The notes beneath the pieces are model-generated. The model saw only the letters and a list, made by a program, of their open reading frames with translations, searched no databases and was not told the origin of the DNA. From Bacteroidia bacterium (GTDB lineage Bacteria > Bacteroidota > Bacteroidia > B-17B0 > Aurantibacillaceae): DNA of 64,000 nucleotides. The stretch covers positions 1 through 64,000 of the forward strand of contig JAEUTP010000007.1 in the NCBI GenBank assembly GCA_016787705.1, read 5' to 3'. Below are positions 1 through 64,000 of this stretch, piece by piece; within the stretch, counting starts at the first letter, position 1, and each line of letters opens with the position of its first letter. Position numbers and translations under genes: made by a program.

Positions 1-1
1 T

Positions 2-358
2 GTAGATGCTTTTAACGGTTTGGCAAAACGTAACCCAAGTTTAGCTTTATGTATGGCCGTTGCTATGTTATCGTTAGCAGGTATTCCAATTACATCAGGC
101 TTCTTTGCAAAATATTTTGTGTTTACAGCAATGATAGGCACACAATACAAATGGTTATTAATTATAGCCATTTTAACTTCAGCAGTGGGTGTGTATTATT
201 ATTTAAGAATTGTAATTGTCATGTATTTCAAAAAACAAGAAACACAAGAGCCATTACCAATCGAGAGATCAAATGTATTAGTAATCGTTTTAACAACCGC
301 TGCAACCATTGCTATTGGTGTGGTACCGGGTATTGTTGCCGAGATCTTTGCTTTTTAG
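2..358 (+). CDS. nuoN: NADH-quinone oxidoreductase subunit N, 3' part
   Basis: C-terminal 118 residues of an inner-membrane, antiporter-like subunit of respiratory complex I. The reading frame is open from base 2, so the gene begins outside the window. Visible are the conserved stretch FNGLAKRNP, then MLSLAGIP followed by TSGFFAKYFVF, and three hydrophobic segments. That order (GLAKRNP - SLAGIP - GFxAKYFVF) is typical of NuoN rather than of NuoL or NuoM, and NuoN is normally the last nuo gene, which fits the gene ending here with an unrelated convergent gene next. Assignment is from recalled family motifs. Confidence 0.88.
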   Translation, partial: VDAFNGLAKRNPSLALCMAVAMLSLAGIPITSGFFAKYFVFTAMIGTQYKWLLIIAILTSAVGVYYYLRIVIVMYFKKQETQEPLPIERSNVLVIVLTTAATIAIGVVPGIVAEIFAF

Positions 359-395
359 AAAATCAATGCCCTGCTGACCAAGGAAATATAGATAT

Positions 396-426
396 ATGAG
401 ATTTCTCCTTCGTCGAAATGACAGAA
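396..426. repeat. degenerate intergenic dispersed repeat (TTCGTCGAAATGAC type)
   Basis: Lies in the short gap between the convergent nuoN and kdnB-like genes. It contains GATTTCTCCTTCGTCGAAATGACA, which resembles the reverse-strand form of the CTGAGCGGAGTCGAAG repeat that sits between genes in many Bacteroidota. Two better copies are at 17639-17662 and 20530-20560. No coding potential. Confidence 0.4.
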
Positions 427-437
427 ATTAATTTCAA

Positions 438-1520
438 TTACATTCTTCTAAACAGATCCTTAATATAATCCATAGTAGCAATTTCTTTATAGTTATCGCC
501 AAATGCGTGGTTCCACATAAATGGTAAATTGTAACTAACGGTCGCCATCTTGTTTAAAGTTTCTTCATCCCAGTCTTTACTTAAATTTTGCGGAAGTTCA
601 ATTTTATGTTTTTTGATCATCTGCATAAATTCGCTATGACCTTCAGGATAGATATCACCTAAGTGTTGAAAGATAACACAGTTGGCGTAACAATGGCGCG
701 TACCATGAATTTTAGAAAGACCATAACTTAATGCATGACAAACGCCTACTTCGCTATAGGTTAAACTTAAACCGCCCATTAAAGAGGCTACCATTAGTTT
801 ATCATCATTCTCGGGCGTTTGGCCCGCATTTTCATGTAAATAAACTTCTCGGCATAAGCTTAACGATTGATCGCCATAGGCTAAACTAAAGGCGTTATTA
901 CGAATACCACCATGCGATTCGATACAATGTATATAAGTATCCATGCCGGTGTAAAACCACCAGTCGGTTGGTACGCTCGCAATTAATTCAGGATCCAATA
1001 TTACCTGGTTAAAAACTGTCCAGTCGCATTTTAAACCTAATTTTTTTTCAGGGCCTGTAAGCACTGCCGTCATTGACACTTCGGCACCTGTACCGCTAAT
1101 GGTTGGCACACCTAAATGATAAACGCCCGGTTTCTTAATTAAATTTAAGCCCTGGTATAAGGTTGAAGAACCCTCGTTGGTTAACATTAACGATAATGCT
1201 TTTGCAATATCCATAATACTTCCGCCGCCAATACCAATAACACCGCTTGGCAATCCTTTTTTTGCAAGGATCTCATCGCGAAGTGAATCTATTTGCTCGG
1301 TTGTTGGTTCATGCGGATCAACATCAATAAAATAAACAAGGTCTTCAGCTTTATTTTGAAGCTTGTTGCTCAAAGGCTTTCCTTTAAAATAATTATCTAC
1401 AATAAAAACAAAATAATTCTTGTTCTCTTTTCTAATTGGTTCAATCGTTTCGGTTAACTGGGCAAACGATCCTCTGCCGTAAGTTACCTTATCAATGTTT
1501 TTAAAATTTTTGTGAGTCAT
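438..1520 (-). CDS. kdnB: KdnB-like iron-dependent alcohol dehydrogenase (3-deoxy-manno-octulosonate 8-oxidase)
   Basis: 360-residue group III (iron-containing) alcohol dehydrogenase. The nucleotide-binding GGGS is at 98-101, and the four expected metal ligands are visible: D194 and H198 (GMDTYIHCIES), H262 (VCHALSYGL) and H276 (HGTRH). The N-terminus (NFKNIDKVTYGRG) and the segments SLMLTN, YQGLNLIKKP and PTISGTGAE closely resemble, from memory, Shewanella KdnB, which oxidises C8 of Kdo so that the aminotransferase KdnA can make 8-amino-Kdo for lipopolysaccharide. No kdnA is visible here. Transcribed leftward, 55 nt after the sod gene. The Fe-ADH family call is firm; the substrate is inferred from similarity. 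Confidence 0.78.
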   Translation of the reverse strand: MTHKNFKNIDKVTYGRGSFAQLTETIEPIRKENKNYFVFIVDNYFKGKPLSNKLQNKAEDLVYFIDVDPHEPTTEQIDSLRDEILAKKGLPSGVIGIGGGSIMDIAKALSLMLTNEGSSTLYQGLNLIKKPGVYHLGVPTISGTGAEVSMTAVLTGPEKKLGLKCDWTVFNQVILDPELIASVPTDWWFYTGMDTYIHCIESHGGIRNNAFSLAYGDQSLSLCREVYLHENAGQTPENDDKLMVASLMGGLSLTYSEVGVCHALSYGLSKIHGTRHCYANCVIFQHLGDIYPEGHSEFMQMIKKHKIELPQNLSKDWDEETLNKMATVSYNLPFMWNHAFGDNYKEIATMDYIKDLFRRM

Positions 1521-1575
1521 AATTTTATGTGGGCAAATAGATTCGTATTGTATCTATTCGTAAAAAATTCGTTTT

Positions 1576-2322
1576 TTATTTAGTAGTATAAAGTTCTTCA
1601 GCACGTTGCCAGTTTATAATATTCCACCATGCGGCAATATAATCCGCACGCTTGTTTTGGTATTTTAAATAATAGGCATGCTCCCAAATATCCAAAGCCA
1701 AAATAGGTTTGCCGCGTTCGCCATCTAATTTCATTAAAGGATTATCCTGGTTGGCAGTTGTAACAATTTTTAATTTACCATCATCTGCTAAAATTAACCA
1801 GCACCAACCGCTGCCAAATATTTTTGTAGCCGCTTCGCTAAATTGTTTTTTAAAATCATCAAACGAATTAAAATTTTTCTTAATGGCTTCATTCAAAGTT
1901 GCCACTGGTAAATTGGGTTCACCTTTTGCATTTGGTTTTAATAAGGTCCAGAATAGTGAATGATTATAATGGCCACCTAAATTATTTCTTATTACTGCCG
2001 ACCAATATTTATCTACATGCGTACATTTAACTTCATCGCTCGACATATAATCGATATTGGTTGAAGGTGTTTCGTTCAACTTATTTACATAAGCCTGGTG
2101 ATGCTTGGTGTAATGTATCTCCATGGTTTGCTTATCAAAGTAAGGCTCCAGGGCATCGTAAGCATACGGTAATTTTGGAAGTGTAAATGCCGGCGTTTGA
2201 TCTAATTTATTTGTCACTTCTTCAATTGTATTTAATTTATCTTTTCCTATTAACGCGCTTGCTAAACCCGAAAGAGAAAGCAATGCACCTTTCTTTAAAA
2301 AATCTCGTCTGTTATCACTCAT
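1576..2322 (-). CDS. sodA: Tat-exported Mn-type superoxide dismutase
   Basis: 248-residue Fe/Mn superoxide dismutase that removes superoxide. Metal ligands are H70 (EIHYTKHH), H121 (HYNHSLFW), D211 and H215 (LDIWEHAYY). The Gly-Gly before HYNHS and the Gln in TTANQDNPL are features of the manganese subgroup. The protein carries an N-terminal extension of about 45 residues with a twin-arginine motif, NRRDFLKKG, and a hydrophobic stretch (ALLSLSGLASALIG), so it is probably exported folded with its metal to the periplasm. The start lies 1 nt after the stop of the biotin carrier gene, so the two are likely co-transcribed. Confidence 0.93.
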   Translation of the reverse strand: MSDNRRDFLKKGALLSLSGLASALIGKDKLNTIEEVTNKLDQTPAFTLPKLPYAYDALEPYFDKQTMEIHYTKHHQAYVNKLNETPSTNIDYMSSDEVKCTHVDKYWSAVIRNNLGGHYNHSLFWTLLKPNAKGEPNLPVATLNEAIKKNFNSFDDFKKQFSEAATKIFGSGWCWLILADDGKLKIVTTANQDNPLMKLDGERGKPILALDIWEHAYYLKYQNKRADYIAAWWNIINWQRAEELYTTK

Positions 2323-2323
2323 T

Positions 2324-2833
2324 TTAAAATTGTATTAGTATTTGGTTTTTTTCTACAGCGGTACCTTTGTTAATGGCAATCTTTTTAATAATTCCGTGGC
2401 TCGGACTTTTTAAAATGTTCTCCATCTTCATTGCTTCTAAAACAATTAAAGCATCACCTTTGTTTACTTCATCACCTTCTTTTACCAATATATTTAATAC
2501 CATGCCCGGCATGGGTGCTTTTATTTCGTTTACTTTTTTAGTTGCTAAATTATCAAGTCCCAAACTGTGTAATAGCTCATCATATTTGTCTTTTAACTGT
2601 AAATTAAAACGCACAGAATTTATTTTTACCACCAAGGTTTTTTCTTCAGCATTTATTTTTACCACATCAACATTGTAAGACTTGTTATTAAAAATAAAAT
2701 GATATTGATAAGGATTTATTTTTTCAAAATCGCCTTTTACAAGAGCATCATTTAATGTGCCCTCAAAAGTTTTATTAGATGTGTTTAAATTTGTTTTAAG
2801 CGTTTGGCTTCCGTTTATTGTTATTGAATACAT
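2324..2833 (-). CDS. biotin carboxyl carrier-type protein
   Basis: 169-residue biotinyl carrier. The C-terminal biotinyl domain (about 103-169) has APMPGMV and the biotinylation motif EAMKM, with the acceptor lysine at K136. The N-terminal 90 residues form a beta-rich linker domain, as in carrier subunits of acyl-CoA carboxylases and decarboxylases. Such a carrier moves CO2 between a biotin carboxylase and a carboxyltransferase; neither partner is in this window, so the enzyme it serves (acetyl-, propionyl- or methylmalonyl-CoA) cannot be decided. It is the first gene of a leftward unit with sod, directly behind a TAnnTTTG box. Confidence 0.87.
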   Translation of the reverse strand: MYSITINGSQTLKTNLNTSNKTFEGTLNDALVKGDFEKINPYQYHFIFNNKSYNVDVVKINAEEKTLVVKINSVRFNLQLKDKYDELLHSLGLDNLATKKVNEIKAPMPGMVLNILVKEGDEVNKGDALIVLEAMKMENILKSPSHGIIKKIAINKGTAVEKNQILIQF

Positions 2834-2837
2834 GTTA

Positions 2838-2845
2838 CAAATTTA
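2838..2845 (-). promoter_or_regulatory. -7 box TAAATTTG for the biotin carrier gene
   Basis: A perfect match to the Bacteroidetes -7 consensus TAnnTTTG on the minus strand, ending only 4 nt before the ATG at 2833. Transcription would start at or within a few bases of the start codon. No clear -33 TTTG is seen. Confidence 0.55.
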
Positions 2846-2863
2846 GCTTTATTATTAGTGAAT

Positions 2864-2899
2864 AAAAAAACCCTTTTCGTTTTGGAAAAGGGTTTTTTT
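2864..2899 (-). terminator. rho-independent terminator
   Basis: A 15-bp perfect stem (AAAAAAACCCTTTTC with its complement) and a 6-nt loop. It lies 20 nt beyond the stop of the leftward gene at 2920-3738 and is flanked by T runs, so it should terminate that gene. Confidence 0.85.
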
Positions 2900-2919
2900 T
2901 AAATTTCTTTTTGTGGGAA

Positions 2920-3738
2920 TTATTTTTTTACGAATTCACCCATTTTATTATCGAAGTTAAGGAAGTAACCGCCTTTAGGAAGATTGCTTACATCTAACTT
3001 ACTGCCAAATCCTTTTTTAACGATGTTACCATATTGATCATAAATTTCATACATGGTTTCAATTTGTTTATCTGATTTTCCTTTTTGGAAGAAAGTAATG
3101 TCTTTACTTGCTTTCATTGGAGCATATTCAATTTCAGGAACCTCGCTCACATATTCAGTTGGTTTACTTAAACGAGGCTGCCCACTGTAATCTGTTTGAC
3201 GAACGCGTACCTGGTTTTTACCGCTGTGAGGCACTACTTTAAATGAATACTCATTACTTGTAGGAGTTCCAACACCATCAACCTCACCAACCTTTACCCA
3301 TTTGTTCCAACGGAATTGTTCAACAGCAAAAGCTAATTTACCGGTTTCTGATTTGGTTGTCCATTTAATATTGCCATCTTTATCAGCAGTCATACTAACC
3401 ACTTCGTAAGTACTTTTTGGTTTTAAAACTTCAGGATTTAATACTTTAGGTTTGCAATCTTCTTTATGAAAAATTTTGATCTCAACTTTATCACCAATGT
3501 TAAGCTTGTGAGGCTTCATATCAATCTCAAAGGCGCTTGAGTTGATCTCATCTGTAGTAATATTTCCGTTTACTTTTACCTCGGTTACGCAAAAACCAAC
3601 GCCACCGCTACCAAAAGGGTTTTGTACATAAATGTTTTTACCCTGGTAATTACCTTCTAGTATTATTACACCGCCTTGCGCCTTAGCAAAGTTTATGCTG
3701 GTAAAACATAGAAGTAAAAAAAGTATAAAATTTTTCAT
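2920..3738 (-). CDS. secreted protein of unknown function, possible T9SS-type tail
   Basis: 272 residues with a clear signal peptide (MKNFILFLLLCFTSINFAKAQ). The mature part is beta-rich: a first domain with a conserved-looking Cys pair region (GGVGFCVTEVKVNG and EDCKPKVL), then a fibronectin-III-like stretch (about 130-205; WNKWVKVGEVDGVG, NQVRVRQTD), and an 80-residue end with YEIYDQYGNIVKKG and LDVSNLPKGGYFLNFDNK. That end resembles T9SS sorting domains (LPKGxYxL pattern). I recognise no enzyme. It is monocistronic, with its own terminator, and divergent from the peptide-binding lipoprotein. Confidence 0.72.
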   Translation of the reverse strand: MKNFILFLLLCFTSINFAKAQGGVIILEGNYQGKNIYVQNPFGSGGVGFCVTEVKVNGNITTDEINSSAFEIDMKPHKLNIGDKVEIKIFHKEDCKPKVLNPEVLKPKSTYEVVSMTADKDGNIKWTTKSETGKLAFAVEQFRWNKWVKVGEVDGVGTPTSNEYSFKVVPHSGKNQVRVRQTDYSGQPRLSKPTEYVSEVPEIEYAPMKASKDITFFQKGKSDKQIETMYEIYDQYGNIVKKGFGSKLDVSNLPKGGYFLNFDNKMGEFVKK

Positions 3739-3801
3739 CGAAAATAGTTCAATTCTTAACGTTGCAATATTATAATCAATTTTTTGAATTACAAAATATA
3801 T

Positions 3802-3839
3802 TTTAGATAAAAATGCACTTTATTTCATTTTTATCTAAA
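3802..3839. promoter_or_regulatory. 14-bp perfect inverted repeat, possible operator
   Basis: TTTAGATAAAAATG (3802-3815) is matched exactly by its reverse complement CATTTTTATCTAAA (3826-3839), with a 10-nt centre. It lies between divergent genes and its right arm overlaps the expected -33 position of the promoter whose -7 box is at 3850. It could be an operator or an mRNA hairpin. Confidence 0.45.
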
Positions 3840-3849
3840 CTAATTTAAT

Positions 3850-3857
3850 TAAATTTG
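3850..3857 (+). promoter_or_regulatory. -7 box TAAATTTG for the peptide-binding lipoprotein gene
   Basis: Perfect TAnnTTTG match, 19 nt before the ATG at 3877. A short AGGA lies between the box and the start codon. Confidence 0.55.
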
Positions 3858-3876
3858 TTAATTAAACAGGATAAAT

Positions 3877-5586
3877 ATGAGAATTTCGCTAATTAGCTCA
3901 ATTTCACTGGCATTTGCGCTCTTTTTTGGAGCATGTAAAAGTGATGGTACAGGCTCTGAGGGCAGTGAATTTAAGGGAGGAGATAAAGTTGTAAGAATTG
4001 CCGAGGTTATAACCCCTGTAAGCATTTTCCCACATCGTATTACCAATGTCGTTGAAGGTCTTATAGCCTCTCAGATCCATGAAGGCCTTGTTCGTATAAA
4101 TCCTAAAGATCTTACTCTAACACCTGGTTTAGCAGAAAAATGGGAGATCAGCCCAGACGGTAAAACCATAACTTTTCACCTTCGTAAAGACCTTAAATTT
4201 CAAAATAATGCTAAAATTACAAGTAAAGATGTAAAGTTCACTTTTGAGCTTTTATGTACTGAAAGACCCGGAAATGTTCAGTTTGAGACTGTTTGTAAAG
4301 GCAGGATAGTAGGTGCGGATGAATATTACTTGGAGAGTTCGAAAGGACAAAAATCAGACCTGAAAGGTTTTAAAATAATTGATGATCTTAGTTTCTCAAT
4401 TGAACTTTTAAACTCACCTAATATTTTTCTCGAGATTCTTGCAAATCCTGTAGCGGCAATCATTAATGAAGAGGCATATCAGGCCAAAAAAGAAGATTCA
4501 TTTGTTGGTGCAGGTCCTTTTATTTTAGATGAAAAAACATCTACCAAAACGCATTATGCCTTGTACAAGAACGGTAATTATTATGCAAAGGATAAAGATG
4601 GCAAAGCCCTGCCGTATATAGATTCGGTTATCGTTGATATTGTTTCTTCCACCGAAGTAGCCTTACAGCGTTTTCAAAACGGAAATGTGGATTTTATAGG
4701 CTCAGTTCCAAGCAATCAGCTTAAACAAGTGGTTGAAGAGAACATTAAATCATTTAAAGGCAGCCCACCTGTATTTATTTTAGATCAACGACCCGAAATG
4801 GGCACTTCTTATTATGTTTTTAATGTAAATAAAGCCCCATTTAATAACTTAAAGCTAAGGCAGGCCATTAATTACGGGATAGACAGAGGTAAGATTATTG
4901 ATCGCGTGCTTAACGGACAGGCTTACGGCCCGGCTATTAACGGTATTGTGCCACCAACCTTCGAGTTTTATAAATCATACACTGTAAAAGGATATGATAT
5001 TGATATTGAAAAGGCTAAAAAATTGCTGGCTGAAGCAGGGTATCCAAACGGTAAAGGTCTTAAAGAGGTACAGCTAATCGTTAACTCAGGTAATAGCCGA
5101 AACAACACTGTTGCTGCAGAGATACAGAAACAATTAAAAAATAATCTGAACATCAATATAACGTTTGAGTCTTTGCCAAATCCTGAAAAATTTGAACTAC
5201 AACAACAAGGCAAGGGCGATATTTTTAGGGATGGCTGGGTAGCCGATTATCCAAGCCCTGAGTCTTTTTTATCTATATTTTATGGCGAACCTGTAACAGC
5301 AGATATGACCAGGATGACCTACCCAAATACTATAAAATATAAAAATGCCGAATACGACAAGTATTATAAAATGGGCCGTGATGCCGTTGACAGAGATTCG
5401 GCGGCAGTTAATTTTTTAAAGGCAGAGCAAATTTTAATGGATGATGCCCCATTATTAGCTCTTTGGTACGAAAGCAATTGCAGGCTTATAAAAACCCGCT
5501 TAAAGAATTTTCATGTAAACCCAATAAGGTATTTTGATTTTACACAGGTAATTATTGAAGATCAAAAACCTGCAGAAAAAAAATAA
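3877..5586 (+). CDS. ABC transporter substrate-binding lipoprotein, family 5 (peptide/solute)
   Basis: 569 residues. The signal ends in a lipobox-like FFGAC at residues 16-20, so the protein is probably lipid-anchored. The mature part follows the SBP_bac_5 pattern: EGLVRINPKDLTLTPGLAEKWEISPDGKTITFHLR near the start, LRQAINYGIDRGKI in the middle and a C-terminal DGWVADYPSPESFL region. Family members bind oligopeptides, nickel or other solutes for import. No permease or ATPase of such a transporter is adjacent; it is followed by a DUF5686 gene and a glycosyltransferase. The ligand is unknown. Confidence 0.9.
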   Translation: MRISLISSISLAFALFFGACKSDGTGSEGSEFKGGDKVVRIAEVITPVSIFPHRITNVVEGLIASQIHEGLVRINPKDLTLTPGLAEKWEISPDGKTITFHLRKDLKFQNNAKITSKDVKFTFELLCTERPGNVQFETVCKGRIVGADEYYLESSKGQKSDLKGFKIIDDLSFSIELLNSPNIFLEILANPVAAIINEEAYQAKKEDSFVGAGPFILDEKTSTKTHYALYKNGNYYAKDKDGKALPYIDSVIVDIVSSTEVALQRFQNGNVDFIGSVPSNQLKQVVEENIKSFKGSPPVFILDQRPEMGTSYYVFNVNKAPFNNLKLRQAINYGIDRGKIIDRVLNGQAYGPAINGIVPPTFEFYKSYTVKGYDIDIEKAKKLLAEAGYPNGKGLKEVQLIVNSGNSRNNTVAAEIQKQLKNNLNINITFESLPNPEKFELQQQGKGDIFRDGWVADYPSPESFLSIFYGEPVTADMTRMTYPNTIKYKNAEYDKYYKMGRDAVDRDSAAVNFLKAEQILMDDAPLLALWYESNCRLIKTRLKNFHVNPIRYFDFTQVIIEDQKPAEKK

Positions 5587-5598
5587 CAACACTACTGC

Positions 5599-8070
5599 AT
5601 GAAAATTAAAACTCTTACAAAGAGCTTATTTTTTTTATTCTTTCTTCCGTTTGTTTTAAACGCTCAATATACTATTCGCGGTAAGGTTTTTTCTATCGAA
5701 AATAAAGAAGCCCTGCCCTTTGTACCTGTTTTGATAAAAGGCACAACTATTGGTGCCCAGGCCGATTTTGACGGGAATTTCATTATTAAAACATCAAAGC
5801 TTGGCGACTCTATAGTTGCTACCTATGTTGGTTATAAACGATTAGCAAGACCGATAAATAAAAATTTAACCGAGCAGGAAATTAATTTTCCATTAGAAAG
5901 TCTTGGCGGCCTGTCACTTGAGGAGGTGGTTGTTAATGCCGGAGAAAACCCCGCACATCGTATAGTTCGCAATTGCGTAAAAGCAAAAGAAAAAAACAAC
6001 CGTAATAATTTTGAAGCTTACGAATACGAAACATATAATAAACTAGAATTTGATCTTAACCGCATTCCAAAAGAAATGCGCGATAAAAAAATCTTAAAAC
6101 CAATAGCGTTTGTGTTTGATAATGTAGACAGTACCTTTAGCACTGAAAAACCCTCTCTGCCATTTTTTATTATCGAAAATCTTTCGCAATTCTATTACAA
6201 AAAAAATCCAACCCGGAAAAAAGAAGTTGTGATTGCAAGCAAGATAACCGGTATTGAAAACGCAAGTGTATCGCAGGTTTTGGGCGACATGTATCAGAAC
6301 ATAAATATTTACGATAACAATATTTTAGTGTTTAACAAACAATTACCAAGCCCGGTAAGTGAAAACGGTTTGTTTTATTACAAGTATTTTTTAGAAGATA
6401 GTGCTTTTGAGAACAACCAGTATATTTATCACATTCGCTTTAAACCAAAGCGTGTGCAAGAGTTAAGTTTTAGTGGTAATATGTGGATAGCTGATACCAC
6501 TTGGGGGATAAAGCGTTTAGAGATGAGTTTGCCCAAAGATGCCAACGTGAATTTCATTAACAGCGTAAATATTGTGCAAGAGTTTTCGTACACCGATAGC
6601 ATTTGGATGTTAAGTAAGGATAGGTTGGTGATAGATTTTGCACCAACAAAAAAAGCCATTGGTTTTTACGGACGTAAAACAACTTCATACAAAAAAATAA
6701 GGATCAATAAACCTAAAGAAGATAAATTTTACGAGTTTGCCGATAAGATAATTGTGGAAGAAGGGGCTACAAAAAAGTCGGATGAGTTTTGGGCTGAGAA
6801 CCGCCACGACAGCTTAACGCAGCGTGAGCTCAAAATCTTTAAAATGATAGATACTATTCAAAGCTTGCCAATATATCGCACCTGGGTAGATGTGTTTTAC
6901 TTATTGGTTGCAGGTTATAAAAAGATAAACAATTTTGAGATAGGGCCCTATTCAAATTTAATTTCGTATAATAAAGTTGAAGGGCTGCGTTTAAGATTTG
7001 GAGGTCGTACCAGCGAGATGTTCAGTAAATGGTACGAACTAAACGGTTTTGTTGCTTATGGTTTGTTAGACGAAAAATTTAAATACGCCATTGGCTTTAA
7101 AAGTTTTTTAACCAAAAAACCCGTCCGGCAAATTGTTGGCGCTAACTATAAAAGCGATTACGAGATCCTTGGGCAAAGCACCAATGGCTTCTCACAGGAT
7201 AACGTGTTGGCCTCTTTCTTCAGAACAAATCCATTAACCAATTTAACACGCGTAGATCATGCAGAAGGGTACTACGAACGCGAATGGTTTCCGGGTTTAA
7301 TAACCCGCGGAACAATTGTAGGCAGAAAATTTACACCACTCGGCTCAAATAAATATTTGTATGTGAAACGCGATGGCGCTGTTGGAGAACGCGAGTATAT
7401 TAATAATACAGAGGCACGCATTAATATTCGTTTTGGCTGGAAAGAAAAATTTGTTGGTGAAGGATTCTCTCGTTTATCAATAGGCACACGTTATCCTGTG
7501 CTTCAATTAAATTATGCCAAATCATTACAAAATGCATTTAAAGGCGAATACGATTATCATAAACTGGTTTTAAACATTAGTGATAGAATTCGTATTACAC
7601 CAATTTTAGGGTATACCGATTATGTTTTAGAAGGTGGTAAGATTTGGGGTGCGGTACCATATCCTATCATGCAATTGCATGGCGGTAACGAAACGTATTT
7701 GTACGATTACATGGCTTTTAATATGATGAAGTATTATGAGTTTGCAAGTGATCAGTTTGTATCGGCAGCTTTGTATCATCACTTTGAAGGATTATTCTTA
7801 AACAAGATTCCATTGCTGCGTAAATTAAAATGGCGCGAGGTAGCTACAATTAAAACAGTTTGGGGTACAGTGAATGAACAAAACAGGAAAACACTTTTAT
7901 TTCCTTCAACACTTAAAGCTTTGGATAAAGGCCCTTATGCAGAAGCCAGTGTTGGTGTAGAAAATATTTTCAAAGTGTTCAGGGTAGATGCTTTCTGGCG
8001 CCTGAATTACCAATTGCCAAGAGCTATTGATAATTTCGGATTTAAATTTGGTTTCCAGCTGGCATTATAA
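5599..8070 (+). CDS. DUF5686 / carboxypeptidase-regulatory-like outer-membrane protein
   Basis: 823 residues with a signal peptide (ends VLNAQ). Residues about 23-110 form a carboxypeptidase-D regulatory-like beta-sandwich (IRGKVFSIENKEALPFVPV, GTTIGAQADFDGNF). The segment after EEVVVNAGENPAHRIVR, with NFEAYEYETYNK, is typical of DUF5686. The rest is long and beta-rich, ending GFKFGFQLAL, like a predicted barrel that terminates in an outer-membrane strand. Function is unknown; such proteins are widespread in Bacteroidota. It starts 12 nt after the upstream lipoprotein gene and ends 2 nt before the glycosyltransferase gene, so the three are probably one operon. Confidence 0.85.
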   Translation: MKIKTLTKSLFFLFFLPFVLNAQYTIRGKVFSIENKEALPFVPVLIKGTTIGAQADFDGNFIIKTSKLGDSIVATYVGYKRLARPINKNLTEQEINFPLESLGGLSLEEVVVNAGENPAHRIVRNCVKAKEKNNRNNFEAYEYETYNKLEFDLNRIPKEMRDKKILKPIAFVFDNVDSTFSTEKPSLPFFIIENLSQFYYKKNPTRKKEVVIASKITGIENASVSQVLGDMYQNINIYDNNILVFNKQLPSPVSENGLFYYKYFLEDSAFENNQYIYHIRFKPKRVQELSFSGNMWIADTTWGIKRLEMSLPKDANVNFINSVNIVQEFSYTDSIWMLSKDRLVIDFAPTKKAIGFYGRKTTSYKKIRINKPKEDKFYEFADKIIVEEGATKKSDEFWAENRHDSLTQRELKIFKMIDTIQSLPIYRTWVDVFYLLVAGYKKINNFEIGPYSNLISYNKVEGLRLRFGGRTSEMFSKWYELNGFVAYGLLDEKFKYAIGFKSFLTKKPVRQIVGANYKSDYEILGQSTNGFSQDNVLASFFRTNPLTNLTRVDHAEGYYEREWFPGLITRGTIVGRKFTPLGSNKYLYVKRDGAVGEREYINNTEARINIRFGWKEKFVGEGFSRLSIGTRYPVLQLNYAKSLQNAFKGEYDYHKLVLNISDRIRITPILGYTDYVLEGGKIWGAVPYPIMQLHGGNETYLYDYMAFNMMKYYEFASDQFVSAALYHHFEGLFLNKIPLLRKLKWREVATIKTVWGTVNEQNRKTLLFPSTLKALDKGPYAEASVGVENIFKVFRVDAFWRLNYQLPRAIDNFGFKFGFQLAL

Positions 8071-8072
8071 AA

Positions 8073-9224
8073 ATGAAAGGTCTGCGAGAAGTAACTGTAT
8101 TTACAAACGGAGATTCATCACAACTAAGCACATGGTCTAACGTACCTTATTTATTTACACAAACACTTATTACAAAAGGTATTAAAGTAAATCGTGTTGA
8201 TCTTACACCCGACCCATCATTAAAGAATATTTGGGATAAGACTATGGGCCGCATTGCCCGTAGGCTTGTTAACAAACGTACAAACTTTGAATATTTCAGA
8301 TCACGAAAACATTTTAAGAATGTACAGGCACGTATAAAAAAAGCAATTAACGATCATCCTAAAACAGATGTTTTTATTTTTCTCACCTTTAGTTTTTCGG
8401 CATCAGGCTTAACTAAAAAACCTGTTGTGCTTTTTGGCGACTGGACCTATGATTATTATTTGGATTACTACGAGAACCGTAGGCCTGATATTTTAGAAAG
8501 ACAAAGCATAAAACGCGAGAATTTGGTAATTGAAAAAGCCGACCTTGTATTGCCTTTATTTCCGGGCATTGCGGCACTCATGAAAAAAAAGTACAGCAAT
8601 AAAAACATTCAGTATTTAGGTAATGTTATAAATGCAATAAATACTATTTCTGAAGCAAAAGCATTACAGGCAAAAGCAAATTCAAGTGAAATTCTTTTTG
8701 CGGGCAGTCGAAAATATATTGCAGGTGCTCTAAGTTTAATTTCTGCTTTTGAAAATTTAAAAAAGCAGTATCCACTTTTAAAATTGCATATTGTTGGCAT
8801 AAATAAAACGGAGATCGAAAAGACCTTACCTGCAGATGTTATATGCTATGGCTATCTGGATAAGGGAAATGATAAAGAGCGTGAGCTGTATTACGATATT
8901 TTTAAAAAAGCTAAGCTATTTATTAATACAACTCCCAAATGGGGAGCTTTTTCTGCCACAATAGAAGCCATGTTTTTTTATAATCCAATAATTGTGATGC
9001 CTTACGCTGAGTTTGTAGAAACGTTTGGTAAGCAAATTAATTTTGGTGTTTATTGCGAAGAGAATATTCCGGAAAACATCGTAAAATGTATAAAACAGAT
9101 ATTTGATCATGCAGATTATAATTCCTTATGTATTAATTCCAGTATGGCCGTAAGAGAATATAGCTGGAGCGCCTACATTGATAAAGTAATTGCTCAAATC
9201 AAGGCATTGCAGGGCCAAACTTAA
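8073..9224 (+). CDS. glycosyltransferase, GT-B fold family
   Basis: 383-residue soluble protein resembling family 1/4 glycosyltransferases. The C-terminal half shows the expected order: ILFAGSRKYIAGALSLISAF (sugar-nucleotide domain start), LKLHIVGI, VICYGYLDKG, LFINTTPKWGAFSATIEAMFF with the acidic residue near the donor site, then a helical tail. The N-terminal acceptor domain is divergent (FGDWTYDYYLDYYE). Donor and acceptor sugars cannot be told. The start codon is 2 nt after the DUF5686 stop. A surface-glycan or lipopolysaccharide role would fit with lptB next, but that is inference. Confidence 0.75.
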   Translation: MKGLREVTVFTNGDSSQLSTWSNVPYLFTQTLITKGIKVNRVDLTPDPSLKNIWDKTMGRIARRLVNKRTNFEYFRSRKHFKNVQARIKKAINDHPKTDVFIFLTFSFSASGLTKKPVVLFGDWTYDYYLDYYENRRPDILERQSIKRENLVIEKADLVLPLFPGIAALMKKKYSNKNIQYLGNVINAINTISEAKALQAKANSSEILFAGSRKYIAGALSLISAFENLKKQYPLLKLHIVGINKTEIEKTLPADVICYGYLDKGNDKERELYYDIFKKAKLFINTTPKWGAFSATIEAMFFYNPIIVMPYAEFVETFGKQINFGVYCEENIPENIVKCIKQIFDHADYNSLCINSSMAVREYSWSAYIDKVIAQIKALQGQT

Positions 9225-9287
9225 CTTTTTTTAGAAATAATTGATGCGGTTAATTAGCACACACACTGCATTCTTCAAAAATCTCAT

Positions 9288-9295
9288 TACCTTTG
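9288..9295 (+). promoter_or_regulatory. -7 box TACCTTTG for lptB
   Basis: Perfect TAnnTTTG match ending 7 nt before the lptB ATG at 9303, so the transcript would have almost no leader. Confidence 0.5.
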
Positions 9296-9302
9296 AGATG
9301 AA

Positions 9303-10028
9303 ATGATCTTACGCAGCGAAAATTTAGTAAAGAAATACAAAAGCCGTACGGTTGCCAACAATGTATCTGTACAGGTGCAACAGGGAGAGATTGTAGGGTT
9401 ATTAGGCCCTAATGGTGCCGGTAAAACAACTTCTTTTTACATGATCGTTGGCATGGTAAAACCAAACAGTGGTAAAATATTTTTAGATGATCTGGATATT
9501 ACCAAAGAGCCGATGTACCGCCGTGCACAGCTGGGAGTAGGTTATTTGCCGCAGGAAGCATCGGTGTTTCGTAAATTAAGTATTGAAGATAATTTGCGCG
9601 CCGTTCTTGAAATGACAAAACTAACCAAAAAAGAACAAGATTTAAAAGTAGAAAGTCTGTTAGATGAATTTGCTTTGCATCATGTGCGCAAAAACCTTGG
9701 CGATCAGTTAAGCGGCGGTGAGCGCCGCCGCACAGAAATAGCAAGGGCTCTGGCAACTGACCCTAAATTTATTTTATTGGATGAGCCTTTTGCAGGTGTT
9801 GATCCCATTGCGGTAGAAGACATTCAAACAGTTGTTCGGAAATTAAAAGATAAAAATATTGGCATCTTAATTACCGATCACAATGTACACGAAACATTAA
9901 ACATTACCGATCGTTCATACCTGCTGTATTCCGGAAGCGTTATTAAAAGCGGAAGTGCAGAAGATCTTGCAAATGATGAGCAAGTGCGTAAAGTTTATCT
10001 TGGACAAAATTTTGAGTTGCGAAAATAA
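9303..10028 (+). CDS. lptB: LPS export ABC transporter ATP-binding protein LptB
   Basis: 241-residue ATPase that powers extraction of lipopolysaccharide from the inner membrane by LptFG. Visible: Walker A GPNGAGKT (35-42), Q-loop region [12 protein letters not shown], signature LSGGE (136-140), Walker B FILLDEP with E161, D-loop GVDP and the switch His in TDHNV (H193). The length and the [11 protein letters not shown]-type segment fit LptB rather than a general ABC ATPase. LptF/LptG are not adjacent. It has its own promoter directly upstream. Confidence 0.92.
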
Positions 10029-10142
10029 ATTGGCCTGTCGTAGCTAACTTTTTTATTTATTTTTAGTGTTTAATACATTGAGTTATTTGATTAAAATTGA
10101 ATTAATAATATGCAGCGTAGCGGCGGTTTTCGTGAAATTTTG

Positions 10143-10200
10143 GCCACAGATTTCGCTGACCATAAAGATAATTTTCTGTGTAAATTTGTGTAATCTGTGG
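10143..10200. repeat. palindromic dispersed repeat (GCCACAGATT ... AATCTGTGGC)
   Basis: A 10-bp perfect inverted repeat, GCCACAGATT at 10143-10152 and AATCTGTGGC at 10191-10200, bounds a 58-bp AT-rich element with internal TCTGTGTAAATTTGTGTAA. Sequences of this CTGTGTAATCTGTGGC type recur between genes in Bacteroidota (recalled). It fills most of the lptB-rdgB gap; the other ~130 bases there hold nothing else I recognise. Confidence 0.5.
10181..10188 (+). promoter_or_regulatory. -7 box TAAATTTG for rdgB, inside the repeat
   Basis: Perfect TAnnTTTG match 25 nt before the rdgB ATG. It lies within the palindromic repeat, so the repeat may supply the promoter. Confidence 0.45.
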
Positions 10201-10213
10201 CAAAAAACATACG

Positions 10214-10804
10214 ATGAAAATAATTTTCGCCTCTTCAAACAAAAATAAGATCAAAGAAATAAAAGCCTTATTGCCTTCGCATTTTGAAGTATTGGGACTG
10301 GAAGATGTTGGCATTACAGAAGATATTCCCGAACCCGGAACAACCATTAAAGAAAACTCGTTCTTAAAAGCACAATACGTTTTGGATTTCTTAAAAAAGA
10401 AAAATGAAACGCTTGCCGTTTTTGCAGATGATAGTGGTTTAGAAGTTAAAGTTTTGAATAATGCGCCGGGTGTTTATAGCGCGCGTTATGCAGGCACACC
10501 TAAAAGCGACGAGAACAATAATAAAAAATTGTTAGAAGCATTAAAATTAGTGACCGATCGTAAAGCACGTTTTGTAACGGTGATCACTTTAATTTTAAAC
10601 GGAGAAACACATTATTTTGAAGGAGAAATTAAAGGAACCATCTCTTATGAAAAAAGAGGCACTAACGGTTTTGGCTATGATCCTTTATTTATTCCGCAAG
10701 GTTACCGAAGCACTTTTGCAGAATTAAGCGCTGAGACAAAAAACGAAATTAGTCATCGCGCTTTGGCTGTAAAAAAGTTGGTGGAGTTTTTAACTCGCAC
10801 TTAG
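10214..10804 (+). CDS. rdgB: XTP/dITP diphosphatase (RdgB/HAM1 family)
   Basis: 196-residue house-cleaning pyrophosphatase that hydrolyses dITP, XTP and related non-canonical purine nucleotides to monophosphates. The N-terminus IIFASSNKNKIKEIKALL carries the substrate-binding SSNxxK motif, catalytic acids are in ADDSGLEV (D72/D73), then APGVYSARYAG and GTNGFGYDPLF. Full length for the family. Its last 15 bases overlap the convergent DUF4304 gene. Confidence 0.94.
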   Translation: MKIIFASSNKNKIKEIKALLPSHFEVLGLEDVGITEDIPEPGTTIKENSFLKAQYVLDFLKKKNETLAVFADDSGLEVKVLNNAPGVYSARYAGTPKSDENNNKKLLEALKLVTDRKARFVTVITLILNGETHYFEGEIKGTISYEKRGTNGFGYDPLFIPQGYRSTFAELSAETKNEISHRALAVKKLVEFLTRT

Positions 10805-11521
10805 TTTTAGCTTTTTAAGTATTACTTCTCTTTTGTTTTGGAGATCATTATCTATTTTATACCAGTCTTTTGATTTTAACCATAAAGAGTAATTGCTTAA
10901 ACTAGTATAGATTTCTTCTACTTTACTTTTGTCACGATAGATACGATCCAGTCTTTCAAGTACAAATTTTACAATTTTACTTGCTTGTTTGTCTTCATGA
11001 TTTAATAATTCACTATAGAGAATCAGGTTTTCATTTCTTTCAACTATGTTGCCAAGTTCGAATTGGTCCCTGTTTTCAAGAATTGCTTTAGTAGTATCAT
11101 ACATGTCAAAATAGGGTAGAATGTGCTCGATCAGCTTCCTTGTAATAAAGTCTGCAAGCAATACATATTCCTGGGTAATTCTATGATAATTTTTTAGTTT
11201 CGGGATAATTTGATATATGTTTTTTGAGCCTGTTAATTCATAGTTTTTTATAAACACTTCAATGTCACAAACCGGAACAATCGCGATTTCAATTTCATAC
11301 GAATCATTAATTCCCGTCCAACTTCCTCTTGTATCAAGGTGAATTATATGAATCAAATCATTCGAAAGTTTTATTAGTTTTCGTCCCTGAAGCTTAAAAC
11401 CAAAATGCGAAAGATTCTGAGCAATAATTTTGGTGAAGTCTTTGTATACGGGCTTTAATTGATCTTTTGGTAAAAGTCGATATACCGTAAGTTCTTCCCA
11501 GATTTTTTGGTTTGAAGTCAT
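10790..11521 (-). CDS. DUF4304-like protein
   Basis: 243-residue cytoplasmic protein without signal peptide. The N-terminal ~130 residues (FTKIIAQNLSHFGFKLQGRKLIKLSNDLIHIIHLDTRG) fit the DUF4304 pattern of a helix, GFK, then beta strands. The C-terminal 100 residues are helical and of unknown function. It lies 15 nt downstream of rsgA on the same strand and overlaps rdgB tail-to-tail. Function unknown. Confidence 0.65.
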   Translation of the reverse strand: MTSNQKIWEELTVYRLLPKDQLKPVYKDFTKIIAQNLSHFGFKLQGRKLIKLSNDLIHIIHLDTRGSWTGINDSYEIEIAIVPVCDIEVFIKNYELTGSKNIYQIIPKLKNYHRITQEYVLLADFITRKLIEHILPYFDMYDTTKAILENRDQFELGNIVERNENLILYSELLNHEDKQASKIVKFVLERLDRIYRDKSKVEEIYTSLSNYSLWLKSKDWYKIDNDLQNKREVILKKLKLSAS

Positions 11522-11536
11522 ATCACTAAATAAAGG

Positions 11537-12472
11537 CTATTTAACCTCCCACTCCTTCCAGTCCATTTCTTCGCCGTTTAAAATGCCAAGGTAGCTGTGG
11601 TAACGCTCTTCACTTATTTCGCCGGCTTCAACCGATTTTAGTACAGCGCATTTTGGCTCGTTCACATGCAGGCAATTGTTGAATTTGCAATCATTCATAC
11701 GATCGCGAATTTCAGGAAAGTAGTGGCCTACTTCTTCTTTTTTCATTTCAACAAGGCCTAGTTCTTTAATGCCTGGACTATCAATAATGCTTCCGCCAAA
11801 ATCCAAAGTATGTAATTCTGCAAAGGTGGTTGTATGCATACCTTTGGCGTGAGCAGAGGAAATCTCGCCGGTCTTAAGATCCAGGCCCGGTTGCAAAGCG
11901 TTAATGAAAGTAGATTTTCCAACTCCTGAGTGACCCGCAACTAAAGTAGTTTTATCTTTAAATAAATTTTGTAATTGCTTAATTTGTTTTTCATCGTAAC
12001 TGCTTACTTCAAAACAGTCGTAACCAACTTTTGCATAAATATCAATCGTTTCTTTTTGAATTTGTAAAAGTTCATCATTTAAAAGATCACATTTATTAAA
12101 AATTATTTTTGCAGGAATGCGGTAAGCTTCTGCAGTAATTAAAAAGCGATCAATAAAACCTAAACTCGTTCTTGGTGAGACCAAAGTGGCAATTAAAACG
12201 GCCTGGTCTAAATTACTCGCTAAAATTTGGGCCTGTTTGCTAAGGTTAATAGATTTGCGAATGATGTAATTTTTGCGTGGATGGATCTTCACAATATTTG
12301 CCTCGTCGTTTTCTTCAACTTCAATATCCACTATATCGCCAACAGCAATAGGGTTGGTGGTCTTGCGGCCTTCCATCCTTATTTTTCCTTTTAAACGGCA
12401 TAAATATACCGCGTCGTTTACTTTAACTAAATAGTTGCTACCTGTTGATTTTATTACTGTTCCCTGCATCAT
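11537..12472 (-). CDS. rsgA: ribosome small-subunit-dependent GTPase A
   Basis: 311-residue circularly permuted GTPase acting late in 30S maturation. The N-terminal OB fold (1-65) is followed by G4 NKCD (126-129), then G1 GHSGVGKS (180-187) and G3 DSPG (231-234): the permuted order that defines the family. The C-terminal zinc site is C262, C267, H269 and C275. Full length. Divergent from the thiolase gene. A second ATG one codon downstream is an equally good start. Confidence 0.96.
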   Translation of the reverse strand: MMQGTVIKSTGSNYLVKVNDAVYLCRLKGKIRMEGRKTTNPIAVGDIVDIEVEENDEANIVKIHPRKNYIIRKSINLSKQAQILASNLDQAVLIATLVSPRTSLGFIDRFLITAEAYRIPAKIIFNKCDLLNDELLQIQKETIDIYAKVGYDCFEVSSYDEKQIKQLQNLFKDKTTLVAGHSGVGKSTFINALQPGLDLKTGEISSAHAKGMHTTTFAELHTLDFGGSIIDSPGIKELGLVEMKKEEVGHYFPEIRDRMNDCKFNNCLHVNEPKCAVLKSVEAGEISEERYHSYLGILNGEEMDWKEWEVK

Positions 12473-12593
12473 TTTCCTTCGACGAAAGTACTTAAAAATC
12501 CTTTAAAAACTGTTTACAACATTTAACGTGATTCTTATAATTAAAATGCTAATTTAGGCCCGTTCAAAAAAACTAAAACGATTAAATCAAGAT

Positions 12594-13772
12594 ATGAAAG
12601 AAGTGTATATAGTTTCTGCTGTAAGAACTGCAATGGGTTCTTTTGGTGGTACGTTAGCCGGCGTATCGGCAACGCAATTAGGTGCCGCTGCTATTAAAGG
12701 CGCGCTGGCAAAAATTAATTTAGATCCTAAATTGGTGAACGAAGTTTACATGGGATCTGTTATGCAGGCTAATCTTGGTCAGGCTCCGGCCCGCCAGGCT
12801 GCTAAGTTTGCAGGTTTGCCCGATGGTGTAATTTGCACAACTGTAAATAAAGTTTGCGCCAGTGGTATGAAATCAATTATGTTAGGCGCGCAAAGCATTA
12901 TGCTGGGCGATGCTGATGTTATTGTTGCAGGTGGTATGGAAAACATGAGCGCTGTGCCTTTTTATTCTGAAAGTACACGTTGGGGTGCAAAGTATGGTGA
13001 TGCAAAATTAATTGATGGTTTGGCAAAAGACGGTTTAACCGATGTTTACGGTAATTTCCCAATGGGAAATTGTGCAGAACTTTGCGCGAAGGACCATAAA
13101 TTTACGCGTGAAGAACAGGATGCTTTCGCTATTGAATCTTACAAACGTTCAGCAGCGGCATGGGGCGCAGGCAAATTTAAAAATGAGATCGTTCCTGTAA
13201 CTGTAAAAACTAAAAAAGGTGATGTTGAGTTTGCAGAAGATGAAGAATATAAAAACGTAAATTTTGAAAAGATCCCAACGTTGAAACCTGTGTTTCAAAA
13301 AGACGGAACAGTAACTGCCGCTAATGCAAGTACAATGAACGACGGTGCTGCAGCTGTTATTTTAATGAGCAAAGAAAAAGCAGATGCTTTAGGTATTAAA
13401 CCATTAGCAAAAATTAAAGGTTTTGCAGATGCTGAACAAGCCCCCGAGTGGTTTACAACTACGCCAAGCCTGGCAGTACCAAAAGCGGTAGAAAAAGCAG
13501 GTTTGAAAATGGGCGATATTAATTATTTTGAATTGAACGAAGCATTTAGCGTTGTTGGTTTAGCAAACATTAAAATGATGAATTTAGATGCATCAAAAGT
13601 AAACGTTAATGGCGGAGCGGTTTCTTTGGGACATCCTTTAGGAGCAAGCGGAGCGCGTATAATTGTTACGCTTTTAAACGTATTAAAACAAAACAAAGCT
13701 AAATATGGTGCAGCGGGTATTTGCAATGGTGGCGGCGGTGCCAGCGCTTTGGTAATTGAAAATGTAGATTAA
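12594..13772 (+). CDS. acetyl-CoA C-acetyltransferase (thiolase)
   Basis: 392-residue thiolase that condenses two acetyl-CoA or cleaves acetoacetyl-CoA. It starts with [16 protein letters not shown]. The acyl-accepting cysteine is C88 ([10 protein letters not shown]), the conserved His lies in [10 protein letters not shown], and the second catalytic Cys in [12 protein letters not shown] near the end. Full length and typical of the biosynthetic/AtoB group. It is single, with a terminator after it, so fatty-acid oxidation, ketone-body or polyhydroxybutyrate context cannot be decided from neighbours. Confidence 0.93.
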
Positions 13773-13790
13773 TAAAACAAATAATTTTAT

Positions 13791-13822
13791 AAAGCCCTTC
13801 CGAAAAAACGGAGGGGTTTTTT
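13791..13822 (+). terminator. rho-independent terminator after the thiolase gene
   Basis: AAGCCCTTCCG and CGGAGGGGTT form a stem with one bulge, followed by TTTTTTATTTT. It begins 19 nt after the stop codon. Confidence 0.75.
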
Positions 13823-13887
13823 ATTTTATAAGAAACTGTTTTTTATATACATTTTTGTTACATTTAGTCCCTCATAATATAACTACA

Positions 13888-14991
13888 ATGACAGAATCTC
13901 TAAATACAATGAAATCAACAGCTTTAACAAATACGCACATTGCCTTAGGCGCAAAAATGGTGCCTTTTGCAGGGTATAATATGCCTGTATCTTATGCCGG
14001 TTTAAATGAAGAACACGCCACAGTGCGCAATGGTGTTGGTGTTTTTGATGTTAGCCACATGGGCGAATTTATTTTAAACGGCCCCCATGCTTTAGATCTT
14101 ATTCAAAAAGTAACAAGTAACGATGCTGCTGTTTTAACAGATGGCAAAGCGCAGTATTCTTGTCTGCCAAATGCTGATGGTGGCATTGTAGATGACCTGT
14201 TAGTATACCGAATTAATTCTGAAAGTTATTTATTGGTGGTTAATGCCAGCAATATTGAAAAAGACTGGAACTGGATAAAAAAACACGATACCTGGGGTGT
14301 TGAAATGAAGAATATTTCAGAGAACACGTCTTTATTAGCAGTTCAGGGCCCAAAAGCAATGGATGCGCTTCAAAAATTAACGGATGTGAAGCTGGCAGAT
14401 ATCCCATATTACTCATTTGTTAAAGGCAAATTTAACGGTATTGATAATGTTGTTATTAGCAATACGGGTTATACTGGTGCCGGAGGTTTTGAGCTTTATT
14501 TTGATAATAAACACGCGCAAGCCATGTGGGATGGTATTTTTAAAGCAGGAACAGAATTTGGTATCAAGCCAATTGGTCTTGGTGCCCGCGATACATTGCG
14601 TTTAGAAATGGGTTTTTGTTTATACGGAAATGATATAGATGATACCACTTCGCCAATTGAAGCAGGTTTAGGGTGGATAACAAAGTTTAACAAAGACTTC
14701 ACTAACAAAGCAAATATAGAGCAACACAAGTTACAGGGTGTTAAAAAGAAGCTGGTTGGTTTTGAGATGATCGATCGTGGTATCCCTCGTCACGATTACC
14801 CAATTGCTGATGCAAGCGGCACTATTATTGGAAAAGTTACTTCAGGAACACAATCTCCAACTTTAAATAAAGCCATTGGTTTAGGTTATGTAACTACTGA
14901 GTTTTCTAAGCCAGACAGCGAGATTTTTGTAATAATTCGCGATAAACCTATAAAGGCTAAGGTGTGTAAAATACCATTTCTCAAAAAGTAA
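13888..14991 (+). CDS. gcvT: glycine cleavage system T protein (aminomethyltransferase)
   Basis: 367 residues from the ATG at 13888 (a second ATG at 13909 is possible; a TTG at 13855 is unlikely because promoter-like sequence covers it). GcvT takes the aminomethyl group from lipoylated GcvH onto tetrahydrofolate, giving ammonia and methylene-THF. Visible: [34 protein letters not shown] and [20 protein letters not shown], the core folate/aminomethyl site. gcvP is 5.7 kb downstream with unrelated genes between; gcvH is not in the window. Confidence 0.95.
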
Positions 14992-15140
14992 TTTTTTCTA
15001 CATTTTGGTGAAACTTTTTGTGTTTTACCACGTAAAAATTAACGAACTAAACACAGAAAAAGGCAGTAATAGTGGGATTTAGCGTTTAATTATGTTTTTT
15101 AACCGTTTATCGATTATTTTCTGTTTTTAATCTAAAAAGT

Positions 15141-15171
15141 ATTGAATTAACCAGAATTATTAATAAATTTG
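15141..15171 (+). promoter_or_regulatory. promoter ATTG-N19-TAAATTTG for the MORN-repeat gene
   Basis: ATTG at 15141-15144, then exactly 19 nt, then a perfect TAAATTTG at 15164-15171. The box ends 8 nt before the ATG at 15180. Confidence 0.6.
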
Positions 15172-15179
15172 ATATACCC

Positions 15180-16085
15180 ATGAAAAAATTTATACTCATT
15201 TTAATTTTTAGTTCTTCTATCGGATTCGCCCAGTCACAAACCTGGGAAATAAATCCGTCAAACGGCAAGGACACTATTAATAAAATAGACGCAGAAGGTA
15301 AAAAGCAAGGTAAGTGGGTTTTATTTGGAAAGCACAAACCGGGTACGTGTTATGCCCCCGAAGCTAAAGTAGAGGAAGGTAAATACCAGGATAACAGAAA
15401 AGCAGGCATTTGGGTGGAATTCTTTTGCAATGGTAACATGCGCAATAAATTAACTTTCACAAATGGCCGTCCTGATGGTTACGCTATCATGTATCATGAA
15501 AATGGTAAAATAAGTGAAGAAGGAAACTGGAAAAATAACCGCTGGGTTGGTAACTACAAATTATATTACGATAACGGACAAGTACAACACGAATTTGTTT
15601 TTAATCCAAGCGGAAAACGCGAGGGCGCACAAAAATATTATTATGATAACGGGCAGTTGGCTATTGAAGGTAACTTTGTTAATGGTAAAGAAAGCGGTTT
15701 AATTAAAGAATACTACGAAACAGGAGATCCAAAAGCAGAAAAGAATTTTGCAGACGGTAATGTGGATGTAGCATCTATTAAAGAATTTCAACCTAAAAAA
15801 CCTTTGGTTGCAAAATCAGATATTCCAGCAGACAATGCACCAAAAATTACTGTTAAGCCAGATGAAAAACCAAACGAGGCAGTTAAAAAAGGGGCAGGTC
15901 CAATGGTTTTAAATGGTCAACAAACTTTGTATAACAAGAATAAGCAAATAACAAAAGACGGTGTGTTTAAAGACAATCGTTTTATGGATGGTAAAGCTTA
16001 TATCTACGATGATAACGGAATTTTAACGCGGATAGCTGTGTATAAGGGCGGCATCTACGTGGGCGACACACAGGTGGAAAACTAA
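15180..16085 (+). CDS. exported MORN-type repeat protein
   Basis: 301 residues with a signal peptide (ends GFAQS). From about residue 40 to 195 there are at least six copies of the ~22-residue MORN_2/YwqK-like unit, recognisable as YYDNGQ, YHENGKI and EGxW/EGNF patterns (GKWVLFG, AGIWVEFF, VGNYKLYYDNGQ, EGAQKYYYDNGQL, SGLIKEYYETG). A Pro/Lys-rich linker follows (about 200-240), then one more unit near the end. Such repeats form open beta hairpins and are common in exported Bacteroidota proteins; the function here is unknown. It has its own promoter and terminator. Confidence 0.8.
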   Translation: MKKFILILIFSSSIGFAQSQTWEINPSNGKDTINKIDAEGKKQGKWVLFGKHKPGTCYAPEAKVEEGKYQDNRKAGIWVEFFCNGNMRNKLTFTNGRPDGYAIMYHENGKISEEGNWKNNRWVGNYKLYYDNGQVQHEFVFNPSGKREGAQKYYYDNGQLAIEGNFVNGKESGLIKEYYETGDPKAEKNFADGNVDVASIKEFQPKKPLVAKSDIPADNAPKITVKPDEKPNEAVKKGAGPMVLNGQQTLYNKNKQITKDGVFKDNRFMDGKAYIYDDNGILTRIAVYKGGIYVGDTQVEN

Positions 16086-16093
16086 ACGAATTG

Positions 16094-16120
16094 AAAGGCG
16101 CTTTTAAAGCGCCTTTTTTA
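16094..16120 (+). terminator. rho-independent terminator after the MORN gene
   Basis: AAAGGCGCTTT pairs with AAAGCGCCTTT, followed by T-rich sequence, 9 nt after the stop. Confidence 0.8.
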
Positions 16121-16167
16121 TTTCCCTTTTTAATAAATTAAATAAGACGCGAGTAAGAAATTAATCT

Positions 16168-16175
16168 TATTTTTG
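16168..16175 (+). promoter_or_regulatory. -7 box TATTTTTG for tRNA-Ala
   Basis: Perfect TAnnTTTG match 16 nt upstream of the first base of the tRNA; a start around 16180 would give a short 5' leader for RNase P. Confidence 0.55.
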
Positions 16176-16191
16176 CAGGGTTATTAAAAAC

Positions 16192-16268
16192 GGGGGATTA
16201 GCTCATTTGGCTAGAGCGCTTCGCTGGCAGTGAAGAGGTGATCGGTTCGAATCCGATATTCTCCACCA
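16192..16268 (+). tRNA. tRNA-Ala (anticodon GGC)
   Basis: 77 nt with the 3' CCA encoded. Acceptor arm GGGGGAT pairs with ATTCTCC and includes the G3-U70 wobble pair that marks alanine tRNAs. D arm GCTC-ATTTGGCTA-GAGC, anticodon stem CTTCG/TGAAG with loop CTGGCAG (anticodon GGC), T arm ATCGG-TTCGAAT-CCGAT. All four arms fold without mismatches apart from G-U pairs. Confidence 0.97.
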
Positions 16269-16277
16269 AAATTTATT

Positions 16278-16304
16278 AAGCCCGATTAAAAACCGGGCTT
16301 TTTT
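16278..16304 (+). terminator. terminator after tRNA-Ala
   Basis: AAGCCCG (16278-16284) pairs with CGGGCTT (16294-16300), followed by TTTTATTTT. It lies between the tRNA and the helicase ATG. Confidence 0.8.
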
Positions 16305-16316
16305 ATTTTATTAAAT

Positions 16317-17630
16317 ATGAAATTTAAAAACACACTTTCTCTTTTTAAGATAGAAGCATTAAATGAAATGCAGTCTGCTACTATTACTGCTATTGAAAAG
16401 CAGCAGGATGTGGTTTTAATTTCGCCAACAGGTTCGGGTAAAACGCTGGCTTTTTTACTTCCGCTTTTGGAGATTTTTGATAAAGAAAAAGAAACCGTGC
16501 AGGTTTTGATCTTAGTACCCACACGGGAATTAGCTTTACAAATACAACAGGTATTTAAACAAATGAGTACAGGTTTTAAAGTAAACACCTGTTACGGCGG
16601 GCACGATGTAAAAACAGAAAAGAACAACCTGCAACATCCACCAGCTCTGTTAATAGGCACTCCTGGAAGAATAGCACACCATATCAGAAAAGAAAATGTA
16701 AACTTAAATTCAGTTCAAACATTAGTGTTGGATGAATTTGACAAATCCCTGGAAGCAGGGTTTCACGAAGAGATGTCGTTCATTATTAAAAACTGCAGAA
16801 AAATAAATAAACGCATTTTAACCTCTGCAACACAACTCGAAAAAATCCCCGATTTTGTTGGATTGAAAGAATACGAAGAATTAAACTTTACCAATAGCAA
16901 GCAGGAAGTAAAAGAAACATTGCAGGTTAGATCGGTAAGAGTTGTTGGAGATGATAAGCTGGAAGCATTGATGCTATTGATCGGGAAGATAGGAAGTAAA
17001 TCAATATTGGTATTTTGTAATCATCGCGATGCAGTGAATAGAATTAGTGAACAACTGGAATATTATAAAGTAGAGCACGGCATTTATCATGGGGGTTTAG
17101 ATCAGCATGAACGCGAAAGGACATTAATAAAATTACGAAACGGAAGTACTAATTTATTAATAACAACCGATCTCGCTGCCCGGGGCTTGGATATACCTGA
17201 AATAGGGGCTGTGATCCATTATCAATTACCAACAACCGAGGATACGATGATTCATCGTAATGGGCGCACTGCAAGAATGAATGCAAGAGGTACTGTTTAT
17301 TTTTTGCTGGATAGCAAAGACCATTTACCTCCGTTTTTAGAAATTGAACCCGAAGAAGAAACATTGCCCTCTAAATTTGTTGCACCAAAATCAGGAAAAT
17401 GGAAAACTATTTATATAGGTGCCGGCAAAAAAGAAAAGGTAAATAAAATAGATATAGTTGGTTTATTACTACAAAAAGGCAATTTGCAAAAAGACGATGT
17501 TGGCAAGATAGAAGTGTTGGATCACATGGCGTATGTAGCTGTAAAGGCAGATAAAATTGCTGCAACCATAAAATTGATCCGCGAAGAAAAAATAAAAAAC
17601 AAAAAAGTAAAAATTCAACAATCAACATAA
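16317..17630 (+). CDS. DbpA-like DEAD-box RNA helicase
   Basis: 437-residue ATP-dependent RNA helicase. Motif I SPTGSGKT ends at T43, Ia PTRELALQ, Ib GTPGR, motif II is DEFD at 139-142 instead of DEAD, motif III SAT at 170-172, then LVFCNHRDA, TTDLAARGLDIP and HRNGRTAR. The last ~75 residues (TIYIGAGKKEKVNKIDIVGLL, DDVGKIEV) match the DbpA C-terminal RNA-binding domain, which in E. coli DbpA recognises 23S rRNA hairpin 92, so a 50S assembly role is likely. It starts 48 nt after tRNA-Ala with a terminator between. Confidence 0.9.
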   Translation: MKFKNTLSLFKIEALNEMQSATITAIEKQQDVVLISPTGSGKTLAFLLPLLEIFDKEKETVQVLILVPTRELALQIQQVFKQMSTGFKVNTCYGGHDVKTEKNNLQHPPALLIGTPGRIAHHIRKENVNLNSVQTLVLDEFDKSLEAGFHEEMSFIIKNCRKINKRILTSATQLEKIPDFVGLKEYEELNFTNSKQEVKETLQVRSVRVVGDDKLEALMLLIGKIGSKSILVFCNHRDAVNRISEQLEYYKVEHGIYHGGLDQHERERTLIKLRNGSTNLLITTDLAARGLDIPEIGAVIHYQLPTTEDTMIHRNGRTARMNARGTVYFLLDSKDHLPPFLEIEPEEETLPSKFVAPKSGKWKTIYIGAGKKEKVNKIDIVGLLLQKGNLQKDDVGKIEVLDHMAYVAVKADKIAATIKLIREEKIKNKKVKIQQST

Positions 17631-17638
17631 AAATAATT

Positions 17639-17662
17639 GTCAGGCTGAGCGGAGGCGAAGCC
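17639..17662. repeat. dispersed intergenic repeat, CTGAGCGGAGGCGAAG copy
   Basis: GTCAGGCTGAGCGGAGGCGAAGCC lies between the helicase stop and the bidirectional terminator. It matches the copy at 20530-20560 at most positions. No coding potential. Confidence 0.5.
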
Positions 17663-17677
17663 AACAAAAACTAAATT

Positions 17678-17709
17678 AAAAAGCCGAAGAGATTTATCTT
17701 CGGCTTTTT
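17678..17709. terminator. bidirectional terminator between convergent genes
   Basis: AAAAAGCCGAAGA (17678-17690) pairs perfectly over 13 bp with TCTTCGGCTTTTT (17697-17709), loop GATTTA. A- and T-runs on both sides let it serve both the helicase gene and the leftward gene at 17729. Confidence 0.9.
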
Positions 17710-17728
17710 AATTTATTAAAATGAAATA

Positions 17729-18337
17729 TTAAGCACCGCAGTTAATAACAGAGGTTGCTGTAATTGTAACTTTTCTTATTTTATCTACAGTAATGGCACC
17801 GGTAATAGTGCCTCCACCATTGTCGTTACCAATTATTAAGCGGTTCGCTGAACTCACAACAATATTACCTTTTACATTACCTTTATTAACAACTCTGCAA
17901 ACACTTCCTTTGTTTACAACAATATTGCCGTTTACCATCCCGCCTTTTCTTATAATGAAACTGCCCTGGGCATCAACTGTAATCTGTCCAGTTACACCAC
18001 CAGTATCTTCAACGATCAGATTTGCATTGGTAACCACAATATTTCCGTTAACCATCCCACCTTTTTTTATTTTTAAGGTTTCACCGGTATTTACAGTTAG
18101 TGGTCCCTGAACCACAGTATTAATTTCCTGTTCAGTTGGTGTATATGCCGCTAAATTGCTAGCAAGTGGTCTTTCGGCTGAATAATCTATATCATAGGTA
18201 CATGGATCTCCAACTTTCAATCCCGTATTTGGAAAATTTTTATCCTCAAAGGGATAAACTTGTTCCGATTCATCTTCTTTTATTGTTCCTTTTACAGGAC
18301 TTACAGGATCAATGGATTCTACTTTACCTAATGCCAT
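17729..18337 (-). CDS. small beta-solenoid repeat protein with OB-like N-terminus, function unknown
   Basis: 202 residues, no signal peptide. From about residue 90 there are five turns of roughly 20 residues built on GGMVNGNIVV / GGVTGQITV / GGMVNGNIVV / GNVKGNIVV / GGTITGAITV, the pattern of a right-handed beta-solenoid similar in spirit to bactofilins. The first ~65 residues (VKGTIKEDESEQVYPF, TGLKVGDPCTYDID, PLASNLAAY) recall a cold-shock/OB-fold domain (G.V...F..... GD.V.YDI....A.NL). That reading is a guess. Convergent with the helicase gene; sequence ends in NCGA. Not a recognised family. Confidence 0.7.
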   Translation of the reverse strand: MALGKVESIDPVSPVKGTIKEDESEQVYPFEDKNFPNTGLKVGDPCTYDIDYSAERPLASNLAAYTPTEQEINTVVQGPLTVNTGETLKIKKGGMVNGNIVVTNANLIVEDTGGVTGQITVDAQGSFIIRKGGMVNGNIVVNKGSVCRVVNKGNVKGNIVVSSANRLIIGNDNGGGTITGAITVDKIRKVTITATSVINCGA

Positions 18338-18431
18338 AAAATTCTAGTTTAAGTTGTTTATACATAACAAGTATAATAATAATAATCTTAAATAAAAAAT
18401 ATTTATATATATTTATACTGCAAGCAAAGCT

Positions 18432-20522
18432 ATGCGTAATCTTTACTTAACACTAATAATTGTTTTCAATTTTAATGTTGCATTTTCACAAAATGTAGAC
18501 TCTTTACTTAGCATAGTTAGCAATATTAATGGAGATTCGGCAAAGACAGTATTTATTATAGAAAAAATAATTGACCCATTTGTAAGTTCTGGCAAGTTTG
18601 AAAAAGCAATTAAGTATTATAATAATGCCAAACAGTATATCAAGAATGATACACGGTTGCAAATTTCTCTTGGCATACAATATGTAAACATTTTAATTGC
18701 CCAGGAAAATTATTCATTGGCCGTTGATTCTGTTAATAAAATAATGATTCAGGCAATCAAAAATAAAAGTTTGGTTGGCCAGGCCAAATGTTTGCGGGCA
18801 AAGGCCCTGATAAAACTCTACTCCGGAGAATATGAAAAAGCAGCAGAGCTATTTTATGACGCTTTAAAGATTTGGCAAGAGACAGATGTTTTGCAGAATA
18901 TCGCCATAGGCTATGCAGATCTGGGAATGATAAATTATTATTTGGGGCATTATGATAAAGCTGCGGTTTATTGGGAAAAAAGCGCAGAAATAAATCGAAT
19001 TAATAATAGTAAATCAAAATTATCAGGAGACCTTGTAAACTTAGCGCTTGCGTACACAGAACTTAATAACTTTTATAAAGCAGAGCAAGCTTTAAAAAAA
19101 GCCATCGAAATAAATATCGAAGAAAAACGATATTCAACTTTAGCCGATGCATATACTAACTACTGTAAATTAGAATATCACAAAAAAAATATTCCCAAGG
19201 CAATTGAATATAATAATTTAGCCATTGAATATTTTAATAAGATTGGGGATATTGGGAGACTTAGCAATGGATATTCTAACTCTGCGGAACTAGCGCGAAG
19301 TATTAAAAAATACGATCAGGCATTGTTATATATTAATAAAGCTTTTGAATACCAGGGAGAAAACAAAAACAACATAAGTAATTTATACCTCAACCGTGCC
19401 GCCATCTATTACGATATTGGTAAAACAAAAGAAGCTTACGAGGACCTTCAAAAGCACATTTCAATTAAAGACTCTCTTGTTAATTCAGATAATCAAAAAG
19501 CAATTACCGAGCTCGAAAAAAAATATGAGCTTAACGAAAAAGAAAAAGAGAATCAACTCTTAAACGAAAAATTAAAAGTTCACGAAGTAGAAAGCAGCAG
19601 ACAACAAATAACTATTTTTTTAATTGGTATTATTTTATTGATCGTTGCAATTGTTGCATTTGTGCTCATCCGCCAAAACCGTCAAAAGAACAAGATCAAT
19701 TTGGAACTTGGCGAGAAGAATAAGATCATTGAAGTGAAAAATAAATTAGTAGAAGCTCAACACAAAGATATTACCGATAGTATAAAATATGCCGAACGTA
19801 TTCAGCATGCCATTCTTCCACCTGATAAATTAGTGCAAACAACTTTGCCTAATTCGTTTGTATTCTTTAAACCAAAAGATATTTTAAGCGGTGATTTTTA
19901 TTGGATGGAAGAAACAGCTAATCATATTTTTATTGCAGTTGCTGATTGCACCGGACATGGGGTTCCGGGTGCTTTGATCTCTATTATCAATTACAATCTC
20001 TTAAACAAAGCAGTGCTCGAAAAAAACTTAAATGATCCTGCTGAAATTTTAAATGCTGTAAATGGTTGGTTAACGCAAACACTGCATCAAAGCTTTAATG
20101 AAGATACCGTTAAAGATGGTATGGATGTTACATTGCTGGCAATTAATAAAAACAAAAAAGAAATACTTTTTGCCGGTGCTATGAATTCAATTTATGTTAT
20201 TTCCGGCAATGAGTTGAGCGAATACAATGGCAATAAATTCCCGGTAGGTGCTTTCATTGAAGATAAACCACAAAATTTTACGTCACAAAAAATAAATACT
20301 CAAGCAAACGATATTATTTACTTGTTTACGGATGGTTTTGCCGATCAGTTTGGCGGTCTGCATGGCAAAAAACTAAAATACAAATTGCTCAAAGAGATTC
20401 TTATCAGCATTTCATCACTGCCTGTGGCCCAACAAAAAGAGCGCATTGCCGAGGCTTTTCTTTCCTGGAAAGGCGACTATGAGCAGGTAGACGACGTTTG
20501 CTTAATTGGAATAAAAGTATAA
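18432..20522 (+). CDS. TPR - transmembrane - SpoIIE/PP2C-type serine phosphatase
   Basis: 696 residues: signal peptide (ends VAFSQ), about seven TPR units (roughly 50-360; for example AIGYADLGMINYYLGHYDKAAVYWEKSAEI), a transmembrane helix near 393-412 (IFLIGIILLIVAIVAFVLI), a coiled-coil linker with DITDSIKYAERIQHAILP, then a PP2C-like SpoIIE phosphatase domain (about 480-696). Metal-site motifs GDFYWMEE, DCTGHGVPGALIS and the closing DDVCLIGIKV are intact. Likely an inner-membrane sensor with periplasmic TPRs that dephosphorylates a cytoplasmic anti-anti-sigma-like target; no partner gene is adjacent. Confidence 0.9.
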   Translation: MRNLYLTLIIVFNFNVAFSQNVDSLLSIVSNINGDSAKTVFIIEKIIDPFVSSGKFEKAIKYYNNAKQYIKNDTRLQISLGIQYVNILIAQENYSLAVDSVNKIMIQAIKNKSLVGQAKCLRAKALIKLYSGEYEKAAELFYDALKIWQETDVLQNIAIGYADLGMINYYLGHYDKAAVYWEKSAEINRINNSKSKLSGDLVNLALAYTELNNFYKAEQALKKAIEINIEEKRYSTLADAYTNYCKLEYHKKNIPKAIEYNNLAIEYFNKIGDIGRLSNGYSNSAELARSIKKYDQALLYINKAFEYQGENKNNISNLYLNRAAIYYDIGKTKEAYEDLQKHISIKDSLVNSDNQKAITELEKKYELNEKEKENQLLNEKLKVHEVESSRQQITIFLIGIILLIVAIVAFVLIRQNRQKNKINLELGEKNKIIEVKNKLVEAQHKDITDSIKYAERIQHAILPPDKLVQTTLPNSFVFFKPKDILSGDFYWMEETANHIFIAVADCTGHGVPGALISIINYNLLNKAVLEKNLNDPAEILNAVNGWLTQTLHQSFNEDTVKDGMDVTLLAINKNKKEILFAGAMNSIYVISGNELSEYNGNKFPVGAFIEDKPQNFTSQKINTQANDIIYLFTDGFADQFGGLHGKKLKYKLLKEILISISSLPVAQQKERIAEAFLSWKGDYEQVDDVCLIGIKV

Positions 20523-20529
20523 AAGCAAA

Positions 20530-20560
20530 CGAGTCAGGTTACCCTGAGCGGAGTCGAAGG
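20530..20560. repeat. dispersed intergenic repeat, CCCTGAGCGGAGTCGAAGGG copy
   Basis: GAGTCAGGTTACCCTGAGCGGAGTCGAAGG lies 8 nt after the phosphatase stop codon. It is the best of three copies in this window (others at 396-426 and 17639-17662) and sits directly before a fossil gene tail. Confidence 0.6.
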
Positions 20561-20596
20561 GACGTTTGTCTCATTGGAATAAGAGTTCAGCCGTAA
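20561..20596 (+). pseudogene. fossil 3' end of a SpoIIE phosphatase gene
   Basis: Read in frame, these bases encode DVCLIGIRVQP and a TAA stop, while the intact gene just upstream ends DDVCLIGIKV and TAA (20490-20522). The DNA differs mainly by codon-neutral changes (TGC/TGT, TTA/CTC, AAA/AGA), so the copy seems to have diverged while still coding. It is separated from the intact end by the dispersed repeat. Likely the remnant of a lost tandem paralogue or of an older end of the same gene. Confidence 0.55.
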
Positions 20597-20709
20597 AAAC
20601 GCCCTTTTTTCAGGCTATTTCAGCCATTTCGTTATGAACAAATGTTAAAAAAAATTAGCATAAAATGCGCACTTTTTTGCGTAATTTTAAGGCTTCTAAA
20701 AACTTACAA

Positions 20710-23583
20710 ATGACTACTGATAAATTCGCTTCCCGCCATAACGGGCCACGCAAAAATGAGATCAAAGAAATGTTGGCAAAAATTGGCGTTTCGTCTGTTG
20801 ATGAACTGATCAATCAAACTGTGCCCGCAAATATTCGTTTAAAAAAACCTTTGAATATAGCGCCTGCCATGAGCGAGTTTCAATATACGAAGCACTTAAA
20901 AGCTTTAGGCAAAAAAAATAAAGTATTCCGTTCTTACATTGGGTTAGGATATTACAATAATATTTTACCAGCCGTTATTCAGCGTAACGTTTTAGAAAAT
21001 CCGGGTTGGTACACAGCCTACACGCCTTATCAGGCTGAGATTGCACAAGGTCGCTTGGAAGCGATCTTAAATTTCCAAACCATGGTAATGGACTTAACTG
21101 CCATGCCAATTGCAAACGCTTCTTTATTGGATGAAGCAACCGCAGCTGCTGAAGCCTTATTTATGTTTTACAGTAACCGTAGTAAGGATAAAGTAAAAAA
21201 TAACGCCAATAAATTTTTTGTAAGTAATACCTGTTTCCCTCAAACTATTGATGTGGTGAAAACACGTGCTGTGCCGTATGGCATTGAGCTGGTTATTGCA
21301 GATGCGAACACAAGCAAATTAGATGATTCTTATTTTGGCGCGTTAATTCAGTATCCTGATATTAACGGCGAAGTGAACGATTATAAAACTTTTGCGGCAA
21401 GCGCAAAAGCGTTAGATATTCAATTAGCAGTTGCAACCGATCTTTTAGCTTTAGCATTATTAACACCTCCGGGTGAGTGGGGCGCAGATTGCGTTGTAGG
21501 TAACTCTCAGCGCTTTGGCGTGCCATTAGGTTATGGTGGTCCGCATGCAGCATTTTTCGCCTGCCGCGAAGATTATAAACGTTTAATTCCAGGCCGTATC
21601 ATTGGCGTATCTATTGATGCAGAAGGTAACCAGGCATTACGTATGGCTTTGCAAACACGCGAACAACACATTAAACGTGATAAAGCAACTTCAAATATTT
21701 GTACTGCACAAGCCTTATTGGCAATTATGGCAAGTATGTATGCAGTATATCATGGGCAAAACGGTATTAAGGCTATTGCTGAAAGTGTGCACGGCGTAAC
21801 CGGCTTTGTTGCATCAGAATTAAAAACCTTAGGCTACGAAGTAAAAACAAAATTGTTTTTTGATACAATTGTTGTAGCCGCAGATTCTAAAAAAGTTCGC
21901 GCTTTAGCTGAGAAAAAAGAAATTAATTTCCGTTACATTGATGACAAACATGTTGGTGTTTCTATCGATCAAACAGTTGAAGAAAATGATGTAACAGATA
22001 TTTTGTCTGTATTTGCAGAAGCAAATGGTAAATCTTATTCTGATAAAGGCTATGATCCTAAAAATTTAATTAAAGGAACTTTTGCGGGAAGAACTTCATC
22101 CTATTTAACACATCCTGTTTTCAACTCATATCATAGTGAAAGCGAAATGATGCGTTATATCAAACGTTTAGAGAATAAAGATCTTTCATTGGTACACTCT
22201 ATGATCTCCTTAGGGTCTTGTACTATGAAATTAAATGCAGCTTCAGAATTGTTGCCGATTACATGGCCTGAGTTTGCAAGCATTCACCCTTTTGTTCCGG
22301 TGGAACAGGCACAAGGATATACAGAGTTAATAGAACAATTGAATAAAGATCTATCTGAGATTACAGGCTTTGCACGTATGAGCTTTCAGCCTAATTCAGG
22401 CGCTCAAGGAGAGTATGCCGGCTTAATGGTTATCCGCGCATATCACATCGCTAACGGAAATCCAAACCGTAACGTTGCATTAATACCTTCGTCTGCTCAT
22501 GGTACAAATCCTGCAAGTGCCGCAATGGCCGGTATGACAATTGTTGTTACAAAATGCGATGATAAGGGAAATATTGATCTTGTTGATTTAAAAGAAAAAG
22601 CAGAAAAACATAAAGATAATTTATCATGTTTAATGGTTACGTATCCTTCTACACACGGTGTGTATGAAGAATCGATCATGGACATTACAAAATTAATTCA
22701 CGATAACGGTGGATTGGTTTATATGGACGGTGCTAATATGAATGCACAGGTTGGCTTAACATCTCCAGGGAATATTGGAGCAGATGTTTGCCATTTAAAT
22801 CTTCATAAAACATTTGCTATTCCTCACGGTGGTGGTGGCCCTGGCATGGGACCAATTGGTGTGGTTGAAAAATTAGTTCCGTTCTTACCTTCTCACACTA
22901 TTGTAAATACAAGTGGCGATAAAGGCATTACAGCAGTATCTGCAGCCCCATATGGTAGCGCATTGATCTTATTGATCTCTTACGGGTATATTAAAATGTT
23001 GGGCAGTGATGGGGTAAAAGAAGCTACAGAAACAGCAATATTAAACGCCAACTATATTAAAGAATGTTTAAAAGGCCATTACAAAATTTTATATACCGGT
23101 AAAAACGGTCGTTGCGCCCACGAGATGATCTTAGATTGCAACGAATTTAAAATGGCAAGCAATGTTGAGGTGGCGGATATGGCAAAACGTTTGATGGATT
23201 ATGGTTTTCATGCACCAACGGTGGCTTTCCCGGTTGTAAATACCTTAATGGTAGAGCCAACTGAATCGGAAGGTAAAGCAGAGTTAGATCGTTTTTGCGA
23301 AGCAATGATCTCGATAAGAAAAGAAATTAAAGAGATCGAAGAAGGAAAGTACGACAAAGCCGATAACGTTATTAAAAACGCGCCACACACTTGTAAATTG
23401 GTTGTGAGTGATGATTGGAAAAAATCTTACTCACGTCAAAAAGCAGCGTTCCCTTTAAATTGGGTGCGTGATAATAAATTCTGGCCAAGTGTTGCACGTG
23501 TAGACAATGCTTATGGCGATAGAAACCTGGTTTGTTCTTGTGCGCCAATAGAGGCTTATATGGAAGAATCTGTTGATGCGTAA
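20710..23583 (+). CDS. gcvP: glycine dehydrogenase (decarboxylating), P protein
   Basis: 957 residues from the ATG at 20710; an in-frame ATG at 20665 would add 15 residues, but family members begin with a short lead-in to KFASRHNGP as here. PLP-dependent P protein decarboxylates glycine and passes the aminomethyl group to lipoyl-GcvH. The single-chain form is present: an N-terminal half (FRSYIGLGYY, ENPGWYTAYTPYQAEIAQGR) and a C-terminal catalytic half with the PLP lysine K700 in NLHKTFAIPHGGGGPG. Monocistronic, with a terminator at 23599. Confidence 0.96.
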   Translation: MTTDKFASRHNGPRKNEIKEMLAKIGVSSVDELINQTVPANIRLKKPLNIAPAMSEFQYTKHLKALGKKNKVFRSYIGLGYYNNILPAVIQRNVLENPGWYTAYTPYQAEIAQGRLEAILNFQTMVMDLTAMPIANASLLDEATAAAEALFMFYSNRSKDKVKNNANKFFVSNTCFPQTIDVVKTRAVPYGIELVIADANTSKLDDSYFGALIQYPDINGEVNDYKTFAASAKALDIQLAVATDLLALALLTPPGEWGADCVVGNSQRFGVPLGYGGPHAAFFACREDYKRLIPGRIIGVSIDAEGNQALRMALQTREQHIKRDKATSNICTAQALLAIMASMYAVYHGQNGIKAIAESVHGVTGFVASELKTLGYEVKTKLFFDTIVVAADSKKVRALAEKKEINFRYIDDKHVGVSIDQTVEENDVTDILSVFAEANGKSYSDKGYDPKNLIKGTFAGRTSSYLTHPVFNSYHSESEMMRYIKRLENKDLSLVHSMISLGSCTMKLNAASELLPITWPEFASIHPFVPVEQAQGYTELIEQLNKDLSEITGFARMSFQPNSGAQGEYAGLMVIRAYHIANGNPNRNVALIPSSAHGTNPASAAMAGMTIVVTKCDDKGNIDLVDLKEKAEKHKDNLSCLMVTYPSTHGVYEESIMDITKLIHDNGGLVYMDGANMNAQVGLTSPGNIGADVCHLNLHKTFAIPHGGGGPGMGPIGVVEKLVPFLPSHTIVNTSGDKGITAVSAAPYGSALILLISYGYIKMLGSDGVKEATETAILNANYIKECLKGHYKILYTGKNGRCAHEMILDCNEFKMASNVEVADMAKRLMDYGFHAPTVAFPVVNTLMVEPTESEGKAELDRFCEAMISIRKEIKEIEEGKYDKADNVIKNAPHTCKLVVSDDWKKSYSRQKAAFPLNWVRDNKFWPSVARVDNAYGDRNLVCSCAPIEAYMEESVDA

Positions 23584-23598
23584 TTAATTTGATTTTAA

Positions 23599-23632
23599 AA
23601 AAAAACCCTTGTCAAACAACAAGGGTTTTTTT
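23599..23632 (+). terminator. rho-independent terminator after gcvP
   Basis: AAAAAAACCCTTGT pairs with ACAAGGGTTTTTTT (14 bp), loop CAAACA, 16 nt after the stop. Confidence 0.9.
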
Positions 23633-23678
23633 GTTATATTTAAATGACAATTTTTTTACGAATTGGTTTTGGCAATAA

Positions 23679-25103
23679 ATGACCATTAAAAAAAATATAC
23701 TCTTTTTAATTTTTTTATTTTTTGTGTTTAATTTTTTTTCACAAAAAAACAATATTGATAGCCTTTACCAGGTTGCAAAAACACACGCAAACGATACCAC
23801 TGGCATGCGGGCTTACTTAAACATAAGTAATTATTTTATGAGTAAAGGTTTGGTAGATACTGCCTGGATATCTATAAAAAAAGGATACGACGCTGCTAAA
23901 AAAATAAAATACAAAAGAGGTGTAGCCGCATCTGCAAATCATATAGCACAATATTATAATTATCATGGTAACCAGGATTCTTCTGTTTTTTACTTCACAA
24001 AGGCAAAAGACCTTTATTCTGAATTAGGTGATTCTTCAAGAATGTCGGGTATGCTAAATAATATTGGGGTTGCTTATAAATCTCACGGTAACGTATCAAA
24101 AGCCTTGGATTTTTATTTTATGGCGCTTCGTATAAAAGAGCGCTTGCACGATAGCGAAGGCATGGCCAGTTCATATACCAACCTTGGGCATTTATTCCAG
24201 GAAGCACGCGATACGGCCAACACCATAAAATACTATATAAAAGGCCTTGATCTTAGAAAGAAAATGAATGATAAATGGGGCGTAAGTAATTCTTATATGG
24301 CACTGGGCTTGTTTTATCAAACGTACGATCAGTTCAATAAATCACTTACCTATCTTAAAACCGCTTTGAGGATGGCAGAAGAGATCGGTGATGAAGAAAT
24401 GATAGCCATTGGAAGTTATAATCTGGCAAACGTTTATCAGAGGCAAAAAAAATTAGATCTTTGTGTTCCTCTTTATGAAAGATCGTTAGCACTTTCTAAA
24501 AAAAACAATAATTCAGAAGGTATTGCCACCTGCCTCGAAACTTTAGGTGAAATTGCGTTTGAACAAAAAAATATAAAAAAGGCAATACCTATGTTGGAAG
24601 AGGGTTATGAAAAAGCTGTTGAAATGGATAACAAAGATCTGATCCAGAATATTGCAAATAAATTGAGCCTTGCTTACGAAACAACAGGCGAGTATAAAAA
24701 ATCGTTGGCGTTTCATAAAATATGGACCACCGTAAAAGACAGTATTTACAACCAAGCCAATACCCGTAAACTTACCAGCGAAACTTTAAAATTTGAATAC
24801 GAAAGAGAAAAGATATTGGTTCAAAAAGAACAAGAACAAAAAGAAGCCGTTGCCAGATCGGAAGCTTTTAAAAAAGATCTTATACTCATTGTATCTGTAC
24901 TTTTTTTAATAATAGTTTCCATTTTCTCATTCATAATTTTTAAACGCTTAAAAGAAAATAAAAAGCAAAAAGATATTATTGAACAAAAAAACAAAGAAAT
25001 TACTGATAGTATTCGTTATGCAAAACGCATACAACAGGCTTTTATGCCGAGCGAAAAATTTGTGGAACGTATAATGAACGAATTAAAAAACAAAAAGTCT
25101 TAA
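23679..25103 (+). CDS. TPR - transmembrane protein, paralogue lacking the SpoIIE domain
   Basis: 474 residues with signal peptide (ends NFFSQ), six or more TPR units (about 40-345), a transmembrane helix near 400-421 (LILIVSVLFLIIVSIFSFIIF) and a coiled coil leading to EITDSIRYAKRIQQAFMPSEK. That last motif is the linker that precedes the SpoIIE phosphatase domain in the protein at 18432-20522, but here the chain stops 16 residues later (ELKNKKS). The catalytic domain is absent and the 65-bp gap downstream holds no trace of it. It may be a non-catalytic regulator or a decayed gene. Confidence 0.82.
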   Translation: MTIKKNILFLIFLFFVFNFFSQKNNIDSLYQVAKTHANDTTGMRAYLNISNYFMSKGLVDTAWISIKKGYDAAKKIKYKRGVAASANHIAQYYNYHGNQDSSVFYFTKAKDLYSELGDSSRMSGMLNNIGVAYKSHGNVSKALDFYFMALRIKERLHDSEGMASSYTNLGHLFQEARDTANTIKYYIKGLDLRKKMNDKWGVSNSYMALGLFYQTYDQFNKSLTYLKTALRMAEEIGDEEMIAIGSYNLANVYQRQKKLDLCVPLYERSLALSKKNNNSEGIATCLETLGEIAFEQKNIKKAIPMLEEGYEKAVEMDNKDLIQNIANKLSLAYETTGEYKKSLAFHKIWTTVKDSIYNQANTRKLTSETLKFEYEREKILVQKEQEQKEAVARSEAFKKDLILIVSVLFLIIVSIFSFIIFKRLKENKKQKDIIEQKNKEITDSIRYAKRIQQAFMPSEKFVERIMNELKNKKS

Positions 25104-25163
25104 TTTCCCTATATTTTCGTACTTCTCCACAAGATTTAACAAAAAAATAACAGCTTCCTGTCT

Positions 25164-25171
25164 TATCTTTG
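25164..25171 (+). promoter_or_regulatory. -7 box TATCTTTG for the hydrolase gene
   Basis: Perfect TAnnTTTG match. It overlaps a possible TTG start at 25169, so the GTG at 25175, 3 nt after the box, is the better start codon and the message would be leaderless. Confidence 0.55.
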
Positions 25172-25174
25172 TGC

Positions 25175-26032
25175 GTGCGTTTTAAGAAAATTACCTTCTT
25201 TATTTTAATAGTATTTACAACCGTTTTTATAAACGGTTGTTTTGTGCTTAATAAATATATTTATACAGATAAAGAATTAGCGCAGCATTACGAAAATAAA
25301 AAGATCAAACCCTGCTATAAAAAAACTTCGTTCCTTAATAAAAATGTGCATTATGTTGTAATGTGTAATAACGATTCTCTGCCATTGCTTGTTCTTATTC
25401 ATGGTGCACCCGGTGCATGGTATGGCTATATGAATTTAATGGACGATTCTTTATTACAAAATAATTATAAGATAATTGCCGTTGATCGATTAGGTTATGG
25501 TAAATCAAATTACGGCACCCCCGAAACATCCACACAGATACAGGCTTTAGCGGTTAAAGAAATTATTGAAAAAGAAAATCATACCGGCAAAAAAGTGGTA
25601 GTGCTTGGCCGCTCATACGGGGCACCAGTTGCAGCCTGGCTCTCTATACATTATCCTCAGCAGATAGAAAAATTATTTATGATCTCACCGGTAATTGATC
25701 CTGATAAAGAGAAATTTTATTGGTTTAGCAATATTGCAACATGGAGACCGGTGCAATGGATGTTACCCAAAATGCTTAATGTAGCTACTAAAGAAAAATA
25801 TTCGCACGCTGCTGAAATGAAGTTGATGTTACCTGATTGGAAAAAATTATACACGCCAACTTATGTAATTACAGGCGCTAATGATCAGATTGCAGATACC
25901 TGTAATTTTAGTTTTGCAAAGGCAAATATCAATCATTGCCCATCTGTTTTTTTAAAATTGCAAAATACAGGGCATTTGGTTACCTATGAGCAGCCGGAAT
26001 TGGTAAGGAATTTATTACTGCAAAAATTGTAA
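25175..26032 (+). CDS. alpha/beta hydrolase, probable lipoprotein
   Basis: 285 residues from the GTG at 25175. A hydrophobic N-terminus (ITFFILIVFTTVFINGC) ends in a lipobox-like INGC, so it is probably an exported lipoprotein. The fold is clear: oxyanion region LVLIHGAPGAWYG, nucleophile elbow GRSYG, an Asp in ITGANDQIAD and the catalytic His in QNTGHLVTYEQPE. The substrate is unknown. It ends 3 nt before the convergent SPOR-like gene. Confidence 0.85.
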   Translation: MRFKKITFFILIVFTTVFINGCFVLNKYIYTDKELAQHYENKKIKPCYKKTSFLNKNVHYVVMCNNDSLPLLVLIHGAPGAWYGYMNLMDDSLLQNNYKIIAVDRLGYGKSNYGTPETSTQIQALAVKEIIEKENHTGKKVVVLGRSYGAPVAAWLSIHYPQQIEKLFMISPVIDPDKEKFYWFSNIATWRPVQWMLPKMLNVATKEKYSHAAEMKLMLPDWKKLYTPTYVITGANDQIADTCNFSFAKANINHCPSVFLKLQNTGHLVTYEQPELVRNLLLQKL

Positions 26033-26035
26033 TTA

Positions 26036-26425
26036 TCAGGCCTTAATTCTTCCTTTAACAATAAAAGAATTTGGAAAATCAGGCTGAATTTTCTTTAATG
26101 ATTCAAACGCTTCCAGCTTTGTTTTAAAATCACCAATTAATACCACAAAATTTGGTTGTTGGTAATCTTCATGCGTCTCATATTCAGGAAATTTTGCAGA
26201 GAATTTTGACTTTATGCTTCTTGCCGCATCCCTGTCTGCACCAAAATGAATCTTAATGCGGTAACCGTCCATTTCACCGTTTGTTAAACGGTTATATTCT
26301 GCCTTTTTTTCTACCAGTTGTTTTACTTTTAACTGAGTTTGTGCCTGGTTGTTTTGGCTAAAAACAGAGCCTGAGACAAACAAAAACGGAAAAATCAAAA
26401 AAAGTATTTTAAAAGGGCTTTTCAT
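26036..26425 (-). CDS. small exported SPOR-like domain protein
   Basis: 129 residues with a signal peptide (LFLIFPFLFVSGSVFSQ). The C-terminal ~75 residues (GYRIKIHFGADRDAARSIKSKF, FVVLIGDFKTKLEAFESLKKIQ) fit the SPOR pattern, a peptidoglycan-binding fold that recognises denuded glycan at division sites. Divergent from sucA. Confidence 0.78.
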   Translation of the reverse strand: MKSPFKILFLIFPFLFVSGSVFSQNNQAQTQLKVKQLVEKKAEYNRLTNGEMDGYRIKIHFGADRDAARSIKSKFSAKFPEYETHEDYQQPNFVVLIGDFKTKLEAFESLKKIQPDFPNSFIVKGRIKA

Positions 26426-26430
26426 CCTTA

Positions 26431-26438
26431 CAAAAGTA
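26431..26438 (-). promoter_or_regulatory. -7 box TACTTTTG for the SPOR-like gene
   Basis: Perfect minus-strand TAnnTTTG match ending 5 nt before the ATG at 26425, with AAGG between them. Confidence 0.5.
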
Positions 26439-26501
26439 AGGTAAAATTAGCTCATATCTTGCAAAATTTGTTAATTTTACGTTCTATTCTAATCAAATAA
26501 A

Positions 26502-29225
26502 ATGGACAAATTTTCATACGTTGGTACAAGTGATGTTAATGCGATTGAGCAGCTGTTTTTACAGTATAAGCAGGACGAGAATTCAGTAGACACTTCCTGG
26601 AAAGATTTCTTTAAAGGGTTTGAATTTGCAAAAACCTCGTATGATGGCGATGGTGGTGCAATTCCCGAAAACGTTAGCAAAGAATTTAAAGTTATTGGTT
26701 TAATCAATGGTTATCGTCAACGCGGGCACTTATTCACCAAAACAAATCCTGTTCGCCAACGCCGCACTTATGAGCCATCTTTGGCTTTAGAGAATTTTGG
26801 ACTTTCGGATAAAGATACAGATACTATTTTTCAGGCCGGAAGTGTGATTGGCATTGGTGCTGCAAAATTAAAAGATATTGTAGCTCATTTAGAGCAAACT
26901 TATTGCCAGAGTATTGGCGTTGAATATTTATACATGCGCGAGCCAAAAGTTTTAAAATGGTTGCAGGAGCGTATGGAAAAGAACCGCAATACACCTAATT
27001 TTAATCAACAGGAAAAAAAGACCATACTTAAAAAACTAACACAAGCGGTTGTTTTTGAGAATTATTTGCATACAAAATTTGTTGGTCAAAAACGCTTTTC
27101 ATTAGAGGGCGGTGAAACTGTGATTCCCGCTATTAATGCGCTAATGGAACACGGTGTTAATTTAGGTATTGAAGATTATGTTATTGGTATGGCTCATCGC
27201 GGGCGTTTAAATGTGCTTACCAACATCATGAACAAAACATACAAAGATGTGTTTACTGAGTTTGAAGGCAGGCCAAGTGAAGACTCTTTATTTGATGGGG
27301 ATGTTAAATATCACATGGGCTATTCTTCCGATCAAACAAGCGATACAGGAAAAAAAGTTCACATCAGCTTAACGCCAAATCCATCACACTTAGAAACCGT
27401 TGCACCGGTTGTTGAAGGTATTGTGCGTGCAAAAATTGATAATTTACATAAAGGTGATAACTCAAAAGCTTGCCCGGTTATTTTACATGGTGATGCTGCG
27501 GTTGCAGGTCAGGGTATTGTTTACGAAGTATTACAAATGAGCCAGCTGGATGGTTATAAAACAGGCGGAACCGTTCACTTTGTAATTAATAACCAGGTTG
27601 GTTTTACTACAAACTTTATTGATGCGCGCTCTTCAACCTATTGTACAGATGTTGCAAAAGTTGTGTTGTGCCCGGTGTTTCACGTAAACGGCGATGATGT
27701 AGAAGCATTATGTTTCATCTCGAAACTGGCAATGGAATTCCGCCAGGAGTTTAAGCGCGATGTTTTTATTGACGTATTATGTTATCGTAAATATGGCCAT
27801 AACGAAGGTGACGAGCCGCGCTTTACACAACCGTTGTTGTATAAAGCAATCGCTTCGCATCCAAATTCAAAAGAGATCTACGTTAAGAAATTAGCGGCAG
27901 AAGGATCTGCATTGGCGGATGAAGCAAAAGAAATTGAAGCGGCATTTAAATCTGAGTTAGATAACAATTTAGATGAAGCAAAGAAAACAGATAAAGCTAA
28001 GATCACCTCTTTCTTAGAAGGAAACTGGAAAGGTGTGAAAATGGCTACTGATAAGGATTTTGAAGAATCACCAAAAACAGCTATCGACGAAAAAACCTTT
28101 TTAGAGCTGGCAAATAAAACAACCGAACTGCCAAAGGATAAAAAGTTCTTCAACAAAATTCAAAAAGTTTTTGATGATAGAAAAGCCATGATAACCAACG
28201 ATAATTACGATTGGGCCATGGGCGAATTATTGGCGTATGCTTCTTTAATGAAAGAAGGATATCCTGTACGTTTTAGCGGACAGGATGTGGAACGTGGCAC
28301 TTTCTCGCACCGCCATGCTGTTGTTAAGGTTGAAGATAGTGAAGAAGAATATACACCTTTAAACAGTATTGATTCAAAAGCGAAACTTGGTATTTACAAC
28401 TCTCTTTTAAGTGAGTATGGTGTTTTAGGTTTTGAATACGGTTATGCGTTTGCCGCACCAAATACATTAACAATTTGGGAAGCGCAGTTTGGTGATTTTT
28501 TTAACGGAGCACAAATTATTATTGATCAGTATTTAACTTCGGCAGAATATAAATGGCGCCGTATGAATGGTTTGATCATGTTATTGCCGCATGGTTATGA
28601 AGGCCAGGGCCCTGAGCACTCAAGCGCCCGTATGGAGCGTTTCTTGCAGGCATGTGCTGAAAATAATATTCAAATTGTAAATACAACAACACCGGCACAA
28701 CAATTTCATGTTGTTCGCCGCCAGTTAAAACGAGATTTCCGTAAACCATTAATTTGTTTTACACCTAAAAAATTATTGCGTTACCCAAGCTGCGTAAGTA
28801 AGTTATCTGATTTTACAAAAACTAATTTCCACGAAGTATTGGATGATGCAAAGGCAGATGCAAAAAAAGTAACACGGCTTGCTTTCTGCTCGGGTAAAGT
28901 TTATTACGATTTAATTGAGCGCAGAGAAAAAGAAGGCGCAGATGATATTGCATTTATTCGTTTAGAACAATTATATCCTTTCCCGCAAAAACAGGTTGAT
29001 GTAATATTAAAAAAATACAATAAAGTAAAAGAACATATTTTTGTACAGGAAGAACCTGAGAATATGGGTCCATGGCGTTTTGTAGACAAATGCCTGCGAT
29101 CGCTGAATTTAAAATATGTTGGAAGAGAAGAAGCAGCAAGTCCTGCAACCGGTTTTGCTAAACGTCACGCAGCAGAAAATGAAGAAATTATGACAAGCAT
29201 TTTCTCAAAAGTATTAGTTAAGTAA
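26502..29225 (+). CDS. sucA: 2-oxoglutarate dehydrogenase E1 component
   Basis: 907-residue thiamine-diphosphate enzyme that decarboxylates 2-oxoglutarate and succinylates the lipoyl arm of SucB. Visible: the N-terminal E2-binding helix (VNAIEQLFLQYKQDENSVDTSWKDFF, abbreviated by me at positions 11-36), AHRGRLNVL, the ThDP segment GDAAVAGQGIVYE near 328-340, NNQVGFTT and LPHGYEGQGPEHSSARMER. Full length. sucB follows after 33 nt, so the two form the usual E1-E2 operon; E3 is elsewhere. Confidence 0.97.
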   Translation: MDKFSYVGTSDVNAIEQLFLQYKQDENSVDTSWKDFFKGFEFAKTSYDGDGGAIPENVSKEFKVIGLINGYRQRGHLFTKTNPVRQRRTYEPSLALENFGLSDKDTDTIFQAGSVIGIGAAKLKDIVAHLEQTYCQSIGVEYLYMREPKVLKWLQERMEKNRNTPNFNQQEKKTILKKLTQAVVFENYLHTKFVGQKRFSLEGGETVIPAINALMEHGVNLGIEDYVIGMAHRGRLNVLTNIMNKTYKDVFTEFEGRPSEDSLFDGDVKYHMGYSSDQTSDTGKKVHISLTPNPSHLETVAPVVEGIVRAKIDNLHKGDNSKACPVILHGDAAVAGQGIVYEVLQMSQLDGYKTGGTVHFVINNQVGFTTNFIDARSSTYCTDVAKVVLCPVFHVNGDDVEALCFISKLAMEFRQEFKRDVFIDVLCYRKYGHNEGDEPRFTQPLLYKAIASHPNSKEIYVKKLAAEGSALADEAKEIEAAFKSELDNNLDEAKKTDKAKITSFLEGNWKGVKMATDKDFEESPKTAIDEKTFLELANKTTELPKDKKFFNKIQKVFDDRKAMITNDNYDWAMGELLAYASLMKEGYPVRFSGQDVERGTFSHRHAVVKVEDSEEEYTPLNSIDSKAKLGIYNSLLSEYGVLGFEYGYAFAAPNTLTIWEAQFGDFFNGAQIIIDQYLTSAEYKWRRMNGLIMLLPHGYEGQGPEHSSARMERFLQACAENNIQIVNTTTPAQQFHVVRRQLKRDFRKPLICFTPKKLLRYPSCVSKLSDFTKTNFHEVLDDAKADAKKVTRLAFCSGKVYYDLIERREKEGADDIAFIRLEQLYPFPQKQVDVILKKYNKVKEHIFVQEEPENMGPWRFVDKCLRSLNLKYVGREEAASPATGFAKRHAAENEEIMTSIFSKVLVK

Positions 29226-29258
29226 TAATTCAAAATTTATAATTTAAAATTTTTATAT

Positions 29259-30527
29259 ATGGCAATTGTAGAATTAAAAGTACCAAGTCCCGGAGAATCA
29301 ATTACAGAAGTAGTAATAGCGCGTTGGGTGAAAAATACCGGTGATGTGGTTGAAAAAGATGAGGTATTGGCAGAGATAGATTCTGATAAAGCAACTTTAA
29401 CTTTAAATGCCGAAGAGTCGGGCAAAATTGAAGTACTAGCTGCCGAAGGCGATACTGTGAAAGTGGGACAGGTAGTTGTAAAAATTGACACTTCGGTAAA
29501 ACCTGAAGCTAAAAAAGAAACACCAAAAACTGAAACTAAAACAGAAGCTAAGAAAGAAGAGCCTAAAAAAGAAACTTCGACAAACTCAGTTATCAAAGAA
29601 ACTGTAAAGGACGCAACTTATGCTACAGGTACACCAAGTGTTGCCGCCGCTAAAATAATGGCAGAAAATAATATTAAAGCCGGTCAGTTAAACGGCACTG
29701 GTAAAGATGGGCGCATTACAAAGCAAGATGTATTGGCCGCTTTATCTAACGGTTTGCCAACTGCCGCAAAAGTATTAAGTAACAGCTGGCAGGGTGGTCG
29801 CGATAGAGAGAGAACTAAAATGACCTCTTTACGTAAAACAGTGGCCAAGCGTTTGGTTGCTGTTAAGAACGAAACAGCTATGTTAACTACATTTAATGAA
29901 GTTGACATGAGCGAGATTTACGCTATCCGTGCTAAATACAAAGATAAATTCAAAGAGGTGTATGGAACCAATGTTGGTTTTATGAGCTTCTTTACAAAAG
30001 CAGTAACTGAGGCATTATTTCATTACCCTGCAGTAAATGCAATGATAGATGGCGAAGAAATCGTTTATAATAAATACGCAGATATTGGCATTGCTGTTAG
30101 CGCGCCAAAAGGCTTAATGGTACCGGTATTGCGCAATGCAGAATTAATGAGCATTGCCGAAATTGAAAAAGGCATTAAAGATTTGGCCGTTAAAGCACGC
30201 GACGGTAAATTAACCATTGAAGATATGAGCGGTGGAACATTTACTATTACTAACGGGGGCGTTTTTGGAAGTATGATGAGTACACCAATTATCAATCCGC
30301 CACAAAGCGCCATTTTAGGCATGCATAATGTAGTAGAGCGCCCAATGGCTTTTAACGGACAAGTTGTTATTCGTCCAATGATGTACATTGCATTAAGTTA
30401 CGATCACCGCATTATTGACGGAAGAGAGAGCGTTGGCTTTTTAGTGAAGGTAAAAGAGATGTTGGAGAATCCTAGCCGTATTTTATTTGGAGGCAAATTA
30501 CCTGAAGAAGTATTATTGGGCTTATAA
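29259..30527 (+). CDS. sucB: dihydrolipoyllysine-residue succinyltransferase (E2 of 2-oxoglutarate dehydrogenase)
   Basis: 422 residues in three parts: lipoyl domain (1-77) with acceptor lysine K44 in DSDKATL, an Ala/Lys/Glu-rich hinge, a peripheral-subunit-binding domain (about 125-163; [30 protein letters not shown]) and the catalytic acyltransferase core with H383 and D387 in [10 protein letters not shown]. It transfers succinyl to CoA. Partner of SucA upstream. The spacer between the genes is unusually AT-rich. Confidence 0.97.
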
Positions 30528-30547
30528 AATATATTTAAATCAATTTT

Positions 30548-30579
30548 AGCCCCTTTCTAAACAGAAAGGGGCTTTTTTT
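30548..30579 (+). terminator. rho-independent terminator of sucAB
   Basis: AGCCCCTTTCT (30548-30558) pairs with AGAAAGGGGCT (30563-30573), followed by a T run, 20 nt after the stop. Confidence 0.92.
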
Positions 30580-30682
30580 ATCATAAAAAGACAAAATCTT
30601 ACATTCGTTATAAACACTGTATTTAAGTTCAATATTTATTAAGCGTTATTGCATACTTGCAGAGAAATATATAAGGAAAACC

Positions 30683-31843
30683 ATGCAAAAAATAAAAAAT
30701 TTATTATACCTGTTATCGATTTCAATTAACACAACTGTTCTTTTCGCGCAAACAACTTTTACCTGTTCAAACACAACTACAGCGTGTGCCTGCCCACCAG
30801 GTGCTAAAGGGGAATATTACTCTGGCTATTACGCCGATGTGCAAACGTATTTTACAAGCAATGCCCCTGGCCTTACAAGAACCGATAATGTGATCAACTT
30901 TAATGCAGATAATATTTGGGGTGCTATTGTACCACCGGCAGGAGGAACGCTTACAAACCCCGATTTATATAGCGCTCGGTGGACAGGTAGTATTTTTATT
31001 CAAACAGCAGGAACCTATACGTTTTATTTAACAAGCGATGATGCCAGTTGGATGTGGATGGGCTCAAACGCTTTAGTCACGAACCCAACCGCAGCTACTG
31101 CATTTATTAATAATGGTGGCTTACACTCACCTCTAACCATTTCGGCAGTTGGTATTTTTCCGGTTTGCAGAATGCCTTTTAAAATTCACTTTGGCGAGAA
31201 CGGCGGTCAAAACAGGGCTGTTTTAGAGTATGAAAGTGCGGCATTAGGAATACCCAGGCAGGTAGTTCCGCAATCAGCATATTGCTCTTGCCAAATGTCG
31301 GTTCTGCCAATTGAATTAAAACACTTTTTTGCAACTGTCAATAGTGATGATATTCTCATAGAATGGGTTACAGCTTCAGAAATGAATAATAATTTTTTTA
31401 CTGTTTTTAAATCTGCTGATGGGTTAAACTGGTCATCAATTGCTGAGGTAAAAGGGGCAGGAAACAACTCCTCAATTAAAGAATATAGTGTTCTTGATAC
31501 GTCACCAAATGCTGGCATTAACTATTACTATTTGATGCAAACAGATCATAATGGGAATACAAAGAAGTTTAACATGATCTTTGCAGATTTTGGAAATAAG
31601 GAAGGCTCAATAAATTTATTTCCAAATCCATTTAATGACAAAGTTGTAATTACTTCAATGAGTGAATTTAGTGATACTATATTAGAAGTTTATGATGTGA
31701 TGGGAAAGAAAGTGAATATTCCGTTTCAAAAACAAAATAACTTTAGAATTGAATTAAATACTTCCGAATTACCTAAAGGTACTTACGCAATTAAAATAAT
31801 CAATCTTCAAAAAGTTGTAATTAAGAAGCTTTTGAAAGTGTAA
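30683..31843 (+). CDS. secreted PA14-like domain protein with T9SS sorting domain
   Basis: 386 residues with a signal peptide (ends TVLFAQ). About 35-200 is PA14-like, a beta-barrel often binding carbohydrate: GEYYSGYY, YSARWTGSIFIQTAGTYTFYLTSDDASWMWM. Next comes the beta-domain common in T9SS cargo (LPIELKHFFA to YYYLMQTDHNGNTKKF), then a sorting domain with NLFPNPFNDKV, VYDVMGKKV and LPKGTYAIKI. It is predicted to be exported by T9SS and attached to, or released from, the surface. AAGGAAA precedes the ATG as a ribosome-binding site. Ligand unknown. Confidence 0.83.
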   Translation: MQKIKNLLYLLSISINTTVLFAQTTFTCSNTTTACACPPGAKGEYYSGYYADVQTYFTSNAPGLTRTDNVINFNADNIWGAIVPPAGGTLTNPDLYSARWTGSIFIQTAGTYTFYLTSDDASWMWMGSNALVTNPTAATAFINNGGLHSPLTISAVGIFPVCRMPFKIHFGENGGQNRAVLEYESAALGIPRQVVPQSAYCSCQMSVLPIELKHFFATVNSDDILIEWVTASEMNNNFFTVFKSADGLNWSSIAEVKGAGNNSSIKEYSVLDTSPNAGINYYYLMQTDHNGNTKKFNMIFADFGNKEGSINLFPNPFNDKVVITSMSEFSDTILEVYDVMGKKVNIPFQKQNNFRIELNTSELPKGTYAIKIINLQKVVIKKLLKV

Positions 31844-31893
31844 CTGAATTGAAGAATAAAATATATGGTGTACATGTACTGTTAAACAAATAA

Positions 31894-33279
31894 CTATTCT
31901 TTTATTATTTTTTTGGCCAGTATTTGTTTATAATCTGCATTGTTAAGCGTTACAAAATAAAATCCCTGCGCTAAATTATTTAAAGAGATTTGTTGTTTAT
32001 TGGAGGAGAAACTTTCTTTTCTAACAACACTTCCGGTAAGATCCGTAATTTTTAAAAACATTTGTTCTTCTTTTGCATTATTTAATTCTATTGTAATATT
32101 TTCTTTTGTAACAGATGGATAAACCTTTGCATCGTAACCGGCATTTATTTCTTTTACTGAAACAGTGTTTGGCGGTGTAAGTTTTATAATACTATGATTG
32201 TTCTCACTGGCAGAACCGCTACCGTTAGTAGCAATATATATTTCATTATTAGGACCAACGCAAATATCGCGTAACCTGCCAAACATATTAGTGAGATATG
32301 AATTCTGCGAAACGGAAGCTGTGCCGGTGGCATTTAATTTTAAAGCTACCAGCTTTTTGTCTTTTAAAACAGACATGATCACCTGGTCATGAAATTCGGG
32401 AAATCCCGGATTATTATAATATACAATGTCTGCCGGGGCAATGGTTGGACTCCAATTGAAGATAGGTTGTTTAACGTTATTGGCTGAACAGAATGTTATT
32501 TCTGCAGGTAGGTTGCAAAAACCTTCTACATTTGGCCATCCATAATTTCTGCTGCTTTCTATTATTTGAAATTCATCATCGTTGGAAGGGCCGTGCTCGG
32601 ATGAATAAACAAAACCATTTGGCGCTACCATCAATCCTTGTGGATTTCTGTGGCCGAATGTATAAACCAGGCTTCCCGGAAAAGGATTATTTGCGGGAAT
32701 TGTACCATTAGCATTTACACGAAGAACCTTTCCGTTTTTTGAATTTAAGTTTTGTGAATTGGATGTATTTAATGCATCACCTGTTGTCATTAGTAAAGTA
32801 CCATCCGGTAAAAATAATAAACGAGAACCATTATGGTTAATGTCCGCGTCAACACTATCAATAAGTATTTGTGGATTTACCAGACTTGTATTGTTGTAAG
32901 TATATTTTACAAGTCTTTCTTTTGCATTGGTAGTATTAGAGCCAAATGTGTAAACCAAAAACACTTCTTTTGTGATATTGAAATTAGGATGTAGTTTCAT
33001 TCCCAATAAACCAGCTTCAGATTGTGCATAAATAGAAGCAGTAAGATCTAAAACTACAGTTTTTGTATGCGTAACAGGATCAATACGACTCAAAAGCCCT
33101 TTGCGCTCAGTTACCCATAAGTAGTTATCGGGGCCATAAATCACTTCCCAGGGAATGGAAAGTCCGGTGTATGCAGTGTCTACCGAGACCATTGTTGATC
33201 CTAACTGGATCATTGCCTGTGAACAAACCTTATTTGTGATAAATAAAAATAAAATAGAAATGAATACAAGCTTTTTCAT
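31894..33279 (-). CDS. PQQ-dependent-type sugar dehydrogenase (glucose/sorbosone dehydrogenase fold) with T9SS tail
   Basis: 461 residues: signal peptide (ends NKVCSQ), a six-bladed beta-propeller of the soluble glucose dehydrogenase (GSDH) type (about 30-370; SIPWEVIYGPDNYLWVTER, SEAGLLGMKLHPNF, HNGSRLLFLPDGTLLMTTGD, YTFGHRNPQGL, EHGPSNDDEFQII) and a C-terminal sorting domain (VYPSVTKENITIEL to LAQGFYFVTLNN). The propeller oxidises aldose sugars with PQQ in characterised members; the substrate here is unknown and many homologues are unproven. Convergent with the PA14 gene. Confidence 0.87.
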   Translation of the reverse strand: MKKLVFISILFLFITNKVCSQAMIQLGSTMVSVDTAYTGLSIPWEVIYGPDNYLWVTERKGLLSRIDPVTHTKTVVLDLTASIYAQSEAGLLGMKLHPNFNITKEVFLVYTFGSNTTNAKERLVKYTYNNTSLVNPQILIDSVDADINHNGSRLLFLPDGTLLMTTGDALNTSNSQNLNSKNGKVLRVNANGTIPANNPFPGSLVYTFGHRNPQGLMVAPNGFVYSSEHGPSNDDEFQIIESSRNYGWPNVEGFCNLPAEITFCSANNVKQPIFNWSPTIAPADIVYYNNPGFPEFHDQVIMSVLKDKKLVALKLNATGTASVSQNSYLTNMFGRLRDICVGPNNEIYIATNGSGSASENNHSIIKLTPPNTVSVKEINAGYDAKVYPSVTKENITIELNNAKEEQMFLKITDLTGSVVRKESFSSNKQQISLNNLAQGFYFVTLNNADYKQILAKKIIKE

Positions 33280-33416
33280 AATATAGGTTTTAAATGGTTA
33301 GATTATTTAGTAGTCGTTAATAAAAATCGTCAAAAATTCATGCCAACTAATTAAAGAACAAATTAAAATAATTTTGAGGTATTCACTTAAAAAGTGGTTA
33401 AAATAATCCTCATAAC

Positions 33417-34235
33417 TTAGGCCAGATCCGCAAAGTAAGCCTCTGTTTTTTTAAAAAAAACAAGACCAACAATAAAAATAATAAACGATGAAGCTATGCT
33501 TATAAGATCTGTTTGCCAGTTAATAGCGCTATTGGTAATACCAGCCCTGAAAATATCAAGTGGGGCTGACATAGGATTGAGCGCCAATAATCCTTTTAAA
33601 TAAATATTTTGTGTGATGTTTGTTGGATAAATTACCGGGGTTATAAATAATAAAAGCTGAACTAAAAAGGGAATGATATATCTTACATCTCTGTACTTAA
33701 CATTTAACGCAGCCAAATAACAGCCGGCACCAAAGGTAGCAATACATGTAAGTAAAACTGCAAAAGGAAAATATAATAGGCCTATCCATGTAAACGAAAC
33801 ATGATTAAATAAACAGTAAACAATAAACACTGCAAATGCCATTAAAAAATCAAATACACCAACAAGTACGGCTGATATTGGAATTATTAGTCGTGGAAAA
33901 TATATTTTTTTAATGATATTGGCATTTGTCACCATGCTATTACCGGCATTGTTAACACCGGATGAAAATATACCCCATAAGATTAAGCCGCTTAATGCGA
34001 ACGTAGAGTATGGCAAAGGCAATTCGGTATAATTACTAATTGCTTTACCTAAAAAAAATGAAAAGAGCAATGCCATTACCAAAGGTTGTAAAACTGCCCA
34101 CAAAAAGCCAAGAATGGTTTGTTTGTATTTTACTTTAATATCACGAAGAGTAAAAAAATAGAAAAGCTCGCGGTATTCCCACAATTCATTTAAACCAAGG
34201 CTTAATTTTTTTTGTGGCTTAATTTCAAATTCCAT
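33417..34235 (-). CDS. ABC-2 type transporter permease, polysaccharide export (Wzm/TagG-like)
   Basis: 272 residues with six predicted transmembrane helices. The start, LNELWEYRELFYFFTLRDIKVKYKQTILGFLWAVLQPL, is the typical entry of the polysaccharide/polyol-phosphate export permease family, with the conserved R-D-I-K-V-K-Y-K-Q amphipathic interface. Such permeases need a Wzt/TagH ATPase; none lies next to it, which is unusual. It starts 29 nt after the DUF1543 gene and is the third gene of the ddl operon. Confidence 0.85.
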   Translation of the reverse strand: MEFEIKPQKKLSLGLNELWEYRELFYFFTLRDIKVKYKQTILGFLWAVLQPLVMALLFSFFLGKAISNYTELPLPYSTFALSGLILWGIFSSGVNNAGNSMVTNANIIKKIYFPRLIIPISAVLVGVFDFLMAFAVFIVYCLFNHVSFTWIGLLYFPFAVLLTCIATFGAGCYLAALNVKYRDVRYIIPFLVQLLLFITPVIYPTNITQNIYLKGLLALNPMSAPLDIFRAGITNSAINWQTDLISIASSFIIFIVGLVFFKKTEAYFADLA

Positions 34236-34264
34236 TAATGTAAAAATAGTGAATTGTAAGCTGC

Positions 34265-34855
34265 TTAACCAATATTTTTAAGTGGCAAATAACCTAAATG
34301 CATTTTATCTTCCTCTTTTCGTTTTTCTTCTTTTATTTCAATAGAATAAAGTTCTTTGAAATGTGAAGATAAAATTTCTTTAACATTGTGTATATCGTCA
34401 ATATCAATGCCATATTTATCATCAATGTGCGACGCCGCACCTTTAAATCCGGCGTGCTTATAAAATGCAGTTTGTTTTGCCTTTTTTATGGCTTCACCCG
34501 AAGTTTTTGCTATTGCCAGTAATTTGTAATGAAACTCGTCAAATTCTTCAACTTTATAGCCACCCAAATTAATGAAGAAGAGTTTTTCTTCAGAAACTTT
34601 TTCGTCACTCAAACTATCAAATCCTATTGAAGGTAAAGGACGTTTAATGATAATAACCCTATAATCGCTTACCTTCGTTACTTCCCGCCAGGCATCAATA
34701 TGTATATTGCCTTTAGCTTCGGGCCAGGAATTTTTTATATGGGGAATAAGGTCTTTTAATTCTGTTGCAATACCAAAATAAATATCGTGTTGTTCAGTTA
34801 ATCTTCCAGCAGGCCTGCAACCCAACAAGAGCATATATAGTTTGAGTTGCGACAC
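34265..34855 (-). CDS. DUF1543 domain protein
   Basis: 196 residues beginning with a GTG codon. The start YMLLLGCRPAGRLTEQHDIYFGIATELKDLIP and the following NIHIDAWREV are characteristic of DUF1543, where one or two copies of a small alpha/beta domain occur. The second copy may be residues ~95-170 (KLFFINLGGYKVEEFDEFHYKLL), which keeps the same INLGGY/EFHYK features. No known function. It sits 10 nt after ddl and before the export permease. Confidence 0.75.
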   Translation of the reverse strand: MSQLKLYMLLLGCRPAGRLTEQHDIYFGIATELKDLIPHIKNSWPEAKGNIHIDAWREVTKVSDYRVIIIKRPLPSIGFDSLSDEKVSEEKLFFINLGGYKVEEFDEFHYKLLAIAKTSGEAIKKAKQTAFYKHAGFKGAASHIDDKYGIDIDDIHNVKEILSSHFKELYSIEIKEEKRKEEDKMHLGYLPLKNIG

Positions 34856-34865
34856 TATAATAATT

Positions 34866-37580
34866 TTAAGAAACTGTAGCTAAACGTTCTTTTCCAAATT
34901 CAAGGATCTTGTCAATAAATTCGTAAGGCTTGTAATTATTAATAGCTGCCTGGTGAAAAATACAGGTAGCAGGTGTCATACCCGGTAACGAATTAACTTC
35001 AATAAAAACAACTTCTGTTCTGCAATCTGCAAATACACGCACAAAAGCATCAATGCGACAATAACCTGTAACGCCTAATGCTTTAGCAGCTCCACCCAAT
35101 GCTGCTTTTACCTGGTCGCTAACTTTTTGCCTGTCTTTGGCATCTTTTGCATAACGCGCGGGAGTAATATTTTGACCTTGACCCGCTAAAAATTTTTCTT
35201 CCAAACTTAATATCTCTCCATCTGCTAAGGCTTCTGATGCCTCAAATACTTCGTATTCTATTTCGCCATTCCTATTTAATTTGGTAAGCATGCCACCGGT
35301 AATTTCTAAAAAGTGAAGCGCATCTTTTTTGCTGATCAGTTCTTCAACAAGGATCACCTGCTTTTGTGGAAATTCTTCTTTTGGTTTTATATGTAGCTTT
35401 TCGGCTGCTTTCGTATCAAGGTCTTCAGCTGCTCGGAAGATCAATGTACAAAAGGCTTCAAATTCTTCTAATGTTTTTATTTTCTTAACCGCACTGCTGC
35501 AACCATCATCAACTGGCTTGGCAATAAATGGATATTTAATACGATTAGATAAGATCTCAACAAATTTATTTTTGTCTTTTGTCCAGTCTTCTTTCGAAAT
35601 TAAAATATGATCGGCAATAAGAAAACCGTTAGATTTTAAGATTTCATTCGTTCTGTATTTATCAATTGTAATAGAAGAACTTTCTTTATTTGAACCGTTA
35701 TAAGGTAAATTTATTTTATCTAATTGCTCTTGTATTGCGCCATCCTCGCCCGGGCGACCATGCAGTGCAATAAACACTTCATCGGCTTTTTGTTTTAAAG
35801 AAGCGTAGGTTAATTTTTCGGGTTCTGCTGTATGGTTAGCTGATGCATATTTATGCGTTATTGCTTCACATTCCTGCATTATTTTTTTGATGACCGAATG
35901 CACTTTAAAATTCTCAACTTTTTCTTTTATATCATCTGCATTATCTTTTAATAATAAATTAATAGGCACATGGTACATTTGATGTTCTTGCGAATTACCT
36001 GTAAGGAAAACGGGAAAGGGTGCATATTTTTCTGAAGAAGATAATTTTTCAAAAACATTTCTTCCACTTTCTACAGAGATATGCCTTTCAGAAGAATAGC
36101 CTCCGAGCACCACTGCAACACGCGTTTTATTGCTTGCCGCATTTTTTTCGTTATGAATTTGCTTATCTAAAAGATCCAATAAATGTTTGTAACTAATATT
36201 TCCTTTTGATTGAATCAATCGTTTTGAAAGGGAGGTGCGAATAATGAATGTTAAGAATTGCGATGGATTTAATCCAATTTCTGCTGCCTGGTGAAAGAAA
36301 AACGAAGAAGGCATCATGCCACTGGTAGTATTTGGGTCGTTCAAAAATATTTTTCCATCCTTACTTAAAAAACCATCAATACGCGCATATACATCAAAGT
36401 GTAATTCGTAAAATAATTTTTCACAATCTTTTCTTATGGCTTCAATTTGCGTATCCGGTAAGTCAATAGGTGTTATCTTTCTTGAAAGGCCCGGTAAATA
36501 TTTACTGCGGTAATCAAATAATTCTTTTCCTTTTTTTATTTCGGTTGGTGGTAATGCAATTGCTTTTCCTTCCTCGTCTTCCAACACAATGCAACTAAAT
36601 TCTTTTCCTTCAATAAACCCTTCTACTAAAACAGTACTTTCACCATCAATACTTTCAACAACAAAACCGTCTGTTTTTAAATTGGCGTTTAAAAATTCAA
36701 TTAATTTATTGGGATCGTAAATTACAGGTGCGTTTAATTCTTTTGGATGGCTAATAACCACAGGCATTCCCATGCCTTCTCGAATATCAGCTAGTACTTT
36801 TACATAATTGAATTTTTCTTCATCACTATATCTCTGCCATTCTTTTGCATCTATCCATTTTGTAAACAAAGCTTTTTCAACAGCACTCATAAATTCAAAA
36901 TCGTTCGCTTCATTTAAAATACTCACACCAATGCTAGAGCCTTGATTAGCCGGTTTAACTACACAAGGAAAGCCGATCAATTCTGCCACTTTTTTAAGTG
37001 ATGTTTTTGCTTTTCCTTTAATCCAATCCTGCCTATTGATGGTAAGATATTTAGGGCTGTTAAAACCCTTGCTTACCATCATCTCTTTTTGTATTGCCTT
37101 ATCAATACCAATGGCTGATGCTAAAATACCGGAACCACTGTAAGGAATTTTATGGTATTCAAATAAACCTTGTATACGGCCATCTTCACCATAAGGGCCG
37201 TGCAAACATAAAAACGCAAAGTCAATTTTTGTTTTTAGTTCTGATGGATTTAATTTTTTTCCGATCTTTTGTATCAATGCACTTTGTTGTTCTTCGTTCA
37301 GGTCTCCTAAATTTTCGGCATATAACTGAAAGCGATGATCCCGATAGCTATCGGGAGTAGGTAAAAAATCTACCGGGGGATAAAAATCACGAATAGTGCC
37401 TTTGTAAATAAATTCCCAATTCAATTCAACAAAATTTCCAAAGCTATCAACAAAAACAGGAACGGCCTCAAATAAAAATTTATTTAAATTATCGTAAACG
37501 GTTCTTCCACCCGCAAAAGAAATTTCGCGCTCTTTACTTTGCCCGCCAAAAATGATCCCGATCTTTATTTTATTTGCCAT
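34866..37580 (-). CDS. tandem D-alanine--D-alanine ligase-like fusion (two ATP-grasp units)
   Basis: 904 residues from the ATG at 37580; an in-frame upstream codon at 37646 would add a Cys-rich, non-family lead and is rejected. Two complete Ddl-like units follow each other: unit 1 begins IIFGGQSKEREISFAGG (about 8) and ends ARIDGFLSKDG ... NDPNTTSGM (about 415); unit 2 begins VVLGGYSSERHISVESG (about 488) and ends CRIDAFVR ... IEVNSLPGM (about 860). A single Ddl is usually 300-370 residues. Unit 1 has Asp in place of the Mg-binding Glu of the NE.NT.PG motif. Likely makes the D-Ala-D-Ala of peptidoglycan, perhaps with one unit altered. Codons 75-80 come from a perfect 18-bp palindrome. Confidence 0.87.
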   Translation of the reverse strand: MANKIKIGIIFGGQSKEREISFAGGRTVYDNLNKFLFEAVPVFVDSFGNFVELNWEFIYKGTIRDFYPPVDFLPTPDSYRDHRFQLYAENLGDLNEEQQSALIQKIGKKLNPSELKTKIDFAFLCLHGPYGEDGRIQGLFEYHKIPYSGSGILASAIGIDKAIQKEMMVSKGFNSPKYLTINRQDWIKGKAKTSLKKVAELIGFPCVVKPANQGSSIGVSILNEANDFEFMSAVEKALFTKWIDAKEWQRYSDEEKFNYVKVLADIREGMGMPVVISHPKELNAPVIYDPNKLIEFLNANLKTDGFVVESIDGESTVLVEGFIEGKEFSCIVLEDEEGKAIALPPTEIKKGKELFDYRSKYLPGLSRKITPIDLPDTQIEAIRKDCEKLFYELHFDVYARIDGFLSKDGKIFLNDPNTTSGMMPSSFFFHQAAEIGLNPSQFLTFIIRTSLSKRLIQSKGNISYKHLLDLLDKQIHNEKNAASNKTRVAVVLGGYSSERHISVESGRNVFEKLSSSEKYAPFPVFLTGNSQEHQMYHVPINLLLKDNADDIKEKVENFKVHSVIKKIMQECEAITHKYASANHTAEPEKLTYASLKQKADEVFIALHGRPGEDGAIQEQLDKINLPYNGSNKESSSITIDKYRTNEILKSNGFLIADHILISKEDWTKDKNKFVEILSNRIKYPFIAKPVDDGCSSAVKKIKTLEEFEAFCTLIFRAAEDLDTKAAEKLHIKPKEEFPQKQVILVEELISKKDALHFLEITGGMLTKLNRNGEIEYEVFEASEALADGEILSLEEKFLAGQGQNITPARYAKDAKDRQKVSDQVKAALGGAAKALGVTGYCRIDAFVRVFADCRTEVVFIEVNSLPGMTPATCIFHQAAINNYKPYEFIDKILEFGKERLATVS
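37339..37356. repeat. 18-bp perfect palindrome TCCCGATAGCTATCGGGA inside ddl
   Basis: TCCCGATAGCTATCGGGA is its own reverse complement. In the minus-strand ddl frame it encodes part of TPDSYRD. I recall CCCGATAGCTATCGGG as a frequent dispersed palindrome in Bacteroidota genomes; this is the only copy I see in the window. Confidence 0.6.
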
Positions 37581-37853
37581 ACTTAAAATTACACTACAAA
37601 GGTGAATATTATTCAAAAATAGAGGAAAGCAGCCGCGCTGAAACATCTGAATTTGGAAATAATTAACATTCGTATGTAAATACCGTAAGGCCTGTTTATG
37701 CCGCTCATCAAGTGTTATAGAAGGTTAAAGGTCTGCGAAATCGGTTTTAGGAACAAAACCGGCGGTAAAGTGCTTAAATTTATCGGTAAGTTAAGACACT
37801 TTTTAGTGCTTGCCTTTTAAATAATATCAAAACAATTTGTGCGGCTTTATGCT

Positions 37854-37861
37854 TAATTTTG
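37854..37861 (+). promoter_or_regulatory. -7 box TAATTTTG for the metallophosphoesterase gene
   Basis: Perfect TAnnTTTG match ending 6 nt before the ATG at 37868. It also covers the TTG at 37859, which rules that codon out as the start. The 290-bp region back to ddl shows only a small hairpin (CGGTTTT/AAAACCG at 37744-37763) besides. Confidence 0.55.
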
Positions 37862-37867
37862 CACTCT

Positions 37868-39112
37868 ATGTTTGTACGTATCTTAATTTTTTCAACGCTT
37901 ATAATTCTTATTGAATTATATTTTTTACAGGCTGTAAAAACATTTACACAGGATTTTTCTCCAGGCAAAAAAACAGTTTTACTTTATACAACTTATATTA
38001 TTGCCTGCATTAGCATTTTAATGGCAATTGTTGCAGTTATTTATCCTCCACCAAACTGGACGCCCTTTTTGCGACTTTTATCTTCGATAATGATAATAAT
38101 AGTTTTGTGTAAATTAATTGGCTGTACTTTTTTATTATTTGATGATATTTTACGACTTTGTAAATGGTTCTTTTCATTTTTTAAAAGTAAACCTGCCGAT
38201 TCGGTTGAAGTTGCAGAAGGCATTAGCCGCCTAAAATTTCTTAGCCAGCTGGCTATTACATTTACTGTAGTACCTGCTGTTGGCTTTATTTATGGTATGG
38301 TGAGCGGTGCCTATAAGTATCGTGTACATAAAGTAAAAGTGCCTTCATCAAAAATCCCTAAAGAGTTTGATGGTTTTAAAATTGTTCAGCTTTCAGATAT
38401 TCACACCGGTAGTTTTTTAAATGAAGATGGATTAAAAAAAGCATTTGAAATTGTTAAAGAACAAAATGCAGATCTTATTTTATTTACCGGCGATCTTGTA
38501 AATAATGAAGCTAAAGAAGTAGAAGGCTATGAGCATTTATTTTCGAGCCTTAAAGCACCGCATGGTGTATATTCTGTTTTAGGAAACCATGATTATGGCG
38601 ATTATGTGCAATGGGATACCAAAGAAGCAAAGCGTGCAAACCTTGAAAAATTGAAAGAAAAACAAAAAGATTTTGGATGGAGATTGCTAATGAACGAGCA
38701 TGTAGCCATAGAAAAAAACGGAGCTAAAATTGGTTTATTAGGGATTGAAAACTGGGGTGGTAATATGCGTTTTCCGCGCTACGGTAAAATGAAAGATGCT
38801 TATGTTGGTGCAGAGGATTACCCTTTTAAAATATTAATGAGCCACGATCCAAGCCATTGGGATATGCAGGTTGTTTTAGAATATCCTGAAGTTGATCTTA
38901 CCTTAAGCGGCCATACACATGGTATGCAATTAGGTATTGAAATACCGGGGATTAAATGGAGTCCGGCCAAATGGATCTATAAGAACTGGGCGGGCTTATA
39001 TAAAATGGATAAGCAATTTTTATATGTTAACCGAGGTCTTGGTTTTTTGGGCTATCCAGGCCGTTTAGGTATTTGGCCAGAGATAACTGTTATTGAGTTG
39101 AAAGCGGTATAA
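37868..39112 (+). CDS. membrane-bound metallophosphoesterase
   Basis: 414 residues from the ATG at 37868. Four hydrophobic segments in the first ~150 residues, then a calcineurin-type phosphoesterase domain (about 155-410) with all metal-binding motifs: LSDIHTG, FTGDLVN, LGNHDYGDY, SHDPSHW and SGHTHGMQ. It resembles YkuE/YaeI-like membrane phosphoesterases; the substrate (possibly a lipid or nucleotide phosphoester) is unknown. It ends 1 nt before the convergent barrel gene at 39114. Confidence 0.9.
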   Translation: MFVRILIFSTLIILIELYFLQAVKTFTQDFSPGKKTVLLYTTYIIACISILMAIVAVIYPPPNWTPFLRLLSSIMIIIVLCKLIGCTFLLFDDILRLCKWFFSFFKSKPADSVEVAEGISRLKFLSQLAITFTVVPAVGFIYGMVSGAYKYRVHKVKVPSSKIPKEFDGFKIVQLSDIHTGSFLNEDGLKKAFEIVKEQNADLILFTGDLVNNEAKEVEGYEHLFSSLKAPHGVYSVLGNHDYGDYVQWDTKEAKRANLEKLKEKQKDFGWRLLMNEHVAIEKNGAKIGLLGIENWGGNMRFPRYGKMKDAYVGAEDYPFKILMSHDPSHWDMQVVLEYPEVDLTLSGHTHGMQLGIEIPGIKWSPAKWIYKNWAGLYKMDKQFLYVNRGLGFLGYPGRLGIWPEITVIELKAV

Positions 39113-39113
39113 A

Positions 39114-40436
39114 TTATAGCTTAAAGCGTAAACCAGCATTTATAAAAAGACGGTCCTCATTTAATGGATAAGAAGAAGAATTTATAAGCAGTTTGTTTTT
39201 TGAAAAGCCAATAAAATAAGAAGGCTTAAAAATTACAGATAGTTTGTTATTTAAACTATAGCTAATTACCGCGCCGGGCAAGGCACCCAGGTTCACCACC
39301 TCTGTAGTTTTAAAATTATCTTCTTCTTTAAAATAAGATGGTACAATGTTAGAAGAAGGCGGATCGGGCTGACCTTTGATATATAAGAAAACTTCATCAC
39401 CATAATACTGGGCGTATCCATGGTTATATTTTGTATAACAAACATTAAATAGTGCCGATGCACTTATGCTTAATTTGTTTTTTTGCAATAATAAATATTC
39501 TGCACCTAACGCAAAATGGCAAGAATAATTTGCGCCTATATTATATTCTGTAAACGCTTTTATGTAATAAGTAGAATCGAATTGCGCGCTTGCCGGCGAG
39601 CTGCTAATACTTATTACCTGTTTGGTGATCTTATTTTGGCTGGTAATGTAACTGTAATTTAAATTACCCTTATCAAAAATAAATTGCCCACATACAGTAA
39701 ATTTATTTTGCAAAAGATAATTTATTGAAATACCCGCTAAACAACCTATATCTTTATTTTTTTGTTTAAAATCCATGTGTTGAACGCGGCGTTTGTACGA
39801 TAAACCACTACCTCCAAAAACATCTATGCTAAGCGCCGAAATCGGATTTTGCGAGTTGTATGCATTTTTAAATTCAGGATATATCTCGCGCAGACTTTCT
39901 GTTGCAAAGCTTGGTATCTGAAGGCGCTGGAGTATATCGGCAAACAGGTTTTTTTTCGAAATAGTATCTGTTACAAAATCATAATTTTGTTTTTGGCGGG
40001 TGGGAAGAGTGAGATCATTATAGTTTTTAAATATTTGTTCTTTAGCGTTGAGTGTAATTGTTTTACAACCAGAAACTATAGCGCCATGAATTGAAGGTTT
40101 GTATTGTTTTTTATGCACATTTGAATTTTGGGTAATCTCATTTTGCTGAGCTGTGTTTTCTGAGATAGATTTGTTAGTTGTTTTTACCTTGGGTTGAGCT
40201 TTAGTCTTTTTGTAAACAACGGAGTCTTTTGCAAAAGGCGTATAAAACAGTGTGCCTATTAAGCCGGCAATAAATAAAGCTGCGCCAATAGATAAAATGA
40301 AGAAAGCGCCGCGTTTTTTCCTTTCTTTTTGGGGTACGAAATATTTTATTTTTTCCCAGTTTTGGTTAATAGCAAGGTCATCCACTTCAGGTTCAAAGTG
40401 GATGAATTTATTTTTTATGGTTTCTTTATCATTCAT
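39114..40436 (-). CDS. trans-envelope protein: cytoplasmic head, inner-membrane helix, predicted outer-membrane beta-barrel
   Basis: 440 residues with an unusual plan. Residues 1-42 are charged (EVDDLAINQNWEKIKYFV) and end in KERKKR; 44-66 are a strong transmembrane helix (FFILSIGAALFIAGLIGTLFY) without a cleavage site; 67-190 are a Lys/Asn/Gln-rich linker; about 198-440 are amphipathic beta strands (SIDVFGGSGLSYKR, NIGANYSCHFALGAEYLLL, INAGLRFKL at the end) as in small OMP beta-barrel proteins. Its ATG overlaps the stop of the ECF sigma gene (ATGA), so it is probably the sigma regulator (anti-sigma role). No zinc-binding anti-sigma motif is visible. Function inferred from position and plan. 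Confidence 0.75.
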   Translation of the reverse strand: MNDKETIKNKFIHFEPEVDDLAINQNWEKIKYFVPQKERKKRGAFFILSIGAALFIAGLIGTLFYTPFAKDSVVYKKTKAQPKVKTTNKSISENTAQQNEITQNSNVHKKQYKPSIHGAIVSGCKTITLNAKEQIFKNYNDLTLPTRQKQNYDFVTDTISKKNLFADILQRLQIPSFATESLREIYPEFKNAYNSQNPISALSIDVFGGSGLSYKRRVQHMDFKQKNKDIGCLAGISINYLLQNKFTVCGQFIFDKGNLNYSYITSQNKITKQVISISSSPASAQFDSTYYIKAFTEYNIGANYSCHFALGAEYLLLQKNKLSISASALFNVCYTKYNHGYAQYYGDEVFLYIKGQPDPPSSNIVPSYFKEEDNFKTTEVVNLGALPGAVISYSLNNKLSVIFKPSYFIGFSKNKLLINSSSYPLNEDRLFINAGLRFKL

Positions 40437-40984
40437 ACGGCCTGTTGTTTATGATATACCTTTAATAAATCTTTTAAATAGGCTTTTGCTTTAAAGAGTT
40501 GCGATTTTGAGGTGCCTACACTTATACTAAGTAATTCAGAAATTTGCTGGTGTGTATAGCCATCTATGTAAAACAGATTAATTACTATTCTGTATCCCTC
40601 TGGCAATTGATTTAATAAAGTAAGGATTTCTTTATTCGAAAAAGCTTCAAATACAGACGTAAAACTGTCATCGCCTATATCAATCTCATCTGTTATAGCA
40701 ACATGCAGGTCAAATTTTAAATTACTCCGGTAACTATTAATAGCAGTGTTTTGCACAATGCGTTTCATCCAGCCTTCAAAAGAGCCTTTTATATTAAAAG
40801 AATCAATGCTGTTAAAAATCTTAATGAACGAATCTTGTAAAATATCCTCAGCTTCAGCTGTATCACGACTATACCTTAACGCAATGCCTAAAAGTATCCT
40901 ATAATAACTTTTATAAAGTGTTTCAAAAGATTTTTCATCTTTAGCCTTACAACCTTTTATTATATCATTAAGGTTAATTTGCAT
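40433..40984 (-). CDS. ECF-type RNA polymerase sigma-70 factor
   Basis: 183 residues with the two ECF domains. Region 2 (about 20-90): FETLYKSYYRILLGIALRYSRD, AEDILQDSFIKIF, FEGWMKRIVQNTAINSYR. Region 4 (about 120-175): LPEGYRIVINLFYIDGYTHQQISELLSISVGTSKSQLFKAKAYL. Binds core RNA polymerase to activate a small regulon. It overlaps the barrel gene by 4 nt (ATGA), so the two are translationally coupled. Confidence 0.93.
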   Translation of the reverse strand: MQINLNDIIKGCKAKDEKSFETLYKSYYRILLGIALRYSRDTAEAEDILQDSFIKIFNSIDSFNIKGSFEGWMKRIVQNTAINSYRSNLKFDLHVAITDEIDIGDDSFTSVFEAFSNKEILTLLNQLPEGYRIVINLFYIDGYTHQQISELLSISVGTSKSQLFKAKAYLKDLLKVYHKQQAV

Positions 40985-41036
40985 TATCGGACATAATTCA
41001 AAAAGTGTACCGTTTTTTTGTGATTTTACATATTTG

Positions 41037-41918
41037 TTACTCTTTTATGAATTTTATATTTGCCTGCCCGCCATTTTCGAATTGTATTTTAGCAAAATAA
41101 GCTCCCGGTAAAAATCCTTCAAGCTTTATTTTACTTTCTGTGCTTTGCAAATCAGTTAGGCTTAAAACTTCCGTAGCTAAAAGGTTATAAACTTTTATGC
41201 TGTTAAAAGGTATTTCTGTTTTTATAGTTAATATGTCGCGGGACGGATTTGGATAAAATAAAGTCTTATTTTTCTTGGAATTATCTTTAATAGCATTTGG
41301 GCTATCGCAATTTATATTAACTGCGGCATAAGCAAAACAGGTATCGTTTGGTGTATTCATATCCCACTGGTTTACTTTAACAATATAGTTGCCACAGTTT
41401 GCATAGGTATGCGTATAATTTGTTGTCGGCTGCGAATTGTCTCCATACTCATAATTGGTAAATATTTCGGGAATAGCTATGCCAGCCCAAACTGTAACAG
41501 AATTGACTGCCAAAGTTACACTGGCTGTATTGTTAACACAAAGCGTTGATGCCGGCGGGTTTACAGTAATTGTAAAAACCTGAACATTAGCTACCGGCCC
41601 GCAAAGCACAGGCGAAGTATAAGTAAGTGATACCGTATAATTAGTTGTAACCGTTACCGGTGAATAGCAGTGAAAGATAATTTTGCCGATACCATTGCTG
41701 CCGTCATGAAACTGCCATTGGTAATATGAGTCAGGATCATTAGGAACGCTATTATTGGCCGTTAATGAATAACAACCGTACGTATTTGGAATTGGCGTAA
41801 TGGTTACCATCGGCACGCAGGGATTTACTAATGTATATGTTAACGATGGGCCAAAAGCAAAAACACTTTTAACAAAAAACAAACTAAGCGCGCAGATAAG
41901 TAATTTTATGGTTTTCAT
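41037..41918 (-). CDS. secreted protein with PKD-like domains and T9SS sorting domain
   Basis: 293 residues with a signal peptide (ends SVFAFG). The mature part holds two Ig/PKD-like stretches (CYSLTANNSVPNDPDSYYQWQFHDGSNG; TNYEYGDNSQPTTNYTHTYANCGNYIVKVNQWD) rich in Thr, Val and paired Cys, then a sorting domain (LFYPNPSRDILTIKT to LPGAYFAKIQFENG). Predicted surface or released T9SS cargo of unknown function. It lies 52 nt upstream of the sigma factor gene on the same strand. Confidence 0.8.
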   Translation of the reverse strand: MKTIKLLICALSLFFVKSVFAFGPSLTYTLVNPCVPMVTITPIPNTYGCYSLTANNSVPNDPDSYYQWQFHDGSNGIGKIIFHCYSPVTVTTNYTVSLTYTSPVLCGPVANVQVFTITVNPPASTLCVNNTASVTLAVNSVTVWAGIAIPEIFTNYEYGDNSQPTTNYTHTYANCGNYIVKVNQWDMNTPNDTCFAYAAVNINCDSPNAIKDNSKKNKTLFYPNPSRDILTIKTEIPFNSIKVYNLLATEVLSLTDLQSTESKIKLEGFLPGAYFAKIQFENGGQANIKFIKE

Positions 41919-41987
41919 AATTTAATAGTTTATGGTTCTATATATAAGACAAGAACTTAAAACAAAAGGTTGCCTGGGTTTTTAAAT

Positions 41988-42019
41988 GTTGTATATATTT
42001 ATGTTAAAATTTAAATTTG
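41988..42019 (+). promoter_or_regulatory. promoter GTTG-N20-TAAATTTG for the YdeI-like gene
   Basis: GTTG at 41988-41991 and a perfect TAAATTTG at 42012-42019, which ends 4 nt before the ATG at 42024. Confidence 0.55.
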
Positions 42020-42023
42020 ATTC

Positions 42024-42530
42024 ATGCATTCCTTTAAAGCCATCATTCAAAAATTTTCAAGCAAAGGCGAAAAAACGGGTTGGACATATATAGATGTACC
42101 GCCGGATATTCTCACTAAATTAAAAAGGCCGGATAAAAAAGAGTTTCGTGTTAAAGGAGTTATTGATGATGTAAAATTTGACAGGCTTGCAACTTACCCA
42201 ATAGGTGAAGGAAATTTTATAATTGCGATAAATGCTGAACTTCGTAAAAAACTTGGAAAAAAAGAGGGGGCAGCTGTTTCTCTAAAAATAGAGTTGGACA
42301 AAAGTGCGGCAATAAAATCGCAGGAATTAATAGAAGCTTTAAATGAAGACAAAATAGCTAAAAAGCAATTTGATTCTTTGTTACTTTCGCACCGTAATTA
42401 TTTTCACCGCTATGTATATACGGCAAAAGGTATTGATACTAAAGCCGGCCGCATTGTTAATATTATTAACGCTATGTATAAAAAGCAAAATTTTGGTGAG
42501 ATGTTAAGAAGCCTGAAAAAAGAAAAGTAA
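42024..42530 (+). CDS. DUF1905 / YdeI (OmdA)-like protein
   Basis: 168 residues in two parts: DUF1905 (about 3-90; FKAIIQKFSSKG, WTYIDVPPDIL, FRVKGVIDDVKF, GEGNFIIAINAELRKKLGKKEGAAV) and a helical YdeI/OmdA-type segment (about 95-165; DKIAKKQFDSLLLSHRNYFHRYV, TKAGRIVNIINAM). The YdeI family has been linked to bacteriocin and antimicrobial-peptide tolerance in a few hosts; no role can be told here. Cytoplasmic, single gene. Confidence 0.82.
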   Translation: MHSFKAIIQKFSSKGEKTGWTYIDVPPDILTKLKRPDKKEFRVKGVIDDVKFDRLATYPIGEGNFIIAINAELRKKLGKKEGAAVSLKIELDKSAAIKSQELIEALNEDKIAKKQFDSLLLSHRNYFHRYVYTAKGIDTKAGRIVNIINAMYKKQNFGEMLRSLKKEK

Positions 42531-42531
42531 A

Positions 42532-45500
42532 TTATTTTATAAGCTTAAATGTATTGAGTATTTTATTATTCGAACTAACGTTTAAAATATAAGCGCCTTT
42601 CGATAATTCTGCCATGTTTATATTTAGTTTATCAGAAAGAACAGTGTTGTAATTTTCAAGTCTCATTATTTTACCATTGGTGCTAATTAAAGTTAGCGTA
42701 ATGTTTTTTGCTGAAGAAAAATTGCAAGCTACCAAATAAACTGCATTTACATTATCATACAATAAAAGCACGTTATTTTCTTTAGAAAACGCACTTATAC
42801 CATTAATATCATTTATAACGGATAAAAGCTTACTCGCTGTATCAGTACACATATCCACACTTTGTGCGATCAAAACAACAGTGTAATTTCCTGCAAGCGA
42901 ATAACTGTAAACGGGATTTGAAAAATTAGAAGTTCCAAAACCATCTCCAAAATCCCAAATACTGTTTTGAGAATTTACAGAAAGATCAGTGAAAATTACC
43001 TGTGTGCCTGTAGAAACAGTATTTGTTGGTATAGAAAATGCGGCTGTTGGTAATTGTATAGTTGTTAAGTTGAAGGTTTGATTAAAGTTATCGCACTGGC
43101 CAACTGTATTTATTTTAACTGTATAATTGCCGCCGTTAAATGATATTAACGAATCTGCTGTTGCTTTATTTGAAGATGTTTTTAAAATTGTGTTTCCTTG
43201 TTTCCATTCATAATTCCACGGGCCTGCGTTATTTCCAATGGCAGTTATTAAACCTTGCGTTTGGGTGCAGGTGGCTTGTAAAACATTTGTGGTTCCGGCT
43301 AATGATGTAGAGAAAAAATTAAGTTTAAAACGGGCTATTGAAGTTGTATCATATAATGTACAAATATAATCAGATGTAAGTATGTTTGTGGTAATGCCGG
43401 TAAATGCATCAAACAGAGTTACACATACATCATTTGGAAAATCTGTTTTTAATAAAGAAAAGGTGTAGGAAGAAGTTGTTGGCGTAATTGCTTTTACCGG
43501 AACAGAAAGGTTAGTATTAAGCTGGGGCAAACCATTTATACAGGTATTAATAGTATCACTCATACTACAAATGTATGGCAACGATGGATCAAAGATCATT
43601 TTATAAGCATCATAATCTGTTTGAAAATGAGGCGTGCCACCCTGCTCAAAATAAAAAGTTGCCATATCTTTCGAATTAGTTAAATTGTCCATTACTAATC
43701 TGGCTATTGGTTTTATTGTCGAAATAGTATTTGATTTTAAAAATGCGGGATTGGCATTTACCTTAATATTTTCGTTTGCCGTTAAAACCGTAGAAGCTGT
43801 GGCATGAATGTAAAAGCCCTGGCACATTGGTATAACATCAGTTATACCGCCGGTAATATGGCTGCTTATGCCATTAACGTATGTTGTATGATCACCAAGG
43901 CCACCATTAAGATCTGCATTAAAAGCGTACACCGCGTTATCTACATTGCTATTACTATTTCTTAAAGCTGCCCAGCTAATTGGGGATGGTAAGGGATTGG
44001 AAATTAAATTCCATCCGTCATCCAGCAAACCGTTATTAATGGTTCGTGAAACCGGAATTGTAACCGCACCTGAACAACTTAAGCAACTGCTTTTTGCAAC
44101 TGTACCTTTTACATCAAATGTTATTGCTGTAGTATTGGGAAAACCGTTGCCAAGGTAAGTCCAATAACCTTTGCCATTTGTAATGCCGGCAGAAATTGTT
44201 GTGATTGGAATATACTTTGCTGTTGAACTGTAGGTTCCGGCAATTGTTTCATCATAAGAATAAATAGAAGTAAACGGCACAGAGCTAACTACCGATCCGT
44301 CCGGGCAACTTAGGCAAGTAATAGCAAAATTATCATTCCATGAAGCCATTGTTATAGGTGAGGATAAGGGAGCGCCAAGCAAAGCCCAGCCTGTTGATCC
44401 GCCTGGCGCATATTGTTGTATGGTAACCTGGTTAATAATATCGGCTGTAGGATTGATAGGACCAATTTTTCCGGTACCTGTTGCATTTGAAACAAGTGTT
44501 AGATTATTGTTTGTATTAAAAGTTCCGGCATTTAATTGCAGGCTGCCTTGTATTTGTTGTGTAGATGAATTAACAGCCCCCGCAGAATTATTTAAAGTAA
44601 GATCATAAAACGTAGTAGTATTTCCACTCAAAGTTTGTGCAGTATTTCCACATAAAACAACATTGCCTTGCTGTGCGTTAAACGTTCCGTTATTTATCCA
44701 ATTGCCATATACATTTAATGTTTGTGTTGTTTGAAATGAAAGGTTAGCTCCGCTATTTAATGTTATTGTGTTTACGTTGGCTGCAATAGAGCCGGCAATA
44801 ACAGGATTGAAATTTGGCCCGGCAATTGAAGGAATAGTGGCACTTGTGATACTTCCGCAAACGCAATTACTCCAGTTGTTTGAATCAAACCAATCGTTAG
44901 ATACAGTTCCATTCCATACACTTGTTGGTTGCGGGCCCTTAACGGTAATAGAAAAAGTTGTTGCTGTGCCGGTGCAACCACTTAAAACGGCCGCTACTGA
45001 AATAGTACCAACCACATTTGGCGGTAATGGAACATTAGGAGAAGTATACCCGGCAATATTTCCTACGCCGCTTGCAGCAAGACCGATTGAAGTATTAGAG
45101 TTTGTCCATGTAAACGTTGCGCCCGGAGATGGGCTGCTAAAATTTATTGCAGCCACTGCTTTACCACCACAAACCGATTGATTACTCACCAAATTAATTG
45201 AGGGAAGCGCATTAATGGTAATAACAGCATTGCCTGTCATAGGATTTGTGCATGAAGTAGAAACATCTGTTGCTAAAACAGTGTAAGTTGCCGAAGTTGT
45301 TTGGGTTCCGAAAGAAATAGCAGAGCCGGTACCTGCAACAGGGGAGCCAATGTTTGTTGCGCCATTTTTTAATTGATAATTAACACCAACTTGTGAGCCA
45401 CTTAATCCTATTGCAACACCGTTTCCACCAGAACAATAACTGCCACCACCTGTAACTGAAAAAATTGTAACAGGATGATTACTCGTTACATTTACATTAG

Positions 45501-46686
45501 TAAGAAAGATCTCGTCACCAATACCTGTTCCCGCGCCTGAACGGTAAAACGCCCAGCGTATATGCACAACGGGCTGGTTGTTACATGCTGCGGGTAAAAC
45601 AATCGGGCCAAAATTAATAGTACCTGAATTGCTGGTATATTCTATTTGAGTGAGGGCGCTATTCGGAAGATTTGTATAAGCACCGGTAGTACCAACGCGG
45701 TACTGAGCCCGTAATTTATAGGCATTACCGTTATTTGTAATTGTTCCGGCACGCCACGAAACGTTAATGTTATTTCTACACAATGTATTTAAAGCTAAAA
45801 CGGTTTCACCTAAGTTTCCGGAACCAGTACCTGAATTACCCGGGTTTGCATTTACAAAAGAAACACCGTTTGCGCCTTGTCCTGTAATTTTTGAATCGCA
45901 GGATGAAACAAGATTATAAGCCAGGGCGTAATTTTGGGAAGCTGTTATTTGAGCAAGCGAAGGATGAATATTGTTGATAGCGCCATAATGAAAGATGATA
46001 TTAGATGGATAGGTACCCGCGGCATTTGTTGCAGCCCAATTATTAAAAGTAAAAGCAGTTGGCCAGCCATTATAAGGTGTTGGGTTTGTTGGCGCAACAA
46101 TTGTTCCTGAAAGTATTATATCATCTATCCTAAAATCGGAACCGCCATTAGCATTTGTGAAACGAATAAACAAATTAGGAGTATTAGGAATAGTACCCGT
46201 ACAGGTTTCGTTTGACCAACCTGGGAAGAACCAGAAATTGCCTGGACGTGTTAAGGCAGTATATGTTATACCGTTAGTACTGGTTTCAACCGTTAATCCT
46301 CCACCAACTGTAAAAAATCCTGAACAATAAACGCCGTAAGATAGGCTCAGGCCTGTATAGCCAAGAGTATTGATGCCGGAAATAATAAGTGTTTTTGAAA
46401 GACCATTATCTAAAAAAACATTGTTACTGCCCGAGGCACCGGTATAACCTGATGATGTTGTATTGTTTCTCACATCACCGGTACCGGCATAAGTATATGA
46501 GCAATTTGAATTTTGAAAAGAAGAAAAAGAAGTAATTACTGGATTGCCCGCGGCACCGCTTGTGCCCATGTTTTCTGAAAATAGGGTAACCTGAGCATTG
46601 AAATTGTTATTAAAAATAACAAGAAAAAAAACAAAAATAAATTTAACGGGCAAAAGCCTGAAATTTTTCTTAAATGATAACACCAT
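42532..46686 (-). CDS. large secreted multi-domain PKD protein with T9SS sorting domain
   Basis: 1384 residues from the ATG at 46686 (a TTG at 46701 is less likely). Signal peptide ends NNNFNAQ. The order is: a jelly-roll-like domain (FSENMGTSGAAGNP to FRIDDIILSGT), two further beta domains with Ig-like repeats (GGGSYCSGGNGVAIGLSGS; LVSNQSVCGGKAVAAINF), a WNGTVSNDWFDSNNW segment, a passenger-like beta region, and a C-terminal 430 residues that match the neighbour at 46843. PKD WDFGDGFGTSNFSNPVYSYS and a sorting domain (ELSKGAYILNV) end it. Predicted adhesin-like surface protein. Confidence 0.83.
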   Translation of the reverse strand: MVLSFKKNFRLLPVKFIFVFFLVIFNNNFNAQVTLFSENMGTSGAAGNPVITSFSSFQNSNCSYTYAGTGDVRNNTTSSGYTGASGSNNVFLDNGLSKTLIISGINTLGYTGLSLSYGVYCSGFFTVGGGLTVETSTNGITYTALTRPGNFWFFPGWSNETCTGTIPNTPNLFIRFTNANGGSDFRIDDIILSGTIVAPTNPTPYNGWPTAFTFNNWAATNAAGTYPSNIIFHYGAINNIHPSLAQITASQNYALAYNLVSSCDSKITGQGANGVSFVNANPGNSGTGSGNLGETVLALNTLCRNNINVSWRAGTITNNGNAYKLRAQYRVGTTGAYTNLPNSALTQIEYTSNSGTINFGPIVLPAACNNQPVVHIRWAFYRSGAGTGIGDEIFLTNVNVTSNHPVTIFSVTGGGSYCSGGNGVAIGLSGSQVGVNYQLKNGATNIGSPVAGTGSAISFGTQTTSATYTVLATDVSTSCTNPMTGNAVITINALPSINLVSNQSVCGGKAVAAINFSSPSPGATFTWTNSNTSIGLAASGVGNIAGYTSPNVPLPPNVVGTISVAAVLSGCTGTATTFSITVKGPQPTSVWNGTVSNDWFDSNNWSNCVCGSITSATIPSIAGPNFNPVIAGSIAANVNTITLNSGANLSFQTTQTLNVYGNWINNGTFNAQQGNVVLCGNTAQTLSGNTTTFYDLTLNNSAGAVNSSTQQIQGSLQLNAGTFNTNNNLTLVSNATGTGKIGPINPTADIINQVTIQQYAPGGSTGWALLGAPLSSPITMASWNDNFAITCLSCPDGSVVSSVPFTSIYSYDETIAGTYSSTAKYIPITTISAGITNGKGYWTYLGNGFPNTTAITFDVKGTVAKSSCLSCSGAVTIPVSRTINNGLLDDGWNLISNPLPSPISWAALRNSNSNVDNAVYAFNADLNGGLGDHTTYVNGISSHITGGITDVIPMCQGFYIHATASTVLTANENIKVNANPAFLKSNTISTIKPIARLVMDNLTNSKDMATFYFEQGGTPHFQTDYDAYKMIFDPSLPYICSMSDTINTCINGLPQLNTNLSVPVKAITPTTSSYTFSLLKTDFPNDVCVTLFDAFTGITTNILTSDYICTLYDTTSIARFKLNFFSTSLAGTTNVLQATCTQTQGLITAIGNNAGPWNYEWKQGNTILKTSSNKATADSLISFNGGNYTVKINTVGQCDNFNQTFNLTTIQLPTAAFSIPTNTVSTGTQVIFTDLSVNSQNSIWDFGDGFGTSNFSNPVYSYSLAGNYTVVLIAQSVDMCTDTASKLLSVINDINGISAFSKENNVLLLYDNVNAVYLVACNFSSAKNITLTLISTNGKIMRLENYNTVLSDKLNINMAELSKGAYILNVSSNNKILNTFKLIK

Positions 46687-46842
46687 TAGTACAAGCCGCA
46701 AAAATTGATTAAAAGACTAATATATCAATAAACGGGTCTGTTTTCCTACAATTTCGACAAAATGCAATTTTAGAAAGAGTAGTTTGCGTGCTTTATGGCT
46801 CTAAAATTACTAGCAATTTCATCTAAATTTTTAGAGGGGGTG

Positions 46843-48126
46843 TTATTTTACGATTTTAAATACCGTTATTTCTTTTTCTTCTGATATAATTTTAAGTAAA
46901 TAAATGCCTTTAGTTATAATAGAAGTATTTATTAATAAACTTTGTGTCGAGTTAGCATCACAAATTTCAGATAGGACCTGCTTGCCATTTAAATCGTACA
47001 ATGCAATTAACAGGCTTGAGTTTAATGTGTAGTTGAATTTAAGTGTATAATTTCCTGAGACATTGTCGTATAAAAGCAGAGCATTATCATTCGGTAATTG
47101 ATATTTAATACCTGTAGTATTTAGCACTGTAAGCTGTTTTGTAATTGTATCGCTGCACAATAAATTGTTTTGTACAATTAATTTTACCGAATAAACTCCT
47201 GCTTGCGTATAAGTATAAACAGGATTGTTGGAAGATGAATTTCCATATGTATCTCCAAAATCCCAATAACTTGTTTGTGCATTTGAAGATAGATTTGTAA
47301 AATTTATCTGGCCTGAGGCAAGATAAATAGTGTAATTATTGATTGAAAAATTTGCAATCGGTGTACTGATAGCATTTATTGTAAACGTTTGCTGGTAACT
47401 ATCACATTGTCCTACGCTATTTACTTTTACGGAATAATTTCCTCCGGGTAACACCGTTAAAGAATCTACCGTTGTTTTATTTAACGATGTTTTTATAATT
47501 GCGTTATTTGAATCTCGCCACTCATAATTCCATGGGCCGCTATTGTTTCCCTTTGAAGTTAGTATACCCGTTTGTATAATGCAGTTAGGTTGTATTATAT
47601 TGTTTGTTACAGATAAAGTACTGGTAAAAAAATTAATTTTAAATCTTGATATGCTTGTTGTGTCGTATAATATGCACGAATAGTTTGTAGTTAGAATATT
47701 TGTTGTTATTCCTGTAAACGCATCGAATAAAGTTACACATATGTTATTTGGAAAATCGCTTTTTATTGATGAAAAAGTAAAACTGCCCGTGGCGGCTGTA
47801 ATTGCTTTAACAGGCATTATCATATTTGAATTTAAAGGTGGCATACCCTTAATACTGCATAAAACTGTATTACTTACACTCGCAATATAAGGTTGATTAG
47901 AATTAAAAATTAATTTGTAAGCGTCGAAATTGCTTTGAAAATTTAAGGAGCCGCCCTGTTGAAAATAAAAAGTAGTCAGATCTTCTGAGCATGTAGAACC
48001 ATTAAGTACAAGGCGTACAATTGGTGTTGGCGCTATATTAGTTTGCGAAACACAAATGTTCGAAATAACTAAGAATAGCGTAATGCCAAAACTTTTTATT
48101 TTTGCAGGAGTATTGGTTGTTTTCAT
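46843..48126 (-). CDS. secreted PKD protein with T9SS tail, short paralogue of the 42532-46686 protein
   Basis: 427 residues with a signal peptide (ends CVSQTN). Almost the whole mature part aligns with the C-terminal ~420 residues of the large neighbour: TTFYFQQGG, FDAYKLIF, NICVTLFDAFTGITTNILT, YDTTSISRFKINFF, GPWNYEWR, NYSVKVNSVGQCD, then PKD YWDFGDTYGNSSSNNPVYTY and sorting domain ITKGIYLLKI. It is therefore a C-terminal module without the large N-terminal domains. A -7 box TACTTTTG lies 25 nt upstream. Function unknown. Confidence 0.82.
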   Translation of the reverse strand: MKTTNTPAKIKSFGITLFLVISNICVSQTNIAPTPIVRLVLNGSTCSEDLTTFYFQQGGSLNFQSNFDAYKLIFNSNQPYIASVSNTVLCSIKGMPPLNSNMIMPVKAITAATGSFTFSSIKSDFPNNICVTLFDAFTGITTNILTTNYSCILYDTTSISRFKINFFTSTLSVTNNIIQPNCIIQTGILTSKGNNSGPWNYEWRDSNNAIIKTSLNKTTVDSLTVLPGGNYSVKVNSVGQCDSYQQTFTINAISTPIANFSINNYTIYLASGQINFTNLSSNAQTSYWDFGDTYGNSSSNNPVYTYTQAGVYSVKLIVQNNLLCSDTITKQLTVLNTTGIKYQLPNDNALLLYDNVSGNYTLKFNYTLNSSLLIALYDLNGKQVLSEICDANSTQSLLINTSIITKGIYLLKIISEEKEITVFKIVK

Positions 48127-48151
48127 ATTATAAATACAATTAGTTCTTAAT

Positions 48152-48159
48152 CAAAAGTA
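48152..48159 (-). promoter_or_regulatory. -7 box TACTTTTG for the short PKD gene
   Basis: Perfect minus-strand TAnnTTTG match, 25 nt upstream of the ATG at 48126. Confidence 0.45.
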
Positions 48160-48234
48160 TTTAGCATGAATAAATCAATGCTTACATTTAAGATAAAAAA
48201 CTTACATATGAAAAAAGACATCAAAAAAAGCACA

Positions 48235-48269
48235 TAAAAAAACCCGGCAAGTTATGTCGGGTTTTTTTT
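48235..48269 (-). terminator. terminator after the lipoprotein gene
   Basis: AAAACCCGGCA and TGTCGGGTTTT form an interrupted stem with T runs on both sides, 18 nt beyond the stop of the leftward gene at 48287. Confidence 0.75.
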
Positions 48270-48286
48270 AGTATATATATAAGTGA

Positions 48287-48793
48287 TTATTTTGTACCTT
48301 CTATTAATTCAAATTTCCATTCTTTAGAAAATTTTTCCTGGGCAGCCGAAATTTTATCATATACTTTGCCATAATTATTATCAAATTTAGCAGCCAAAAC
48401 ATCTATTTTATCAAGATCCTCCTGTGTTAGTTGTGTACTGTCTTTAGACATGATCTCTACCATTTGTTTTCCTTCTGTATTTGCTATTGAATTTAATGTG
48501 TTAAAATAATCAAGCGTTACGTCAATAAACTCTGTTTTATCGCCAAAAGGGCCAATTTTTTTACTTGCCTCTAAGCTTTCTTTTGCTTTTGCAACAAAAA
48601 GTTTGTGCGTTAACTTTAACGAATCAATATTATGACCATCAATTTGGTTTAAAAACAACGTGTGTTCAATAGCAAGCCCGTCAATAATTTTCATAATAGA
48701 ATCGTTGTACTTAATAGCGTCATTTTGTGTGGGACCACATGCGCTTAATAATATCATTAAAAATGCACCTGTTATAGTTATTAGTTTTTTCAT
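48287..48793 (-). CDS. small lipoprotein of unknown function
   Basis: 168 residues. The signal ends LMILLSACG, a good lipobox (LSAC), so the protein is lipid-anchored. The rest is helical and charged (KIIDGLAIEHTLFLNQIDGH, LKLTHKLFVAKAKESLEASKKIG, LAAKFDNNYGKVYDKISAAQEKFSKE), without enzyme motifs. It may belong to the LIC11966-type lipoprotein group, but I am not sure. It follows ahcY after a terminator. Confidence 0.75.
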   Translation of the reverse strand: MKKLITITGAFLMILLSACGPTQNDAIKYNDSIMKIIDGLAIEHTLFLNQIDGHNIDSLKLTHKLFVAKAKESLEASKKIGPFGDKTEFIDVTLDYFNTLNSIANTEGKQMVEIMSKDSTQLTQEDLDKIDVLAAKFDNNYGKVYDKISAAQEKFSKEWKFELIEGTK

Positions 48794-48810
48794 TCGGTAT
48801 ATTTTATAAA

Positions 48811-48838
48811 AAAAGATCCGCCCAAGGGCGGATCTTTT
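48811..48838 (-). terminator. terminator of ahcY
   Basis: AAAAGATCCGCCC and GGGCGGATCTTTT form a perfect 13-bp stem with an AA centre. On the minus strand it is followed by TTTTTATAAA. It lies 19 nt beyond the ahcY stop. Confidence 0.92.
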
Positions 48839-48857
48839 AACTTTATTTTTTTATTTC

Positions 48858-50174
48858 TTAGTATCTGTAAGCGTCACCTTTAAACGGACCTTCCACTTTT
48901 ACACCAATATAGTCAGCTTGATCTTTATTAAGCACATCTAATTCAACACCAATTTTACCTAAATGTAAACGTGCCACTTTCTCATCTAAAATTTTTGGCA
49001 ACACGTATACTTTTTTCTCGTAAGCAGCGGTGTTTGTCCACAATTCTAACTGAGCTAAAGTTTGGTTTGTAAATGAATTACTCATTACAAAGCTTGGGTG
49101 GCCTGTAGCACAACCTAAGTTTACCAAACGGCCTTCGGCTAAAACAATAATGTTTTTACCATTAATGGTGTATTGATCAACTTGTGGCTTAATAGTATCT
49201 TTAGTATTACCATAAGTTTTGTTTAACCATGCCATGTCTATCTCGGTATCAAAGTGACCAATGTTACAAACAATAGCGCCGTGTTTCATTGATTCGAAAT
49301 GACGACCAACAATAATATCTTTGTTTCCGGTTGTGGTAACTAGGATGTCTGCAATTTTTGCAGCGTTATCCATTTTCATAACCTGATAACCATCCATTGC
49401 AGCTTGTAAAGCGCAAATAGGATCAATTTCAGTTACAATAACACGTACACCTTGCGATGATAATGACTGAGCCGAACCTTTACCAACATCGCCATAACCT
49501 GCAACAACAGCAATTTTACCTGCCAACATAATATCAGTTGCACGGCGTATAGCATCTACCAAAGATTCGCGGCAACCGTATTTATTATCAAATTTAGATT
49601 TGGTAACCGAATCGTTAACGTTAATAGCAGGTAACAGTAAAGTACCTTTTGCCATACGCTCATATAAACGGTGTACGCCTGTAGTAGTTTCTTCAGATAA
49701 ACCTTTAATGCCCGCAGCTAACTCCGGGTATTGATCAAATACCATGTTTGTTAAATCGCCACCATCATCTAAGATCATATTTAAAGGTTTGCGCTCTTCG
49801 CCAAACCATAAAGTTTGTTCAATACACCAGTCAAACTCTTCCGCAGTCATACCTTTCCAGGCATATACCTGTATACCTGCCGCTGCAATTGCCGCTGCTG
49901 CATGATCTTGCGTAGAAAAAATATTGCATGAGCTCCAGGTAACTTCAGCGCCTAAAGCTGTTAATGTTTCAATTAATACGGCTGTTTGAATAGTCATGTG
50001 AAGGCAACCTGCAATGCGCGCACCTTTTAATGGCTGAGATTTACCATATTCTGCACGAAGCGCCATTAAACCCGGCATTTCTTCTTCTGCTAATTTAATT
50101 TCTTTACGTCCCCATTCTGCTAAGGACATGTCTGCTACTTTGCTTTTTACAAATTTTGTTGCTGTTACTGGCAT
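48858..50174 (-). CDS. ahcY: adenosylhomocysteinase (S-adenosyl-L-homocysteine hydrolase)
   Basis: 438-residue NAD-dependent enzyme that splits S-adenosylhomocysteine to adenosine and homocysteine, removing the inhibitor of methyltransferases. Visible: [22 protein letters not shown]-type start, [62 protein letters not shown]-binding [22 protein letters not shown], and the C-terminal DKVA.LHL.. and RY end. Full length. No SAH riboswitch is evident upstream. Confidence 0.97.
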
Positions 50175-50212
50175 GATATTTTTCTTTAAATTGATTTATT
50201 TTTTAAGGAATA

Positions 50213-50220
50213 CAAAGATA
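50213..50220 (-). promoter_or_regulatory. -7 box TATCTTTG for ahcY
   Basis: Perfect minus-strand TAnnTTTG match, 38 nt upstream of the ATG at 50174, with a GTTG about 20 nt further upstream. Confidence 0.55.
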
Positions 50221-50253
50221 AGTCATAAGTTTGTAATTCTCAACTAATTATTT

Positions 50254-50826
50254 GTGATTAACACTAAAAAAATAACACCTTTTATAACTATCGGTATACT
50301 TGATCTGTTAGTATTTGGGCAAAGTCTGCCAGATCTTCCTAAACGTGAGCTTGAAAAAGCCGGAAGTAGGATGTTGTTAAAACAATTATTAGGGATGCAA
50401 GACTTTATCTTAGACTATCACAGCACTAAAAAACCCTTTTTAAAAGGCAGAACCGAGCATATTTCTATTTCGCATTCGCACGATAAGTTGGCTATAATAA
50501 TTAATGAAAAAGAGAATACAGGTATTGATATTGAATTGTTAAGAGATAAAGTAATAAGGATTAAACATAAGTTTTTATCAGATAGTGAAATGGAGTTTGC
50601 AAAGGAAGATGTTGATAAACTAATAACTATTTGGGCGGCTAAAGAAGCCATGTATAAGGTATACGGCTTGAAAGAACTTGATTTTAAAAAAAATTTATTT
50701 GTAGAAAAGTTTGAAGGCGCTGTTATTTTTGGTAAAATTGATAACGGGAATTTTAAAAAGCAATACCGTTTAATAAGCGAAAATATTGATGAGTATAAAA
50801 TGGTGTATGTTTTAAATGAGCTTTAA
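50254..50826 (+). CDS. 4'-phosphopantetheinyl transferase superfamily protein
   Basis: 190 residues from a GTG start. It transfers phosphopantetheine from CoA to carrier proteins such as ACP. The core motifs are visible: SISHSHDKLA, the Mg-binding GIDIE and WAAKEAMYKVYG. First gene of a compact rightward operon; its last 11 bases overlap the pcrB-like gene. The target carrier protein is not told by the context. Confidence 0.88.
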   Translation: MINTKKITPFITIGILDLLVFGQSLPDLPKRELEKAGSRMLLKQLLGMQDFILDYHSTKKPFLKGRTEHISISHSHDKLAIIINEKENTGIDIELLRDKVIRIKHKFLSDSEMEFAKEDVDKLITIWAAKEAMYKVYGLKELDFKKNLFVEKFEGAVIFGKIDNGNFKKQYRLISENIDEYKMVYVLNEL

Positions 50827-51532
50827 AAAGATTATAAAAAAGCTTGAAGAAGCTAAAAAACCTTTATTGGCAGTATTAATAGACCCGGATAAATTCAATC
50901 CTGAATTAGTTGAGCTTGCAAACAAAACTAAAATAAGCTGTTTTTTAGTGGGTGGAAGTGAGCTTAAAAAGGGCGATGTAACAAAAACGATTCTGGCCAT
51001 TAAAAAGATCTCTAAAATTCCTGTTATTTTGTTTCCGGGCAATGAAACGCAACTCTCAAAAAAAGCCGACGGTTTGTTACTATTAAGCCTGCTATCGGGC
51101 CGTAATCCTGATTATCTTATTAGTAAACATATTGCCGCTGCACCCGTTATCCGTAAAATGAAACTGCCGTATTTACCTACTGCTTACTTGTTAATTGATG
51201 GGGGTAAAGTTTCAACAACGCAACTTGTTACAGGTACACAACCTTTAGATCCAAAAAACAAAACCCTTATTATAAATACAGTTATTGCCGCTGAGCAACT
51301 GGGGTTTAAAGCTATCTATCTTGAGGCCGGAAGCGGCGCCAGTTCCAGCATACCTGCCAATTTAATAAGCAACATTAAAAAACACAGCAACCTGCCATTA
51401 ATAATAGGCGGCGGCATTAATTCGGCACAAAAAACGCAGAAAATAATAAATGCCGGGGCAAATTTGATAGTAATTGGCAATGCATTAGAAAAAAATGTAT
51501 TTTTAGTATCTGAAATAAGTAAGTGTTTTTAA
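50816..51532 (+). CDS. PcrB-type (geranylgeranyl/heptaprenyl)glyceryl phosphate synthase
   Basis: 238-residue TIM barrel. Conserved features: AVLIDPDKFNPE near the start, FLVGGSELKKGD, ILFPGNETQLSKKADGLLLLSLLSGRNP, the YLEAGSGASS substrate loop and LIIGGGINS, VIGNALEKN phosphate site. It joins a polyprenyl diphosphate to glycerol-1-phosphate with an ether link. The family includes archaeal lipid enzymes and group II members in Bacteroidetes; chain length and the final lipid are unknown. Overlaps the PPTase gene by 11 nt. Confidence 0.92.
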   Translation: MSFKKIIKKLEEAKKPLLAVLIDPDKFNPELVELANKTKISCFLVGGSELKKGDVTKTILAIKKISKIPVILFPGNETQLSKKADGLLLLSLLSGRNPDYLISKHIAAAPVIRKMKLPYLPTAYLLIDGGKVSTTQLVTGTQPLDPKNKTLIINTVIAAEQLGFKAIYLEAGSGASSSIPANLISNIKKHSNLPLIIGGGINSAQKTQKIINAGANLIVIGNALEKNVFLVSEISKCF

Positions 51533-51554
51533 TTTTTAAGTCAATCGTGTTTGT

Positions 51555-52184
51555 ATGGAGTTATTTGTAATTACGGCCTCAAAAGATGTACCTGATGAGG
51601 CAAGTTTAATAACAAAGATGTTTGAGAGTGGCTTAAGACATTTACATTTGCGTAAGCCAAAGTATTCTACAAATCAAATGTCTGATTTCTTAAATGAGAT
51701 CCCCGAACATTTTCATAAATACATTGTAATACACTCTCATCATCACCTGGCATTAAAATTTGATCTGAAAGGCATTCATTTAACCAGCACACATCTTTCA
51801 AAAAAATGGAAGTACTTTTTTGTAAGACAGCGGTTAAAGCTAAAATTCAGTAAAATATCAAAAAGCCGCTCGTATTCAAGATTACAGCAGGTATATAAAA
51901 AAGAAGATTATAATTATGATTATATACTTATAGGCACTATGTTTAATAGTATTACCGGCGAATTTTACAGTGGGTTTTATGAGGCCGGCGTAAAAGCAGC
52001 TCTTAAAAATGCCGGTAAAAAATTTGTTGCCCGTGGCGGTACTTCGCCAAAAACAATAGCCAAAGCTGCAGATATGGGCTTTTATGGTATAGCGTTTAAC
52101 TCTTACATTTGGGAGCATCCATCACCTTACGAAAATTTTTTAAAAATATTAGACGCGTATAAAGAAAATAAGCTCGAACTTTAA
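51555..52184 (+). CDS. thiamine phosphate synthase family (ThiE/TenI-like) protein
   Basis: 209-residue TIM barrel. Visible: LRHLHLRKPKYST, VIHSHHHLALKFDLKGIHLTS, IGTMFNSITG, and ARGGTSPKTIAKAADMGFYGIAFNSYIW. The pattern is that of ThiE, which joins HMP-PP and HET-P to thiamine phosphate, but the phosphate loops deviate, as in TenI proteins that are isomerases or of unknown function. No other thi gene is nearby. 23 nt after pcrB and 4 nt before pnuC. Confidence 0.78.
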   Translation: MELFVITASKDVPDEASLITKMFESGLRHLHLRKPKYSTNQMSDFLNEIPEHFHKYIVIHSHHHLALKFDLKGIHLTSTHLSKKWKYFFVRQRLKLKFSKISKSRSYSRLQQVYKKEDYNYDYILIGTMFNSITGEFYSGFYEAGVKAALKNAGKKFVARGGTSPKTIAKAADMGFYGIAFNSYIWEHPSPYENFLKILDAYKENKLEL

Positions 52185-52187
52185 CCC

Positions 52188-52733
52188 ATGTCTTTTTTGG
52201 GAATTATAGCTTTAATTAGCGGTGTAATTGGTGTTTGGCTTACAATTAAAGAAAGCATTTGGTGTTGGCCCGTTTCAATAATGTCTGTTATAGCATCCGC
52301 AGTTGAATTTTATGAAGCAAGATTGTTTGGTGATATGGGCCTGCAGGTATTTTATTTAGGTGCTGCCATTTACGGCTGGTATTTTTGGGATAAGAACAAA
52401 GAGAAAGAATTTAAAGTAGAAAAAGTACCGTTAAAATTAATTTCAGTTTTAATTATTGCTACGGTTGTATTAACCTTTTTGTTTTATTTTTTAATTGGCT
52501 TTTTTAAAGGTGATAAGGTTTTATTTGATGCCATACTAACGGCTTGCAGTTTGACAGCAACCTATATGATGACAAAAAAATGGGTAGAGAACTGGTTTGC
52601 ATGGGTGTTAATTGATGGCGCATATATAGTTTTGTATGGCGTAAAATTTATGTGGTTGTTTGCTGTACTATATTTATTTTTTACAATAATTGCTTTTTAC
52701 GGTTGGCTGAAATGGAGAAAAGCGGTATTATAA
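52188..52733 (+). CDS. pnuC: PnuC-family nicotinamide riboside (or thiamine) transporter
   Basis: 181 residues, seven to eight short hydrophobic helices. It has PnuC features: SGVIGVWLTIKESIWCWPVSIMS, LGAAIYGWYFW, MTKKWVENWFAWVLIDGAYIVLYG and FYGWLKWRK. PnuC proteins carry nicotinamide riboside by facilitated diffusion, trapped by phosphorylation; the closest relatives PnuT carry thiamine. The NR-kinase-like gene overlapping downstream favours nicotinamide riboside, the TenI-like gene upstream leaves thiamine open. Confidence 0.87.
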   Translation: MSFLGIIALISGVIGVWLTIKESIWCWPVSIMSVIASAVEFYEARLFGDMGLQVFYLGAAIYGWYFWDKNKEKEFKVEKVPLKLISVLIIATVVLTFLFYFLIGFFKGDKVLFDAILTACSLTATYMMTKKWVENWFAWVLIDGAYIVLYGVKFMWLFAVLYLFFTIIAFYGWLKWRKAVL

Positions 52734-53239
52734 AAATCGCAGTAATTGGCGCTGAAAGCACCGGTAAATCTGAACTTTGCGAGGTGCTGGCAAAATATTA
52801 CAATACGGTTTGGGTACCCGAATACGCACGCGAATATTTTAACGATTCGGATATTTATAATTATACTTTGCAAGATCTTGTTACTATTGCCAAAAAACAA
52901 ATTGAGAATGAGAATATATTCTTAAAAAAAGCAAACAAGTTTTTATTTTGCGACACAACATTAATAACACTTAAGATTTGGGCTGAGTTGGAGTTTAACC
53001 AAACACCCGAATTTATTCTTGAAAATGTAAGCAAGGTAAAATATGATCATTATTTTTTAATGACCAATGAAGTGCCATGGATGCAGGATGTACAGCGACA
53101 AAATAAATTTAGCCGTAACATGATCTTTAATATGAATAAGGTAGAGCTCGAAAAACTAAAAGCCCCCTATAATGTAATTAATGGTTTAAATGATGAGCGC
53201 TCAAACAACGCCATTAAACTAATTGACAAATTATTTTAA
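52712..53239 (+). CDS. NadR-like nicotinamide riboside kinase (AAA_28-type P-loop)
   Basis: 175 residues from the ATG at 52712, the first start compatible with the family; longer readings add a non-homologous lead from the pnuC frame. Walker A GAESTGKSEL, then YAREYF, LFCDTTLITLKIWAELEF and a C-terminal NGLNDERSNNAIKLID. It resembles the kinase half of NadR, which phosphorylates nicotinamide riboside to NMN. It overlaps pnuC by 22 nt, a typical salvage pair. Its stop overlaps the convergent T9SS gene by 4 nt. Confidence 0.86.
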   Translation: MEKSGIIKIAVIGAESTGKSELCEVLAKYYNTVWVPEYAREYFNDSDIYNYTLQDLVTIAKKQIENENIFLKKANKFLFCDTTLITLKIWAELEFNQTPEFILENVSKVKYDHYFLMTNEVPWMQDVQRQNKFSRNMIFNMNKVELEKLKAPYNVINGLNDERSNNAIKLIDKLF

Positions 53240-54090
53240 TAGATCAACAGCTTTTCAGTGGCAAAGGTTTCGTTACCAGAATAATAGGTTAAAAAATAAA
53301 TACCTCTTGCAAAATTATTGCAATCAATAAAATCCGTTTCTCTTATTTTATTTTTATAGATCTCTTTACCTTGAGCGTCATTAATGGTAAAGGTCTTAAT
53401 ATCTTTATCCAGCAATTCTATTTTATTTGAAATAGAATTATAGCAGAAAGCTTTTTGTTTTGGTAGTTTATTGTGTGGAATGTATGTAATTAGATTTGTA
53501 CAAATACCACTTGTGCCAATGCTTACAAAATCCATATAATAGTTTACGTTGCTGTAATTGCTAAAACAAAGTAACAAGGTATCACCGCCATTTACCGGCA
53601 ATGGTGCTTCATAGTTTATCTCAAAGCCACCGGCAGGTAAATTTAGGCTATCGCAAATGCCTGTACCGCCTGTACTTGCACCATTCCAGTTGCATCTTAA
53701 AGGTGCTAATTGATTGTTGTGAATTTTTGTACAGGCGTTTGGCGAGTATTTCCAAAGCGACCAATCATAGAATGACTGTTGCGGAAACGGCCCGTTATTG
53801 CTGCCAATAATAAACTGTAATAATCCGGTGTTACAAATTTTAAAAATATACCACCCCGGCTCTAACTCATCTGCCAGCATACAGCCCTGGTTATTACCAA
53901 TTGGGTTTACCGTAGGATTACTAATGTTGCTAGGGTGTGGCAGATCATTAACACTTCCAAAACCTGTATTGGCAAATAAAGTTACGGTATAGCCGCTTGT
54001 AATAGTTAAAGCGTTAACACAATCCAAACTTGCAACCTGGGCGGTTAAAAATTGAAAGGAAATAAAGAATATGAAAAGGATCTTTTTCAA
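53236..54090 (-). CDS. secreted protein with T9SS sorting domain
   Basis: 284 residues from a TTG start; signal peptide KKILFIFFISFQFLTAQ. The middle ~180 residues form one beta-rich domain with Cys pairs (GCMLADELEPGWYIFKICNTG, SPNACTKIHNNQ, GTGICDSLNLPAGGFEINYEAP) that recalls domains with a jelly-roll/CUB-like fold in T9SS cargo. The C-terminal ~70 residues (DKDIKTFTINDAQGKEIYKN to FARGIYFLTYYSGN) are a sorting domain. It starts 5 nt after the EVE gene stop. Function unknown. Confidence 0.8.
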   Translation of the reverse strand: MKKILFIFFISFQFLTAQVASLDCVNALTITSGYTVTLFANTGFGSVNDLPHPSNISNPTVNPIGNNQGCMLADELEPGWYIFKICNTGLLQFIIGSNNGPFPQQSFYDWSLWKYSPNACTKIHNNQLAPLRCNWNGASTGGTGICDSLNLPAGGFEINYEAPLPVNGGDTLLLCFSNYSNVNYYMDFVSIGTSGICTNLITYIPHNKLPKQKAFCYNSISNKIELLDKDIKTFTINDAQGKEIYKNKIRETDFIDCNNFARGIYFLTYYSGNETFATEKLLIY

Positions 54091-54095
54091 TTCGT

Positions 54096-54512
54096 TTATT
54101 TTAAAGTTACCCCACCCATATCGCAGATCTTAAAAAACTCTGTTTCGCTAACTTTTCCAGTGCTTAAACGCGAAAGCCTTATCAGATCCATATTTTTAAA
54201 GAAAGGGTCTTTTTTTAAGGCTTCAAGTTTAACGGGGTTTTTAAAATCTTTATACGGCGCAAATTCAACCGCCAACCAGGCTGTTTCTTCTGTAGTGTGA
54301 TCCTGAAAATGTTCTTTAGTAACTTTGGCAATTCCTACAATTTCCATTCCTTCGTTGCTATGGTAAAAAAAAGCAAGATCGCCTTTTTTCATATCCCTTA
54401 AATTATTACGGGCGGCATAGTTGCGTACGCCTGTCCAATCGGTTTTTTTATCTTTTTTAAATTGTTCCCAGCTGTAAGCCGAGGGTTCTGATTTTATAAG
54501 CCAATAATTCAT
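54096..54512 (-). CDS. EVE-domain protein
   Basis: 138 residues, the whole being an EVE (PUA-like) domain: NYWLIKSEPSAYSWEQFKKD, TDWTGVRNYAARNNLRDMKKGDLAFFYHS, GIAKVTKEHF, FKNMDLIRLSRLSTGKVSE. EVE domains bind modified bases in nucleic acids (for example modified cytosines in restriction systems). Stand-alone versions are widespread, with unclear role. Cytoplasmic. Confidence 0.93.
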   Translation of the reverse strand: MNYWLIKSEPSAYSWEQFKKDKKTDWTGVRNYAARNNLRDMKKGDLAFFYHSNEGMEIVGIAKVTKEHFQDHTTEETAWLAVEFAPYKDFKNPVKLEALKKDPFFKNMDLIRLSRLSTGKVSETEFFKICDMGGVTLK

Positions 54513-54703
54513 GATATTTTAAGATAATGGGCTGAAATTAGTAAAATTATCAGGTTTTAAGTAATTATTTGGGCAATGCCGCCGTCCTAACAATAAAATT
54601 CAAGTATTTGAAAGGGTTTTCAACAGTCAATTAAAATCTTATAAACACTACTTGTTGCCGTTAAACTTGATGTTTTTAAAACCGAATTTAGTCTAAAAAC
54701 TAT

Positions 54704-54734
54704 ATTGTTTTTGAACAAATTATGCCTACATTTG
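54704..54734 (+). promoter_or_regulatory. promoter ATTG-N19-TACATTTG for the atp operon
   Basis: ATTG at 54704-54707, exactly 19 nt, then perfect TACATTTG at 54727-54734. It predicts a transcript start near 54740 and a leader of about 33 nt. It excludes the in-frame ATG at 54722 as the atpB start. The rest of the 260-bp gap back to the EVE gene shows nothing else. Confidence 0.7.
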
Positions 54735-54772
54735 CACCCGAATTTAAAGTGTTTCTTAATAAATTTACCGTA

Positions 54773-55960
54773 ATGACCAGTAAAATTAACACATACAAGC
54801 GATTTTTAACCATCTGCTTTGTGATATTTGCCCTGTTTTTCTCGTTTCCAACATTAGCATCTGAGCCTAACGAGCCCGAATCAGCAATCCATATTCCTGA
54901 TCATAGCGAAAAAAAGCCAGTAGATATTACCAAGGTGGCTTTTGAACATATTTTAGATGCGCACTCATGGCATTTGTGGGGCGAAGGTCATGATGCGGTT
55001 TCAATTCCCTTACCTGTTATTCTTAAAACCAATAATGGCCTTGTTATGTTCATGTCTTCTGAGTTTCATCACGATGTACACGGCATACATATTGTTGAGA
55101 AGAATGGTGAGAAATTCGTGAACTTTGAAGAAAAAATCTATTATGCATCTGATTTGCAAAATGAAGACGGCGCTTTTTTAAATACTACAAAAAATGACAA
55201 AGGTGAAGCTGAAGTTCATAATGCCTCGCCGCTTGATTTTTCGATCACAAAAAACGTTACTCAAATGTTTATTTCGGTAATTGTACTTGTATTAATATTT
55301 ACATCAATTGCCCGTGCTTATAAAAAGCAAGGGGTTACTTCTGCGCCAAAAGGCAAACAGTCTTTCTTTGAGCCATTAATTACGTTTGTGCGTGATGATA
55401 TTGCAAAAGTTAATATCGGGCATACTTCAGATAAGTATGTGCCTTACTTATTAACTGTATTTTTTATGATTCTTGTAAATAACGTATTCGGTTTAATTCC
55501 AATTGGCGCTAACTTAACCGGTAATATTGCCTTTACATTGGTATTATCTGTATTTACTTTAATTATTACTAACATTAATGGCAATAAAAATTACTGGGCT
55601 CATATTTTCTTACCACACGCGCCAAAAGCCATCTGGCCAATTTTAATTCCTATAGAGATAGTAGGTATTTTTACAAAACCATTCGCTTTAATGATTCGTT
55701 TGTTTGCAAACATTACCGCAGGCCACATCATCGTTATTTCTTTAATTGGTTTGATATTTGTTTTTGAAACCTATTTTATTTCACCGGTATCAGTGGCATT
55801 TGCCTTATTTATTGACGTGTTGGAGTGTCTGGTAGCATTTTTACAGGCATATATATTTACAATGTTAACGGCATTATTTATTGGTTCGGCAGTGGCCGAT
55901 CATAACGAAGATGGTGCACACAATGAAGACGATGAAAAAATCGCAAAAGCACATCACTAA
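54773..55960 (+). CDS. atpB: F0F1 ATP synthase subunit a
   Basis: 395 residues from the ATG at 54773. Proton-channel subunit: the essential arginine lies in LMIRLFANITAGHII, and the C-terminal DVLECLVAFLQAYIFTMLTALFIGSA helix is typical. Unlike most a subunits it has a signal-like N-terminus (FVIFALFFSFPTLAS) and about 170 extra residues outside the membrane, rich in His (DAHSWHLWGEGHD, SSEFHHDVHGIHI). Such extensions occur in Bacteroidota. The tail has HNEDGAHNEDDE. First gene of atpBEFHAG. Confidence 0.94.
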   Translation: MTSKINTYKRFLTICFVIFALFFSFPTLASEPNEPESAIHIPDHSEKKPVDITKVAFEHILDAHSWHLWGEGHDAVSIPLPVILKTNNGLVMFMSSEFHHDVHGIHIVEKNGEKFVNFEEKIYYASDLQNEDGAFLNTTKNDKGEAEVHNASPLDFSITKNVTQMFISVIVLVLIFTSIARAYKKQGVTSAPKGKQSFFEPLITFVRDDIAKVNIGHTSDKYVPYLLTVFFMILVNNVFGLIPIGANLTGNIAFTLVLSVFTLIITNINGNKNYWAHIFLPHAPKAIWPILIPIEIVGIFTKPFALMIRLFANITAGHIIVISLIGLIFVFETYFISPVSVAFALFIDVLECLVAFLQAYIFTMLTALFIGSAVADHNEDGAHNEDDEKIAKAHH

Positions 55961-55976
55961 AAATTTTTAAGAATAA

Positions 55977-56210
<234 letters not shown>

Positions 56211-56223
56211 TTTCAAAAAAACA

Positions 56224-56260
56224 AAACCAAAGCTTTTACGGTTGGTAAAAGCTTTGGTTT
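56224..56260 (+). terminator. 16-bp perfect hairpin between atpE and atpF (attenuator or stability element)
   Basis: AAACCAAAGCTTTTAC (56224-56239) pairs perfectly with GTAAAAGCTTTGGTTT (56245-56260), loop GGTTG, starting 14 nt after the atpE stop. Only a weak T run follows (TTTAATTAAAA), so it would be a leaky terminator or a processing/stability hairpin rather than a strong end point. Confidence 0.75.
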
Positions 56261-56286
56261 AATTAAAAGAACAAAAAACTAAAAAT

Positions 56287-56802
56287 ATGAACAGTTTATT
56301 TATAGCAGCAAGTTTAATTGAGCCCGCAGTTGGTTTAATTTTCTGGACAACCATAACCTTTATATTATTGTTGGTTATTTTAGGAAAATTTGCATGGAAG
56401 CCAATTTTAACGGCAATTAAAACCCGCGAAAAAAGTATTGAAACAGCTTTAAAAAGTGCTGAAAGTGCATTGAATGATATGCGTGAATTAAGAGCCAATA
56501 ACGAAAAAATTATGGCTGAAGCGCGCAACGAGCGCGATATTTTAATTAAAGAGGCCCGCGAAACAAAAGATGCTATTATTAATGAAGCAAAATCCAAGGC
56601 TCAAAAAGATGCTGATAGAATTTTAGCTTCTGCAAGAGAGCAGATCATCAACGAAAAAAATGCAGCAGTTACTGAGTTAAAAAACCAGGTTGCAACTTTA
56701 TCTATCGAGATCGCAGAAAAAATATTACGCAGCGAATTATCGTCTGACGAAAAGCAAAAAGCTTTGGTAAACAATTTAATGAAAGACGTAAACTTAAATT
56801 AA
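56287..56802 (+). CDS. atpF: F0F1 ATP synthase subunit b
   Basis: 171 residues: one N-terminal transmembrane helix (VGLIFWTTITFILLLVILGKFAW), then a long charged coiled coil (KTREKSIETALKSAESAL..., EARETKDAIINEAKSKAQKDADRILASAREQI) forming the stator stalk. Normal length. atpH starts 2 nt after its stop. Confidence 0.95.
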   Translation: MNSLFIAASLIEPAVGLIFWTTITFILLLVILGKFAWKPILTAIKTREKSIETALKSAESALNDMRELRANNEKIMAEARNERDILIKEARETKDAIINEAKSKAQKDADRILASAREQIINEKNAAVTELKNQVATLSIEIAEKILRSELSSDEKQKALVNNLMKDVNLN

Positions 56803-56803
56803 G

Positions 56804-57358
56804 ATGATCGTTGGTTCAAGATATGCTAAATCCCTTATCGACCTTGCTGTTGAAAATAAACAGCTGGAAGAAACAAGGAAAGATATGCAAACAGTAAAAC
56901 AGGTAAGTGATGAAAATCACGAATTTGTTGTTTTACTAAATAGCCCGGTTGTAAAAACAGATAAAAAAATTGCGATCCTTAATGCCATTTTTAGCGGTAA
57001 GATCTCAAAACTAACTTTATCGTTCTTAAACCTATTGGCAACAAAACGCCGTGAGGCTTACATTCCTGAAATTGCAATTGCTTTTGACGAACAATTTAAA
57101 GCAAAGAAAAATATTACCACCGCAGTTATTACCACTGCAGCAGTTTTAGATGCGAAAGTAAAAGAGAAAGTGCTTGAGATCGTTAAAAAACAAGCAGGAT
57201 CCGGCGATGTAGAATTGATAGAAAAAGTAGATGCTTCCATTTTAGGAGGCTTTGTACTTTCAATTGCCGACAAACAACTAGATCAAAGCGTAAAACGTAA
57301 TTTAAATGATCTTAAAAAGAATTTATTAAGTAATAAATATATACCAAGTAGTAATTAA
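56804..57358 (+). CDS. atpH: F0F1 ATP synthase subunit delta
   Basis: 184 residues; IVGSRYAKSLIDLAVENKQLEE is the family start, followed by FVVLLNSPVVKTDKKIAILNAIF, LTLSFLNLLATKRREAYIPEIAIAFDEQF and the C-terminal LIEKVDASILGGFVLSIADKQLDQSVKRNL. It joins subunit b to the top of F1. Normal length. 20 nt before atpA. Confidence 0.95.
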   Translation: MIVGSRYAKSLIDLAVENKQLEETRKDMQTVKQVSDENHEFVVLLNSPVVKTDKKIAILNAIFSGKISKLTLSFLNLLATKRREAYIPEIAIAFDEQFKAKKNITTAVITTAAVLDAKVKEKVLEIVKKQAGSGDVELIEKVDASILGGFVLSIADKQLDQSVKRNLNDLKKNLLSNKYIPSSN

Positions 57359-57377
57359 TAATTGAATCCAAAATAAA

Positions 57378-58955
57378 ATGGCTGAGATAAAACCGGCAGA
57401 AGTATCTGCAATTTTAAGACAACAACTAAGCGGCTTTAAAAGTGAGGCTGAGTTAGAAGAAGTAGGAACCGTATTACAAGTAGGTGATGGTATTGCCCGT
57501 ATCTATGGTCTATCTAAAGTTCAATCAGGTGAGTTGATCGAATTTGAAACAGGCTTACAGGCAATTGTATTAAATCTTGAAGAAGATAACGTTGGTGCCG
57601 TATTACTTGGGCCAAGTGAAGGTATTGCTGAAGGCAGCCCCGTTAAACGTACAGGTCGTATCGCATCATTAAAAGTAGGTGAAGGCATGTTAGGCCGTGT
57701 GGTTGATACTTTAGGAAATCCTATTGATGGAAAAGGACCAATCGTTGGCGAAACTTATGAAATGCCAATTGAACGTAAAGCTCCAGGTGTTATTTACCGT
57801 CAGCCGGTAACTGAGCCTTTACAAACAGGTATTAAAGCTATTGACGCCATGATTCCTATTGGTCGCGGTCAGCGTGAATTAGTGATCGGTGACCGCCAAA
57901 TTGGTAAAACTGCCGTTTGTATTGATACCATCATTAATCAAAAAGAGTTTTATGAGGCAGGTAAGCCTGTATTCTGTATATATGTAGCAGTTGGTCAAAA
58001 AGCGTCTACAGTTGCAAACATTGTGCGTGTATTAGAAGAGAACGGAGCTATGGCTTACACGGTAATTGTTGCAGCTAACGCGTCAGATCCTTCGCCATTA
58101 CAATTTTACGCGCCATTTTCAGGCGCTGCAATTGGTGAGTTCTTCCGCGATACCGGTCGTCCGGCATTGATCGTGTTTGATGATTTATCAAAACAAGCAG
58201 TTGCTTACCGTGAGGTATCATTATTATTACGTCGTCCTCCTGGACGTGAAGCTTATCCTGGTGATGTGTTCTACTTACACAGTCGTTTATTAGAGCGTGC
58301 CGCAAAGATCAATAATAATGATTCAATTGCACAAAGCATGAACGATCTTCCTGCATCTATTAAACATTTGGTAAAAGGTGGCGGTTCATTAACAGCTTTG
58401 CCGATTATCGAAACACAAGCGGGTGACGTTTCTGCATACATTCCAACCAACGTAATTTCAATTACCGATGGACAGATATTCTTAGAGTCTAACTTATTTA
58501 ACTCCGGTATCCGTCCTGCAATTAACGTAGGTATCTCGGTATCGCGCGTGGGTGGTAATGCTCAAATTAAATCAATGAAAAAAGTAGCGGGTACTTTAAA
58601 ATTAGATCAGGCTCAATACCGTGAGCTAGAGGCTTTCTCTAAATTCGGTTCTGATTTGGACGCTGCTACAAAATCAGTATTGGATAAAGGTTCACGTAAT
58701 ACAGAAATATTAAAGCAAGGTCAGTTCTCACCTTTCCGTGTCGAACAACAAATTGCTATTATTTATTTAGGAACAAAAAATCTATTAAGAACAGTTCCTG
58801 TAAATAAAGTTCGTGAATTTGAAAAAGACTATTTAGATCTTTTAGAGCGTAAGCATAAAAATGTGTTGAATGATCTTAAAGCAGGAAAATATACTGACGA
58901 GATAACTAACACTTTAGAAGCTGCCGCAAAAGAATTAACTGCAAAGTATAACTAA
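57378..58955 (+). CDS. atpA: F0F1 ATP synthase subunit alpha
   Basis: 525 residues. P-loop GDRQIGKT (usual GDRQTGKT), [67 protein letters not shown] and [33 protein letters not shown] are all present. Non-catalytic nucleotide-binding subunit of F1, with full alpha-type arginine finger region (GISVSRVGG). Its beta partner is not in the window. Confidence 0.98.
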
Positions 58956-59042
58956 AGAAATTATAAATTATAGATTATAAATTTTAAATTGATCTAAAAC
59001 ATTCAACATTTAAAATTTTACATTTAAAATTTCAAGATAAAG

Positions 59043-59924
59043 ATGCCTAGTTTAAAGGAAGTAAGAAATAGAATAGTATCGGTTGGGTCAACCATGCAAA
59101 TTACCAGCGCCATGAAAATGGTAAGTGCTGCTAAATTAAAGCGGGCCCAGGATGCTATTACTCAAATGCGCCCTTATGCTAACAAACTAAAAGAACTTTT
59201 AGAGAACGTTAGTGCAAGTGTTGATGCAAGCGAAAATGCGTACGCAAGAAATACAGGTGGAAAAAATTTATTGATCATTGCTATTTCTTCAAACCGTGGT
59301 TTAGCAGGAGGATTTAACTCTAACATCATTAAAAAAACAAACCAGTTAATTAAGAATGAATATGCGGGACATAATATTACCGTGCTTTCAATCGGCAAAA
59401 AAGTGCAGGATGCTTTTAAGCGTACTTCTTATGGTATTGTAGGCAGCGATCTGCCGCACCATGCGGGAACTATTTTTGAAAAATTAAATTTTGAAACAAC
59501 TTCTGTAGTTGCCGAAAAAATAATGGAAGCTTTCTTAACTAAACAATTTGATAAAGTTGTTTTAGTATATAACCAATTTAGAAATGCTGCTGTTCAAATT
59601 CCAACCGAAGAGCAATTACTTCCATTAATTCCAACGCAGGTAGATGAAAAATCTTCTGCAAAAGCAGATTATATTTTTGAGCCAAGCCAGGAAACAATTA
59701 TTAATGAATTAATTCCGCGCTCTATTCGTACTCAATTTTATAAAGCCATCTTAGATTCAGTTGCCAGCGAACACGGTGCGCGTATGACCGCTATGCACAA
59801 AGCAACAGATAATGCTAAAGCAATGCAAAAAGAATTAAAAATTACTTATAACAAAGCCCGTCAGGCTGCAATTACTAAAGAGATTCTTGAGATTGTTGGC
59901 GGAGCAGAAGCACTGAATGGCTAA
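59043..59924 (+). CDS. atpG: F0F1 ATP synthase subunit gamma
   Basis: 293 residues; PSLKEVRNRIVSVGSTMQITSAMKMVSAAKLKRAQDAI at the start and ASEHGARMTAMHKATDNAKAM with TYNKARQAAITKEILEIVGGAEAL at the end form the rotating central coiled coil. Middle domain ISSNRGLAGGFNSNI. Normal length. It lies after an 87-bp AT-rich spacer from atpA and is last in the operon. Confidence 0.97.
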   Translation: MPSLKEVRNRIVSVGSTMQITSAMKMVSAAKLKRAQDAITQMRPYANKLKELLENVSASVDASENAYARNTGGKNLLIIAISSNRGLAGGFNSNIIKKTNQLIKNEYAGHNITVLSIGKKVQDAFKRTSYGIVGSDLPHHAGTIFEKLNFETTSVVAEKIMEAFLTKQFDKVVLVYNQFRNAAVQIPTEEQLLPLIPTQVDEKSSAKADYIFEPSQETIINELIPRSIRTQFYKAILDSVASEHGARMTAMHKATDNAKAMQKELKITYNKARQAAITKEILEIVGGAEALNG

Positions 59925-59938
59925 TGCAAATAAGCATT

Positions 59939-59971
59939 AAAAAACCCTTTACATTTTGTAAAGGGTTTTTT
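59939..59971 (+). terminator. terminator of the atp operon
   Basis: AAAAAACCCTTTACA (59939-59953) and TGTAAAGGGTTTTTT (59957-59971) form a 15-bp stem with TTT loop and a T run, 15 nt after the atpG stop. The beta and epsilon genes are therefore transcribed from elsewhere. Confidence 0.93.
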
Positions 59972-60067
59972 GTTTACTTAACATTTTTATTAAATAAAAT
60001 TTAAAACAAAAGCTGCGTTTTGATCGTATATATGATGAATAGTATGTTTAAAATTGCAGGTATATAA

Positions 60068-60793
60068 ATGGTAATTTTTGCTTTTTTAATATTGCACTGG
60101 TACTTGTCTTTATTTGGGCAAACATTTTTTTTACACCGTTATGCGGCACATAAAATGTTTACTATGAATAAATTCTGGGAACGTTTTTTTTACATTTTTG
60201 CCTGGCTAACGCAGGGCTCTTCATATTTAAATGCCCGCGCTTATGCTATTTTACATCGCATGCACCATGCATACAGCGATACTGAGCAAGATCCGCACAC
60301 ACCGCATTTTTTTAAAGAAGTATTTAGCATGATGGTGCACACCAAACGCATTTATAGCGATGTGCATAATAAACGAGTTGAGGTAGACGCGAAATTTGAT
60401 CGTAATTTTCCTGAGTATCCAGTTATTGATAAAATTGCTGATAGCTGGACATCGCGCCTGCTATTTGCCGCCGGTTATATTGCATTTTATATCGCTTTTG
60501 CAAATTATTGGTGGATGTACCTGTTATTACCCATTCATTTTATTATTGGGCCAATACAAGGTGCCATGGTAAACTGGGCTGGACATAAATATGGCTACCG
60601 TAATTTTGATTGTCCTGATAAATCAAAGAACACATTCTTTTTTGATTTTTTATTAATGGGTGAATTGTTTCAGAACAACCATCACCAGGCCGGCGCTAAG
60701 CCTAATTTTGCAGCTAAATGGTGGGAGTTCGACCCAACTTATCCTATCATTTGGTTGTTTGATAAAATCAGGATCATTAAGTTGGCAAAATAA
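60068..60793 (+). CDS. membrane fatty acid (acyl-CoA/acyl-lipid) desaturase
   Basis: 241 residues with four transmembrane segments and three histidine boxes of the di-iron desaturases: HRYAAH (about 24-29), HRMHH (about 65-69) and NNHHQ (about 200-204), plus NWAGHKYGYR. The arrangement matches stearoyl-CoA-type (delta-9) desaturases that put double bonds into membrane lipids with O2. Short for the family. A TAaaATTG box about 15 nt upstream gives a near-leaderless start. Confidence 0.88.
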   Translation: MVIFAFLILHWYLSLFGQTFFLHRYAAHKMFTMNKFWERFFYIFAWLTQGSSYLNARAYAILHRMHHAYSDTEQDPHTPHFFKEVFSMMVHTKRIYSDVHNKRVEVDAKFDRNFPEYPVIDKIADSWTSRLLFAAGYIAFYIAFANYWWMYLLLPIHFIIGPIQGAMVNWAGHKYGYRNFDCPDKSKNTFFFDFLLMGELFQNNHHQAGAKPNFAAKWWEFDPTYPIIWLFDKIRIIKLAK

Positions 60794-60810
60794 ATTGACA
60801 CAAACTATAC

Positions 60811-60938
60811 CAATAGCACTAATTTTTTTGAACCATTATTTGTGAAATTAATTTTCTTGTTGCAGTTTATTGCAACAAGAAATAACCAAACTAATTTAGC
60901 AGCTAAATAAGAATTGATTTCAAAAATTAGTGCAATTA
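60811..60938. repeat. palindromic intergenic element with nested hairpin
   Basis: GCACTAATTTTTTTGAA (60816-60832) and TTCAAAAATTAGTGC (60919-60933) are inverted copies apart from two extra Ts. Between them TTTCTTGTTGCA (60853-60864) pairs with TGCAACAAGAAA (60871-60882). The right end continues AATTAGTGGCAATT, a pattern I recall as common between Bacteroidota genes. It fills the gap between the desaturase and photolyase ends and may also terminate both. Confidence 0.55.
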
Positions 60939-60959
60939 GTGGCAATTGAAGTTGTAAAA

Positions 60960-62285
60960 CTAAAACAACTCCATTTGCTTGCTATCAGTAAGTACTTTTT
61001 TATATAAAGCAATTACGGTTAACCTTGCTTTAGCATGATCTACCATCGGTTCAACATATTTTGAAGTGCCAAATTCCGGCACCCATTTTTTTATATATTC
61101 AAATTTTGGATCGAATTTTTTTTGTTGTTCTGTTGGGTTAAACACTCTAAAGTAAGGCGCTGCATCGCAACCACTGCCAGCCGCCCATTGCCAGCCCCCG
61201 TTATTTGCACTCATATCAAAATCATTTAACTTTTGTGCAAAGTAAGCTTCACCCCAACGCCAGTCTATTAACAGATCTTTTATTAAAAAACTACTTACGA
61301 TCATGCGCACTCGGTTATGCATAAAACCGGTTGCATTTAATTCGCGCATGCCGGCATCAACAATCGGAAATCCGGTTTTGCCTTCACACCATTTTTTAAA
61401 ATACTCCTCGTTATTTTGCCAGGGAATACCGTCGTATTGTTTTTTAAACGAATTAAATGCCGCATGCGGAAAATGATGTAATATCATCATATAAAAATCG
61501 CGCCATATTAATTCATTCAACCAGGTTTCACTTAAGGGCAAACTTTTTTCTACTAAACTTCTAATACTTACAGCACCAAAACGCAGATAAATACTTAAAC
61601 GGCTCGTACCGGTAATGGCCGGAAAATCGCGTTGTTGCTTGTATTTTTGAATTAATTCTTTATCTACACTGATTTTTTTATTTAAAACAATATCGGTTTT
61701 TTTAAAACCAATTTTTTGCAGTGATGGAATTTCTTCTGCGTTTAAGTTTACAAAATTTTTAAAGTACTTTTTTGTTGGATACGCTTTGTAATAAAATGGC
61801 TTAAGTGTTTTTTTCCATTTATTGGAGTAGGGTGTAAAAACCGTGTAAGGTTCACCATTATCTTTTATTACTTCATCTTTTTCAAAAACGCATTGATCTT
61901 TATAGGTTTTAAATTCAATATTATTTTTTTGCAATAATTGTTTTATTTCTGAATCACGCTCGTTGGCATAGGGCTCGTAATCATGGTTGGTATAAACATT
62001 TTTAACCGAGTGATCTTTAATTAGTTTTTTAAAAACCTCTTCAGGTGTACTATAAAAAACAGTTAAGGTTGAACCAAGCAAAATCAATTCTTGATTAATA
62101 CCGGTTAGAGCCTGGTGTATAAAATCAACACGCCGGTCATTCTTATCCTCCAACCGATCTAAAATATTCTTATCAAAAATAAAAATTGGCAACACGTTTT
62201 TATTTTCTCGCAAAGCATAATATAAGCCAGCATTGTCCTGTAAGCGAAGATCTCTTCTAAACCAAAATAATGTTACATCTTTCAT
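60960..62285 (-). CDS. cryptochrome/DNA photolyase family protein
   Basis: 441 residues. N-terminal Rossmann domain starts VTLFWFRRDLRLQDNAGLYYAL; the FAD-binding helical domain has RLSIYLRFGAVSIRSL, WLNELIWRDFYMMILHHFP, GKTGFPIVDAGMRELNATGFMHNRVRMIVSSFLIKDLLIDWRWGE and AANNGGWQWAAGSGCDAAPYFRVFNP. The NGGWQWAAGSGCDA segment and length are typical of class I CPD photolyases, which use blue light to split cyclobutane dimers. Cryptochrome cannot be excluded without testing. Confidence 0.92.
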   Translation of the reverse strand: MKDVTLFWFRRDLRLQDNAGLYYALRENKNVLPIFIFDKNILDRLEDKNDRRVDFIHQALTGINQELILLGSTLTVFYSTPEEVFKKLIKDHSVKNVYTNHDYEPYANERDSEIKQLLQKNNIEFKTYKDQCVFEKDEVIKDNGEPYTVFTPYSNKWKKTLKPFYYKAYPTKKYFKNFVNLNAEEIPSLQKIGFKKTDIVLNKKISVDKELIQKYKQQRDFPAITGTSRLSIYLRFGAVSIRSLVEKSLPLSETWLNELIWRDFYMMILHHFPHAAFNSFKKQYDGIPWQNNEEYFKKWCEGKTGFPIVDAGMRELNATGFMHNRVRMIVSSFLIKDLLIDWRWGEAYFAQKLNDFDMSANNGGWQWAAGSGCDAAPYFRVFNPTEQQKKFDPKFEYIKKWVPEFGTSKYVEPMVDHAKARLTVIALYKKVLTDSKQMELF

Positions 62286-62368
62286 ACACGGTTATTATTA
62301 ATTGTTATATGTAATACGCCATTTAATTATTGTTTTTCTTTTTTGTGATGGCTATTTCATAAAATAAA

Positions 62369-62397
62369 AAAACCCTCCAGCTATGGTAGGGTTAATT
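62369..62397 (-). terminator. terminator after the sigma factor gene
   Basis: Minus strand: AACCCTACCATAGCTGGAGGGTT forms an interrupted stem followed by TTTTTTTATTTT, about 25 nt beyond the stop of the leftward sigma gene and upstream of the photolyase start. Confidence 0.75.
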
Positions 62398-62422
62398 TAA
62401 ACAACACACAAAATTTTAGAAA

Positions 62423-62929
62423 CTAATTTCTAAAATGTTTTAAGCCATCCATTAAAATTTTGCGGGCTATAAATATCCTGCTTTTAACGGTTCCTAACGG
62501 CAATTTCATTTCCTGTGCAATTTCTTCATATTTATAACCATTATAATAACGGGTAAAAGGCACTTTATATTCGTCGCCTAAATTTTCAATATGGCGAATT
62601 ATTTCTTTTGCATTTAAACGACTTTCGCTATGATCATAACTGTTTTGTTTAAAGGCACGGTCCATAGCAATATCATCACCTTTACTAATTAATTGTTTTG
62701 TTTTTACATTGCGGCGGTAGGCATTAATAAAAGTATTCTTCATAATTGTAAATAACCACGCTTTAATATTGGTGCTTTCTTCAAATTTTTCACGGTAGGT
62801 TATCGCTTTTAAATAGGTATCCTGTAAAAGATCTAAGGCGTCGTCAGTATTTCGGGTAAGACTTAAAGCAAAGTTTTTTAATGAACTTTTTTCGTTCATT
62901 ATCCTGGTGTTAAATTCAATTGCTGTCAT
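62423..62929 (-). CDS. RNA polymerase sigma-70 family factor
   Basis: 168 residues from the ATG at 62929 (starts upstream add a non-family lead). Region 2: FALSLTRNTDDALDLLQDTYLKAITYREKFEE, NIKAWLFTIMKNTFINAYR. Region 4: LGDEYKVPFTRYYNGYKYEEIAQEMKLPLGTVKSRIFIARKIL. The sequence is of a short ECF-like type very common in Bacteroidota. No anti-sigma gene is adjacent, so regulation is probably at another level. Confidence 0.92.
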   Translation of the reverse strand: MTAIEFNTRIMNEKSSLKNFALSLTRNTDDALDLLQDTYLKAITYREKFEESTNIKAWLFTIMKNTFINAYRRNVKTKQLISKGDDIAMDRAFKQNSYDHSESRLNAKEIIRHIENLGDEYKVPFTRYYNGYKYEEIAQEMKLPLGTVKSRIFIARKILMDGLKHFRN

Positions 62930-63182
62930 ATTTCGTCTTTTTAAGTGGTTGAATTCTACATAAATATAAAAATTGTTTAACAAATTGCATTAAAGATTAA
63001 ACAAAAAGATTGTTAAATCAGTAGTCCAAATGGATGCAAATCAAATGCCAGCCAGTTTATGCCGCTTTTGTGGAAATTTTTGCACAAATAGTTCAATGAT
63101 ATATTCCCCTCATATACGTAAAAATCCCCGTATTTAGATTTATTCAGGCCATATTAAGCCTAAAAACCGCTTTTCTTTGAAT

Positions 63183-63216
63183 AGAGATAAAAATGTACTT
63201 TTACTATCTAAAAATT
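63183..63216 (+). promoter_or_regulatory. AGATAAAAATGYACTT motif upstream of lysS
   Basis: AGATAAAAATGTACTT (63185-63200) followed by ATCTAAA lies 25 nt before the lysS ATG and repeats, with one mismatch, the left arm and centre of the inverted repeat at 3802-3839. The 295-bp region from 62930 holds nothing else I can name except a weak ATACG/CGTAT repeat near 63115-63135. Confidence 0.3.
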
Positions 63217-63224
63217 TTTAAAAT

Positions 63225-64000
63225 ATGTCGGCACACTTAAGCGAACAAGAACTACAAAGAAGACAAAAGTTAACAGAACTTAGGGCATTGGGCATTGATC
63301 CATATCCTGCAGAAGAATTTAAGGTAAATGTAAATGCGTTAGATATAAAGGAGAATTACGATCGTGATAAATTAAATTATAAAGATATTTCAATTGCCGG
63401 GCGTATTATGAGTGTGCGCGATATGGGTAAAGCATGTTTTGCAGTAATTCAGGATGCTACAGGCCGCATACAGTTATACATTCGTAAAGATGATATTTGC
63501 CCCGGCGAGGATAAAACGCTTTATGATGTTGTTTGGAAAAAACTAATAGATATTGGTGATATTATTGGCGTGAACGGATACGTGTTTACTACAAAAACCG
63601 GCGAGATATCAATACATGTAACATCATTAAAAGTGTTAAGCAAATCATTAAAGCCTTTACCAATTGTAAAGACTGATGAACAAGGAAATTCATTTGATGA
63701 AGTAAGTGACCCAGAATTCAGGTATCGTCAGCGTTATGTAGATCTTATTATCAATCCGCAGGTGCGCGATACATTTAAAAAACGTACGCAAATTATTAAT
63801 TCAATTCGTACAACATTAACCAACGCAGGTTTGTTGGAGGTGGAGACGCCTATCCTGCAAAGCATTCCCGGTGGTGCAACAGCGCGACCTTTCATTACAC
63901 ATCACAATGCATTAAACATGCCTTTGTATTTGCGTATTGCCAACGAACTTTATTTAAAACGATTAATTGTTGGTGGCTTTGAAGGTGTATTTGAATTTGC
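63225..64000 (+). CDS. lysS: lysyl-tRNA synthetase (class II), 5' part
   Basis: 258 residues to the window edge; the gene continues beyond it. It charges tRNA-Lys. Visible: the start [23 protein letters not shown], an OB-fold anticodon domain ([22 protein letters not shown]), [15 protein letters not shown], class II motif 1 ([24 protein letters not shown]) and the start of motif 2 ([21 protein letters not shown]). The order and spacing are those of bacterial LysS. Confidence 0.96.

Follow-up and report, generated by a model that had tools for sequence, protein, structure and literature searches.

The locus and its genes

The window, as we call the whole stretch of 64,000 nucleotides that was analysed, carries on its minus strand a putative operon in which the gene of a secreted protein is followed by that of an ECF sigma factor and, overlapping it, by that of a 440-residue protein. 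In the order of transcription, the features are as follows.

41945..41974, minus strand: promoter-like element GGCAACC-N16-TGTCTTA, 26 nt before the start of the PKD gene, invariant at 6/6 loci
41037..41918, minus strand: operon gene 1 (P0003), coding for a secreted protein of 293 aa (Por_Secre_tail and PKD_4 matches; orthologue co-occurrence)
41000..41015, minus strand: element ACGGTAC-NN-TTTTT in the gap between the PKD and sigma genes, present at 4/6 loci and the sole exact match in the window
40433..40984, minus strand: ECF sigma factor gene (P0002), 183 aa (Pfam regions 2 and 4, orthologues, likeness to Das2)
40433..40436, minus strand: ATGA overlap of the sigma stop and the anti-sigma start (the plus strand reads TCAT)
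39114..40436, minus strand: putative Dma-type anti-sigma factor gene (P0001), 440 aa (AlphaFold2 architecture, Foldseek, profile homology)

The open reading frames and coordinates of the sigma and 440-residue genes, the ATGA overlap between them and the gap of 52 nt from the PKD gene to the sigma gene had all been described in an earlier, sequence-only reading of this DNA, and each is present in the sequence as claimed. The sigma factor matches Sigma70_r2 (6.1e-18) and Sigma70_r4_2 (4.4e-16) in Pfam, and the genome holds about 20 ECF sigma genes besides it. The element ACGGTAC-NN-TTTTT stands some 20 nt ahead of the sigma gene. Elsewhere in the window, a 926-aa ORF (34866-37646, minus strand) appears to consist of two D-Ala-D-Ala-ligase-like halves in a single chain, and similar ORFs of about 900 aa adjoin a sigma/anti-sigma pair at loci L116, L117 and L118.

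A predicted single chain from the cytoplasm to the outer membrane

Searches of Pfam, NCBIfam and PHROGs gave no true match to the 440-residue protein, its barrel included, and with no family match of its own its parts were therefore tested through structure and relatives. The structure was predicted with AlphaFold2 on a homologue alignment of six rows, and together with the composition of the chain it points to four parts.

40311..40436, minus strand: cytoplasmic head, residues 1-42, two short helices, the probable sigma-binding part
40242..40307, minus strand: inner-membrane helix, residues 44-65 (composition; helix 36-65 in the model)
39840..40241, minus strand: disordered polar periplasmic linker, residues 66-199 (pLDDT)
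39117..39839, minus strand: predicted eight-stranded outer-membrane barrel, residues 200-440 (AlphaFold2 strands; Foldseek)

In the model, the head consists of helices 7-11 and 20-31 and is followed by a single long helix, 36-65, whose residues 44-65 are free of charges and are preceded by a stretch rich in K and R on what would be the cytoplasmic side. Residues 65-197 have a pLDDT below 50, which gives a linker of about 135 residues (123-173 in the homologues). The strands span residues 202-439, in a block with pLDDT mostly of 78-92 and some weaker loops, and when the AlphaFold2 strand list is read as up-and-down strands there are eight of them (202-218, 226-243, 246-274, 287-319, 322-354, 372-394, 399-418 and 421-439). 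On this reading, the short turns at 244-245, 320-321 and 395-398 would face the periplasm and the longer loops the outside. A Foldseek search against the PDB ranked the transmembrane domain of OmpA highest, and Ail, OmpX and NspA were also near the top, these four at TM-scores by target length of 0.55-0.70; the scores by query length are low because the head and the linker are counted in the query. The chain ends in NAGLRFKL, a pattern of the outer-membrane beta-signal, and the homologues end in GLRIAL, GLRINL, GLRFNL and GARVFF; at locus L006 a short tail extends beyond a similar motif. No relative with a solved structure was found for the head or for the protein's subfamily.

The earlier proposal that one polypeptide would reach from the cytoplasm to the outer membrane is thus supported by the predicted parts and by the barrel matches. 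A soluble beta-sandwich for the C-terminal domain, which would have spoken against the proposal, can be set aside, with residues 202-439 modelled as a membrane barrel and matching outer-membrane barrels. The other doubt, that the helix might be a cleaved signal peptide, is answered by the relatives. Mean pairwise identity among the protein and its homologues is 0.52 in the head, 0.16 in the linker and 0.28 in the barrel, and F11, P16, I23, W27, I30, F33 and P35 of the head are invariant. Conservation of the head so far above that of the linker and the barrel makes a signal peptide unlikely and points to a conserved intracellular partner, and the helix is accordingly read as uncleaved. An apparent second, partial head lies ahead of the conserved one in the homologue of genome G050 (L006:1459-2880, minus strand), and head-like stretches are duplicated at L043, L052 and other loci as well.

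Conservation of the gene pair

In a survey of 87 genomes of the family (a search at the level of the order returned the identical 87), the pair of sigma factor and 440-residue-type protein was found in six, the window's own genome included, a small sample in which five are from one genus. The homologues of the 440-residue protein all lie directly downstream of an ECF sigma gene, with an overlap or near overlap, and the sigma orthologues in the five other genomes are 54-91% identical to that of the window. The same pair in five further genomes is more than chance would give; the view that the two genes are chance neighbours was rejected, and the finding bears out the expectation that they would be conserved together.

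A sigma-profile scan of genome contigs extended this picture to 80 loci across the Bacteroidota phylum. The downstream gene could be read at 78 of them, and nearly all of these genes encode a head and a transmembrane helix. Their C-terminal ends, classed heuristically by a simple rule, are barrel-like in 52 proteins, T9SS type-B in 11, short in 11 and of other kinds in four; among 52 aligned members (the family of the window protein included), Pfam assigns OMP_b-brl_2 to 19 and OMP_b-brl to 16. The genome of the window itself contains two further pairs of an ECF sigma factor and a head, transmembrane helix and barrel-like protein (L014:2044-3492, plus strand; L015:93-1469, minus strand). Genes upstream of sigma were noted at the flavobacterial loci L050, L051, L054, L059, L069, L077, L079, L105 and L110: at many flavobacterial loci the pair lies about 100 nt downstream of an apparent recA, and at others the sigma gene is preceded, at a distance of 6-30 nt, by a short gene for a lipoprotein-like product of about 140 aa. 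These lipoproteins had no Pfam match and were not accepted as NigD.

It is extremely improbable that the product of the downstream gene is an ordinary outer-membrane protein whose leader is unusual in staying uncleaved, and that the gene shares a transcript with a sigma factor unrelated to it: the head is far more conserved than the barrel (0.52 against 0.28), a gene for a head and transmembrane helix follows sigma at nearly all of 79 loci while the distal modules differ, and the protein is homologous to Dma2, as set out below.

Probable membership in the Dma/Das family

The single-chain trans-envelope Dma/Das design was reportedly described in gut Bacteroides by Pardue et al. in PNAS in 2024. 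A second family member was published in 2026 (Pardue et al., J Bacteriol, PMC13088901). Dma proteins are defined by an N-terminal sigma-binding domain, a transmembrane helix, a long disordered tether and a C-terminal barrel, occur only in Bacteroidota and are encoded next to an ECF21 sigma gene; Dma1/Das1 and Dma2/Das2 are the pairs of Bacteroides thetaiotaomicron (PMC13088901). The earlier reading had set the architecture apart from the usual separate FecA/FecR and RseA/OMP designs; that the design would be new is not supported, since it had already been published as the Dma family (PMC13088901).

As a test of membership, a Bacteroides-type dma2 operon was located by its DUF4943 gene. Its order (sigma, Dma2, DUF4943, a protein of about 220 aa regarded as DUF4858, and one resembling a monooxygenase) equals the published one (PMC13088901), and it is on this gene order that the identity of Dma2 in the comparison rests. 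A simple HMM of the head missed the window protein (E above 10), found its homologue at L002 weakly (0.049) and was replaced by profile-profile comparison. The subfamily of the window protein matches 46 other sigma-adjacent proteins at 99.0% (2.7% for a reversed-sequence null), and this wide family of 46 in turn matches Bacteroides Dma2 at 98.5% (null 0.3%; hmmsearch 7.8e-23). The direct match of the subfamily to Dma2 is weak (38.6%) and confined to the head and transmembrane region, and a head-only profile matches the wide family at 69%, with an E-value of 4.3e-5 for one comparison. The sigma factor and Das2, its counterpart in the Bacteroides dma2 operon, share 33% identity (E 1.8e-31). A FecR match was sought in the window protein with Pfam at an E-value of 1 and none was found, so that it is not classed as a FecR-type anti-sigma factor.

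On these grounds, the two proteins are filed as a putative Dma/Das-type pair, with membership by way of profile intermediates, and the assignment as sigma and anti-sigma factor, which had rested on position, now draws on Dma2 homology as well. That the window protein would inhibit its sigma factor is suggested by analogy with Dma genetics, where the hypervesiculation of delta-dma2 requires das2 (PMC13088901).

The secreted cargo and the promoter-like element

The first gene of the operon encodes a protein with an apparent signal peptide, two PKD-like regions and a T9SS type-A C-terminal sorting domain (Pfam: Por_Secre_tail 1.6e-9, PKD_4 3.6e-8). Strong orthologues (E 5.2e-56 or better) occur in exactly the 6/87 genomes that bear the pair; in the other 81 the best match is 6.6e-10 and most matches cover the C-terminal region only. 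If cargo and pair were independent, identical sets of six genomes would be expected with a chance of about 2e-9, a statistic that ignores descent. The cargo gene stands directly before the sigma gene at five loci, in the same operon order, and at L115 it is the second gene upstream, with another T9SS protein between.

The 5' flanks of the cargo genes share the element CAGGCAACC-N16-TGTCTTA, CAGGCAACC being the GGCAACC block with the preceding CA, which is invariant at 6/6 loci with a spacing of exactly 16, the remaining flank being unconserved. The 14-base pattern has one exact match in each pair-bearing genome (6/6), at the cargo flank, and no exact match was found in eight genomes without the pair; a reversed control pattern gave about 2.5 matches per genome at up to one mismatch. 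The shorter GGCAACC-N16-TGTC is unique to the cargo flank in 4/6 genomes. We infer that the element, whose layout fits an ECF promoter, is a candidate target of the window's sigma factor. An invariant, once-per-genome element with an ECF-like layout makes it very probable that the operon of cargo, sigma and Dma genes is autoregulated, and the operon may be the whole strict regulon, as judged with a single strict pattern that weaker sites can escape. The earlier suggestion that the PKD/T9SS gene could be a target thus gains support from co-occurrence and from the conserved element.

The element might instead be a site for another regulator, in a genome with roughly 20 further ECF sigma genes. 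We consider this quite unlikely, given its two blocks at a fixed 16-nt spacer, with AAC in the upstream and GTC in the downstream block, its place near the gene start and its exact occurrence only in genomes with a sigma factor of this type.

Proposed mechanism

The locus very likely encodes a Das/Dma-type pair in which a trans-envelope anti-sigma factor silences an ECF sigma factor that controls an autoregulated cargo operon. The computed support for this reading is the architecture, the conservation, the Dma2 homology, the co-inheritance of the cargo and the promoter-like element; binding of the head to sigma, insertion into the outer membrane, the trigger, proteolysis and the role of the element as the promoter used by this sigma factor are what we infer. 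The head would bind and silence the sigma factor at the inner membrane, with the linker spanning the periplasm and the barrel inserted into the outer membrane. Should the barrel become occupied, fail to assemble or be pulled, this outer-membrane change would abolish the function of the head, probably through proteolysis near the inner membrane, and free the sigma factor. The freed factor would recognise one strong site, the element upstream of its own operon, and would raise the output of all three products, the PKD protein secreted by the T9SS as well as the sigma and anti-sigma factors, so that one surface protein would be made in a burst that limits itself.

Two tentative proposals can be made for the signal that the Dma barrel would sense. 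The exported PKD cargo could itself be the signal, docking on, plugging or otherwise engaging the barrel, so that the pair would sense its arrival at the surface and feed back on its own operon; we hold this to be somewhat unlikely. In its favour are the strict co-inheritance and order of cargo, sigma and Dma genes at 6/6 loci, the apparent lack of a second strict target and the CTD protein PorA acting upstream of a sigma pathway in P. gingivalis (PMC7712824); against it, co-inheritance is expected equally if the cargo is only the regulated product. With much the same modest probability, the pair may monitor barrel assembly: a periplasmic barrel that is not folded or not tethered would free sigma, rather than an external ligand, as in RseA but with the substrate built in. 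The C-terminal beta-signal and barrel on a single-chain tether fit such a monitor, as does the general Dma architecture (PMC13088901), but for a general sensor of envelope stress one would expect a broad regulon, and one strict site was found per genome. The one-operon regulon leans slightly towards a dedicated partner. Since the window system offers a single candidate partner, sensing by its Dma barrel is directly testable.

T9SS type-B proteins beside sigma factors

Elsewhere in Bacteroidota, 11/78 sigma-adjacent proteins have the anti-sigma head, transmembrane helix and disordered linker but end differently: in place of the barrel they carry PKD domains together with a type-B (CHU_C) signal for the T9SS.

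L092:4536-5852, plus strand: type-B sigma-adjacent protein with head, transmembrane helix, PKD domains and CHU_C signal
L036, L038, L045, L046, L049, L053, L067, L071, L098 and L107: further type-B loci

A PorP/SprF-like gene comes next at five of them (L036, L038, L045, L049 and L092; confirmed by Pfam in two), and anchoring of type-B T9SS proteins by PorP-like barrels has been proposed (PMC9143113). It is possible that these proteins are T9SS-delivered trans-envelope anti-sigma factors, and a literature search found no paper describing T9SS type-B anti-sigma factors. More speculatively, the window pair could be a dedicated sensor of type IX export, its barrel detecting its own co-inherited surface cargo with feedback through a single-site regulon, and the type-B/PorP-SprF forms a second version in which the T9SS carries the distal end out; we regard this as somewhat unlikely. 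A head and transmembrane helix that recur with varied distal ends (none, a barrel or a T9SS type-B signal) may point to a module for signalling across the envelope that is general in Bacteroidota.

Comparison with known systems

The PorA/PorXY/SigP system of Porphyromonas gingivalis likewise has a T9SS-linked ECF sigma pathway with a CTD protein placed upstream, but takes the route of a two-component system and has no trans-envelope anti-sigma factor (PMC7712824). RseA/RseB/sigma-E of E. coli shares with the window pair an anti-sigma factor that crosses the membrane once and conveys the state of the outer membrane; RseA differs in having no barrel, in using DegS to sense unfolded porins and in its large regulon. 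In FecA/FecR/FecI, too, control of an ECF sigma factor starts from a barrel in the outer membrane and passes through an anti-sigma factor in the inner one, but the TonB-dependent transducer barrel and the anti-sigma factor are separate proteins, whereas the window pair is predicted to have them in one chain. The closest likeness is to Dma/Das, with the same head, transmembrane helix, disordered tether and barrel and a cognate ECF sigma gene adjacent. The barrel region of the window protein is longer (about 240 aa) and below Pfam detection, and the partners differ, being DUF4943, DUF4858 and a monooxygenase downstream in the dma2 operon and a T9SS-secreted PKD protein upstream in the window operon, which also has a single strict promoter site per genome. 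What is new relative to the published Dma design is that the system is strictly paired with a secreted protein of the cell surface, the two sharing a single putative promoter. The Dma design is thereby extended to an uncultured lineage of Bacteroidota with a T9SS cargo, in a very small case that apparently comprises one promoter, a cargo, a sigma factor and a trans-envelope anti-sigma factor.
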